This document shows, piece by piece, positions 1 through 37,746 of a stretch of 37,746 bases of DNA. Origin of the DNA: Inquilinus limosus MP06. Lineage in GTDB: Bacteria > Pseudomonadota > Alphaproteobacteria > DSM-16000 > Inquilinaceae. Location: assembly GCF_000767795.1 (NCBI RefSeq), contig NZ_JANX01000004.1, forward strand, positions 1 to 37,746, given 5' to 3'. Made by a program: the position numbers and the translations under genes. Every line of letters begins with the position of its first letter. Position 1 is the stretch's first letter. Below the pieces are notes generated by a model. The model worked only from the letters and a program-made list of their open reading frames with translations, had not been told where the DNA came from and made no database searches.

Positions 1-313
1 GGTGGATCGCCAGGCCGTGCAGCGCCGGATCGACCGCGGCGTAGCTGAGATCGAACACCACCCGGCCCGATGGCTGCGACCGGGCGTGCAGCCCGTCGAT
101 GCGCTGGCCGTAGCCCAGGGCGGTGTCGAGCGCGCCGATCCGGCCCAGCGCGGCCAGGCCCGCCGGCTGCAGCATCAGGCCGGCACCGATCGGCCGCGGC
201 TCCGGCACACGCTCCAGCAGCCGCACCCGGTGGCCGGCATCGCGCAGGAAGCAGGCGGCGGCCAGCCCGGCGGGACCGCAGCCGCAGATGGCGATCGACA
301 GCGGTCCGGCCAC
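1..313 (-). CDS. FAD-dependent monooxygenase, N-terminal part (runs off the window)
   Basis: About 104 residues of the N-terminus are visible, reading from 313 down to the window edge. The protein opens with a Rossmann dinucleotide-binding motif (IAICGCGPAGLAAACFLRDA) followed by an acidic strand end (LLERVPEPRPIGAG). This is the FAD-binding layout of the UbiH/p-hydroxybenzoate hydroxylase group of flavin monooxygenases, in which NAD(P)H reduces FAD to hydroxylate an aromatic or polyprenyl substrate. The substrate cannot be read from this fragment. The start is GTG at 313, because the stop codon of the upstream ppk2 gene (322-320) lies in the same frame three codons earlier. The 6-bp spacing suggests co-transcription with ppk2. 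The family call is solid; the exact product is open. Confidence 0.8.
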   Translation of the reverse strand, partial: MAGPLSIAICGCGPAGLAAACFLRDAGHRVRLLERVPEPRPIGAGLMLQPAGLAALGRIGALDTALGYGQRIDGLHARSQPSGRVVFDLSYAAVDPALHGLAIH

Positions 314-319
314 GATCGG

Positions 320-1198
320 CTATTCGTTCTCGAGCGCCGCGCGGGCGGCCTGCAGCTTCTCGCTGATCCCCGGCTCGACCTTCGGGTAGGCGAGGTCCAG
401 CCCGTCCATGGCGTCGACCACCGCGGCGGCCACGGCCAGGCGGGTGAACCACTTGTTGTCGGCGGGGATGACGTGCCAGGGCGCGTGCGGCGCGGCGGTC
501 GCCCGGATCATCTCCTCATAGGCCTTCATGTAGTCGGGCCACAGCTGCCGCTCCGCCACGTCGGAGGGCTGGAATTTCCAGTGCTTCTCGGGCTCGTTCA
601 ACCGGTCGAGGAAGCGCTTCTTCTGCTCCTCGCGCGACACGTTCAGGAAGAACTTCAGGATCAGCGTGCCGTTGCGGGCCAGGTAGCGCTCGAAGGCACT
701 GATGTCCTCGAACCGCTCCTTCCAGATCTTCTTGGTCACCAGCTTCGGCGGGATGCGCTGGTTGCCCAGCACGCCGGAATGGACCCGGACGACCAGCACC
801 TCCTCGTAATAGGAGCGATTGAAGATGCCGATCCGCCCACGCTCCGGCAGGTGGCGGGTGGTGCGCCACATGAAGTCGTGGTCCAGCTCCCCCGCCGAGG
901 GCTGCTTGAAGGCGGTGACCTGGCAGCCCTGCGGATTGATCCCGGACATCACATGCTTGATCGTGCTGTCCTTGCCGGCCGCGTCCATGGCCTGGAAGAT
1001 CAGCAGCACCGACCAGTGGTCCTGGGCGTAGAGCTTGTCCTGCATCTCCGCCAGCCTGGCGACGCTGTCGGCCAGCGCCTCCTGCGCCACCACCTTGTCG
1101 TCCAGCCAGGCGGTGTCGCCCGGATCCCAGTCCTTCAGGCGGAAGCCCTCGCCATCCTCGATCCGATACCGCTTCGCCAGCTTTCCCAGCTTGACCAT
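320..1198 (-). CDS. ppk2: Polyphosphate kinase 2 (PPK2) family protein
   Basis: The 292-residue protein has the PPK2 core: a P-loop (MDAAGKDSTIKH, about residues 71-82) followed by SGINPQGCQV, and the lid/Walker B region GRIGIFNRSYYEEVLVVRVH (about 121-140). PPK2 enzymes transfer phosphate between polyphosphate and nucleotides, class I members mostly making ATP or GTP from the diphosphates. Length and motifs fit a single-domain class I enzyme. The ATG at 1198 is chosen because GGGAGGGG precedes it at good spacing and the protein then begins as family members do; the frame stays open upstream to 1312 but that part is not protein-like. A flavin monooxygenase gene follows 6 bp downstream. The histidine phosphatase gene on the other strand starts 112 bp away, so the interval must hold both promoters. 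The preferred nucleotide cannot be read from sequence. Confidence 0.93.
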   Translation of the reverse strand: MVKLGKLAKRYRIEDGEGFRLKDWDPGDTAWLDDKVVAQEALADSVARLAEMQDKLYAQDHWSVLLIFQAMDAAGKDSTIKHVMSGINPQGCQVTAFKQPSAGELDHDFMWRTTRHLPERGRIGIFNRSYYEEVLVVRVHSGVLGNQRIPPKLVTKKIWKERFEDISAFERYLARNGTLILKFFLNVSREEQKKRFLDRLNEPEKHWKFQPSDVAERQLWPDYMKAYEEMIRATAAPHAPWHVIPADNKWFTRLAVAAAVVDAMDGLDLAYPKVEPGISEKLQAARAALENE

Positions 1199-1310
1199 CT
1201 GTCCCCTCCCCGGTCGGTGCCCCCACGCGTCGATCAACCACGATCGATGCAGGAATTTCGCCGGTCTGGCAAATCGGAGATGATGCCGCAGCTTCCGGAA
1301 CGAGGACCGC

Positions 1311-1895
1311 ATGGCCCGGCATGTCTATTTCATCACCCATCCCGACGTGCTGATCGACCCGGCCGTGCCGGTGCCGAACTGGCCGCTGTCGCCGCGCGGC
1401 CGCGAGCGCATGCGGGCGGCCTTCCGGCTGCCGTGGATGGGCGGCGTGCGAGCGCTGTTCAGCAGCAACGAGCGGAAGGCGGTCGACGGCGCGGAGATCC
1501 TGGCCGAGGCGCTGAGCCTGCCGGCCACCAAGCTTGAGGATCTCGGCGAAAACGACCGTTCCTCAACAGGTTATCTGCCTAAGCTCGAGTTCGAAACGAT
1601 GGCCGACGCCTTTTTTGCCCGGCCACAGGAGAGCGTGCGCGGCTGGGAGCGCGCGATCGACGCTCAGCGCCGCATCGTCGCGGCGATGGAGGAGGTGCTG
1701 CGCCGGGCGCCGGCGGAGGGCGACGTCGCGGTCGTCTCGCATGGTGGGGTCGGGGCGCTGTATCTCTGCCATCTGCAGGGACGCTCCATCGGCCGCGACG
1801 CCGACCAGCCGGTGACCAATGGCGGCAACTATTACGCCTTTACCGCCGAGGACCGCCGGCTGCTGCATGGATGGCGCGGCATCGATGGGGTGTGA
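1311..1895 (+). CDS. Histidine phosphatase superfamily protein lacking a canonical RHG motif
   Basis: The 194-residue protein has the phosphoglycerate-mutase-like layout: an N-terminal strand ending in a candidate phospho-accepting His (VYFITHPD, His10), a conserved Arg region (SSNERKAV, Arg55), an acidic residue (Glu80) and the C-terminal catalytic His (VAVVSHGG, His144). In the usual family motif Arg-His-Gly, the Arg contacts phosphate and the His is phosphorylated. Here it reads Thr-His-Pro, so activity may be altered. Substrates in this family are diverse (sugar phosphates, phosphoproteins, nucleotides) and cannot be inferred here. The gene is divergent from ppk2. The start at ATG 1311 is the only one that keeps the first strand. 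Confidence 0.8.
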   Translation: MARHVYFITHPDVLIDPAVPVPNWPLSPRGRERMRAAFRLPWMGGVRALFSSNERKAVDGAEILAEALSLPATKLEDLGENDRSSTGYLPKLEFETMADAFFARPQESVRGWERAIDAQRRIVAAMEEVLRRAPAEGDVAVVSHGGVGALYLCHLQGRSIGRDADQPVTNGGNYYAFTAEDRRLLHGWRGIDGV

Positions 1896-1972
1896 CCAGG
1901 CGCGACGGAACGCGAGATCCTTTCCGTGAAGTGTTCATGCCACCCAGGCATGACTTCGGCTGAAGGTCTCAA

Positions 1973-2194
1973 ATGATTTCGAAGTTTACCCGCACCCTCC
2001 TGCTCGCGAGCGCCGTGATCGTCGCCGTGCCGGCGACCTTCGCCTCGGCGCAGGCCTATGACGGCCACCGGCATCATCGCGAGACGCTGCAGCACCGGCA
2101 GCGGGCGGCCTGCGGCCATATCCATTCCCACAAGGCGCGCAACAGCTGCGAGGCCCGCATCGCCCATGACTGGTATCGCGCCCGTCACCGCTGA
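1973..2194 (+). CDS. Small exported histidine-rich protein (hypothetical)
   Basis: The 73-residue protein begins with a clear signal peptide: basic MISKFTRT, hydrophobic LLLASAVIVAVPATFA, and a cleavage-like SAQA near residue 28. The predicted mature part is only about 45 residues, with nine histidines, many arginines and two cysteines (AACGH and NSCEA) that could form a disulfide. Such composition is compatible with periplasmic metal binding, but no family is recognised and no function is claimed. A small hairpin (TCATGCC, 5-nt loop, GGCATGA, 1935-1953) lies just upstream, and a strong terminator follows 14 bp after the stop. This indicates an independent short transcription unit. Confidence 0.7.
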   Translation: MISKFTRTLLLASAVIVAVPATFASAQAYDGHRHHRETLQHRQRAACGHIHSHKARNSCEARIAHDWYRARHR

Positions 2195-2208
2195 CCGATG
2201 ATTCGAAC

Positions 2209-2242
2209 GGCCCCTGCCGCCCACTCGGCAGGGGCCTGTTTG
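2209..2242 (+). terminator. Intrinsic terminator after the small His-rich gene
   Basis: A perfect 11-bp stem (GGCCCCTGCCG, 2209-2219, with CGGCAGGGGCC, 2226-2236) encloses a 6-nt loop. It is followed by a modest T-rich tail (TGTTTGCT). Confidence 0.75.
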
Positions 2243-2307
2243 CTGCGGGCTGGCCCCGACCGCCGGCCGTTGTTGCCTTCCGGCCGCCCCGGTGCGATGA
2301 CGCCGGA

Positions 2308-3009
2308 ATGATCGCCACCCCGACCGATGATGAAATTCTGGCCCGCCTGCTGTACCGGGACGGGCTGATGCTGATCCTCGACAAGCCGGCCGGGCTGCCG
2401 GTGCATGCCGGGCCGAAGGGCGGCCCGGTGCTGGACCACCATCTCGACGCGCTGCGCTTCGGCCTGCCGCACCCGCCCGCCCTCGCCCATCGCCTGGACA
2501 AGGACACCAGCGGCTGCCTGGTGCTGGGCCGGCACCGCAAGGCCACGGCGACACTGGGCGAGCTGTTCGCCTCCGGCCGGGTAACGAAGACCTATTGGGC
2601 CGTGGTCGAGGGCGGCCCCGCCGCGGATGAGGGCCGCATCGACCTGCCGATGGCCAAACGGTCGGCGCAGCGCGGCTGGTGGATGAAGGTCGATCCCGCC
2701 GGCCAGCCGGCGCAGAGCGAATTCCGCGTGCTGGGCCGCGCCGATGGCCTGGCCTGGCTGGAGTTGCGCCCGCTGACCGGCCGCACCCACCAGCTGCGGC
2801 TGCACTGCTCCGCCTCCGGCTTCCCGATCCTGGGCGACGCGATCTACGGCACCGCCGGCCGTGGGCCGGAGGCGCCGTCGCTGCATCTGCATGCCCGTGC
2901 CGTGTCGGTGCCGCTCTACCCGAGGAAGCCGTCGGTCACCGCCGAGGCGCCGCCGCCACCTCATCTCGCCGAGACCCTGCGGCGATTCGATCCGAGGCCC
3001 GCCGGCTGA
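2308..3009 (+). CDS. RluA-family RNA pseudouridine synthase
   Basis: The 233-residue protein isomerises uridine to pseudouridine in rRNA or tRNA. The catalytic block HRLDKDTSG lies at residues 61-69, with Asp64 as the nucleophile. It is preceded by the family strand ILDKPAGLPVHAG and followed by GRTHQLRLHCSASGFPILGD, the second conserved RluA motif. There is no S4 domain, and the short length fits the RluA/TruC-like single-domain members. The target nucleotide cannot be assigned. The start is ATG 2308, 66 bp after the preceding terminator. The next gene is minC, about 255 bp away, so an operon link is not obvious. Confidence 0.9.
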   Translation: MIATPTDDEILARLLYRDGLMLILDKPAGLPVHAGPKGGPVLDHHLDALRFGLPHPPALAHRLDKDTSGCLVLGRHRKATATLGELFASGRVTKTYWAVVEGGPAADEGRIDLPMAKRSAQRGWWMKVDPAGQPAQSEFRVLGRADGLAWLELRPLTGRTHQLRLHCSASGFPILGDAIYGTAGRGPEAPSLHLHARAVSVPLYPRKPSVTAEAPPPPHLAETLRRFDPRPAG

Positions 3010-3264
3010 GTCGCCGCTGCGGTTGCGGCCGACACATCGGCGCCCGGCTCCGAGTCGCCCCGCACTCCGTCTCGCTTGCCGTCATGCCATGAGCCGCAGG
3101 CCGTCCATGGTCCACGACCCCGGCCGTCGGGCACAGACGGCGAAAGCTCCGCAAACCGGCCGCGACAGGATCCGCTGGGACACAACACATGGCGGCGAAT
3201 ACCCCTGGGAACCACAACCTGTTGCATATCCGGATCGAACCGGGTTCAATGGTCGAGAACCCCC

Positions 3265-4017
3265 GTGTTGACGGCCGGATCGCGCCCGGCTACGCCCCTG
3301 ACCGTGACAACAGCAGCCCGCACCCGCCCCGCTATCCGCTTCCGTGGTCGTTCCTTCATGGCGCTCGTCCTGGCGCCGGAACCGCCGATCACGGACTGGC
3401 TCACCGAACTCGACGCCCAGATCCAGCGTTCGCCGGCCTTCTTCCAGGGCCGCCCTGTGGTGGTCGACCTGTCGGCCCTGCCGATGCGCAAGCAGGATCT
3501 GACGGCGCTGATCGAGGACCTGCAGCGGCGCGACATCCGCCTGATCGGGATCGAGGGCGCCGATCCGTCCTGGCTCGGCTCCGAGGCCTGGGGCCTGCCG
3601 CCGATGATGACCGGCAGCCGCCCCGCCGGGATGATCGAGGTGCCGGACGGGGCCGAGGCGGCGGCGCCGGCGGCCGAGTCGCGCCCCGCCGCCTCGCTGC
3701 TGCTGGACCGGCCGGTTCGCTCCGGCCAGTCGGTGATCTTCCCGGAAGGCGACGTGACGGTCGTCGGCTCGGTCGCCTCGGGTGCCGAGATCATCGCCGG
3801 CGGGTCGATCCATGTGTACGGCACGCTGCGCGGCCGGGCGATCGCGGGATCGACCGGCAATGGCCGGGCCCGCATCTTCTGCCGCAAGCTCGAGGCCGAG
3901 CTGCTGGCCATCGACGGTCTCTACAAGACCGCGGACGACATGGAGCCGAAGCTGCGCGGCAGGGCGGTGCAGGCTTGGCTCGACGGTGACGCCATGGTTC
4001 TGGCAGCCCTGGACTGA
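3265..4017 (+). CDS. minC: Septum site-determining protein MinC
   Basis: MinC is the FtsZ-ring inhibitor of the Min system, carried to the poles by MinD. The N-terminal FtsZ-inhibiting domain begins at IRFRGRSFMALVLAPEPP. The C-terminal beta-helical domain (from LLLDRPVRSGQSVIFPEGDVTVVG to IDGLYKTADDM) carries the conserved RSGQ and GSIHVYGTLRGRA motifs. The two are joined by an Ala/Pro-rich linker. The start is uncertain: GTG 3265 is used because it keeps the first strand, but TTG 3268 and GTG 3304 are alternatives. ATG 3358 would delete the first strand, and the open frame back to 3076 looks non-coding. minD follows 23 bp downstream with a ribosome-binding site (GAGGAGAG). Confidence 0.92.
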   Translation: MLTAGSRPATPLTVTTAARTRPAIRFRGRSFMALVLAPEPPITDWLTELDAQIQRSPAFFQGRPVVVDLSALPMRKQDLTALIEDLQRRDIRLIGIEGADPSWLGSEAWGLPPMMTGSRPAGMIEVPDGAEAAAPAAESRPAASLLLDRPVRSGQSVIFPEGDVTVVGSVASGAEIIAGGSIHVYGTLRGRAIAGSTGNGRARIFCRKLEAELLAIDGLYKTADDMEPKLRGRAVQAWLDGDAMVLAALD

Positions 4018-4040
4018 GGCATTAGAGGAGAGACGCGAAT

Positions 4041-4856
4041 ATGGCCAAGGTCTTGGTCGTGACATCCGGAAAGGGCGGGGTCGGCAAGACGACCTCCACC
4101 GCGGCGCTGGGCGCGGCCTTGGCCCAGAGCGGGCAGAACGTCGTCGTCGTCGATTTCGACGTCGGCCTGCGCAACCTCGACCTGGTGATGGGGTCCGAGC
4201 GCCGCGTGGTGTTCGACCTGATCAACGTGGTCCAGGGCGACGCCAAGCTGCCGCAGGCGCTGATCCGCGACAAGCGGGTGGACACCCTGTCGCTGCTGGC
4301 CGCGTCGCAGACCCGCGACAAGGACGCCCTGACCATGGAGGGCGTGTCCCGCGTCATCGGCGAGCTGAAGGAGAAGTTCGACTGGGTGATCTGCGACAGC
4401 CCGGCCGGCATCGAGAAGGGTGCGGTCCTGGCCATGCGCCACGCCGACATGGCGGTGGTGGTGACCAACCCCGAGGTCTCCTCCGTCCGTGACTCCGACC
4501 GCATCATCGGCCTGCTCGATTCGAAGACCGAGCGCGCCGAGAAGGGCGAGCGCGTCGAGAAGCACCTGCTGCTGACCCGCTACGACGCCGGCCGCGCCGA
4601 GCGCGGCGAGATGCTGAAGACCGAGGACGTGCTGGAGATCCTGTCGATCCCGCTGCTCGGCATCATCCCCGAGAGCGAGGAGGTGCTGCGGGCCTCGAAC
4701 ATGGGCGCACCGGTCACGCTGAACGCGCCGCAGAGCGCCCCGGCCCGGGCCTATTTCGACGCGGTCAAACGCCTGCGGGGCGAGACGGTCGAGATGTCGG
4801 TGCCCAGCGACAAGAAGGGCATCTTCGCCAAGCTGTTCGGCCGGAGGGTTGCATGA
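4041..4856 (+). CDS. minD: Septum site-determining ATPase MinD
   Basis: The 271-residue deviant Walker ATPase dimerises on ATP binding, sits on the inner membrane through a C-terminal amphipathic helix and recruits MinC. The deviant Walker A KGGVGKTT is at residues 11-18, the switch region is [18 protein letters not shown], and the ICDSPAGIE motif follows. The last residues ([14 protein letters not shown]) fit the membrane-targeting helix. Length matches the family. The gene lies between minC (23 bp upstream) and minE, whose ATG overlaps the minD stop by 4 bp (ATGA), indicating translational coupling. Confidence 0.98.
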
Positions 4857-5131
4857 GCCTGTTCAGCTTCTTCACCAAGCGCAACTCCGCCCCGGTGGCG
4901 CGGGAGCGGCTGCAGATCCTGCTGGCCCATGAGCGGTCGGTGATCGGCGGACGCTCCGACCTGGTGGCGACGCTGCAGGAGGAGATCCTGGCGGTGATCG
5001 CCAAGCACATCGCGGTCGACCGCGAGAAGGTGCAGGTCAAGCTCGACCGCGGCGATTCCGTGTCGACTCTCGAAGTCGACATCGAGATCCCGACCCCCTC
5101 GGGCCCGGCCCGGATCGCGGCGCGGGGCTGA
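4853..5131 (+). CDS. minE: Cell division topological specificity factor MinE
   Basis: The 92-residue protein stimulates MinD ATPase and drives pole-to-pole oscillation. The N-terminal membrane-targeting segment [10 protein letters not shown] is followed by the anti-MinCD helix [14 protein letters not shown]. The C-terminal topological-specificity domain includes [26 protein letters not shown]. The start overlaps the minD stop, so expression is probably coupled. The operon ends here. A GTCTCACC/GGTGAGAC inverted repeat (5141-5181) with a 25-nt loop follows but is not a convincing terminator. Confidence 0.97.
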
Positions 5132-5246
5132 GCGCCGCCGGTCTCACCCAGAAGGGGCAATGCGGAAGGCCCCGGTGAGACACCGCTCCGGCCACGGCTC
5201 AGCCGATCCGGCCGGTTTCCCTCCCACGCAGCCGCGACGGCGCGCA

Positions 5247-6056
5247 TCAGCCCTTCACTGCTTCGATGGTGAGGCTGAGCGGCAGGCTCGGCCGGTCCGT
5301 CGGCATCCGCCACAGACCGTCAGACCCCTGCACCAGGCAGGGCCACATCTGCCAGGCCGCGGCGTCATGCTCGCGCAAGGCCGTCAGCCGCAGTCCGGCC
5401 GCCGTCAGCGCACCGATGATGGCGCCGAGCGGATGGCTCCATTCCACCGAGCGGGTGTGGGTGAAGACGGCGTCGCGGTCGGCGTAGCTGCCCTGCGCAT
5501 CCGATTCGACCGGCGCGCCGCCGAAATAGCCATAGGTCGGGACGATCGGCGCCGTCGGGCCGGCCTGGTCCAGCGCCCGGGTCATCGGGTGGTCGTCGAG
5601 GAAGTAGAGCCGCCCGCCCGGCTTCAGCAGCGCCGCCACCGCCTGGGCCCACCGCACGATGTCGGGCAGCCAGATGATCGTGCCCCAGCTGGTGAAGACG
5701 AGGTCGTAGAGGCCCTCGCCGAGCAGGCGCGGCGCCTCGAGGACGTCGCCTTCGACGAAGGTGGCGCTGCTGCCGGTCTCGGCCGCCAGCATCCGCGCCG
5801 CGGCGATGGCGTCGGCGGCGAAATCGAGGCCGGTGACCTGGGCGCCGCGGCGGGCGAGATACATCGTGTCCATGCCGAAATGGCATTGCAGATGGGCGAC
5901 GCGCAGGCCGGCGATGTCGCCGATCTCCGCCGCCTCGATCGGCCCCAGATCGGTCTCGCCGCGGCGGAAGCCGTCGACATTGTAGAAGGCCGAGCGGAGA
6001 TGCGTCGCCACCCGCTCGTTCCATAGGGCCCGGTTGAGTGCTACGCCCTCATGCAT
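5247..6056 (-). CDS. Class I SAM-dependent methyltransferase
   Basis: The 269-residue protein shows the Rossmann-type SAM-binding motif I (LRVAHLQCHFGMDTMYLARRGAQVTGLDF), an acidic motif II region (ATFVEGDVLEAP), the post-motif strand YDLVFTSWGTIIWLPD and the motif LKPGGRLYFLDDHP. These define a small-molecule-type methyltransferase; the acceptor is unknown. ATG 6056 is chosen because GGGGAGGA lies at ideal distance upstream, and residues further upstream in the open frame are not protein-like. It may be co-transcribed with the VOC gene that starts at 6565 and ends 71 bp upstream. It converges on minE. Confidence 0.88.
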   Translation of the reverse strand: MHEGVALNRALWNERVATHLRSAFYNVDGFRRGETDLGPIEAAEIGDIAGLRVAHLQCHFGMDTMYLARRGAQVTGLDFAADAIAAARMLAAETGSSATFVEGDVLEAPRLLGEGLYDLVFTSWGTIIWLPDIVRWAQAVAALLKPGGRLYFLDDHPMTRALDQAGPTAPIVPTYGYFGGAPVESDAQGSYADRDAVFTHTRSVEWSHPLGAIIGALTAAGLRLTALREHDAAAWQMWPCLVQGSDGLWRMPTDRPSLPLSLTIEAVKG

Positions 6057-6127
6057 CGGTTCCTCCCCTTCCCGATCCTCTGCGGGGCGGTTTCTACCAG
6101 ACGGTGCAGCGGGCGGACAGGCCGGGG

Positions 6128-6565
6128 TCACACGCCAGGGCCGCCCTTCTCCCGGACCGGCGCCTGGAAGCACAGGCCATATCCGTCCGGGTCGCGGAGA
6201 TGGAGCTGCCGCATGCCGTAAGGGGTCTCGGCCGGCGGCTCCAGCCCCGGCAGCCTCGACCGGAGGTCCCGGTGAACGGCATCGACATCATCGACGCCGA
6301 TGTAGAGGCAGGTATCGCCGTGCCAGCGCTGCCGGGCCGCGATCCGCGCGGCCGGGCGCTGCCCGTCGTCATAGGCGGTGTTCAGCATCAGCTGGGCCGG
6401 CCCGAGCGCCAGCCACACCCAATGCGAGAACCGCCCCTCCGGCGCCTCCACCACGGGCGAGGCGTCGATGATCGCGAAGCCCAGCACCTCCCGGTAGAAG
6501 GCCAGCGACTGCGGCATGTCGTGAACCTGCAGCAGCGGCGTCATGCCCCTTGCGGTGATGGCCAT
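6128..6565 (-). CDS. VOC (glyoxalase/bleomycin-resistance fold) family protein
   Basis: The 145-residue protein has two beta-alpha-beta-beta-beta modules typical of the vicinal oxygen chelate fold. The first starts at MTPLLQVHDMPQSLAFYREVLGF; the second includes DTCLYIGVDDVDAVHRDL and ends with the hallmark LRDPDGYGLCFQAP. VOC proteins include dioxygenases, isomerases, glyoxalases and antibiotic-binding proteins; substrate and metal ligands cannot be assigned safely. The start at ATG 6565 has a GGGAGGAGGGG purine tract just upstream, while the longer open frame to 6670 has no such signal. Its neighbours on the same strand are a haem-oxygenase-like gene upstream and a methyltransferase downstream, both on the scale of a loose operon. 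Confidence 0.85.
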   Translation of the reverse strand: MAITARGMTPLLQVHDMPQSLAFYREVLGFAIIDASPVVEAPEGRFSHWVWLALGPAQLMLNTAYDDGQRPAARIAARQRWHGDTCLYIGVDDVDAVHRDLRSRLPGLEPPAETPYGMRQLHLRDPDGYGLCFQAPVREKGGPGV

Positions 6566-6673
6566 CCCCCGCCCCTCCTCCCTCAGCACGGCAGCGACAA
6601 TGTATCTTGCCGCGGCGGAGCCGATGCGGAAACGGGCAGCATCCGAGCGCCGGAAGCCATGGCCGATCACGGG

Positions 6674-7372
6674 TCAGTCCGCCACGCGGCGCGCCGGCAT
6701 CGCCGACATGCCGTCGACGGCGCGGAGCATGCCGGCATAGAGCATCCGGGTCGTCCGAGCCGAGGTCAGGATCGCATCGATCTCCGCCGGGTCATCGAGC
6801 GAAGGCAGCGCCGCCGCGAGCGTCCGCACATGGCCCTCCCGCGCCTCGACCCGGTTGCGCAGGAAACCGAGCGCCCGGCGGATGCCGGCGATCCGCGCCG
6901 TGCGCTGCAGCCCGTCCACCGCCGTCCCCGCGCAGGTGGCGGCGAGATATTCGAGCAGATAGGCGACGCCCAGGAAGCCGGCAGGATGGTCGCTGCGGCC
7001 GAGGAACCGGAACCAGGCGATCCAGGCCTGGGTCGGCGGCGCCGGCATCGAGGTCGCAACGTCGGCCCGGCTGAAGCCCAGCGCCTCGAGATCGTCCAGC
7101 ACCCGCAGGTCCAGACCCGCCACCTCCCGCGCCTTCTCCTGCAGCAGCAGCGCCAGCGGCATGTGCCGGCCGTGATCCAGCATCCGCTCCGCCGCCAGGG
7201 CCAGCGTCGGCTGCAGCGCGTGCTGGTAGTGATAGGCCTCGCGCAACATGTTGGCATAGGTCGCGATCCCGGCCGACCCATCGAGCAGGCTGCGGGCGCT
7301 GCGGGTCTGCCGCACCGCCGCGACCATGGCCACAGCTTCGGCGTGAAGCGCTTCGAGGAATGCCGCGCCCAT
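6674..7372 (-). CDS. Haem-oxygenase-fold helical protein, possibly a metal-dependent oxidase
   Basis: The 232-residue all-helical protein resembles the iron-containing redox enzyme / haem-oxygenase-like oxidase group. It has a helix with clustered Glu/His (LREAYHYQHALQPTL), a second with Glu (LLLQEKAREVAGLD), a long hydrophobic helix with Glu (GVAYLLEYLAATCAG) and a late helix with Glu/His (VEAREGHVRTL). In characterised members such residues bind a di-iron centre. The usual late His-x3-Asp-x2-His pattern is not clean here, so the protein may bind metal differently or not at all. ATG 7372 follows a GGTGAGG purine stretch; a GTG at 7387 is an alternative. It is divergent from the aldehyde dehydrogenase gene. 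The fold call is moderate and the reaction unknown. Confidence 0.6.
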   Translation of the reverse strand: MGAAFLEALHAEAVAMVAAVRQTRSARSLLDGSAGIATYANMLREAYHYQHALQPTLALAAERMLDHGRHMPLALLLQEKAREVAGLDLRVLDDLEALGFSRADVATSMPAPPTQAWIAWFRFLGRSDHPAGFLGVAYLLEYLAATCAGTAVDGLQRTARIAGIRRALGFLRNRVEAREGHVRTLAAALPSLDDPAEIDAILTSARTTRMLYAGMLRAVDGMSAMPARRVAD

Positions 7373-7562
7373 CGTCCTCACCACCACTTTTGAGATACGA
7401 ACAAACCATAAACACTATTTTATATTCGAAGCAATACCATTTTTGGTGGCACGACCCACAACCCTCACCCTTTGCCACTACGCTTGCCCCGCGGACCGCG
7501 CAACGATACGAATGCCGCCCATCAGCGCCTTCGGCGCTCCAAGTTCTCCGGAGTTGTGTTTC
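7373..7562. promoter_or_regulatory. AT-rich divergent intergenic region
   Basis: This 190-bp gap separates two divergent genes. Its first third (about 7385-7442) is strikingly AT-rich compared with flanking sequence and contains TTTTATATT, suitable for -10 elements in both directions. It should hold the promoters of the haem-oxygenase-like gene and the aldehyde dehydrogenase gene. No specific operator could be fixed by eye. Confidence 0.45.
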
Positions 7563-9065
7563 ATGGAGCTGCACGATCTCATCCGCAGCCTCGGGCTCGA
7601 TCCCGACGCCCTGACCGGCGGCACGCTGGTCGTCCGGTCGCCGGTCGACGGCACCGAGATCGCCCGCCTGCACGAGAATACCGAGGCCGATGCCGCCGTC
7701 GCGATCGAGCGCGCGTCCAACGCCTTCCTCAACTGGCGCACCGTGCCCGGCCCGCGCCGCGGCGAGCTGGTGCGCCTGTTCGGCGAGGAGCTGCGCGCCC
7801 ACAAGGCCGAGCTGGGGCGGCTGGTCTCGATCGAGGCCGGCAAGATCCTGCAGGAAGGCCTGGGCGAGGTGCAGGAGATGATCGACATCTGCGACTTCGC
7901 GGTCGGTCTCTCGCGCCAGCTCTACGGCCTGACTATCGCCTCGGAGCGCCCCGGCCACCGCATGGCCGAGACCTGGCACCCGCTGGGCCCCGTCGGCGTC
8001 ATCTCCGCCTTCAACTTCCCGGTCGCCGTGTGGTCCTGGAACGCGGCGCTGGCTTTCGTCTGCGGCGACCCGGTGATCTGGAAGCCGTCGGAGAAGACGC
8101 CGGTCACGGCGCTGGCAACGATGGCGATCTTCCGCAAGGCGGCCGAGCGCTTCGGCGGCGTGCCGGACGGCCTGGCCGAGATCCTGATCGGCGGGCGCGC
8201 CATCGGCGAGGCGCTGGTCGACAGCCCGAAGGTGCCGCTGATCTCGGCCACCGGGTCGACCCGGATGGGCCGCGAGGTCGGGCCGCGCGTCGCCCAGCGC
8301 CTCGGCCGCTCGCTGCTGGAGCTCGGCGGCAACAACGCCATGATCGTCTGCCCGTCGGCCGATCTCGACATGGCTGTGCGCGCCATCCTGTTCGGCGCGG
8401 TCGGCACCGCCGGCCAGCGCTGCACCACGCTGCGCCGCCTGTTCGTGCATGAGAGCGTCTACGACAAGCTGGTCCCGGCGCTGAAGCAGGCCTATGGCGC
8501 CGTGCGCATCGGCAGCCCGCTGGAGCAGGGCACGCTGGTCGGGCCGCTGATCGACCAGGCGTCGTTCGACGGCATGCAGAAGGCGCTGGCCGCCGCGCGC
8601 GACCAGGGCGGCACCGTCACCGGCGGCGAGCAGGTGACCTCGGACGTGCCGCAGGGCGGCTTCTATGTCCGCCCGGCGATCGCCGAGATGCCGGCGCAGA
8701 GCGACATCGTCAAGCACGAGACCTTCGCGCCGATCCTCTACGTCATGAAGTACCGGGAGTTCGGCCAGGCGCTGATGCAGCACAACGACGTGCCGCAGGG
8801 CCTGTCCTCCTGCATCTTCACCACCGATATGCGCGAGGCCGAGACCTTCCTGTCGGCGGCGGGCAGCGACTGCGGTATCGCCAATGTCAACATCGGCACC
8901 TCGGGCGCCGAGATCGGCGGCGCCTTCGGCGGCGAGAAGGAGACGGGCGGCGGGCGCGAGAGCGGCTCCGACGCCTGGAAGGCCTATATGCGCCGGCAGA
9001 CCGCGACGGTGAACTACAGCCGCGAGCTGCCGCTGGCCCAGGGCATCGTCTTCGACCTCGGCTGA
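7563..9065 (+). CDS. Aldehyde dehydrogenase, ALDH7/antiquitin-like (aminoadipate-semialdehyde dehydrogenase type)
   Basis: The 500-residue NAD(P)-dependent dehydrogenase has the general-base motif LELGGNN (Glu253) and the catalytic Cys in GTAGQRCTTLRRL (Cys287). The cofactor region reads PVGVISAFNFPVAVWSWN and VIWKPSEKTP. GTAGQRCTT and the C-terminal IGGAFGGEKETGGGRESGSDAWKAYMRR are typical of the ALDH7 (antiquitin) group, which oxidises alpha-aminoadipate semialdehyde / piperideine-6-carboxylate in lysine breakdown; the lysine role is inferred from family only. ATG 7563 is chosen because the protein then begins MELHDLIRSLGL and CCGGAG lies upstream; the frame is open to 7443 but that extension is not protein-like. 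A palindromic repeat follows 44 bp after the stop. Confidence 0.9.
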   Translation: MELHDLIRSLGLDPDALTGGTLVVRSPVDGTEIARLHENTEADAAVAIERASNAFLNWRTVPGPRRGELVRLFGEELRAHKAELGRLVSIEAGKILQEGLGEVQEMIDICDFAVGLSRQLYGLTIASERPGHRMAETWHPLGPVGVISAFNFPVAVWSWNAALAFVCGDPVIWKPSEKTPVTALATMAIFRKAAERFGGVPDGLAEILIGGRAIGEALVDSPKVPLISATGSTRMGREVGPRVAQRLGRSLLELGGNNAMIVCPSADLDMAVRAILFGAVGTAGQRCTTLRRLFVHESVYDKLVPALKQAYGAVRIGSPLEQGTLVGPLIDQASFDGMQKALAAARDQGGTVTGGEQVTSDVPQGGFYVRPAIAEMPAQSDIVKHETFAPILYVMKYREFGQALMQHNDVPQGLSSCIFTTDMREAETFLSAAGSDCGIANVNIGTSGAEIGGAFGGEKETGGGRESGSDAWKAYMRRQTATVNYSRELPLAQGIVFDLG

Positions 9066-9109
9066 GGCTTCGCTCTCGGATCAACACTGAAAGCAGGCCA
9101 ATCCCTGGT

Positions 9110-9187
9110 TGTCATTGCCGGGCTTGACCCGGCAATCCAGAAGGTCTCGACGCTCTCTGGATGCCCGGGTCAAGCCCGGGCATGACA
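9110..9187. repeat. Paired palindromic intergenic element (REP-like, cruciform-forming)
   Basis: Two 32-nt arms (9110-9141 and 9156-9187) are near-perfect inverted copies around a 14-nt spacer. Each arm is also a hairpin by itself: TTGCCGGG with CCCGGCAA on the left, TGCCCGGG with CCCGGGCA on the right. The GGGCTTGACCC core is the kind of repeat found between genes in many alphaproteobacteria. It sits between the aldehyde dehydrogenase and the ABC importer and could end transcription or stabilise mRNA. Confidence 0.8.
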
Positions 9188-9265
9188 ATGGTGGGTTCAG
9201 CTGTTGTTCCAGACGTCCTATGCCGGTCTTAAAAATCCGACAAAAGGCAGGCGGGCGGCGGTTCC

Positions 9266-9294
9266 TTGACGGGTCCCCGGCCGCCTGCGCTAAT
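9266..9294 (+). promoter_or_regulatory. Candidate sigma-70-type promoter of the ABC importer
   Basis: TTGACG (9266-9271) is followed after 17 bp by GCTAAT (9289-9294), about 55 bp upstream of the binding-protein start. The boxes match the -35 and -10 consensus at five and four positions. Judged by eye only. Confidence 0.4.
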
Positions 9295-9348
9295 GCGCAG
9301 CAGACGCCCGGCGACGTCAGCCGGGGAGACAAACACGGGGGGTTCCTC

Positions 9349-10314
9349 ATGCATATCAGCCGTTTGGCACTGGTTGCGGGCGCGGCGCTGGCGCTGCTGT
9401 CCTCGGCGGCCGTCGCCGCCGACAAGGTGACCGTCGCGGTCACCCAGATCGTCGAGCATCCGGCGCTGGACGCCGCCCGCGACGGCGTCAAGAAGGCGCT
9501 GGAGGAAGCCGGCTACAAGGATGGCGACAACCTCGTCTTCCAGTGGGAATCGGCGCAGGGCAACCCGGCCACCGCCGCCCAGATCGCCCAGAAGTTCATC
9601 GGCGAGAACCCGAATGTGATCGTGCCGATCGCCACCCCCTCGGCCCAGGCCGTGGTCGCGGCGACCCAGGACATCCCGGTCGTCTTCACCGCCGTCACCG
9701 ACCCGGCGGGCGCACAGCTGGTCAAGAACCTCGACCATCCGGGCGGCAACGTCACCGGCATCTCCGACCTGTCGCCGCTGGCCGACCACCTGAACCTGAT
9801 CAAGGAGATCGTGCCGAAGGTGAAAACCATCGGCGTGCCTTACAATCCGGGCGAGGCCAACGCGGCGGCGCTGATCGCGGCGCTGCAAGAGATGGCGCCG
9901 GAGTGGAAGGTCGACATTGTCACCGCCGCGGCGGCGAAGTCGGCCGATGTCCAGGGCGCGGCGCAGAGCCTGGTTGGCAAGGTCGACGTGATCTACGTCC
10001 CGACCGACAACACCGTCGTCTCGGCGCTCGAGGCGGTGGTCCAGGTCGGCACCGAGAACAAGATCCCGGTCTTCTCCGGCGATACCGACAGCGTCTCCCG
10101 CGGCGCCATTGCCTCGGTCGGCTTCGATTATTTCGAGGTCGGCCGCCAGACCGGCGCGGTCGTGGCCCGCATCCTGAAGGGCGAGAAGCCGGGCGACATC
10201 GCGGTCAAGAACGCCAGCGGCACCGACCTGTTCGTGAACACCAAATCGGCCGCGGCGATGGGTGTCACCATCCCCGAGGCGGTGCTGAGCCGCGCCAAGA
10301 AGGTGATCAAGTAA
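9349..10314 (+). CDS. ABC transporter substrate-binding protein (ABC_sub_bind, TrpX-like family)
   Basis: The 321-residue periplasmic protein has a signal peptide (MHISRLALVAGAALALLSSAAVAA) and then the two-lobed fold of the ABC_sub_bind family (Pfam PF04392). Typical segments are VTVAVTQIVEHPALDAARDG, VPIATPSAQAVV, VTDPAGAQLV, GVPYNPGEANA and IYVPTDNTVVSALEAV. Members pair with the permease and ATPase encoded next, and some import aromatic amino acids such as tryptophan; the ligand here is not determined. ATG 9349 is preceded by a GGGGGG tract and starts the signal peptide exactly. It is the first gene of a three-gene unit, and a hairpin just after it probably makes it more abundant than the membrane parts. 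Confidence 0.93.
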   Translation: MHISRLALVAGAALALLSSAAVAADKVTVAVTQIVEHPALDAARDGVKKALEEAGYKDGDNLVFQWESAQGNPATAAQIAQKFIGENPNVIVPIATPSAQAVVAATQDIPVVFTAVTDPAGAQLVKNLDHPGGNVTGISDLSPLADHLNLIKEIVPKVKTIGVPYNPGEANAAALIAALQEMAPEWKVDIVTAAAAKSADVQGAAQSLVGKVDVIYVPTDNTVVSALEAVVQVGTENKIPVFSGDTDSVSRGAIASVGFDYFEVGRQTGAVVARILKGEKPGDIAVKNASGTDLFVNTKSAAAMGVTIPEAVLSRAKKVIK

Positions 10315-10324
10315 GCGTCCCGAA

Positions 10325-10355
10325 CCCCCTCTCCCGTCCTCGGGAGAGGGGGTTT
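10325..10355 (+). terminator. Hairpin with short T run between binding protein and permease genes
   Basis: A perfect 12-bp stem (CCCCCTCTCCCG, 10325-10336, with CGGGAGAGGGGG, 10341-10352) has a TCCT loop and is followed by TTT. Inside an importer operon such a structure probably acts as a partial terminator or 3'-end stabiliser, giving excess binding protein. Confidence 0.7.
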
Positions 10356-10464
10356 CCGCTTCTCCGCCCCGATCGGGCCGTCCGGACATGACAGATCCGG
10401 CCGCAGCCCGTATACCGGGGCCTTCTCGTGTTCGCGGCCTCCGGCCGCCCCGCAGGATGTGTTG

Positions 10465-11385
10465 ATGAGTCTGATCGCCTTTCTCGGCGCGATCGAAATC
10501 GGGCTGATCTTTGCCCTTGTCGCGCTCGGGGTGTTCCTGTCCTTCCGGGTCCTGAACTTTCCCGATCTGACCGTCGACGGCAGCTTCCCGCTCGGCGCCG
10601 CCACCACCGCCACCCTGATCGTCGCCGGCCTGGACCCGGTGCTGGCGACCCTGGTCGGGGTCGCGGCGGGTGCCCTGGCCGGTCTCGTCACCGCCTGGCT
10701 CAACGTCCGCTTCGGCATCCTGCACCTGCTGGCCAGCATCCTGACCATGATCGCGCTGTTCTCGATCAACCTGCGGATCATGGGCAAGCCGAACGTCGCC
10801 CTGATCAACCAGGACACGGTGATCAACCTGTTCACCTGGCTGACCCCGGCGATCGAGAGCACCGGCCTGCCGGCGCGGGCGACGCTGAAGGTGGTGGTGC
10901 TGGCGATCATCGTCGTGATCGTCGGGCTGGCCCTCGGCCGCTTCCTGACCTCGGAGTTCGGCCTGGCCATGCGCGCCACCGGCGCCAATGCGCGAATGGC
11001 GCGGGCGCAGGGCATCTCGACCAAGCTGCACATCTATGTCGGCATGGCGCTGTCGAACGCGCTGGTGGCGCTGGCCGGCGCCCTCTTCGCCCAGACCGCC
11101 GGCTTCGCCGACGTGACCGTCGGCACCGGCACCATCGTGGTCGGCCTCGCCGCCGTGATCCTCGGCGAGACCATGATCCGCACCCGCAGGATCGTGGTCA
11201 TGCTCGCCGCCTGCGTGCTGGGCGCCGTGATCTACCGCATCGTCATCGCCCTGGCGCTGAACACCAACTGGCTCGGGCTGCAATCCTCCGACCTCAACCT
11301 GGTGACCGCGCTGCTGGTCGGCATCGCCCTGATGTTGCCGGGCATGCGCAACCCCCTGAAATCCCTGTTCCGGCGGAGCGCCTGA
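10465..11385 (+). CDS. ABC transporter permease (BPD_transp_2 family)
   Basis: The 306-residue, highly hydrophobic protein has about eight to nine membrane segments, starting with LIAFLGAIEIGLIFALVALGVFLSF. It has the family signatures LNFPDLTVDGSFPLGAA and, in the cytoplasmic coupling region, SEFGLAMRATGANARMARAQGI. It belongs to the branched-chain/sugar-type permeases (PF02653) that partner ABC_sub_bind proteins and should form a homodimeric channel. ATG 10465 is used because AGGA lies 8 bp upstream; GTG 10459 and TTG 10462 in frame are weaker. The ATPase gene begins one base after the stop, so translation is tightly linked. Confidence 0.92.
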   Translation: MSLIAFLGAIEIGLIFALVALGVFLSFRVLNFPDLTVDGSFPLGAATTATLIVAGLDPVLATLVGVAAGALAGLVTAWLNVRFGILHLLASILTMIALFSINLRIMGKPNVALINQDTVINLFTWLTPAIESTGLPARATLKVVVLAIIVVIVGLALGRFLTSEFGLAMRATGANARMARAQGISTKLHIYVGMALSNALVALAGALFAQTAGFADVTVGTGTIVVGLAAVILGETMIRTRRIVVMLAACVLGAVIYRIVIALALNTNWLGLQSSDLNLVTALLVGIALMLPGMRNPLKSLFRRSA

Positions 11386-11386
11386 G

Positions 11387-12181
11387 ATGATCTCGGTCCA
11401 GGACGCCCATGTCACCTTCGGCCGCGGCACGCCGCTGGAGAACAAGGCCCTGCGCGGCCTCACCCTGTCCATTCCGGTCGGGGAATTCGTCACCGTCATC
11501 GGCTCGAACGGCGCCGGCAAGTCGACCCTGCTGAACGTGCTGAGCGGCGACGCCAGCCCCGAGCGCGGCCGGGTCGAGATCGACGGCACCGACGTCACCC
11601 GCTGGCCGTCGCCCAAGCGCGCCGGCCTGGTCGCCCGCGTGTTCCAGGACCCGATGGCCGGCACCTGCGAGGGGCTGTCGATCGAGGAGAACATGGCGCT
11701 GGCCTATGCCCGTGGCCGGTCGCGCGGCTTCGCCCCGTCGATCGACGGGCCGCGCCGCGCCGTGTTCCGCGACAAGCTGGCGGTGCTGGGGCTGGGGCTG
11801 GAGAACCGGCTGGGCGATTCGATGGGTCTGCTGTCCGGCGGCCAGCGCCAGGCGGTCAGCCTGCTGATGGCGACGCTGACCGGCATGAAGATCCTGCTGC
11901 TGGACGAGCACACCGCCGCGCTCGACCCCCGCACCGCGGATTTCGTGCTGCAGCTGACCTGTCGGATCATCGAGGAACAGAAGCTGACGGCGCTGATGGT
12001 CACCCATTCGATGCGCCATGCCCTCGACCACGGCACCCGCACGGTGATGCTGCATGAGGGCCAGGTGGCCTTCGACGTCGCCGGCGACGCGCGCAAGGGG
12101 CTGGACGTCCCCGACCTGCTGAAGTTGTTCAGCAAGGTCCGCGGCGAGCAGCTGGATGACGACAGCCTGCTGCTGGCCTGA
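11387..12181 (+). CDS. ABC transporter ATP-binding protein
   Basis: The 264-residue ATPase drives the importer encoded immediately upstream. It has Walker A GSNGAGKS (residues 39-46), Q-loop VARVFQDPM, the signature LSGGQ (149-153), Walker B ILLLDE (169-174) followed by HTAALDP, and a switch His in MVTHSMRHA. The D-loop and overall order are intact, so it should be active. It starts at ATG 11387, one base after the permease stop. The gene ends 17 bp before the end of the convergent cyclase gene, with no obvious terminator between them. Confidence 0.95.
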   Translation: MISVQDAHVTFGRGTPLENKALRGLTLSIPVGEFVTVIGSNGAGKSTLLNVLSGDASPERGRVEIDGTDVTRWPSPKRAGLVARVFQDPMAGTCEGLSIEENMALAYARGRSRGFAPSIDGPRRAVFRDKLAVLGLGLENRLGDSMGLLSGGQRQAVSLLMATLTGMKILLLDEHTAALDPRTADFVLQLTCRIIEEQKLTALMVTHSMRHALDHGTRTVMLHEGQVAFDVAGDARKGLDVPDLLKLFSKVRGEQLDDDSLLLA

Positions 12182-12198
12182 GCGGCCTCCGAAGCCGG

Positions 12199-12969
12199 CT
12201 ACTTGCCCTCGGCGTCCAGCGGCCGGCCCCAGAGCAGGCGGCGGATCAGCGGCAGGAGCGCGGCGATGCCGAGCCCCAGCCCCGGCCACTGCACCCAGAG
12301 GTCGCGGGGATTGGTCATCAGGTTGATGACCAGCAGCACGGCGACCACGACCAGCGCGCCCAGGAGGCGGCGGCGCAGCTGGTCGAAGACCCCATGCCCG
12401 GATCTCGGTACCGGGGCAGGCGCCATCGCCTCCACGCGATGGGCGTCCGGCCCGACGCGCAGGGCATAGACCCGCACCGGGTCGGCCATGTTCTTCATCG
12501 CCTGGGGGCCGAGATCGGCAAAGCCGATCTCGATCCGGCCGCGCACCTGGTCGTAGACGGCGCCGGAGAGGCAGATGCCGCCGGGCTGGGCCAGCGCCTG
12601 CAGCCGGGCCGCGACATTGACGCCGTCGCCCAACAGGTCGCCGCCATTGACCACCACATCGCCCAGATTGACGCCGATGCGCAGCCGCATGCGGTCGTCC
12701 TCGGGCTGGTCCGAGGCCCAGACGCCGAGCCGGTCCTGGGCCGAGATCGCGGCCTGCACCGCGGCCAGCGCGCTGGGGAACTCCGCCAGCAGCCCGTCGC
12801 CGGCGAGATTGAAGACGCGCCCGCCCTGCCCCTCCGTCACCGTCCGCAGGATGTCGCGGGCCTGGTCCAACCGCGCCAGCGTGCCGGTCTCGTCACGCCC
12901 GACCAGCCGCGAATAGCCGACGACATCGGCGCAGAGGATGGCGGTCAGGCGGCGTTCCGGCTGGGACAT
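12199..12969 (-). CDS. Membrane-anchored class III adenylate/guanylate cyclase
   Basis: The 256-residue protein has an N-terminal class III cyclase domain (about residues 7-175) and a C-terminal two-helix membrane anchor (LLGALVVVAVLLVINLM, then PGLGLGIAALLPLI). Both metal-binding aspartates are present (ILCADVVGYS, Asp15; LAGDG, Asp58), as are the Asn and Arg that stabilise the transition state (NVAAR, Asn118 and Arg122). It should therefore make cAMP or cGMP, with the catalytic domain in the cytoplasm. There is no sensory domain; the membrane anchor may itself take input. ATG 12969 is preceded by GAGAG; the open frame to 13011 lacks a better signal. It is convergent with the ABC importer and divergent from the RidA gene. 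Confidence 0.9.
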   Translation of the reverse strand: MSQPERRLTAILCADVVGYSRLVGRDETGTLARLDQARDILRTVTEGQGGRVFNLAGDGLLAEFPSALAAVQAAISAQDRLGVWASDQPEDDRMRLRIGVNLGDVVVNGGDLLGDGVNVAARLQALAQPGGICLSGAVYDQVRGRIEIGFADLGPQAMKNMADPVRVYALRVGPDAHRVEAMAPAPVPRSGHGVFDQLRRRLLGALVVVAVLLVINLMTNPRDLWVQWPGLGLGIAALLPLIRRLLWGRPLDAEGK

Positions 12970-13084
12970 GGGTCTCTCGCGGCGAGTCAGGGGCGGATCA
13001 TACAGCACCACGGGCCACGCCGCGAGCCCTCCATGAACATTTCATGAACATAAACCTATGCCGAGAACCTGCCGAGCCGTCACG

Positions 13085-13161
13085 AATTCTGTAATCGTCA
13101 CTCCACAAATCGCTTGACCGACGGCACGGCCCTTGACAGAAATTCTGTATCAAAGATTACA
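13085..13161. promoter_or_regulatory. Repeat-rich control region upstream of the RidA gene
   Basis: AATTCTGTA occurs twice (13085-13093 and 13141-13149). TGTAATC (13090-13096) and GATTACA (13155-13161) form an inverted pair, and CAGAAATTCTG (13137-13147) is an 11-nt palindrome that begins inside a perfect TTGACA -35 box (13133-13138). This looks like an operator overlapping the promoter. The binding protein is unknown. Confidence 0.5.
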
Positions 13162-13176
13162 AAACAGGACTCACCG

Positions 13177-13653
13177 ATGGATCTCCAGGCGGATATCCGC
13201 AGTATCGCAACCCGCACCGGCAAGGTGGCGATCCCGGCCGGGCTGCAGGCCGATGTCGACCAGTTCCACTACGCGCCGGCGCGCCGGGCCGGGGACTTCG
13301 TCTTCCTGTCGGGGATCGTCGCCTGCAGCCGGCAGCCGCACCCCCTGGACGCGGAGGGCTTTCGCACGGAGCTGCGCCGCGTCTTCCGGCAGATCGAAGA
13401 ACTGCTGCATGCCTGCGACGCGCGGCTCGAGGACGTGGTGGAGCTGCAGATGTTCCATGTGCTCGGCAGCGACCGGCTGGCCTTGGACAAGGCCGGACAG
13501 CTGGCGGCGATCGCGGCGGTGCGGGACGAGTTCTTCCCGGCCCCTTATCCCGCCGCGGTTGAGCTGGCGGTGGCGGAGCTGAACCCGGAGGGCGGGCTGG
13601 TCGAGATCAGGGCGACCGCCTTCGCGCCGCTGACGGCACAAAGCGGCCTTTAG
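13177..13653 (+). CDS. RidA/YjgF/UK114 family protein
   Basis: The 158-residue protein has the chorismate-mutase-like RidA fold: GDFVFLSGIVAC, a central helix (LRRVFRQIEELLHACDARLEDVVELQMFHV), the PYPAAVELAVAELNPEGGLVEIRATAF segment with the near-C-terminal conserved Glu, and usual family length. Classic RidA deaminates reactive enamine/imine intermediates. The Arg normally seen in the PxR(S/T) motif is replaced here (PYPAAVE), so deaminase activity is doubtful and another subfamily role is likely. ATG 13177 follows AGGA at suitable distance. The TAG stop lies inside the left end of a palindromic repeat element, so the original C-terminus may have been changed by its insertion. Confidence 0.85.
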   Translation: MDLQADIRSIATRTGKVAIPAGLQADVDQFHYAPARRAGDFVFLSGIVACSRQPHPLDAEGFRTELRRVFRQIEELLHACDARLEDVVELQMFHVLGSDRLALDKAGQLAAIAAVRDEFFPAPYPAAVELAVAELNPEGGLVEIRATAFAPLTAQSGL

Positions 13654-13797
13654 AGCAGGATGAATCGAGATCCGGTCACAGCGGGATCCGGCAGGATGCC
13701 GAACGTCTTTCGCGTTGCCTCTCCCGCAAGCGGGAGAGGCAACGCGTCAGCGCCTTATTGCGACCGGGCGAGCTGACGCAATCTCATCCTGCTCTAA
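13650..13797. repeat. 148-bp nested palindromic element (MITE/REP-like)
   Basis: The ends are perfect 14-bp inverted repeats (TTAGAGCAGGATGA, 13650-13663, and TCATCCTGCTCTAA, 13784-13797). Inside is a perfect 17-bp hairpin (13711-13727 with 13730-13746, two-base AA gap) and a further 8-bp inverted pair (GCGTCAGC 13744-13751, GCTGACGC 13772-13779) that overlaps it, so the two cannot form fully together. The element fills the whole space between ridA and the ROK gene, carries no gene and supplies the ridA stop codon. The structure suggests a non-autonomous mobile repeat that may also end transcription from both sides. Confidence 0.8.
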
Positions 13798-13800
13798 CGG

Positions 13801-14706
13801 TCAGCCGGTCTCGCCCTGCCGCCACAGCCAGGCGGCGCCGCGGACGCCGCTGCTGTCGCCGTGCTTCGCCTTCAGGATCGGCGTGGCGCATTCCCGGCCG
13901 AACACGATCGGCGGCAGGCGCTTCGGCACTTCGTCATAGAGGCGGGCGACATTCGACATGCCGCCGCCCAGCACGATGGCGTCGGGGTCGAGCAGGTTGA
14001 TGACGTGCGCCAGGCCGCGGGTCAGCCGGCTGATGTAGCGCTCCACCGTGGCCGCGGAGTCCGGGTCGCCGGCCTCGGCCCGCTTCACCACCTCATGGGT
14101 AGAGATCTCCTGGCCGGTCACCCGGATATGGTCCTTGCCGAAGCCGGTGCCGGAGATCCAGGTCTCCAGGCAGCCCTGCTTGCCGCAATAGCAGTCCGGG
14201 CCCGGCAGCTCGTCCGGCGTGGCCCAGGGCAGCTGGTTATGGCCCCATTCGCCGCCCAGGCCGTTGCCGCCGCGATGGGCGCGGCCGTTGACGGCGATGC
14301 CGGCGCCGGTACCGGTGCCGATGATGACGGCGAAGACCACGCCCTTGCCGGCCGCGGCGCCGTCGGTCGCCTCGGACACCGCCAGGCAGTTGGCGTCGTT
14401 CTCGCAGCGTACCTCGCGGCCCATGGCGGCGCTGAGATCCTTGTCGAAGGGCTTGCCGATCAGCCAGGTGGAGTTGGCGTTCTTGACCAAGCCGGTCTGC
14501 GGCGACAGCACGCCGGGCATGCCGACGCCGACCGTGCCGCGCTCGCCAACGGCGGACTCGACCGCGCCGACGAGGTCGCGGATCGCCTGGACCGTGCCTT
14601 CATAGTGGCGCGGCGTCGGGATGCGCTGGCGATGCAGCTCCGTCCCGGCATCGTCCAAGGCGATCGCCTCGATCTTCGTGCCCCCGAGATCGATGCCGAT
14701 CCGCAT
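13801..14706 (-). CDS. ROK family sugar kinase
   Basis: The 301-residue kinase has the phosphate-binding motif [12 protein letters not shown] at the N-terminus, the catalytic Asp in ENDANCLAV (Asp104), the second ATP motif [25 protein letters not shown] with zinc-ligand His156, and the ROK zinc cysteines in CYCGKQGC (172, 174, 179). The closing ATP motif is [11 protein letters not shown]. There is no N-terminal helix-turn-helix, so it is an enzyme rather than a ROK repressor. Bacterial relatives phosphorylate fructose, glucose, N-acetylglucosamine or N-acetylmannosamine; which one cannot be told. ATG 14706 has GGAGG at good spacing. The stop directly abuts the palindromic element. Confidence 0.92.
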
Positions 14707-14809
14707 AGCCGCCTCCGCCCGTCTTCAGGCCCCCGAGGGCCGTCCAGTCACGAAAAAAGTCCCGCACGCCAGGCTGCAGGACCCATACAGGCCTCATGCG
14801 TGCCCGCGG

Positions 14810-15346
14810 CTACTTCGCCGCGAGCACCATGATCATCTGCCGGCCTTCCATCTTCGGCATCTGCTCGACCTTCGACAGGTCCTGCAGCTCGTCCCGAACC
14901 TTGACCAGCACGTTCATGCCGATTTCCTGGTGCGCCAGCTCGCGCCCGCGGAAGCGCATGGTCACCTTGACCTTGTCGCCCTCCTCGAGAAAGCGCCGCG
15001 CGCTGCGCATCTTCACGTTATAGTCATTGTCGTCGATGTTCGGCCGGAGCTTGATCTCCTTGACATCGATGACCTTTTGACGCTTTCGCGCCTCGTTCTT
15101 CTTCTTCTGCGCTTCGAATTTGAACTTGCCGTAATCGAGAATCTTGCAGACCGGCGGCACGGCGTTCGGCGAGATCTCGACCAGGTCGAGCCCGGCCTGT
15201 TCGGCAGCCCACAGCGCCTCGCGCAGCGGCACGACCCCGATCATCTCGCCATCCGCACCGACCAGCCGGACCTGTGCCGTATCGATCTCGCGGTTCACCC
15301 TCGGCCCGTCGCGGGTCGGCAGGGCATTTGCAGGTAGTCTAGCTAT
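14810..15346 (-). CDS. infC: Translation initiation factor IF-3, probably with an ATA start
   Basis: IF-3 binds the 30S subunit, prevents premature 50S joining and rejects wrong start codons and initiator tRNAs. The N-domain ([22 protein letters not shown]), the linker rich in Lys ([16 protein letters not shown]) and the C-domain ([39 protein letters not shown]) are all present. The first ATG/GTG/TTG in frame is GTG 15298, which would omit the family's N-terminal TRDGPRVN segment. Extending upstream gives ATA at 15346 with GGAGG six bases before it, yielding 178 residues beginning (M)[17 protein letters not shown], as in related proteins. IF-3 genes typically use AUU/AUA/AUC starts, by which IF-3 represses its own translation. 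The start lies within the last codons of thrS. Confidence 0.93.
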
Positions 15347-17354
15347 GGATAGCCTCCGTTAATTGCTGCGACCCCGTCTGCACCTCCCCCTTCGCGGATG
15401 TCAACGGTGATCGCGCCTCTTCCACAAGTTTATGAAGCGCCTCGCCAAGGGCAAGGACTTCCTGCGCCTCGCCGCCCAGCCGGCGCAGGGCGACGCTGCG
15501 ACTCTCGGCCTCGCGCTTCCCGACCACGAGCATGAGCGGCACCTTGGTCAGGCTGTGCTCGCGCACCTTGTAGTTGATCTTCTCGTTGCGCAGGTCGATC
15601 TCGGCCCGGATCCCGGCCTGCCGCAGGGCGGCGTACACCTCCTGCGCGTAGCCGTCGGCCTCGCTGGTGATGGTCGTGACCACCGCCTGCACCGGCGCCA
15701 GCCACAGCGGCAGCTTGCCGGCATAGTTCTCGATCAGGATGGCGATGAAGCGCTCCAGCGACCCGAGGATCGCCCGGTGCAGCATCACCGGCCGGTGCTT
15801 GGCCCCGTCCTCGCCGACATAGGTGGCGTCCAGCCGCTCCGGCAGCACGGAGTCGAACTGCAGCGTGCCGCACTGCCAGGTCCGGCCGATCGCGTCGGTC
15901 AGGTGGAACTCGATCTTCGGGCCGTAGAAGGCGCCTTCGCCCGGCAGCTCCTCGAACTCCAGCGCGGCCGCGATCAGCGCGTCGCGCAGCGCCTGCTCGG
16001 CGATGTCCCACTGCTGGTCCGACCCGGCGCGCACGTCGGGGCGCAGCGCCAGCTTCACCGCCACGTCCGGGAAGCCGAGATCGCGATAGACCTCGTATTG
16101 CAGGGCGATGTAGCGCGCCGCCTCCGACACCGACTGCTCCTCGGTGCAGAAGATATGGGCGTCGTCCTGGGTGAAGGCGCGCACCCGCATCAGCCCGTGC
16201 AGCGCGCCAGACGGCTCGTTGCGGTGGCAGCTGCCGAACTCCGCCATGCGGATCGGCAGGTCGCGGTAGCTGACGATGCCCTGGTTGAAGATCTGCACAT
16301 GGCAGGGACAGTTCATCGGCTTGATGCCGGCCAGGCGCTCGGGCGAGCCGTCCTCCTTCTGGCCGATCGCTACCTTGAACATGTTGTCGCCATACATGTC
16401 CCAGTGGCCGGACGCCTTGAACAGGCTGGAATCGACCAGCTGCGGCGTCTTCACCTCGACATAGTCGGCGCGGGCCAGCTTCTCGCGGATGTAGTTCTCC
16501 AGCGTCCGGTACAGGGTCCAGCCCTTCGGATGCCAGAACACGCTGCCGGCCGCCTCCTCCTGCAGATGGAACAGGTCCATCTCGCGGCCCAGCTTGCGGT
16601 GGTCGCGGCGCTCCGCCTCCGCCAGCTGGTGCAGATAGGCGTCCAGCTCCTTCTGGTCGCGCCAGGCGGTGCCGTAGATCCGCTGCAGCATGGCGTTGCG
16701 GTGGTCGCCGCGCCAGTAGGCACCGGCCACCTTCATCAGCTTGAAGCCCTGCCCCACCCCGCCGGTCGTCGGCATGTGCGGGCCGCGGCACAAATCCAGC
16801 CAGTCGCCCTGGCGGTAGACCGAGATGGTCTCGCTCTCCGGCAGGTCCTGGATGATCTCGGCCTTGTACTTCTCGCCCTTGGCCTTGAAGAACTCGATCG
16901 CCTCGGTCCGGTCCCACTCCTCGCGGGTGAAGGCGGCGTTGCGAGCGATGATCTGGCGCATCTTCGCCTCGATCTTCTCCAGATCGTCGGGCGTGAACGG
17001 CTCGTCGCGGGCGAAGTCGTAGTAGAAGCCGTTCTCGATCGCCGGGCCGATCGTGACCTGGGTGCCGGGATACAGCTCCTGCACCGCCTCGGCCATGACA
17101 TGCGCGGCGTCGTGCCGGATCAGCTCCAGCGCCTCGGGCGAGCTGCGGGTGACGATGCCGACCTTGGCATCGCGGTCGACCACGGTCGACAGGTCCTTGA
17201 GCTTGCCGTCGACGGTCATGGCGATCGCCGCCTTGGCCAGGCTCTTGGAGATGTCGCCGGCGATGTCGGCGCCCGTCATCGGGCGGTCGAAGCGGCGGAC
17301 CGCGCCGTCGGGCAGGGTGATGGCGATGCCGCCAGGGCTCGACACCTCGGCCAT
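15339..17354 (-). CDS. thrS: Threonyl-tRNA synthetase
   Basis: The 671-residue class II synthetase charges tRNA-Thr. The domains in order are TGS (about residues 8-68, [21 protein letters not shown]), the editing domain with HDAAH and the SAD motif ([27 protein letters not shown]), the catalytic core with the zinc Cys in [11 protein letters not shown] and motif 2 ([30 protein letters not shown]), motif 3 [17 protein letters not shown], and the anticodon-binding domain ([12 protein letters not shown]). All key residues are present. The ATG at 17354 begins the TGS domain correctly; the ribosome site is weak (GGA). The stop overlaps the beginning of infC by eight bases, so the two are co-transcribed and probably coupled. 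Confidence 0.98.
15353..15357 (-). promoter_or_regulatory. Shine-Dalgarno site that fixes the infC start
   Basis: On the minus strand GGAGG (15357-15353) lies six bases before ATA at 15346, inside the thrS coding end. No ATG, GTG or TTG in the infC frame lies at a usable distance. This site is the main argument for the rare ATA start. Confidence 0.75.
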
Positions 17355-17441
17355 GTTTCTATCCACGTTCAGTCGTCCGGAGAGGGCGAGGCACTGTAAG
17401 GGGCAGGGATAGCCTGTCAAGCGGCCCGGGCAACGGCGCTC

Positions 17442-18449
17442 TCATGCCGCCTGCGACGGCGGCGACGCCTGGCGCATCACCCGCGGCGGCTTGATCGGCC
17501 GCTTCGGCGTCAGGCGCCAGCGCTTGTGCAGCCACAGCCACTGCTCGGGCCGGGCGCGGATCCAGGCCTCGACCACGCGGTTCAGCCGGATCACCCCCTC
17601 CTCCACATCGGCCTTGCGGTCGCCGGTGCGGGGGATGTCGAGCGGCGGGTCGATCACCGCGCGATAGCGGGCGCCGCGGGTGCGCTCGACCCGCATCGGC
17701 AGCAGCGCGCAGTTGAAGTGGTAGGCCATCTCGACCGCGGCCGGCGAGGTCAGCGCGTCCTGGCCGATGAACGGCACCTTCAAGCCGCCGGTATAGCGCT
17801 GGTCGACCATCACGCCCAGCACGCCGCCATTGCGCAGCAGGCCGAGGGCGCGGCGGGCGTCGTTGCCGGCCATCCGCTTTTCCAGGAGGCCGGTGCCCAG
17901 CGACAGGCGCACGCCGCGGACCAGGCGGTCGACCAGACGGTTGTTCAGCGGCCGCACGAAGATGGTCAGCGGCGCGCCATGGCGGGTGGCGACGATCGGG
18001 CCGGCCTCCCAGTTGCCGAAATGGGCCAGCGCCATGATCACCGGCCGGCCGTCGGCCCGCGCCGCCTCGTAGTTCTCGATCCCGTCGACGGTGATCCGGT
18101 CGGCCCGGCGCGTCTCCCGCCGGGCGAGCGACCGCAGATGCGGATACTCGCCGAGCACCCGGCCGAGATTGTCCCACATCCCGGTGAGGATCCTGCGCCG
18201 TTCCTTCGCCGTCAGCTCCGGCATCACCAACTGCAGGTTGCGATCGCCGTGCCGGGTGGCGCCGATGCGCATGCCGATGGTGCGCGCCACCCAGGACCCG
18301 ATGTCCGAGGCGATGTCGATCGGCACGCAGCGCAGCACGCCGTAGGCGGTGTAGGCCAGCGCCGCCTGCAGCGGATGCACGACATAGCTCCGCACCAGGC
18401 GCGGCCATGCCTTCCGCAGTTGTTTCAGTCTGTCGCGCAGTCCGCTCAT
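17442..18449 (-). CDS. LpxL/HtrB-like lipid A (lysophospholipid) acyltransferase
   Basis: The 335-residue inner-membrane enzyme belongs to the family that adds secondary acyl chains to lipid A. The H-x4-D/E catalytic motif is ALAHFGNWE. Other family blocks are LTIFVRPLNNRLVDRLV, GGVLGVMVDQRYTGGLKVPFIGQDALTSPAAVEMA and WIRARPEQWLWLHKRW. The N-terminus carries the membrane-associated helix (HPLQAALAYTAYGVLRCV). Which acyl chain and position it serves cannot be told. ATG 18449 is used; no strong ribosome site is visible. It lies upstream of thrS on the same strand and at the left edge of the glycan locus, which suits an envelope role. Confidence 0.88.
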   Translation of the reverse strand: MSGLRDRLKQLRKAWPRLVRSYVVHPLQAALAYTAYGVLRCVPIDIASDIGSWVARTIGMRIGATRHGDRNLQLVMPELTAKERRRILTGMWDNLGRVLGEYPHLRSLARRETRRADRITVDGIENYEAARADGRPVIMALAHFGNWEAGPIVATRHGAPLTIFVRPLNNRLVDRLVRGVRLSLGTGLLEKRMAGNDARRALGLLRNGGVLGVMVDQRYTGGLKVPFIGQDALTSPAAVEMAYHFNCALLPMRVERTRGARYRAVIDPPLDIPRTGDRKADVEEGVIRLNRVVEAWIRARPEQWLWLHKRWRLTPKRPIKPPRVMRQASPPSQAA

Positions 18450-18642
18450 CAGCAGGAAATCGGGGAATCGGGAATTGCTCTACGCGGAAATTGGGAATGT
18501 TGCCGGACAAAGGCAAGTTCAAGGCAGACCCGAGGATCAGCCATGCGCGGGAGGCCGGCCCGCCGGGCGCGGCGGCAGGTCGCTTGAGCCGGACCGGACC
18601 TGCATGCTAACTCGGCTGACAAGCAACGGAAATACGCTCCCG

Positions 18643-19365
18643 ATGGTCAACGTCATCTGCGCCAAATGGGGCCCGAAATACGGCCCCGAATACGTCAACC
18701 GGCTGAAGGCGATGGTCAGCCGCAACCTGGCGCGGCCGCACCGCTTTGTCTGCTTCACCGACGACCCGACCGGCCTCGACCCCGATGTCGAGCATTTCCC
18801 GATGCCGGTGCTGCCGGTGCCGGAGCCGCACTGCAACCTGCCCTGGCGCAAGGTGACGCTGTTCGGCCAGCCGCTCGGCGACCTCGAGGGGCCGACGCTG
18901 TTCCTCGACCTCGACATCGTCATCGTCGACAGCCTGGACCCGTTCTTCGACCATCCCGGCCGGTTCTGCGTGATCCACAACTGGACCCACCCGGACCGCC
19001 GCGTCGGCAACACCTCGGTGTACCGCTTCGACATCGGGGCGCATCAAGACGTGCTGGACAACCTGGTCGCCAACCACCGCCAGATCTTCGCCCGGTACCG
19101 CAACTCGCAGACCTATGTCTCCGACCATATCGGCGAGATCACCTGGTGGCCCGAGGCCTGGTGCGTGAGCTTCAAGAAGCACTGCATGCCCGGCGGTCCC
19201 CTCGGCCTGTTCAACTGGTTCATGACCCCGCGCCGGCCGGAGGGATCCCGCATCGTGGTGTTCCACGGCGATCCGAAGCCCGAATACGCGATCAGCGGAC
19301 ACTGGCCCGGGCGCTGGTCGAAGCATGTGCGGCCCACCCCCTGGGTCGCCGAGCATTGGGGCTGA
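18643..19365 (+). CDS. Glycosyltransferase-like protein (DxD, GT-A type)
   Basis: The 240-residue protein starts MVNVICAKWGPKYGPEYVNRL and has a nucleotide-sugar-binding DxD motif in TLFLDLDIVIVDSLDPFF. Late segments include ITWWPEAWCVSFKKHC and IVVFHGDPKP. The layout resembles small GT-A fold enzymes (GT8-like) that transfer a sugar from a nucleotide donor; acceptor and donor are unknown. There is no membrane segment. ATG 18643 gives the natural first beta strand; ATG 18604 is an alternative adding 13 residues. It is divergent from the acyltransferase and runs toward the ELM1-family gene, both on the plus strand. Confidence 0.7.
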   Translation: MVNVICAKWGPKYGPEYVNRLKAMVSRNLARPHRFVCFTDDPTGLDPDVEHFPMPVLPVPEPHCNLPWRKVTLFGQPLGDLEGPTLFLDLDIVIVDSLDPFFDHPGRFCVIHNWTHPDRRVGNTSVYRFDIGAHQDVLDNLVANHRQIFARYRNSQTYVSDHIGEITWWPEAWCVSFKKHCMPGGPLGLFNWFMTPRRPEGSRIVVFHGDPKPEYAISGHWPGRWSKHVRPTPWVAEHWG

Positions 19366-19531
19366 GAGACCATTTGGAACCGGGCCGGCGCGGCCGTCTG
19401 ATCGCGGCTTCTCCGCTTCCGGTGCTCACGGACATCATGTCCGCTGCGCGCCGGTTCTCGAAGCCACCACCAGCCGACTCACGCCACCCCGTTTCCAAAC
19501 GGTCTCTCGGACCGCTCCGGTGCGCGCGGCG

Positions 19532-20539
19532 ATGACCGACCCGATCTCCGCGATCCGCTGCTGGATCGTCAGCGAAAGCAAGGCCGGCACCATCGCCCAG
19601 TGCCGCGGCGTGGCCGAGAAGCTGGGCGTCTCGGCCGAGACGCGCCTGGTGCAGCGGCCGGACCCGGCCAGGCGCGGCCTGGCGCGGCGCCTGAACCGCC
19701 GCTGGACCCATATCCGCAATGTCCATCTGAACCGGATCCGGCCGCCCTGGCCGGAGCTCGCGATCTCCTGCGGCCGGCAGGCGGAGCCGGCGGTGATGGC
19801 CGCGACGCGCCGCTCCGGCGGGTCGATCTTCACGGTGCATCTTCAGGTCCCGACCGTCGGCTTCCACCGGTTCGACCTGTGCTTCGTCGGCCGGCACGAC
19901 TGGCGGCCGGAGTTCGACGGCCGCGACGATGTCCTGCCGATGGTGGGCGCGCCGCATCGCGTCGACACGGCGACGGTGGCCAGCCATCGCGCCGCGGCGG
20001 AGCAGCGCTTCGGCACTCTGCCCGGCCGCCGCGCGGCGGTGATGATCGGCGGGCCGAATCCCGGTTACGGCTATTCGTCGGAGCGCATCGACGCGATCAT
20101 CGCCCAGCTCCGCGGGCTGCAGGCGGAGGGGTGGAGCCTGCTGGTCACGACCTCGCGCCGCTCCGACCCCGCCGTGCTGCCGCGGCTGCAGCAGGCGCTG
20201 GCCGGCGACCGCGGCTTCGTCTGGGACCGGACCGGGGAGAGCCCCTATTTCCAGTACCTGGCGATCGCCGATGCCGTGCTGGTGACGGTGGATTCGATCA
20301 CCATGACCTGCGAGGCGGCCTCGACCGGTCTGCCGGTGTTCTCGATCCCCCTGGACGAGAAACCAGGCCCCTATCTCGACAAGTTCCATCGCTTCCATCG
20401 GGACATGCAGGAGACGCTCGCCGTCACCCGGCCCTTCGCCGGCACGATCGAGCCCTATGCCTACACGCCGCTGGACGAGGCCGGCCGCATCGCCGGGATC
20501 ATTCGCGACCGACTGGCCGCCCGGACGCGGCGTCCCTGA
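19532..20539 (+). CDS. Mitochondrial fission ELM1 family protein (glycosyltransferase-like)
   Basis: The 335-residue protein matches the ELM1 family (PF06258): IRCWIVSESKAGTIAQCRGVAEKLG, LAISCGRQAEPAVMAA, VHLQVPTVGFHRFDLCFVGRHDWRPE, VMIGGPNPGYGYSSERI, LLVTTSRRSDPAV and VLVTVDSITMTCEAASTGLPVFSIPL. Plant ELM1 helps recruit the mitochondrial fission GTPase, but bacteria have no such target. The two-domain layout with a late VTVDSITMTCEAASTG site resembles GT-B glycosyltransferases, and its place in a glycan locus supports a sugar-transfer role (inference). ATG 19532 is used; GTG 19520 is possible. Its stop directly abuts the stop of the convergent gene at 20540. Confidence 0.85.
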   Translation: MTDPISAIRCWIVSESKAGTIAQCRGVAEKLGVSAETRLVQRPDPARRGLARRLNRRWTHIRNVHLNRIRPPWPELAISCGRQAEPAVMAATRRSGGSIFTVHLQVPTVGFHRFDLCFVGRHDWRPEFDGRDDVLPMVGAPHRVDTATVASHRAAAEQRFGTLPGRRAAVMIGGPNPGYGYSSERIDAIIAQLRGLQAEGWSLLVTTSRRSDPAVLPRLQQALAGDRGFVWDRTGESPYFQYLAIADAVLVTVDSITMTCEAASTGLPVFSIPLDEKPGPYLDKFHRFHRDMQETLAVTRPFAGTIEPYAYTPLDEAGRIAGIIRDRLAARTRRP

Positions 20540-21448
20540 TCAGCCCCTCCAGCGGGCCACACGGCGGCGCCAGCGCCGGCGCGCATGATCCAGCTGCTCG
20601 CGCAGCATGCCGCGCGGCGTCACCGCCGCCGGCAGGGTGAAGGGCTCGGCGATCGCCACCGGCACCCGGTCGTGCGGCAGGTCGAGCAGCCGGGCGAAGG
20701 GCTCGCCGGTTGCGATCTCCTCCGCCGTCCACTGGCACCAGGCCAGGCGTTCGAACACCGGTTCGCGCTCCGGATAGGCCGGCCGGTCGACATCGGTGCC
20801 GCGCCGGCACAGCTCGTGGCAGATCAGGGTCGGGCCGCAATAGAAGGCCGGCACGCCGGCGATCAGCCCCTTGATCGCGGCGGTGCTGGTCCAGGTCACG
20901 GTGCACCAGGCGCCGCGCAGCTGGTCCGCCAGCGGCACCGTCGTCTTGCGCGTCCGCCGCAGCACCGGGCGCCGGGTCGGCAGCGTCAGGCTGTAGTCCC
21001 AGCCTTCCGGCATGCGCCGGAAATCCTGCTCCGCCCCCTTCAGCTTCTGGCCGATGACCAGGACATGGTCGCCCCCGCGATTCCAGTCCTGCATCGGCAC
21101 GTCCCAGCCGCGCCATCGCTCCGGGCCGCCGGCGGGGAACCGCCCCTCGCCGTTCCAGCCGTCCAGCGCCACCTGGAAGAAGCGCCACGGGCCGATCGGC
21201 GACAGCCAGCCATTCTCCATCACGATCGCCCGGCCGCCGGCCGCCTTGATCGTGCGCAGCGCCGCCAGGCGGTCGGTGCCCAGGAAGGGCGACCAGCAGA
21301 TCAGCACGTCGTCCGGCCCGGCGTCGCGGTCGGGCATGCCGATCGTGACCGGGCCGAGCCGCCGCGCGCCGGCCGCCACCTCCTCATAGGGCTTGACGTT
21401 GATCTGCCTGGGAGACGGCGGATCGCCAAGGACGATGAAGATGCGCAT
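20540..21448 (-). CDS. Unrecognised GT-B/KpsS-like protein, paralog A
   Basis: The 302-residue soluble protein is the first of three related proteins in this locus. Shared blocks are VLICWSPF (about 48-55), AIVMENGWLSP (74-84), FQVALDGWNGEGRFP, MPEGWDYSLTLPTRRP, TWTSTAAIKGLIAGVPAFYCGP (185-206), YPEREPVFERLAWCQWTAEEIATGEPFARLLDLPHD (225-260). The block with Ser/Thr before a helix and GVPAFYCGP resembles the nucleotide-sugar site of capsule-type transferases (KpsS/KpsC), so a role in adding a sugar such as Kdo is suggested but not proven. ATG 21448 follows a GGGGGGCGG tract. Paralog B ends 16 bp upstream of this start. Confidence 0.6.
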   Translation of the reverse strand: MRIFIVLGDPPSPRQINVKPYEEVAAGARRLGPVTIGMPDRDAGPDDVLICWSPFLGTDRLAALRTIKAAGGRAIVMENGWLSPIGPWRFFQVALDGWNGEGRFPAGGPERWRGWDVPMQDWNRGGDHVLVIGQKLKGAEQDFRRMPEGWDYSLTLPTRRPVLRRTRKTTVPLADQLRGAWCTVTWTSTAAIKGLIAGVPAFYCGPTLICHELCRRGTDVDRPAYPEREPVFERLAWCQWTAEEIATGEPFARLLDLPHDRVPVAIAEPFTLPAAVTPRGMLREQLDHARRRWRRRVARWRG

Positions 21449-21464
21449 ACGGCCGCCCCCCGGT

Positions 21465-22355
21465 TCAGGACATGCCGAGCCGCCGGCGGACCGGATGGCC
21501 CCCGGGCAGGCGGAGGGCGAGGTCGCGGACCCTGCCGAGCAGCGTGAAGTGCGGACGGACCGCCTCGGGCTCCGGCAGCGTCACCGGAGTGCCGTCATGC
21601 GGCAGGTCCAGCAGCCTCGCCAGCGGTTCGCCCGTTGCGATCTCGGCGGCGCTCCACTGGCACCACGCCAGGCGCTCGAACACCGGCTGGCGGTCGGGGT
21701 AGATCGGCGCCTCGACATCCAGGCCGGGCTTGGACAGCTCCGGGCACAGCGTGTTCGGGCCGCAATGGAAGGCCGGGATGCCGGCGACGAGCCCCTTGAT
21801 CGCTGCCGTGCTGGTCCAGGTCACGGTGCACCAGGCGCCGCGCAGATCGTCCTCCAGCGGGCGCGCCGCCCCCGGCATGCGGCGCAGCACCGGCCGCCGG
21901 GTCGGCAGCCGCAGGCTCTGCGCCCATCCCGGCGGCATGCGCCGGGCATCGCCGATCGACTGCGCCTTCTGCCCCAACACCAGGACATGCTCACCCTGCC
22001 GCTGCCAGTCCTGCAGCGGCACACCCCAGGACGCCCAGCGCGACGGCCCGCCCTCGGGGAAGCGGCCGGTGCCGTTCCAGCCGTCGAGTGCGAACTGGAA
22101 GTGGCGGACGCCGCCCGGCGGCGACAGCCAGCCATTCTCCAGGATCACCGCCCGCCCGCCGGCCGCCCGCACGTCGCGATACGCCGCCCAGCGCTTGGAC
22201 AGCCGGAAGGGCGACCAGGTGACCAGGACATCTCCGGGTTCGAACCGCTCCGGACGCTCGGTCGCGGTCGGCCCGAAGCGCTCGCAGGCGGCGATGCACT
22301 CACGCCACGGCTTGCGGTCGCCCTGTGGCAGATAGACGAAGAAGCGAGGCGTCAC
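21465..22355 (-). CDS. Unrecognised GT-B/KpsS-like protein, paralog B
   Basis: The 296-residue protein is similar to paralog A along its whole length: DVLVTWSPF, AVILENGWLSP, FQFALDGWNGTGRFPEGG, MPPGWAQSLRLPTRRPVLRR, the identical GAWCTVTWTSTAAIKGL, GIPAFHCGP, YPDRQPVFERLAWCQWSAAEIATGEPLARLLDLPHD. It differs most at the two ends. It starts with GTG at 22355 with no strong ribosome site. The tandem arrangement with paralog A (16-bp gap) suggests duplication followed by divergence, plausibly with each copy adding a different residue of the same glycan. Function is inference, as for paralog A. Confidence 0.6.
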   Translation of the reverse strand: MTPRFFVYLPQGDRKPWRECIAACERFGPTATERPERFEPGDVLVTWSPFRLSKRWAAYRDVRAAGGRAVILENGWLSPPGGVRHFQFALDGWNGTGRFPEGGPSRWASWGVPLQDWQRQGEHVLVLGQKAQSIGDARRMPPGWAQSLRLPTRRPVLRRMPGAARPLEDDLRGAWCTVTWTSTAAIKGLVAGIPAFHCGPNTLCPELSKPGLDVEAPIYPDRQPVFERLAWCQWSAAEIATGEPLARLLDLPHDGTPVTLPEPEAVRPHFTLLGRVRDLALRLPGGHPVRRRLGMS

Positions 22356-22428
22356 GCCGACTTTACCGGATTGTCATCTTGGCTGTCGGTATCCGACAAC
22401 TCGCCCGCCGGGGCAAGCCCGGCGGCGC

Positions 22429-23400
22429 TCAGGTGCCCGGTCCGGACATGGGGCGGCGGCGGAGCCCGACACCGGTGCGCTCGATCGCGGCCATGACCAG
22501 GGCCCGATGGATCTCGCTGTATTGCGGCCGGCGCGATGGGATCACATGATCCTCGGAATCACCGACATCCGACCGCGGCATGCAGACCGGCGTCCCGTCC
22601 ACCGGGATCAGCCCGGCCTGGCGGGCCACGTCGGCGATGGCGGCGGCATAGCCCCGGGATTCCCTGCATTGCGGATTCAGATAGGGACCGCTGGCATAGA
22701 GGCAGGTCAGGGACTGATCGCGGCAGAAATCGCCGATGCGGCGCAGCGATGCGGCGGCGTCCCGGCGCACCGCGCCGGGCTCGTAGGTTCGCGGATAGAG
22801 CGGTCCGCCGAAGCGGGCCGGATTCTGCGGCACGTAGTCGATCCGGGCGATGGCAGGGTCGATCGGCTCCCCCGTCACCGCGGCCTGCAGCATGCCGGCC
22901 GGGATGTCCCAGGTGGCGAGCGAGGACAGCATCTCCCGCGGCGGCACGTCGGCGAGGTCGCCCAGAGTCTCCGCCGTGTACAGCGCCCCGGGCCAGGACG
23001 GCTTGCGGCGCATCATGTCCAGCGTCTGCATCACCACGACGACGCGCGGCCGGGTCTCGCGCACCGCGCGCCGCAGCATGTTCAGCGTGCCCTCGAAGCC
23101 ATAGGTGCCGACCAGCGGCACCGACACCACCGAGAGGCCGAGCCGGCGGCTCCAGTCGCGGGCGTCGATGGAGTTGCCGAGCGAGCTGTCGCCGACCAGC
23201 AGGATGTCGACCTTGGGCGTGTCGTCGATCTTCTCGATCTGGTAGCGCAGCAGCTCGGATTCCCGCCATTCCGAGAGGCCGTGCCGCATGCCCCACAGCG
23301 ACAGCGCGCAGATCGCGGCCACCAGCGCCACGGCGGCCGCGGCGCCGGTCAGCAGGTAGCGTCGGGCGTCAGAAGCGGAAATAGATGAATTCGGAGACAT
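22429..23400 (-). CDS. Membrane-anchored SGNH/DltD-like protein paired with the MBOAT gene
   Basis: The 323-residue protein has one N-terminal membrane helix (YLLTGAAAAVALVAAICALSLWG) and then a presumably periplasmic domain beginning VDILLVGDSSLGNSIDA. GDS with Ser72 and the following Asn76 resemble blocks I of SGNH hydrolases. The later catalytic Asp-x-x-His is not clear; a GDSEDHVIPS stretch near the C-terminus is the only candidate. Partners of MBOAT acyltransferases are often of this type (DltD, AlgX/AlgJ-like, PatB) and pass the acyl group onto a polysaccharide. Its ATG at 23400 lies 32 bases inside the end of the MBOAT gene, which strongly suggests coupled expression and joint function. 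Confidence 0.7.
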   Translation of the reverse strand: MSPNSSISASDARRYLLTGAAAAVALVAAICALSLWGMRHGLSEWRESELLRYQIEKIDDTPKVDILLVGDSSLGNSIDARDWSRRLGLSVVSVPLVGTYGFEGTLNMLRRAVRETRPRVVVVMQTLDMMRRKPSWPGALYTAETLGDLADVPPREMLSSLATWDIPAGMLQAAVTGEPIDPAIARIDYVPQNPARFGGPLYPRTYEPGAVRRDAAASLRRIGDFCRDQSLTCLYASGPYLNPQCRESRGYAAAIADVARQAGLIPVDGTPVCMPRSDVGDSEDHVIPSRRPQYSEIHRALVMAAIERTGVGLRRRPMSGPGT

Positions 23401-24907
23401 CGTTCAGCTTGAGGATGCAGGCGGCGAGCAGAAGTCCGATGGCGACCGCGGCGAGGGGATGCGGCCGCCAGGCCGCGCCCAGGCGGCCAAACGCCGGCGG
23501 CTCGATCCCGTCGGCATAGCCGCGGGTCGGCAGGCCGACGCCGTAGCGCCGGAACAGCGTCTGGACATTGGGCAGGCTGAGGCACGCCAGCAGCCCGGCA
23601 GCCCCGGCGCCCAGCGACAGCCAGACATTCCAGGCAATGCCCGGATGCAGCGCGCCGAGGATCAGCTCCAGCGTCGCCGACGGTGCATAGTCCAGCGCCG
23701 GCATGTGCAGCTCCCCGGCGAGGCCGAACAGGCCGGCATAGACCCGGCCGGCGGTGGCGATGTCGGCGGCGCGGAACGGCACCCAGGCCAGGATCACCGT
23801 CGCCATGGTGAGGAGCCAGGCCAGGGCGGCCGGCAACGGCAGGTGGAACCGGCTGGACCGCCAGGCCTGGCAGGCCACGATCAGCACCCCGTGCAGCGCC
23901 CCCCACAGGATGAAGGTGAAGCCGGCTCCGTGCCAGATGCCGCCCAGCAGCATGGTGGTGAAGACGTTGAGATAGCGCCGCGCCGGTCCGTGCCGGTTGC
24001 CGCCGAGCGGGATGTAGAGATAGTCGCGCAGGAAGCGCGACAGGGTGATGTGCCAGCGCCGCCAGAACTCGACGATCGACAGCGACCGGTAGGGCGAGGC
24101 GAAGTTGATCGGCATCTGGATGCCGAACATCCGGCCGAGGCCGATCGCCATGTCGGAATAGGCCGAGAAGTCGAAATAGATCTGCAGCGCATAGGCCACC
24201 GCCGCCGCCCAGGCGTCGAACAGCCCGGGCTGCGCCCCCTGCGCCGCGGCGTTGAACACCGGCGAGGCGACCAGCGCGAAGCTGTCGGCGACCAGCACCT
24301 TCTTGGCCAGGCCGATGGTGAAGATCGACAGGCCGAGGGCGAGATCGCCGATCCGGGCCGTCCTGGCCCCGCTGGCGAATTGCGGGATCAGCTCGCGGTG
24401 ATGGACGATCGGCCCGGCGATCAGATGCGGGAAGAAGACGACGAACAGCGCGTAGCGCGGCAGCGGCCAGGGCTCCCCCTCCCCGCGGGCCACGTCGACC
24501 AGATAGGCGATCTGCTGGAAGGTGTAGAAGGAGATGCCGATCGGCAGGGCGATATGGATCGCCATCGCCGGCCAGCCCAGCGTGTCCGCCGCCGTCTGGG
24601 TGACGAAGCCGGTGTATTTGAACACGAACAGGAACAGCAGGTTGCCGGCCACCGCCAGCCGCATCCAGCGCCGGCCGAGCGGCGTCAGGCGGTGGCGATG
24701 GATCACCCCGGCGAGATGGTGGTTGAGCACGATCGCCGCGACCAGCAGCAGCAGCTCGAACCGCGCCGAGGCCCCGTAGAACACCAGCGAGGCGGCCAGC
24801 AGGGCGGCGATGGCCCAGGAAACCCCGGCAAACCGACGCGCCACCGTCCACAGCGCATAGGTCAGCGGCAGGAAGAGAAGAATGAAGATGTATGAATTGA
24901 ACAACAT
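23369..24907 (-). CDS. MBOAT family O-acyltransferase (AlgI/DltB-like)
   Basis: The 512-residue polytopic membrane protein starts MLFNSYIFILLFLPL as AlgI relatives do. The family blocks are present: VFKYTGF, PIGISFYTFQQIAYLVDV, FPHLIAGPIV, IYFDFSAYSDMAIGLGRMFGI, FWRRWHITLSRFLRDYLYIPLGGNR and the catalytic GGIWHGAGFTFILWGALHG, with invariant His326 and His339. Such enzymes move an acyl group (usually acetyl) from cytoplasmic donors across the membrane for O-acylation of exopolysaccharide, peptidoglycan or teichoic acids. ATG 24907 is used; ATG 24940 would add 11 residues. The SGNH-like gene overlapping its end is the likely periplasmic partner, and the neighbouring transferases suggest the acceptor is the locus glycan. 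Confidence 0.93.
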   Translation of the reverse strand: MLFNSYIFILLFLPLTYALWTVARRFAGVSWAIAALLAASLVFYGASARFELLLLVAAIVLNHHLAGVIHRHRLTPLGRRWMRLAVAGNLLFLFVFKYTGFVTQTAADTLGWPAMAIHIALPIGISFYTFQQIAYLVDVARGEGEPWPLPRYALFVVFFPHLIAGPIVHHRELIPQFASGARTARIGDLALGLSIFTIGLAKKVLVADSFALVASPVFNAAAQGAQPGLFDAWAAAVAYALQIYFDFSAYSDMAIGLGRMFGIQMPINFASPYRSLSIVEFWRRWHITLSRFLRDYLYIPLGGNRHGPARRYLNVFTTMLLGGIWHGAGFTFILWGALHGVLIVACQAWRSSRFHLPLPAALAWLLTMATVILAWVPFRAADIATAGRVYAGLFGLAGELHMPALDYAPSATLELILGALHPGIAWNVWLSLGAGAAGLLACLSLPNVQTLFRRYGVGLPTRGYADGIEPPAFGRLGAAWRPHPLAAVAIGLLLAACILKLNDVSEFIYFRF

Positions 24908-25020
24908 GGACGGCAGGAAACCTCGAAGGGCCTGGCTCATCCAATGCTCGGCGAGACGGGCGGCCTGATAACGCGCAGCTGGAATGATTGATCCGCCGGG
25001 ACCGGCGGATTCGCAAGCCC

Positions 25021-25908
25021 CTATCCGATCAGGCGCTGTGCCAGCCTGGCCAGCGGCTTGCGGCCGGCCACGGCGGCCCGCACCCGCCCGGCCATGGTCC
25101 AGGCCGACGGCACCGGATCCGGGTCCAGCAGCAGCTCGGGCCGGCCGTCATGCGGCAGCGACAGCAGCCGCGCGAAAGGCTCGCCGGACCGGATCTCCTC
25201 CTCGGTCCATTGCATCCAGGCATAGCGCTGGAACACCGGCTCGCGGTCCGGATAGATCGGGTTGTCGACGTCGAGGCCGCGCCGCATCAGCTCGCCGCAA
25301 TTGATGTGCGGCCCGCAATAGAAGGCCGGAACCCCGCGGATCAGCGACTTGATCGCGACCGTGCTTGTCCAGGTCAGGGTCGCGAAGGCTTCGTCGAGCT
25401 GGCGCTCCAGCGGCGCCTCGGTGAAGCGCGTCCGCCGTACCACCCTGCGGCCGGTCTGCGGCGCGACGCTCTGCGCCCAGCCCGGCGGCATGGCGCGGGG
25501 ATCGAGATTGATCCCCTTCGGCCGCTGCTCCACCACCAGGATGGTCTCGCCGCTGCGGCGCCAGTCGCGCAGCGGCACGTTCCACGACTCCCATCGGCTG
25601 TCGTCGCCGGCCGGGAAGTCGCCGGTGCCATTCCAGCCATGCAGCGCCAGCTGGAAGTATTTCCGCCCCTGGATCGGCGACAGCCAGCCATTCTCGCCGA
25701 TGATGGCCCGCCCGCCCACCGCTCGGATCTGGCGGTAGATGTCGCTGCGGAAGGTGCCGCGAAACGGCGCCCACAGGATGGCGACATCGTCCGGCTCGAA
25801 CCGGGTCGGCGTGCTCATATGGACGGTGCCGAGGCGTGCCGCGCCCTCGGCGAGCGCCGCCCCGGGCTTGCCGATCGAGACACCCCAGAAGACGAAGATC
25901 CTAGCCAT
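25021..25908 (-). CDS. Unrecognised GT-B/KpsS-like protein, paralog C
   Basis: The 295-residue third copy of the family keeps all the blocks but is more divergent: VAILWAPF, AIIGENGWLSP, FQLALHGWNGTGDFPAG, MPPGWAQSVAPQTGRRVVRR, TLTWTSTVAIKSLIRGVPAFYCGP, YPDREPVFQRYAWMQWTEEEIRSGEPFARLLSLPHD. The constant residues across copies (ENGWLSP, WNG.G.FP, TWTST.AIK.L, PAF.CGP, EPVF.R.AW.QW) mark probable binding or catalytic sites. The gene starts two bases after the stop of the upstream glycosyltransferase-like gene and is separated from paralog B by the MBOAT/SGNH pair. The predicted role is transfer of a sugar to the locus glycan, on fold resemblance only. Confidence 0.6.
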   Translation of the reverse strand: MARIFVFWGVSIGKPGAALAEGAARLGTVHMSTPTRFEPDDVAILWAPFRGTFRSDIYRQIRAVGGRAIIGENGWLSPIQGRKYFQLALHGWNGTGDFPAGDDSRWESWNVPLRDWRRSGETILVVEQRPKGINLDPRAMPPGWAQSVAPQTGRRVVRRTRFTEAPLERQLDEAFATLTWTSTVAIKSLIRGVPAFYCGPHINCGELMRRGLDVDNPIYPDREPVFQRYAWMQWTEEEIRSGEPFARLLSLPHDGRPELLLDPDPVPSAWTMAGRVRAAVAGRKPLARLAQRLIG

Positions 25909-25910
25909 CT

Positions 25911-26843
25911 CTAACCATTCGTGCCGTCGCCGCGGGCCTCGGCATAGATGGCGTGACTCTGATCGAGGTTCAGCGCGTAGGTCGCCTCGAGCGCCGAGGT
26001 CGCGCGGGAGAAGACGACTCCCTCCTTCAGCGCCCCCTTCGCCGACCAGATGAAACTGTCATCGCCGAACGCGACATCGACGACCCCGGCCGGCATGTGC
26101 TGCCACCGGATCCGCCGCTTCAGCCGACGGCGGATGACGTAGAGATAGTAGATCACCGGCTGGTCGACATGGTCGGTGGGCCGCATGTGCAGCGCCCGCC
26201 AGATGGCGTTCGCCAGCTTCTCACAGAAGCCAAGCGCCGCCTTGGAATGGCTGACGCCGACAGCGCCGGCCATCACCCGTCGCCAGACCCTGCGCTCGCC
26301 GAGCCGGAAGTGCAGTGTCACATCGGCGCGCTCGATCATCCTGAACACCTCGTCCAGCGGCCGGCGGACGATGCCGTCGATGTCGACACAGAGGATCGGG
26401 GCCTTGCAGGCCAGCAGCAGGTGATGCAGGACCAGGAACCGTGCTGCCGAGAAATAGACCGGCCCGGGCAGGGAAAGCCGGCGATACGACTCATCCTCCC
26501 AGGTGAAGGACAATCTCACATGATCCAGGGACCGGCGCATGCGGTCGATGTGATCGAGCGTCTCCTGGCAGGGCCCGTACAGATGGATGTGGATGTGGAG
26601 CGGTTCGGCCAGCTTCTCGGCGGACAGCAGGAAGCTCGAGGCGAATTTCCTGTAGTAGCCGTCGTCACAACCGCAGAACAGAACTCCCGGAGTTCCCATG
26701 TCCGGCGTATTGCCACGGATGCTCAGGCGATAATTCTTGACGGCGGATTTCGCGCGGGTGTCAGCCAAATTCTCCAGAAGAACAGAGCAGGACAACCGTC
26801 TCAAGAACCATCGGGACAATCTCTTGAGTGAATGACCGCTCAT
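25911..26843 (-). CDS. Glycosyltransferase-like protein (DxD, GT8-like)
   Basis: The 310-residue protein has the block GVLFCGCDDGYYRKFASSFLLSAEKL, then a DxD motif in PILCVDIDGIVRRPLDEVF, and late residues WQHMPAGVVDVAFGDDSFIWSAKG. This fits a GT-A nucleotide-sugar transferase with the donor bound through metal at the DxD motif. The N-terminal 60 residues are basic and poorly predicted. The start is uncertain: ATG 26843 is used, with an upstream GTG at 26918 in frame. Codon use is less GC-rich in places than in neighbours, as expected for a swapped surface-glycan gene. It is directly followed by paralog C (two-base gap), so both are in one transcript. Confidence 0.6.
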   Translation of the reverse strand: MSGHSLKRLSRWFLRRLSCSVLLENLADTRAKSAVKNYRLSIRGNTPDMGTPGVLFCGCDDGYYRKFASSFLLSAEKLAEPLHIHIHLYGPCQETLDHIDRMRRSLDHVRLSFTWEDESYRRLSLPGPVYFSAARFLVLHHLLLACKAPILCVDIDGIVRRPLDEVFRMIERADVTLHFRLGERRVWRRVMAGAVGVSHSKAALGFCEKLANAIWRALHMRPTDHVDQPVIYYLYVIRRRLKRRIRWQHMPAGVVDVAFGDDSFIWSAKGALKEGVVFSRATSALEATYALNLDQSHAIYAEARGDGTNG

Positions 26844-27092
26844 GACGTCTTGCCCGGACCCCAATTTCTTTGACGCAGCTCGGCGATCGTCTGTCACCTC
26901 CTGCTGCTGGTGCACCACTCACCGGCAGGCTAGCGGCATGAGAAATACCACACTGTGCCCGGTATCACATCCGCTTTGCGGCTCCCGGCCTTTCAGGGGC
27001 CGGACCACCCAGATGTGGCGGAACAGCAGGGCAATATCATGGCACAGCCGCGGCTCCGCAGGGCATGATCGCGGCAGCCTGCGGATCCGGGA

Positions 27093-27965
27093 TCAGCCGG
27101 ATTCGTGCCAGTACGCCTCCCGCCGCTCCAGCACCAGATCGGCCACCCGGCTGCGGCCTTCCTCCTTCCGTCCGCCCTTGAGGTGATCCATGAATCTCCC
27201 GAGACGGGAGTTGATCAGGACATGCGGCACCTTGAGGCCGAGCCCGCCGGCGATGTCGTAGGATCGATGGCCCCGGCGCTCCGTCTGCTTGCGGACGATG
27301 TCGAACAGGTAGGAATCGTGGAACTCGTATTCGCGGAACATCTCGTCGCGGGTGTAGAGCCGCTCGAACTCCGCCAGCATTCCCCGCGTCGCCGGATGCT
27401 TCAGATTGTAGGCGACGAAGCCGCACTCCGAATGAATCCGGCGGCGCAGATAGCCGACGAAACAGTCGGCCGGGACGAACCCCTCGATCTCCTCCCAGCC
27501 GACATCGGCGAAGAAGCGGGTATCGGCGTCGATCCAGATCAGAACGTCGGCATCTGTCGTCGCCGCGGCGTGGAAGATGGCGAAGCTCTTATGCGCGAAT
27601 CGCACCGCGTTCCAGCGATAGCCTTCGCCCCAGCGCTTCTCGCCGAGCTTGAAGCGCATCTTCGCCAGGTCGTAGCTCAGCCGGAAGCGCGGACGCCGCG
27701 TCAGCCCATGGGCCAGCGGATTGTCGGCGTGGCGGCGCTTGAACGCCGCCAGCTCGGGCGAGCTGTCGATCAGATCGCGGGCGACGATCCGGCCCTCGGG
27801 AAGCCGGGGCTCGAAGCCTTCGCAATACAGCAGAAGCGGCACCTCCGCCGGCCAATGTCGATCGAAGCTCTCGACCATGCGCCGCCCATAGGCTTCATAT
27901 CCTGCGGCGCTGCAGGTCGTGACCACGGCGAACCGACGCGCGGGTCCGGCTGGACGAAAATCCAT
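27093..27965 (-). CDS. Glycosyltransferase-like protein (DxD, GT-A type)
   Basis: The 290-residue protein begins with FAVVTTCSAAGYEAYGRRMVESFDRHWP and has DADVLIWIDADTRFFADV, a DxD-type nucleotide-sugar site. It is followed by CFVGYLRRRIHSECGFVAYNLKHPATRGML and EFHDSYLFDIVRKQ. The fold class is GT-A; donor and acceptor are unknown. The start at ATG 27965 gives a natural first strand, and ATG 28004 is an alternative. It shares strand with the rest of the locus. The gaps on either side (249 and 174 bp) hold no visible gene. Confidence 0.6.
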   Translation of the reverse strand: MDFRPAGPARRFAVVTTCSAAGYEAYGRRMVESFDRHWPAEVPLLLYCEGFEPRLPEGRIVARDLIDSSPELAAFKRRHADNPLAHGLTRRPRFRLSYDLAKMRFKLGEKRWGEGYRWNAVRFAHKSFAIFHAAATTDADVLIWIDADTRFFADVGWEEIEGFVPADCFVGYLRRRIHSECGFVAYNLKHPATRGMLAEFERLYTRDEMFREYEFHDSYLFDIVRKQTERRGHRSYDIAGGLGLKVPHVLINSRLGRFMDHLKGGRKEEGRSRVADLVLERREAYWHESG

Positions 27966-28139
27966 GCTTTTGTTCTGAACCTCTCCCCGACCGAGGTGGA
28001 GCATAGCGGGTTCATGGGGCGTCAGCGATTCCAATCTTCCGGCCGGTTTCTTCCGGCATCAAGTCGAGACGGGTGACAATTCAGTATAGCCGCCGTCATC
28101 GCAGCCGGCGGCCCGCGCCGCATCGCCAAGAACGTCGTC

Positions 28140-28904
28140 CTACCGCCGTGGCAGCGCCCCGTCACGCGACGGCCGCGGCGTTTCCAGCACCGCCGCATAG
28201 TCCGCCCGCTCCAGCCCCATCACGGCACCACCGCGGCCGACATTGCGCAGGATCCGGCCATCCGCCTCGAAGGCCTGGCGCAGCACGCCGAACTCCCGCG
28301 CATAGATCTCGTCCTCGGGGCGGGCATATTGATTCGTTTCGGTCTGCCCGGCCGCGTAGAAATAGGTGGTGTCCTGGGAATAATCGAGATCGACGCCGAG
28401 GATATAGGCCTCGGCGAACCCCATGTAGAAGGCGATCTGGGCGGCGAACAGGATCACCGTCGAATCATTGCCCAATCCCTGCCAGGGATGGTGCCGGAAG
28501 CCCTGCTTGCGCAGCCCGCCGCGGTAGCTGGGGAACGTCACCACCCGTTCAGCGGGCGGGCGGAACTCCGGCTTCGCGGCGATGGTGTCGCGCACCAGAT
28601 AGGCCCCGACCGGCAGGGTCGAAACATCGGCCTTGATCCGGTCCCAGCCGCGTAGGTCGCTGAGCACATAATAGGGGATCGGCGCCGGCAGCCCGTGCTC
28701 GAGCGCCTTGTAGCCCTTCTTGACCACGAAGAACTGCTCGCCGGCCAGCTTCGACAGGTCGAAATCGAGCAGCGACGGCGCGTTGCCGAGCAGGAAGCAG
28801 CGCTCGCCGCGATGGCGGTCCTTCAGCGCCATGATCCGGCGCGTGCGGCCCGGCGCGGCCAAAGCCCCGGCCAGGGCATAGCTCTTGGCAAGCAGCGGCA
28901 GCAT
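28140..28904 (-). CDS. DUF115/MptE-like (6-hydroxymethylpterin pyrophosphokinase-like) protein
   Basis: The 254-residue protein has the family N-terminus GERCFLLGNAPSLLDFDLSKLAGEQFFVVKKGYKA, then PYYVLSDLRGWDRIKAD, and GFAEAYILGVDLDYSQD near the middle. This is the DUF115 (MAF_flag10/MptE-like) family. Members occur in motility/flagellin glycosylation and in surface-glycan loci of many bacteria and are presumed to act on nucleotide-linked or sialic-acid-like sugars; the reaction here is unknown. ATG 28904 follows GGGGATCCGGG and lies 10 bp after the stop of the GT4 gene, so the two are probably co-transcribed. Length is that of the single-domain form. Confidence 0.75.
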   Translation of the reverse strand: MLPLLAKSYALAGALAAPGRTRRIMALKDRHRGERCFLLGNAPSLLDFDLSKLAGEQFFVVKKGYKALEHGLPAPIPYYVLSDLRGWDRIKADVSTLPVGAYLVRDTIAAKPEFRPPAERVVTFPSYRGGLRKQGFRHHPWQGLGNDSTVILFAAQIAFYMGFAEAYILGVDLDYSQDTTYFYAAGQTETNQYARPEDEIYAREFGVLRQAFEADGRILRNVGRGGAVMGLERADYAAVLETPRPSRDGALPRR

Positions 28905-28914
28905 CCCGGATCCC

Positions 28915-30150
28915 CTAGCCCGCCGGCGTGCCCAGCAGTTCCCGGTACACCACCAGGGTCGAGCCGGTCATCGCCTCCTTGGTGTAATGCGCCGCGACCG
29001 TGGCGATCGCGCGCTCCGCCATCCATTCCCGCGCCTCGGGCGTCAGCGACAGCGCCCGGTCGATGGCGGCGGCCAGCGCGTCGGCATCGCCCGGCGGCAC
29101 CAGCCAGCCGGTCTCGCCCTCGGCCACCACCTCGGGCGGGGCGCCGATATTGGTCGCGATCACCGGCCGCCCCAGCGCCATCGCCTCCACCACCACCCGA
29201 CCGAAGCCCTCGGGGTCGGTCGAGGCATGCACCACCACGTCGGACAGCATGTAGGCGGCCGGCATGTCGTCGCAGTGATCGACCAGATGCACCACCCCCG
29301 CCAGCCCCTTGGCCGCGATCCGGTCGATCAGCTCCTGCCGGTAGCCGCTGCGGCCCTGGTCGCTGCCGACGATCAGGCAGCACAGATCCTGCCGGCCGAG
29401 CCGGGCCAGGGCGTCGATCACCACGGTCTGGCCCTTCCAGCGGGTCAGGCGCCCGGGCATCAGCACCACCGGCCGGTCGTCCGGAACGCGCCAGGCACGG
29501 GCCAGCGCGATCATCCGCTCGGCCGAGACCGCCTCGATCGCGAATTGCCGCAGGTCGACGCCGCGCGGGATCGTGCGGACCCGCGCCGGGTCGGCGCCGC
29601 AGCCGTCGATGATGTAGCGGGCGACGTAGTCGGAGATGGCGATCACCCGGTCACCGCGCCCCATGATCGAGTTGTACAGCCGCTTGGCCGTGCTGCGCTG
29701 GTTGTAGGGCGCGTGCACGGTGGTGACGAACGGAATGCCGGCGCGCCGGCAGGCGGCATGCGCGCTCCAGGCCGGGGCGCGGCTGCGGGCATGCACAAGG
29801 TCGATGCCGCGGTCGCGGATCAGGGCCTCGAGCCGGCGCGCATTGCGCCAGATGGTGACCGGGTTCTTGCCGGCGAGCGGCAGGGTGACGTGCTCCGCCC
29901 CTGTCCGCGCCAGGTCGCGCAGCATGGCGCCACCGGCCGAGGCGACCAGCGCCTTGCCTCCGGCCGCCTCGATCGCCGCGGCGACATCGACGCAGCCGCG
30001 CTCCGCCCCGCCGGTGCCGAGGGCCGGCAGCACCTGCAGGATGGTGCGTCCGCGCAGGTCGACCAGGTCGATCGGCAGCGCGTCGGTCTCGGGCGGAAGA
30101 TAATGCGTGGTCACGAGCAGCGAGTGTACCGGACGGATCGGGGCGCGCAC
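28915..30150 (-). CDS. Glycosyltransferase family 4 (GT-B) protein
   Basis: The 411-residue enzyme has the GT4 layout: N-domain TILQVLPALGTGGAERGCVDVAAAI, hinge IAISDYVARYII, the donor-binding domain with MPGRLTRWKGQTVVIDALARL, LVDHCDDMPAAYMLSDVVVHAST and the nucleotide-sugar motif EGFGRVVVEAMALGRPVIATNIGAPPEVV. This retaining transferase moves a sugar from a nucleotide donor to a lipid or glycan. The start is unsure: GTG 30150 gives the longest form and GTG 30114 is an alternative; neither has a clear ribosome site. The frameshifted DDAH-like gene ends 39 bp upstream. It appears to head the minus-strand glycan unit with the DUF115 gene. Confidence 0.9.
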   Translation of the reverse strand: MRAPIRPVHSLLVTTHYLPPETDALPIDLVDLRGRTILQVLPALGTGGAERGCVDVAAAIEAAGGKALVASAGGAMLRDLARTGAEHVTLPLAGKNPVTIWRNARRLEALIRDRGIDLVHARSRAPAWSAHAACRRAGIPFVTTVHAPYNQRSTAKRLYNSIMGRGDRVIAISDYVARYIIDGCGADPARVRTIPRGVDLRQFAIEAVSAERMIALARAWRVPDDRPVVLMPGRLTRWKGQTVVIDALARLGRQDLCCLIVGSDQGRSGYRQELIDRIAAKGLAGVVHLVDHCDDMPAAYMLSDVVVHASTDPEGFGRVVVEAMALGRPVIATNIGAPPEVVAEGETGWLVPPGDADALAAAIDRALSLTPEAREWMAERAIATVAAHYTKEAMTGSTLVVYRELLGTPAG

Positions 30151-30189
30151 CCTACATCAGCGGCCGGGTGCGCGCCATCGCCCGGATGG

Positions 30190-30973
30190 TCAGGCAGGAT
30201 TGCCCCAGCGCAGCGACATGCAGGACAGCCCGGCATCGAGCTTGCCGGTCTCCGCGACCTGCAGCGGCACCACGCGGTAGCCGAGCCGGTCGAGCGCCTC
30301 GGCGGTGCGGGGGAAGGCGGCGCCGACCAGGACGACGTCGTTGACCCGCAGTGCGTTGGCCGCGGCCTCCTCCCCCTCCGGCACGCGCACCACGCGCATG
30401 CCGGGGAAGAAGCCGGCCAGGGCCTCCGTCGCCAGCACCGATTCGCTGTCGAGCAGCGAGCAGGCGGTCTTGAAATGCAGCACGCCGGGCGGCGGCGTCA
30501 CGATCTCCGCCTTGCGGCCCAGCTCGGCCAGCAGCGCCGCCAGCGCCCCGGCGCCGCGGGCATCGGTGCGGGCGGACAGGCCGATCATCACGGCGCGCGG
30601 CGTCACCAGCACGTCGCCGCCCTCGGCGAAGCCGGCCTCCATCGCCAGCACCCGCTCGAACCGGGCGACCAGGGCGGGGGCGAGCTCCGCCGCCTCACCC
30701 AGCCGCGACGGCGCCCCGGGGCGCAGCAGGATGGCGCCTTCGGGGAAGGGTCAGCGCCGGGTCCTCGAGGAAGACGGAATCGGGGAAAGCCTCGAGCGGC
30801 GGCAGCACCTCGACCGCCACGCCCGCCTGCTCCAGCGCCGCGACATAGGCAGCATGCTCGGCCCGGAACCGGGTCATGTCCGGGGCACCCCGGTCGACGG
30901 CCCGCAACCCGTCCACCGCGGACCCGGCGGGCTGGCGCGCCAAGGCACGATCGAACCGGAACACCTCGGCCAT
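30190..30973 (-). pseudogene. Dimethylarginine dimethylaminohydrolase (DDAH)-family gene broken by a frameshift
   Basis: Two frames together spell a complete DDAH-type hydrolase. The N-terminal part (FRFDRALARQPAGSAVDGLRAVDRGAPD, ending EDPALTLP) is in one frame. The rest (PEGAILLRPGAPSRLGEAAELAP, GGDVLVTPRAVMIGLSARTD, VLHFKTACSLLD with the catalytic His, and AGLSCMSLRW with the catalytic Cys) is in another. The join is at about 30741-30750, where the minus strand reads ACCCTTCCCCGAAGG, one base longer than expected for the family. Because the change lies in a C run, a sequencing error is possible; otherwise the gene is inactive. DDAH enzymes hydrolyse methylated arginines to citrulline. Confidence 0.85.
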
Positions 30974-31072
30974 TCTCGTCTCCGCTTCCCTGCTTTTGCG
31001 GCGCCGAGTCTATCGCGCGGCCCGGCCGCCGGCCATGCCGGAAGCGACGCACGCAGCCGCACACAACTCCGC

Positions 31073-31101
31073 TTGCCGACCCCGACCCTCATCGCTATTG
31101 T
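31073..31101 (+). promoter_or_regulatory. Candidate promoter of tRNA-Ser
   Basis: TTGCCG (31073-31078) and TATTGT (31096-31101) are spaced by 17 bp. The predicted transcription start, 6-8 bp on, falls a few bases before the tRNA at 31114, as expected for a tRNA promoter. Judged by eye. Confidence 0.5.
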
Positions 31102-31113
31102 CGCGCCTCCAGC

Positions 31114-31206
31114 GGAGGGGTGGCCGAGTGGTTGAAGGCGCTCGCCTGGAAAGCGGGTATACGGTGTTGAGCCGTATCGAGGGTTCGAATCCCTTCCCCT
31201 CCGCCA
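31114..31206 (+). tRNA. tRNA-Ser (anticodon GGA)
   Basis: The 93-nt class II tRNA includes an encoded CCA. The acceptor stem is GGAGGGG (31114-31120) with CCCCTCC (31196-31202), then G and CCA. The D arm contains GCCGAGTGGTTGAAGGC. The anticodon loop CTGGAAA carries GGA, reading UCC and UCU. A long variable arm (TACGG with CCGTA) is typical of serine tRNAs, and the T arm contains GGTTCGAATCC. Confidence 0.97.
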
Positions 31207-31580
31207 TTTGACGGCATCGGTCGTTGATTTTTTCCGGCAGATCCGCAGGTCGCATCTGCCGACGCGCATGGCAAGGCGCACAGCCTCTGGGACCGGTTCC
31301 GAAGCGGCGCTGATCTTCTCGCGAAATACGGCCTGAACGTTCTGAAGCGATCCCGGACAGGCGAGATCGCGCGGCCTCGGTCAGCCCGTATGCCGATCAG
31401 ACGGGCGTAAACGGTCCGTCGGGCGGGACGGTTCGGGAGCCAACAGCGATGATCGATGGTGCCGCAACCCGGCGCCTGGTCGCGCCCGGAATGCGGGGGA
31501 AAGGCCACGCGAGGATGGCATAGGGCAAAGGCATCCGCCGATGGCTTCGCATCGCCTCGCCGCAGCATGGCAGAAGAGAC
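31207..31580. other. Gene-free stretch between tRNA-Ser and the RTX gene
   Basis: About 370 bp with no convincing reading frame on either strand. Apart from the tRNA terminator just after the tRNA and the RTX terminator at the far end, no repeat of the tRNA 3' end, integrase remnant or other structure was seen. Confidence 0.5.
31211..31233 (+). terminator. Probable terminator after tRNA-Ser
   Basis: A short stem (ACGGC 31211-31215 with GTCGT 31220-31224, one G-T pair) is followed by TGATTTTTT. The stem is weak but the T run is good. Confidence 0.45.
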
Positions 31581-31609
31581 GGCCAGGAGGCCGCGACAGC
31601 CTCCTGGCC
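31581..31609 (-). terminator. Intrinsic terminator of the RTX gene
   Basis: An 11-bp perfect stem (GGCCAGGAGGC and GCCTCCTGGCC) with a 7-nt loop lies 9 bp beyond the RTX stop. On the minus strand it is followed by the pyrimidine run GTCTCTTCTG. Confidence 0.7.
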
Positions 31610-31617
31610 AGAGGATG

Positions 31618-33078
31618 CTACAGCACGAAGTCGCTCGCGGAGAGCGCGTGAACGCCGGAGAGGCGGATCTGCATGTCGGCCGCGCCGTCCCCGTTGACGT
31701 CGACGAAGATGCCGGTCTGGAAGCCGGCGGTGACGGCCCGGACCTGGCCCGCGACGTGGCTGAAAGCCTCCGAGCCGATGAAGGTTCCGCCGCTGACGAT
31801 CGCCGACAGGTCGATGTGATCACCCGTCGCGAAATCGGTGATCAGATCGGCCTTGGCATAGCCGACGCCGCTGTCGGCCGCCGCGGAGAAGACGAAATTG
31901 TCGGCCCCGGCGCCGCCGGTCAGCGTGTCGGCCCCGGCGCCGCCGTTCAGCGTGTCGGCCCCGGCGCCGCCGAACAGCTGGTCCTTGCCGGCCCCGCCGC
32001 TCAGGGTGTCGTCGCCGGTCCAGCCCGACAGCAGGTTGTCGGCGCCGTCGCCGATCATCGTGTCGTTGAAGGCGCTGCCGGCGAAGTACTCGATGCCGGA
32101 ATAGGTGTCGCCGGCCGCGTCGCCGGTGTTCGCCGAGACGTCGGTCAGGTTGACCGTCACGCCGGCGAGCGCATCGTCATAATAGGCGGTGTCGGCGCCG
32201 CCGGCACCGCCGGTCAGCGTGTCGGCCCCGGCGCCGCCGACCAGGCGGTCATTGCCGTCGCCGCCGTCGATGGTGTCGTCCCCGGCCTCGCCGAACAATG
32301 CATCGGCCCCGGCGCCGCCGGCGATGGTGTCGTTGCCGCCTTCGCCGGAGATCAGGTTGGCACCGGTGCTGCCGGTCAGGTCATCGCCGAACGCGCTGCC
32401 GCGGATCCATTCGAAGCCGGTGATGGTGTCGCCGGCCGCGTCACCGCCGCTGACGGCGTTGGTCTCGATATTGACCGTCACCCCGCTGCCGGAGGTGAAG
32501 TAGTCGACCATATCCGTGCCCGCGCCGCCGTCCAGATTGTCGGCACCGGCTCCACCGCGGAGCGTGTCATGACCTGCTCCGCCGAGAAGGATGTCGTTGC
32601 CGCCCTGGCCGTCCAGCGTGTCGTCGCCGCCCTGGCCGTTCAGGGTGTTGGCCGCGGCGCTGCCGCTGAGGGTGTCGTTGCCGGTGTCGGAGCCGAGCAG
32701 GTTGACGATGCCGACCAGCCAGTCGCCCTGGGCGTCGCCGCCGAAGCCCTGCGAAGCGCCGGTGAGCTGGATGTTGATGCCCAGGATCGGCAGGGTCAGG
32801 CTGAGGATCACCGACAGGTCGACGGTGACGCCGTCGACGGAGGTCGTATAGTCCGCCGCATCGATGCCGGAGAGGGTGATGACGCCGGCCGCGTTCAGCA
32901 GGCCGCCGATGATCACATCCGCGCCCGCGCCGCCGCTGATCACATCGTCGCCGGACCAGCCGATGGCAATGTCATCACCGCCCAAGGCGTTGACCGTATC
33001 GTTACCGAGGGCTTGGACTGGACCGATAATAAGATTCGGCAGGATTTCGGCGCCATTGGTGCCTGTAAAAGTGGCCAT
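31618..33078 (-). CDS. RTX calcium-binding protein, probably secreted by a type I system
   Basis: The 486-residue protein has no N-terminal signal peptide (MATFTGTNGAEILPNL). It is made mainly of glycine/aspartate nonapeptides of the RTX type (GGxGxDxxx), in several blocks such as GGAGADTLNGGAGADTLTGGAGADNF. Each block can bind Ca2+ and fold as a parallel beta roll outside the cell. Between blocks lie repeated spacers with VTVNLTDVSANTGDAAGDT and VTVNIETNAVSGGDAAGDT. The C-terminus has an M10-type secretion domain (ADLITDFATGDHIDLSAIV) and a terminal acidic/hydrophobic tail (SASDFVL), the usual uncleaved type I signal. There is no catalytic domain, so a structural, adhesive or S-layer-like role is likely but unproven. 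GGAG precedes ATG 33078. No type I exporter gene is in this window. Confidence 0.93.
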   Translation of the reverse strand: MATFTGTNGAEILPNLIIGPVQALGNDTVNALGGDDIAIGWSGDDVISGGAGADVIIGGLLNAAGVITLSGIDAADYTTSVDGVTVDLSVILSLTLPILGINIQLTGASQGFGGDAQGDWLVGIVNLLGSDTGNDTLSGSAAANTLNGQGGDDTLDGQGGNDILLGGAGHDTLRGGAGADNLDGGAGTDMVDYFTSGSGVTVNIETNAVSGGDAAGDTITGFEWIRGSAFGDDLTGSTGANLISGEGGNDTIAGGAGADALFGEAGDDTIDGGDGNDRLVGGAGADTLTGGAGGADTAYYDDALAGVTVNLTDVSANTGDAAGDTYSGIEYFAGSAFNDTMIGDGADNLLSGWTGDDTLSGGAGKDQLFGGAGADTLNGGAGADTLTGGAGADNFVFSAAADSGVGYAKADLITDFATGDHIDLSAIVSGGTFIGSEAFSHVAGQVRAVTAGFQTGIFVDVNGDGAADMQIRLSGVHALSASDFVL

Positions 33079-33397
33079 GGACAGCTCCTGTCAAAACGAT
33101 CAATCACCATATGACGCCAGCACAGTTGTACATCTAACTATGCAGTTCAACAAAAAAAGAAGAAATTGGAGTGCAATCACAAATAAAGAAAAATAAATGT
33201 GGCATTATAGATAATTTATCAACACATTTGCAAAATTCAGCCATTCTTGCCGTTCGCGCATCTTGGGCAGCGACTGCCATCTGCCGGCAGCGCATCCTCG
33301 AATCATAAAAAAGTATTCAAAGCCCCTGCCCTCATCCACAGATGGAACCCTCCCCGCCGATAATCGTTTAGGCTCAAAGCCTTTGGATTTCGACGCT
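33079..33397. promoter_or_regulatory. AT-rich intergenic region upstream of the RTX gene
   Basis: About 320 bp, much AT-richer than the surroundings (for example 33145-33235), with A-runs and TTATAGATAATTT. It must hold the RTX promoter. On the minus strand TTGTTG and TACAAC at 17-bp spacing (about 33125-33153) are a possible pair. No gene is seen in it. The low GC suggests nucleoid-protein control or recent acquisition. Confidence 0.45.
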
Positions 33398-33652
33398 ATG
33401 GCGATCCCCGATTACGATGATCCCTCCGCCTGGAAGGTGGAGATTTGCGATTACCAGGGCATTGCTTCCTGTGGTCGCTATCGTGCCCTTGTCCGGTTCC
33501 GCGGCGGCGGTCCCCTGCGCCTGGTCTGGGCGGAGGCGCCTGACGCGGAGCCGGGCAGCGCAAGGCTGCAGGCCGTGGTTCGGGAGGCTTGCTATCGGGC
33601 GCTCGGGGCGGGCAGCTCGCGGGAAACAGCCTCCCAAGCACATCGCGGCTGA
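33398..33652 (+). CDS. Small hypothetical protein
   Basis: An 84-residue frame from ATG 33398, MAIPDYDDPSAWKVEICDYQGIASCGRYRALVRF, ending ETASQAHRG. Codon use becomes GC3-rich along the frame, as in real genes here, but no ribosome site or known family is recognised. There is no signal peptide or membrane segment. The central alternation of charged and hydrophobic residues (RYRALVRFRGGGPLRLVWAEAP) would fit a short beta sheet. A TTG at 33263 opens a longer frame that is not protein-like. Function unknown. Confidence 0.45.
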   Translation: MAIPDYDDPSAWKVEICDYQGIASCGRYRALVRFRGGGPLRLVWAEAPDAEPGSARLQAVVREACYRALGAGSSRETASQAHRG

Positions 33653-33775
33653 CGCCCGACCCATGAAAGGGCGGAACAGATCGACTCCGATGACCAGACC
33701 GGTCTTCGTGGCGATCGATGCGCTTACGCCCGTTTCAGCCCCGAGGCACCAGGGAGCCGACCGGCTCCGAAGTCT

Positions 33776-34111
33776 TCAAGCGAAGGCCGGACGCGCAGCC
33801 TCGCCGAAGCCGCCGGACAGCGCCGGGACCATAGTCCCCTCCCTCATCGACGCCTGGGCGAACAGCAGATCGGGGCGGGCCATTGCCCAGGCCTTGTCCT
33901 TGGCCAGCGCCGCCGGCCGATTGTCGGTGCGGCACAGCATCAGGCCGCCGGAGGGGTGCTGCCACAGGTCGAAGCCGAGCAGGTCGGGAAACTCGCGCAG
34001 CGCCGCCTGCAGCATCGCCGCCGTGCCCTCCGCCGCCAGCAGCCGCCGCGACAGGGCGTTGCGGTAGAGCTTCAGGCCATCCCGTTCCCGGACTTCCCGC
34101 GTGACCGCCAT
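33776..34111 (-). CDS. Small hypothetical protein
   Basis: A 111-residue frame, MAVTREVRERDGLKLYRNALSRRLLAAEGTAAMLQAALREFPDLLGFDLWQHPSGGLMLCRTDNRP. It is preceded at nine bases by a strong GGAGGAG ribosome site, which makes it likely real and sets ATG 34111; the open frame to 34168 is less likely. It is predicted soluble and mixed alpha/beta. No family is recognised. It converges on the small gene at 33398-33652, leaving a 123-bp gap with no clear terminator. Confidence 0.55.
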   Translation of the reverse strand: MAVTREVRERDGLKLYRNALSRRLLAAEGTAAMLQAALREFPDLLGFDLWQHPSGGLMLCRTDNRPAALAKDKAWAMARPDLLFAQASMREGTMVPALSGGFGEAARPAFA

Positions 34112-34353
34112 TTCCGGATCTCCTCCGTCCTGGACCGCGCTGTCCCCGCGGCCGGCAGGAGAGAACATAGAGCGAACAAGAAGAGGAGTCCAGCAAAAGG
34201 AACATTTCAGGAACTGCTCTGCTCGCTCAGATCACCTGCGCCCATGCCACGATCCGCAAGGAGGAAAAAAGGATTCTTATCCTTACGAAAAAGTAAATTA
34301 CCCAGATTCCGCCAAGAGATCGATCGTCGGACTCCAACAATCGGAGCATAGCC

Positions 34354-34654
34354 ATGATGAAACATGTCATATTTGTTTCGATCATGGCCGCCGTTCTTTG
34401 GACTCCGGTGACATCTTGGGCATCTGGCGGATCCATGCCGGGCAATACTTCGCTCGGTGGGGCGAACGCCCATCAGCCGGGACACCAGAGCTTGCTGATC
34501 CTCGCCGGCAACGGGGCAATGGCGGGAATGGCGGCAATGGCGGGAACGGGGGCAATGGCGGGAACGGAAACAACAGCAGCGGCGGCAGCGGCAGTGGCAA
34601 TGGCGGGGACGGCGGGTCGGGCGGTGACGGCGGGATGGCGGCAACGGCGGCTGA
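34354..34654 (+). pseudogene. Gly/Asn-rich exported peptide gene with two apparent frame breaks
   Basis: The gene starts with a good ribosome site (GGAG, 7 bp before ATG 34354) and a signal peptide (MMKHVIFVSIMAAVLWTPVTSWASG). The first frame continues to LLILAGNG and then loses its pattern. A one-base shift at the G run 34513-34516 restores a GGN repeat (GNGGNGGNGG...), followed by NNSSGGSGSGNGGDGGSGGDGG. A second one-base shift at 34632-34634 restores GGDGGNGG and a TGA stop at 34652-34654. With both shifts the product would be about 100 residues, a signal peptide plus low-complexity Gly/Asn/Asp repeats, with unknown function. Both breaks lie in G runs, so they may be sequencing errors or real decay. 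Confidence 0.55.
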
Positions 34655-34741
34655 AGACCCGGGCTTTGTCCGTTCCGTTCAAGACAGACAGGCGGCGAAG
34701 GCGCAGGCTGATGCGATCGCGCCCCACATCGGATCAACCCC

Positions 34742-35155
34742 ATGCCGCAGCCGCTCCCCTCCCGCACCCTCAGCGTCTGGATCGACCGCGCCCCCGACGC
34801 CGTCTATAGCTTCCTGTCTGTCCCCGAGAACTTCATGCAATGGGCCAGCGGCCTCGCCGATTCGCTGAAGCGGGACGGCGACGGCTGGATCGCCGACACG
34901 CCGGACGGGACGATGCGGGTGCGCTTCACGCCGCCCAACCCGTTCCGCATCGCCGACCACTGGGTGATCCCGCCGAGCGGGCCGGAGATCTCTCTGCCGA
35001 TCCGGGTGCTGGCCAATGGCGGCGGCAGCGAGGTGACGTTCCACCTGTTCCGCCTGCCGGAGATGGACGATACCCGTTTCGCCCGTGATATCGAATGGGT
35101 CGAGCGCGACCTGGCAACGCTGAAGCAGGTGCTGGAGGGGCTTCCCGGCGCATAG
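34742..35155 (+). CDS. SRPBCC (START/Bet v 1-like) family protein
   Basis: The 137-residue protein has the helix-grip pattern: LSVWIDRAPDAVYSFLSVPENFMQWASGLADSLKRDGDGWIADTPDGTMRVRFTPPNPF, strands HWVIPP and EVTFHLFRLP, and a long C-terminal helix (FARDIEWVERDLATLKQVLEGL). Members bind hydrophobic ligands or act as polyketide cyclase/dehydrase-like proteins; the ligand is unknown. ATG 34742 keeps the first strand, though no strong ribosome site is visible. The gene lies 87 bp after the Gly-rich reading frame and 127 bp before the MFS gene. Confidence 0.8.
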   Translation: MPQPLPSRTLSVWIDRAPDAVYSFLSVPENFMQWASGLADSLKRDGDGWIADTPDGTMRVRFTPPNPFRIADHWVIPPSGPEISLPIRVLANGGGSEVTFHLFRLPEMDDTRFARDIEWVERDLATLKQVLEGLPGA

Positions 35156-35282
35156 ACGAACGTCGAATACGTCCCGCCGCGGCCCCACTGATAAAGTTGC
35201 AATCGAGCACGTCTCACTATTAGGGACGCCTGTCCCGATAGAAGCGGCGTGCCGACCATAATGATCAGGGGAGGATGCGCCG

Positions 35283-36953
35283 ATGACCGCTGCGTCAGGT
35301 GCCGAACTTCGAACACCGTTGCGAACGCTTAGCAAAGGCGAAGAGCGCAAGGTCATCTTCGCGTCGTCGCTGGGGACGGTGTTCGAGTGGTATGACTTCT
35401 ATCTTTACGGCGCGCTTGCCGCGTCGATCGCCAAGAACTTCTTCTCCGGCGTCAACCCGACCGCGGCCTTCATCTTCACCCTGCTGGCCTTCGCCGCCGG
35501 CTTCTTCGTCCGGCCCTTCGGCGCGCTGGTGTTCGGCCGCCTGGGCGACCTGGTCGGCCGCAAATACACCTTCCTGGTCACCATCGTGATCATGGGCGTG
35601 TCGACCTCGGCGGTCGGCTTCCTGCCGGGCTACGAGTCGATCGGCATCGCAGCACCTGTGATCCTGATCCTGCTGCGATTGCTGCAGGGCCTGGCGCTGG
35701 GCGGCGAATATGGCGGCGCTGCGACCTATGTCGCCGAGCATGCGCCGCATGGCAAGCGCGGCTTCTACACCGCCTGGATCCAGACCACCGCGACGCTGGG
35801 CCTGTTCCTGTCGCTGATCGTGATCCTGGCCTGCCGCATGTCGATGGACACGCCGACCTTCGACGCCTGGGGCTGGCGCATCCCGTTCCTGGTCTCGATC
35901 GTCCTGCTGATCGTCTCGATCTGGATCCGGCTGCAGCTGAACGAATCGCCGCTGTTCCAGCAGATGAAGGCCGAAGGCAAGGGCTCGAAGGCGCCGCTGA
36001 CCGAATCCTTCGCCCATCGCGGCAACCTGAAGCTCGTGATCCTGGCTCTCTTCGGCCTGACCGCGGGCCAGGCCGTGGTCTGGTATGCCGGCCAGTTCTA
36101 CTCGCTGCTGTTCCTGACCAATACGCTGAAGGTCGACGCCCAGACCGCCAACCTGCTGGTGGCCGGGGCGCTGCTGGTGGCCACGCCGTTCTTCCTGGTG
36201 TTCGGCGCGCTGTCCGACCGGATCGGGCGCAAGCCGATCATCATGGCCGGCTGTCTGCTGGCGATCCTGACCTACTTCCCGCTGTTCCAGGCGCTGACCC
36301 ACTATGCCAACCCGGCGCTGGAGGCAGCGCAGGCGTCGTCGCCGGTGACGGTGATCGCCGACCCGGCCGAATGCAGCGTGCAGTTCAACCCGGTCGGCAC
36401 GTCGAAGTTCACCACCTCCTGCGACATCGCCAAGGGCGCGTTGGTCAAGGCGGGCGTGCCGTACAGCAACCAGGCGGGGCCGGCAGGGTCGAAGGCCGAG
36501 ATCGACGTCGGCAGCACCCGCATCACCGCCTATGACGCGACCGCGGCGGATGCGGCGACCGCGGCCCCCGTCTTCACCAAGAGCCTGGGCGACGCGCTGA
36601 AGACCGCCGGCTATCCGGCCGCGGCCGATCCGGCGCAGATCAACCACTTCATGGTCTGGCTGATCCTGTTCGTGCTGGTGCTGTACGTGACCATGGTCTA
36701 CGGCCCGATCGCCGCGATGCTGGTGGAGCTGTTCCCGACCCGGATCCGCTACACCTCGATGTCGCTGCCCTACCACATCGGCAATGGCTGGTTCGGCGGC
36801 TTCCTGCCGGCGACCGCCTTCGCCATCGTCGCCGGCACCGGCAACATCTACAGCGGCCTGTGGTACCCGATCATCATCGCCGGCATCACGCTGGTGATCG
36901 GCACGCTGTTCCTGAAGGACACCCGGCACATCGACATCCAGAAGAACCACTGA
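35283..36953 (+). CDS. MFS transporter, metabolite:H+ symporter (MHS) type, with a large periplasmic insertion
   Basis: The 556-residue inner-membrane protein starts with the MHS signature FASSLGTVFEWYDFYLYGALA. It has the MFS loop motif GRLGDLVGRKYTF between helices 2 and 3, LLRLLQGLALGGEYGGAATYVAEHAP, and the second-half loop SDRIGRKPII. Relatives take up organic acids, proline/betaine or shikimate with protons. The usual size is about 430-450 residues; here about 110 extra residues (341-453) lie between helices 9 and 10, facing the periplasm, with two cysteines (Cys364, Cys380). The substrate is unknown. GGGGAGGA lies before ATG 35283. A strong terminator follows 25 bp after the stop. Confidence 0.92.
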   Translation: MTAASGAELRTPLRTLSKGEERKVIFASSLGTVFEWYDFYLYGALAASIAKNFFSGVNPTAAFIFTLLAFAAGFFVRPFGALVFGRLGDLVGRKYTFLVTIVIMGVSTSAVGFLPGYESIGIAAPVILILLRLLQGLALGGEYGGAATYVAEHAPHGKRGFYTAWIQTTATLGLFLSLIVILACRMSMDTPTFDAWGWRIPFLVSIVLLIVSIWIRLQLNESPLFQQMKAEGKGSKAPLTESFAHRGNLKLVILALFGLTAGQAVVWYAGQFYSLLFLTNTLKVDAQTANLLVAGALLVATPFFLVFGALSDRIGRKPIIMAGCLLAILTYFPLFQALTHYANPALEAAQASSPVTVIADPAECSVQFNPVGTSKFTTSCDIAKGALVKAGVPYSNQAGPAGSKAEIDVGSTRITAYDATAADAATAAPVFTKSLGDALKTAGYPAAADPAQINHFMVWLILFVLVLYVTMVYGPIAAMLVELFPTRIRYTSMSLPYHIGNGWFGGFLPATAFAIVAGTGNIYSGLWYPIIIAGITLVIGTLFLKDTRHIDIQKNH

Positions 36954-36977
36954 CGCCGGAGCTTGTATCCACCGCAG

Positions 36978-37007
36978 GGCCGCGCCCAGAATGGGCGCGG
37001 CCTTTGC
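36978..37007 (+). terminator. Intrinsic terminator after the MFS gene
   Basis: A 10-bp perfect stem (GGCCGCGCCC 36978-36987, GGGCGCGGCC 36993-37002) has an AGAAT loop and is followed by TTTGCTTT. Confidence 0.85.
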
Positions 37008-37018
37008 TTTGGCGGAAG

Positions 37019-37675
37019 ATGACAGACGCCACCCTTGTCCTGATCGCCGATGACCACCCGCTGGTGCGGCGCGCTTTGGCCGAGACGCTGGCCGAGGTGA
37101 TGTCGCCCGCCCCCGACGTGATCCAGGCCGGCAGCTTCCCCGAGGTGCTGGACCTGCTCGGCGACCGCACGGTCGACCTGATGCTGCTCGACCTGTCGAT
37201 GCCGGGAATGAACGGCTTCGCCGGCCTGGCCGCGCTGCGCGCCGCCTTCCCCGCCGTGCCGGTGATCATGGTCTCGGCCAATGAGGACCCGGCGGCGATG
37301 CGCCAGGCGATGGAGTTCGGCGCCTCCGGCTACCTGCCGAAATCGACGCCGCTGGCGGAGATCGGCGACGCCATCGAGAGCGTTCTGGGCGGCGGCGTCT
37401 GGTTTCCCGAGGCGGCGACCGGCCCGGCCGCCGACGCGCCGGAGCGCAGCGAGCTGAGCCGCCGCGTGGCCGAGCTGACGCCGCAGCAGCTGCGCGTCCT
37501 GGTTCTGCTGACCGAAGGCAAGCTGAGCAAGCAGATCGCCTTCGAGATGTCGATCACCGAGGCCACGGTGAAGGCCCATCTGTCCCAGATCTTCCGCAAG
37601 CTCGGCGTGCAGAACCGCACCCAGGCGGTGATCGCGGCGCGGCAGAGCGGACTGCTCGACCCCGCCGGCCACTAG
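37019..37675 (+). CDS. LuxR/NarL-type response regulator
   Basis: The 218-residue protein has an N-terminal receiver domain with the acidic pair Asp11-Asp12 (IADDHPLVRRAL), phospho-acceptor Asp58 (LMLLDLSMPGMNG), the switch Ser86 (IMVSANED) and Lys108 (GYLPKST). The C-terminal LuxR helix-turn-helix reads LTPQQLRVLVLLTEGKLSKQIAFEMSITEATVKAHLSQIFRKLGVQNRTQAV. It should act as a phosphorylation-controlled transcription factor. ATG 37019 follows GGCGGAAG. The gene's stop overlaps the stop of the convergent frame on the other strand, which is probably a hybrid histidine kinase and its likely partner (inference). Confidence 0.93.
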   Translation: MTDATLVLIADDHPLVRRALAETLAEVMSPAPDVIQAGSFPEVLDLLGDRTVDLMLLDLSMPGMNGFAGLAALRAAFPAVPVIMVSANEDPAAMRQAMEFGASGYLPKSTPLAEIGDAIESVLGGGVWFPEAATGPAADAPERSELSRRVAELTPQQLRVLVLLTEGKLSKQIAFEMSITEATVKAHLSQIFRKLGVQNRTQAVIAARQSGLLDPAGH

Positions 37676-37746
37676 GCGGCGGGCGCTTGCCGGGAGGCGG
37701 CGAGGCGCTGCACCAGCAGCGCCCGCAGCGCCGCCGGCTTCAAGGG
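37672..37746 (-). CDS. C-terminal end of a probable hybrid histidine kinase (runs off the window)
   Basis: The last 24 residues before a TAG stop read PLKPAALRALLVQRLAASRQAPAA. PLKPAALRALL is the usual end of a receiver domain, just after the conserved Lys-Pro, as in hybrid sensor kinases. Its stop overlaps that of the response regulator by two bases. Only the tail is visible, so the call is provisional. Confidence 0.5.
   Translation of the reverse strand, partial: PLKPAALRALLVQRLAASRQAPAA

Follow-up and report, generated by a model that had tools for sequence, protein, structure and literature searches.

The three related proteins A, B and C of Inquilinus limosus MP06 are, on the evidence below, probably cytosolic glycosyltransferases that have the two-domain KpsC/WbbB fold and belong to a chromosomal surface-glycan cluster; relatives of the same family recur in phages. 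The window (the whole stretch of DNA analysed, 37,746 nucleotides) is contig C4 of a 6.9 Mb genome, and its cluster is syntenic with Inquilinus limosus records. The genes are:

18666..19535, plus strand: AKWG protein, whose phage relatives match a PHROG glycosyltransferase family
19325..20539, plus strand: ELM1-family GT-B-like protein (PF06258, E 7.2e-83)
20540..21448, minus strand: A, P1-type KpsC-fold putative glycosyltransferase, 302 aa
21465..22355, minus strand: B, P1-type paralogue, 296 aa, 16 bases before A
22429..23400, minus strand: putative SGNH-like protein (GDS-type motif by eye), absent from L007
23369..24940, minus strand: MBOAT O-acyltransferase (PF03062, E 5.8e-31), absent from L007
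25021..25908, minus strand: C, P1-type paralogue, 295 aa, the copy chosen for the structure model
25911..26918, minus strand: putative GT-A-like transferase (by eye), conserved in Inquilinus
27093..28034, minus strand: g27093, putative GT-A transferase with invariant D146-x-D148
28140..28904, minus strand: MptE-like (DUF115) protein (PF01973 sub-threshold, 17.8 bits versus a cut-off of 34.6)
28915..30150, minus strand: GT4 glycosyltransferase (sequence match to PDB 7mi0, E 2.6e-74)

Transcription on the minus strand runs in the order GT4, MptE-like, g27093, the putative transferase at 25911-26918, C, MBOAT, SGNH-like, B and A, with the ELM1 and AKWG genes on the plus strand past A. The arrangement is most simply read as several glycosyltransferases grouped in one cluster. 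The first-pass annotation had already placed the trio among sugar transferases, which stands for the ELM1 protein and, by PDB matches, for the GT4 protein, while its DUF115 label reaches only sub-threshold scores. The acylation pair that it proposed likewise holds for the MBOAT half (161 bits against the NCBIfam DltB-like family, under the cut-off of 375), the SGNH label having been given by eye to a gene that matched nothing in Pfam and nothing convincingly in the PDB. No family was found in Pfam or NCBIfam for the gene at 25911-26918, and the AKWG protein had no Pfam match, its phage representative (L167) matching phrog_1962 (E 7.2e-23); g27093 yielded a structure model with pLDDT 89.9, and its relatives gave chance-level matches only against PDB sequences. 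Among the neighbours of the cluster are genes for threonyl-tRNA synthetase and a protein resembling lipid A acyltransferases, and blast-based labelling marked none of the window's ORFs as a virion gene, so the cluster is not a recognisable prophage. Also on the minus strand of the window are a 486-aa protein rich in GGxGxDxL repeats, RTX calcium-binding-like by eye (31618-33078), and a dimethylargininase-like gene (by eye, 30190-30973), apparently split into ORFs 30190-30651 and 30695-30973. Outside the cluster, the same genome holds a single GTA78 homologue (46%, contig C310) and a second g27093 (67%, contig C609); among 289 class genomes, g27093 was found in this genome and as two marginal matches (E ~9e-4).

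The ORFs of A, B and C were recovered where the first-pass annotation had drawn them, all on the minus strand, and the blocks that it listed (ENGWLSP, WNG.G.FP, TWTST.AIK, PAF.CGP and EPVF.R.AW.QW) are visible in the alignment, B reading QPVF. Pairwise identity among the three is 52-61%, and their local alignment scores (883, 771 and 767) far exceed 75, the highest score among 200 shuffles per pair, so the similarity is not due to chance. Comparisons between Inquilinus genomes gave dN/dS values of 0.019 and 0.027 for A (two comparisons), 0.048 for B (one) and 0.029 and 0.044 for C (two), a range of 0.019-0.048 over five comparisons that indicates strong purifying selection, the ratios being rough because dS exceeded 1 in each comparison. 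Exactly three copies were present in all six Inquilinus genomes searched, and the protein family was present in two of 11 genera searched within the taxonomic family; an order-level search gave the same 17 genomes as the family-level search. Within the six-genome Inquilinus synteny set (the window, L004, L005 with L008 as pieces of one MAG, L006, L007 and L235), the MBOAT and SGNH-like genes are missing from L007 alone, where B comes directly after C; the link to O-acylation drawn from the first reading is thus not obligatory. L006, titled Mycobacterium sp. KBS0706, shows the full Inquilinus cluster synteny at ~82-93% protein identity and is probably a mislabelled Inquilinus genome. When genome contigs were scanned with peptide patterns drawn from A, B and C themselves, every match was to Inquilinus (in one record under a Mycobacterium title); because of the origin of the patterns, this says little about distant cellular relatives. 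A plasmid search with C gave no match, and two weak matches from the class survey were left out of the family, one (G384) sitting in a stretch with five stops and the other (G169) being LpxK-like by eye.

The family had been called unrecognised from the letters alone, and none of the HMM libraries tried (Pfam and NCBIfam among them) gave a match above cut-off that would name A, B or C. Pfam Capsule_synth (PF05159) was absent from the matches of A, B and C at E up to 1 and reached at best E = 0.068, below the gathering cut-off, in three of the eight members of alignment A2; DUF6716 (PF20471), a putative glycosyltransferase family, showed sub-threshold likeness over a 40-residue C-terminal stretch (11.5 bits for A and 13.9 bits for C versus a cut-off of 27, B not being listed). 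A three-row profile (A1) found no PDB sequence, and the deeper A4 profile had KpsC as its best match among PDB sequences (E 2.6e-5). The structure model of C (pLDDT 92, pTM 0.87) places KpsC, WbbB and KrkA at the top of its fold matches, clear of the next group, with an rmsd of ~4 A and 12-14% identity to KpsC/WbbB-type structures (VIA-align). The predicted model of C thus shows a KpsC/WbbB-type GT-B fold for the trio, and the mismatch to any glycosyltransferase fold that could have undone the first-pass proposal did not occur. Among nine remote genome matches that were scanned, six were Capsule_synth above cut-off.

Searching with C by tblastn recovered 14 phage records, all Caulobacter jumbo phages (E 2e-16), two further records matching relatives, and both tblastn and the tree described below join the trio to the phage P1 proteins, which are themselves related to a second type, P2 (hhalign 99.9%). 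Two viral_contigs scans, with 80 of 88 and 80 of 177 confirmed places kept, were included; 172 loci with a member hold 387 family members above 25 bits, and joining at >= 90% member identity left 112 groups, or 111 excluding Inquilinus (106 viral_contigs, two Caulobacter phages and three bacterial genomes). Across these 111 loci a cassette recurs that contains genes for P2 (89 loci), P1 (82), GTA78 (78), an MptE-like protein (68), g27093 (37), a GT9-like protein (32), a methyltransferase (32) and AKWG (17). Of the 82 loci with P1, 57 have an MptE-like gene that starts no more than 1.5 kb upstream of it, and in 54 a P2 gene comes shortly after it. Neither Pfam nor PHROG had a family for the key cassette proteins. 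Phage contigs L147-L149 and L177 carry five or six family members in tandem, together with GTA78 and g27093-type genes, and the gene before P1 in CcrBL9 (L009:11292-11888) matches PHROG 4603 'alpha-2;3-sialyltransferase', with PF01973 MptE-like below cut-off.

Virion genes of at least one type were present in 61 of the 111 loci and of at least two types in 52, and they flank the P genes on both sides in 25; since the stretches stop at contig ends or at the flank, more distant virion genes are missed by these counts. Phage gene labels came from single-linkage clusters, those for portal, capsid (two types), head-tail adaptor, head closure, tail tube, GT9 and methyltransferases being checked on one representative each and those for terminase, protease, tape-measure and two gp10-like proteins assigned by eye. 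Outside Inquilinus, P1 occurs in three cellular genomes, adjoining portal, capsid and head-tail genes in one (G379) and tape-measure, distal tail and tail fibre genes in another (G392), whose order is repeated in the third (G148). P2-type genes were found in three further cellular genomes (G540, G433 and G161), and the stretches fetched from the first two carried no virion label. Co-occurrence with unrelated pathways, which the first-pass annotation took as evidence against itself, is therefore partly true: relatives do sit in phage head-tail modules, yet together with GT9-like, methyltransferase, MptE-like and other transferase-like genes. The trio's cluster is not placed among virion genes. 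No description of a P1/P2 cassette was found in the available sections of the literature searched (including PMC10783043 and PMC3556154; subscription papers lay mostly outside it).

Its position inside a structural operon points to late expression of the cassette, and from this arrangement of genes we consider that it probably decorates virion proteins rather than altering the host surface or modifying DNA; DNA glucosylation in particular is less likely given that position. By extension, A, B and C could glycosylate protein (flagellin or another surface protein) instead of a lipid-linked or envelope glycan, much as their phage relatives may modify virion proteins. The siting of phage cassettes among virion protein genes favours this, as does the MptE-like neighbour common to the bacterial and phage settings (20-21% identity, E 0.002, between the window protein and that of phage contig L030), in a family, PF01973, that takes in the flagellin-modifying Maf proteins. 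We nonetheless find protein glycosylation doubtful, because the nearby MBOAT and lipid A acyltransferase-like genes point to an envelope glycan and no acceptor protein gene was recognised within the cluster.

A tree of 95 rows (12 Inquilinus, 72 phage P1, three cellular P1 and eight of the 21 P2; quick method, SH-aLRT only) united the Inquilinus rows in one clade (99) that grouped with phages L027, L029 and L030 (98). Tail tube and tape-measure genes follow the cassette in these three contigs (tail tube, PF06199, tested in L028, a near-copy of L029; L027 and L030 of similar order by eye). The family probably came from phages; the phage-to-host direction is one that we infer, from a sample weighted towards viruses (106 of the 111 loci being from the viral collection). 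Transfer of the whole cluster as a block from one phage is not supported, as the g27093 tree does not place Inquilinus beside L027, L029 and L030.

KpsC catalysis, in the sections available of PMC10148158, uses a Glu base, the Asp of QXXXD as nucleophile and the His of HP, the latter two motifs being key conserved elements there and in the available sections of PMC12887879. The Glu is retained: Glu72 of ENG, which the profile match aligns with EDG of KpsC and hence with the N-terminal-domain base Glu66, is present in alignment A4 in 12/12 Inquilinus and 72/72 phage P1 rows (Asp in 20/21 P2 rows), and Arg159 and Ser182 are equally invariant in Inquilinus and phage P1. The Asp at Q+4 is found in 0/12 Inquilinus and 0/72 phage P1 rows (0/84 P1-type rows; 1/21 P2), and HP in 0/12 Inquilinus, 69/72 phage P1 and 1/21 P2 rows, with KP in 19/21 P2. 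The KpsS/KpsC-type site suggested by the first-pass annotation is thus borne out by profile and fold and falls short in its catalytic set. HP is missing from three phage P1 rows, L027, L029 and L030, which form the sister group of Inquilinus; its loss is therefore ancient within the subclade rather than the decay of a single genome. The motif pair defined for GT38/52/80 sialyltransferases, D/E-D/E-G and HP (available part of PMC2169525), is not seen in the window copies, which read ENG and have no HP. Loss of both KpsC features could mean changed or lost activity; given the strong selection on the trio, a changed mechanism and donor would fit better than loss of function. The missing QXXXD aspartate makes direct (inverting) transfer likelier than a sugar-enzyme adduct, and, with HP, the motif that binds CMP in beta-Kdo transferases, absent as well, a CMP-ulosonate is an improbable donor for the window's clade.

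It could be argued that A, B and C are true KpsC/KpsS-like transferases of a CMP-ulosonate (Kdo, Pse or related) that kept the donor and use other residues. CMP-Kdo enzymes are their best fold and profile matches, and Asp136, a few residues after Gln128 and present in 12/12 Inquilinus and 7/72 phage P1 rows, might replace the nucleophile; moreover, one NeuB-family and two CTP_transf_3 genes lie on contigs C474, C209 and C633 of the same genome, so CMP-sugar donors may exist there. We consider this unlikely because both key KpsC elements are lacking in the Inquilinus copies and no CMP-sugar synthesis gene was recognised within the window. That the trio are non-catalytic relics or scaffolds retaining the fold, as the missing HP and QXXXD Asp might hint, is very improbable given strong purifying selection on all three copies, full retention of Glu72, Arg159 and Ser182, and three copies in every Inquilinus genome searched.

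If A, B and C are instead glycosyltransferases of a surface glycan, as we favour, Glu72 would act as base in each copy, and the nucleotide sugar would be bound in the C-terminal domain, which carries the invariant Arg159 and Ser182; transfer would be direct and inverting, from a donor that is probably non-CMP in the window's clade. Duplication within the Inquilinus lineage gave rise to the three copies, which would probably attach different sugars or linkages one after another to a single surface glycan, with GT4, the putative GT-A at 27093 and their neighbours acting alongside; where present, the MBOAT and SGNH-like proteins may then acylate the product. More tentatively, the whole may represent a new GT family with a KpsC fold and an inverting, nucleophile-free site, ancestrally part of a virion-decorating cassette (MptE-like, P1, P2, methyltransferase, GT9-like and putative GT-A) in a head-tail operon, from which Inquilinus might have captured and triplicated a member for its own surface glycan.

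Among known systems, the KpsC modules, WbbB (GT99) and KrkA (GT140) are retaining beta-Kdo transferases, a set spanning GT99, GT107 and GT140, that share the trio's fold, but the P1-type rows lack the QXXXD Asp, the Inquilinus clade also lacks HP, identity is 10-14% and the trio stays under the Capsule_synth cut-off. The Caulobacter jumbo phages CcrColossus (gp127/gp128) and CcrBL9 (gp175/gp176) carry the same family as tandem P1-P2 pairs adjoining other transferase-like genes (gp127/gp175 at ~30% identity); unlike the trio, these proteins are encoded in phage genomes, with tail fibre genes on one side and lysis genes on the other, retain HP or KP and are annotated as hypothetical. In mycobacteriophages, phage-coded glycosyltransferases act on capsid and tail subunits (available sections of PMC12619734); the likeness would lie in phage-coded glycosyltransferases.

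These observations tie an unclassified bacterial trio to a recurrent phage gene cassette and extend the KpsC/WbbB fold to proteins that lack the aspartate central to its known mechanism. Should virion glycosylation prove to be its role, the cassette would stand beside the mycobacteriophage case, as described in the available sections of PMC12619734, as a further route whose enzyme set is open to testing, and would be a case of phage-host exchange of glycan machinery.
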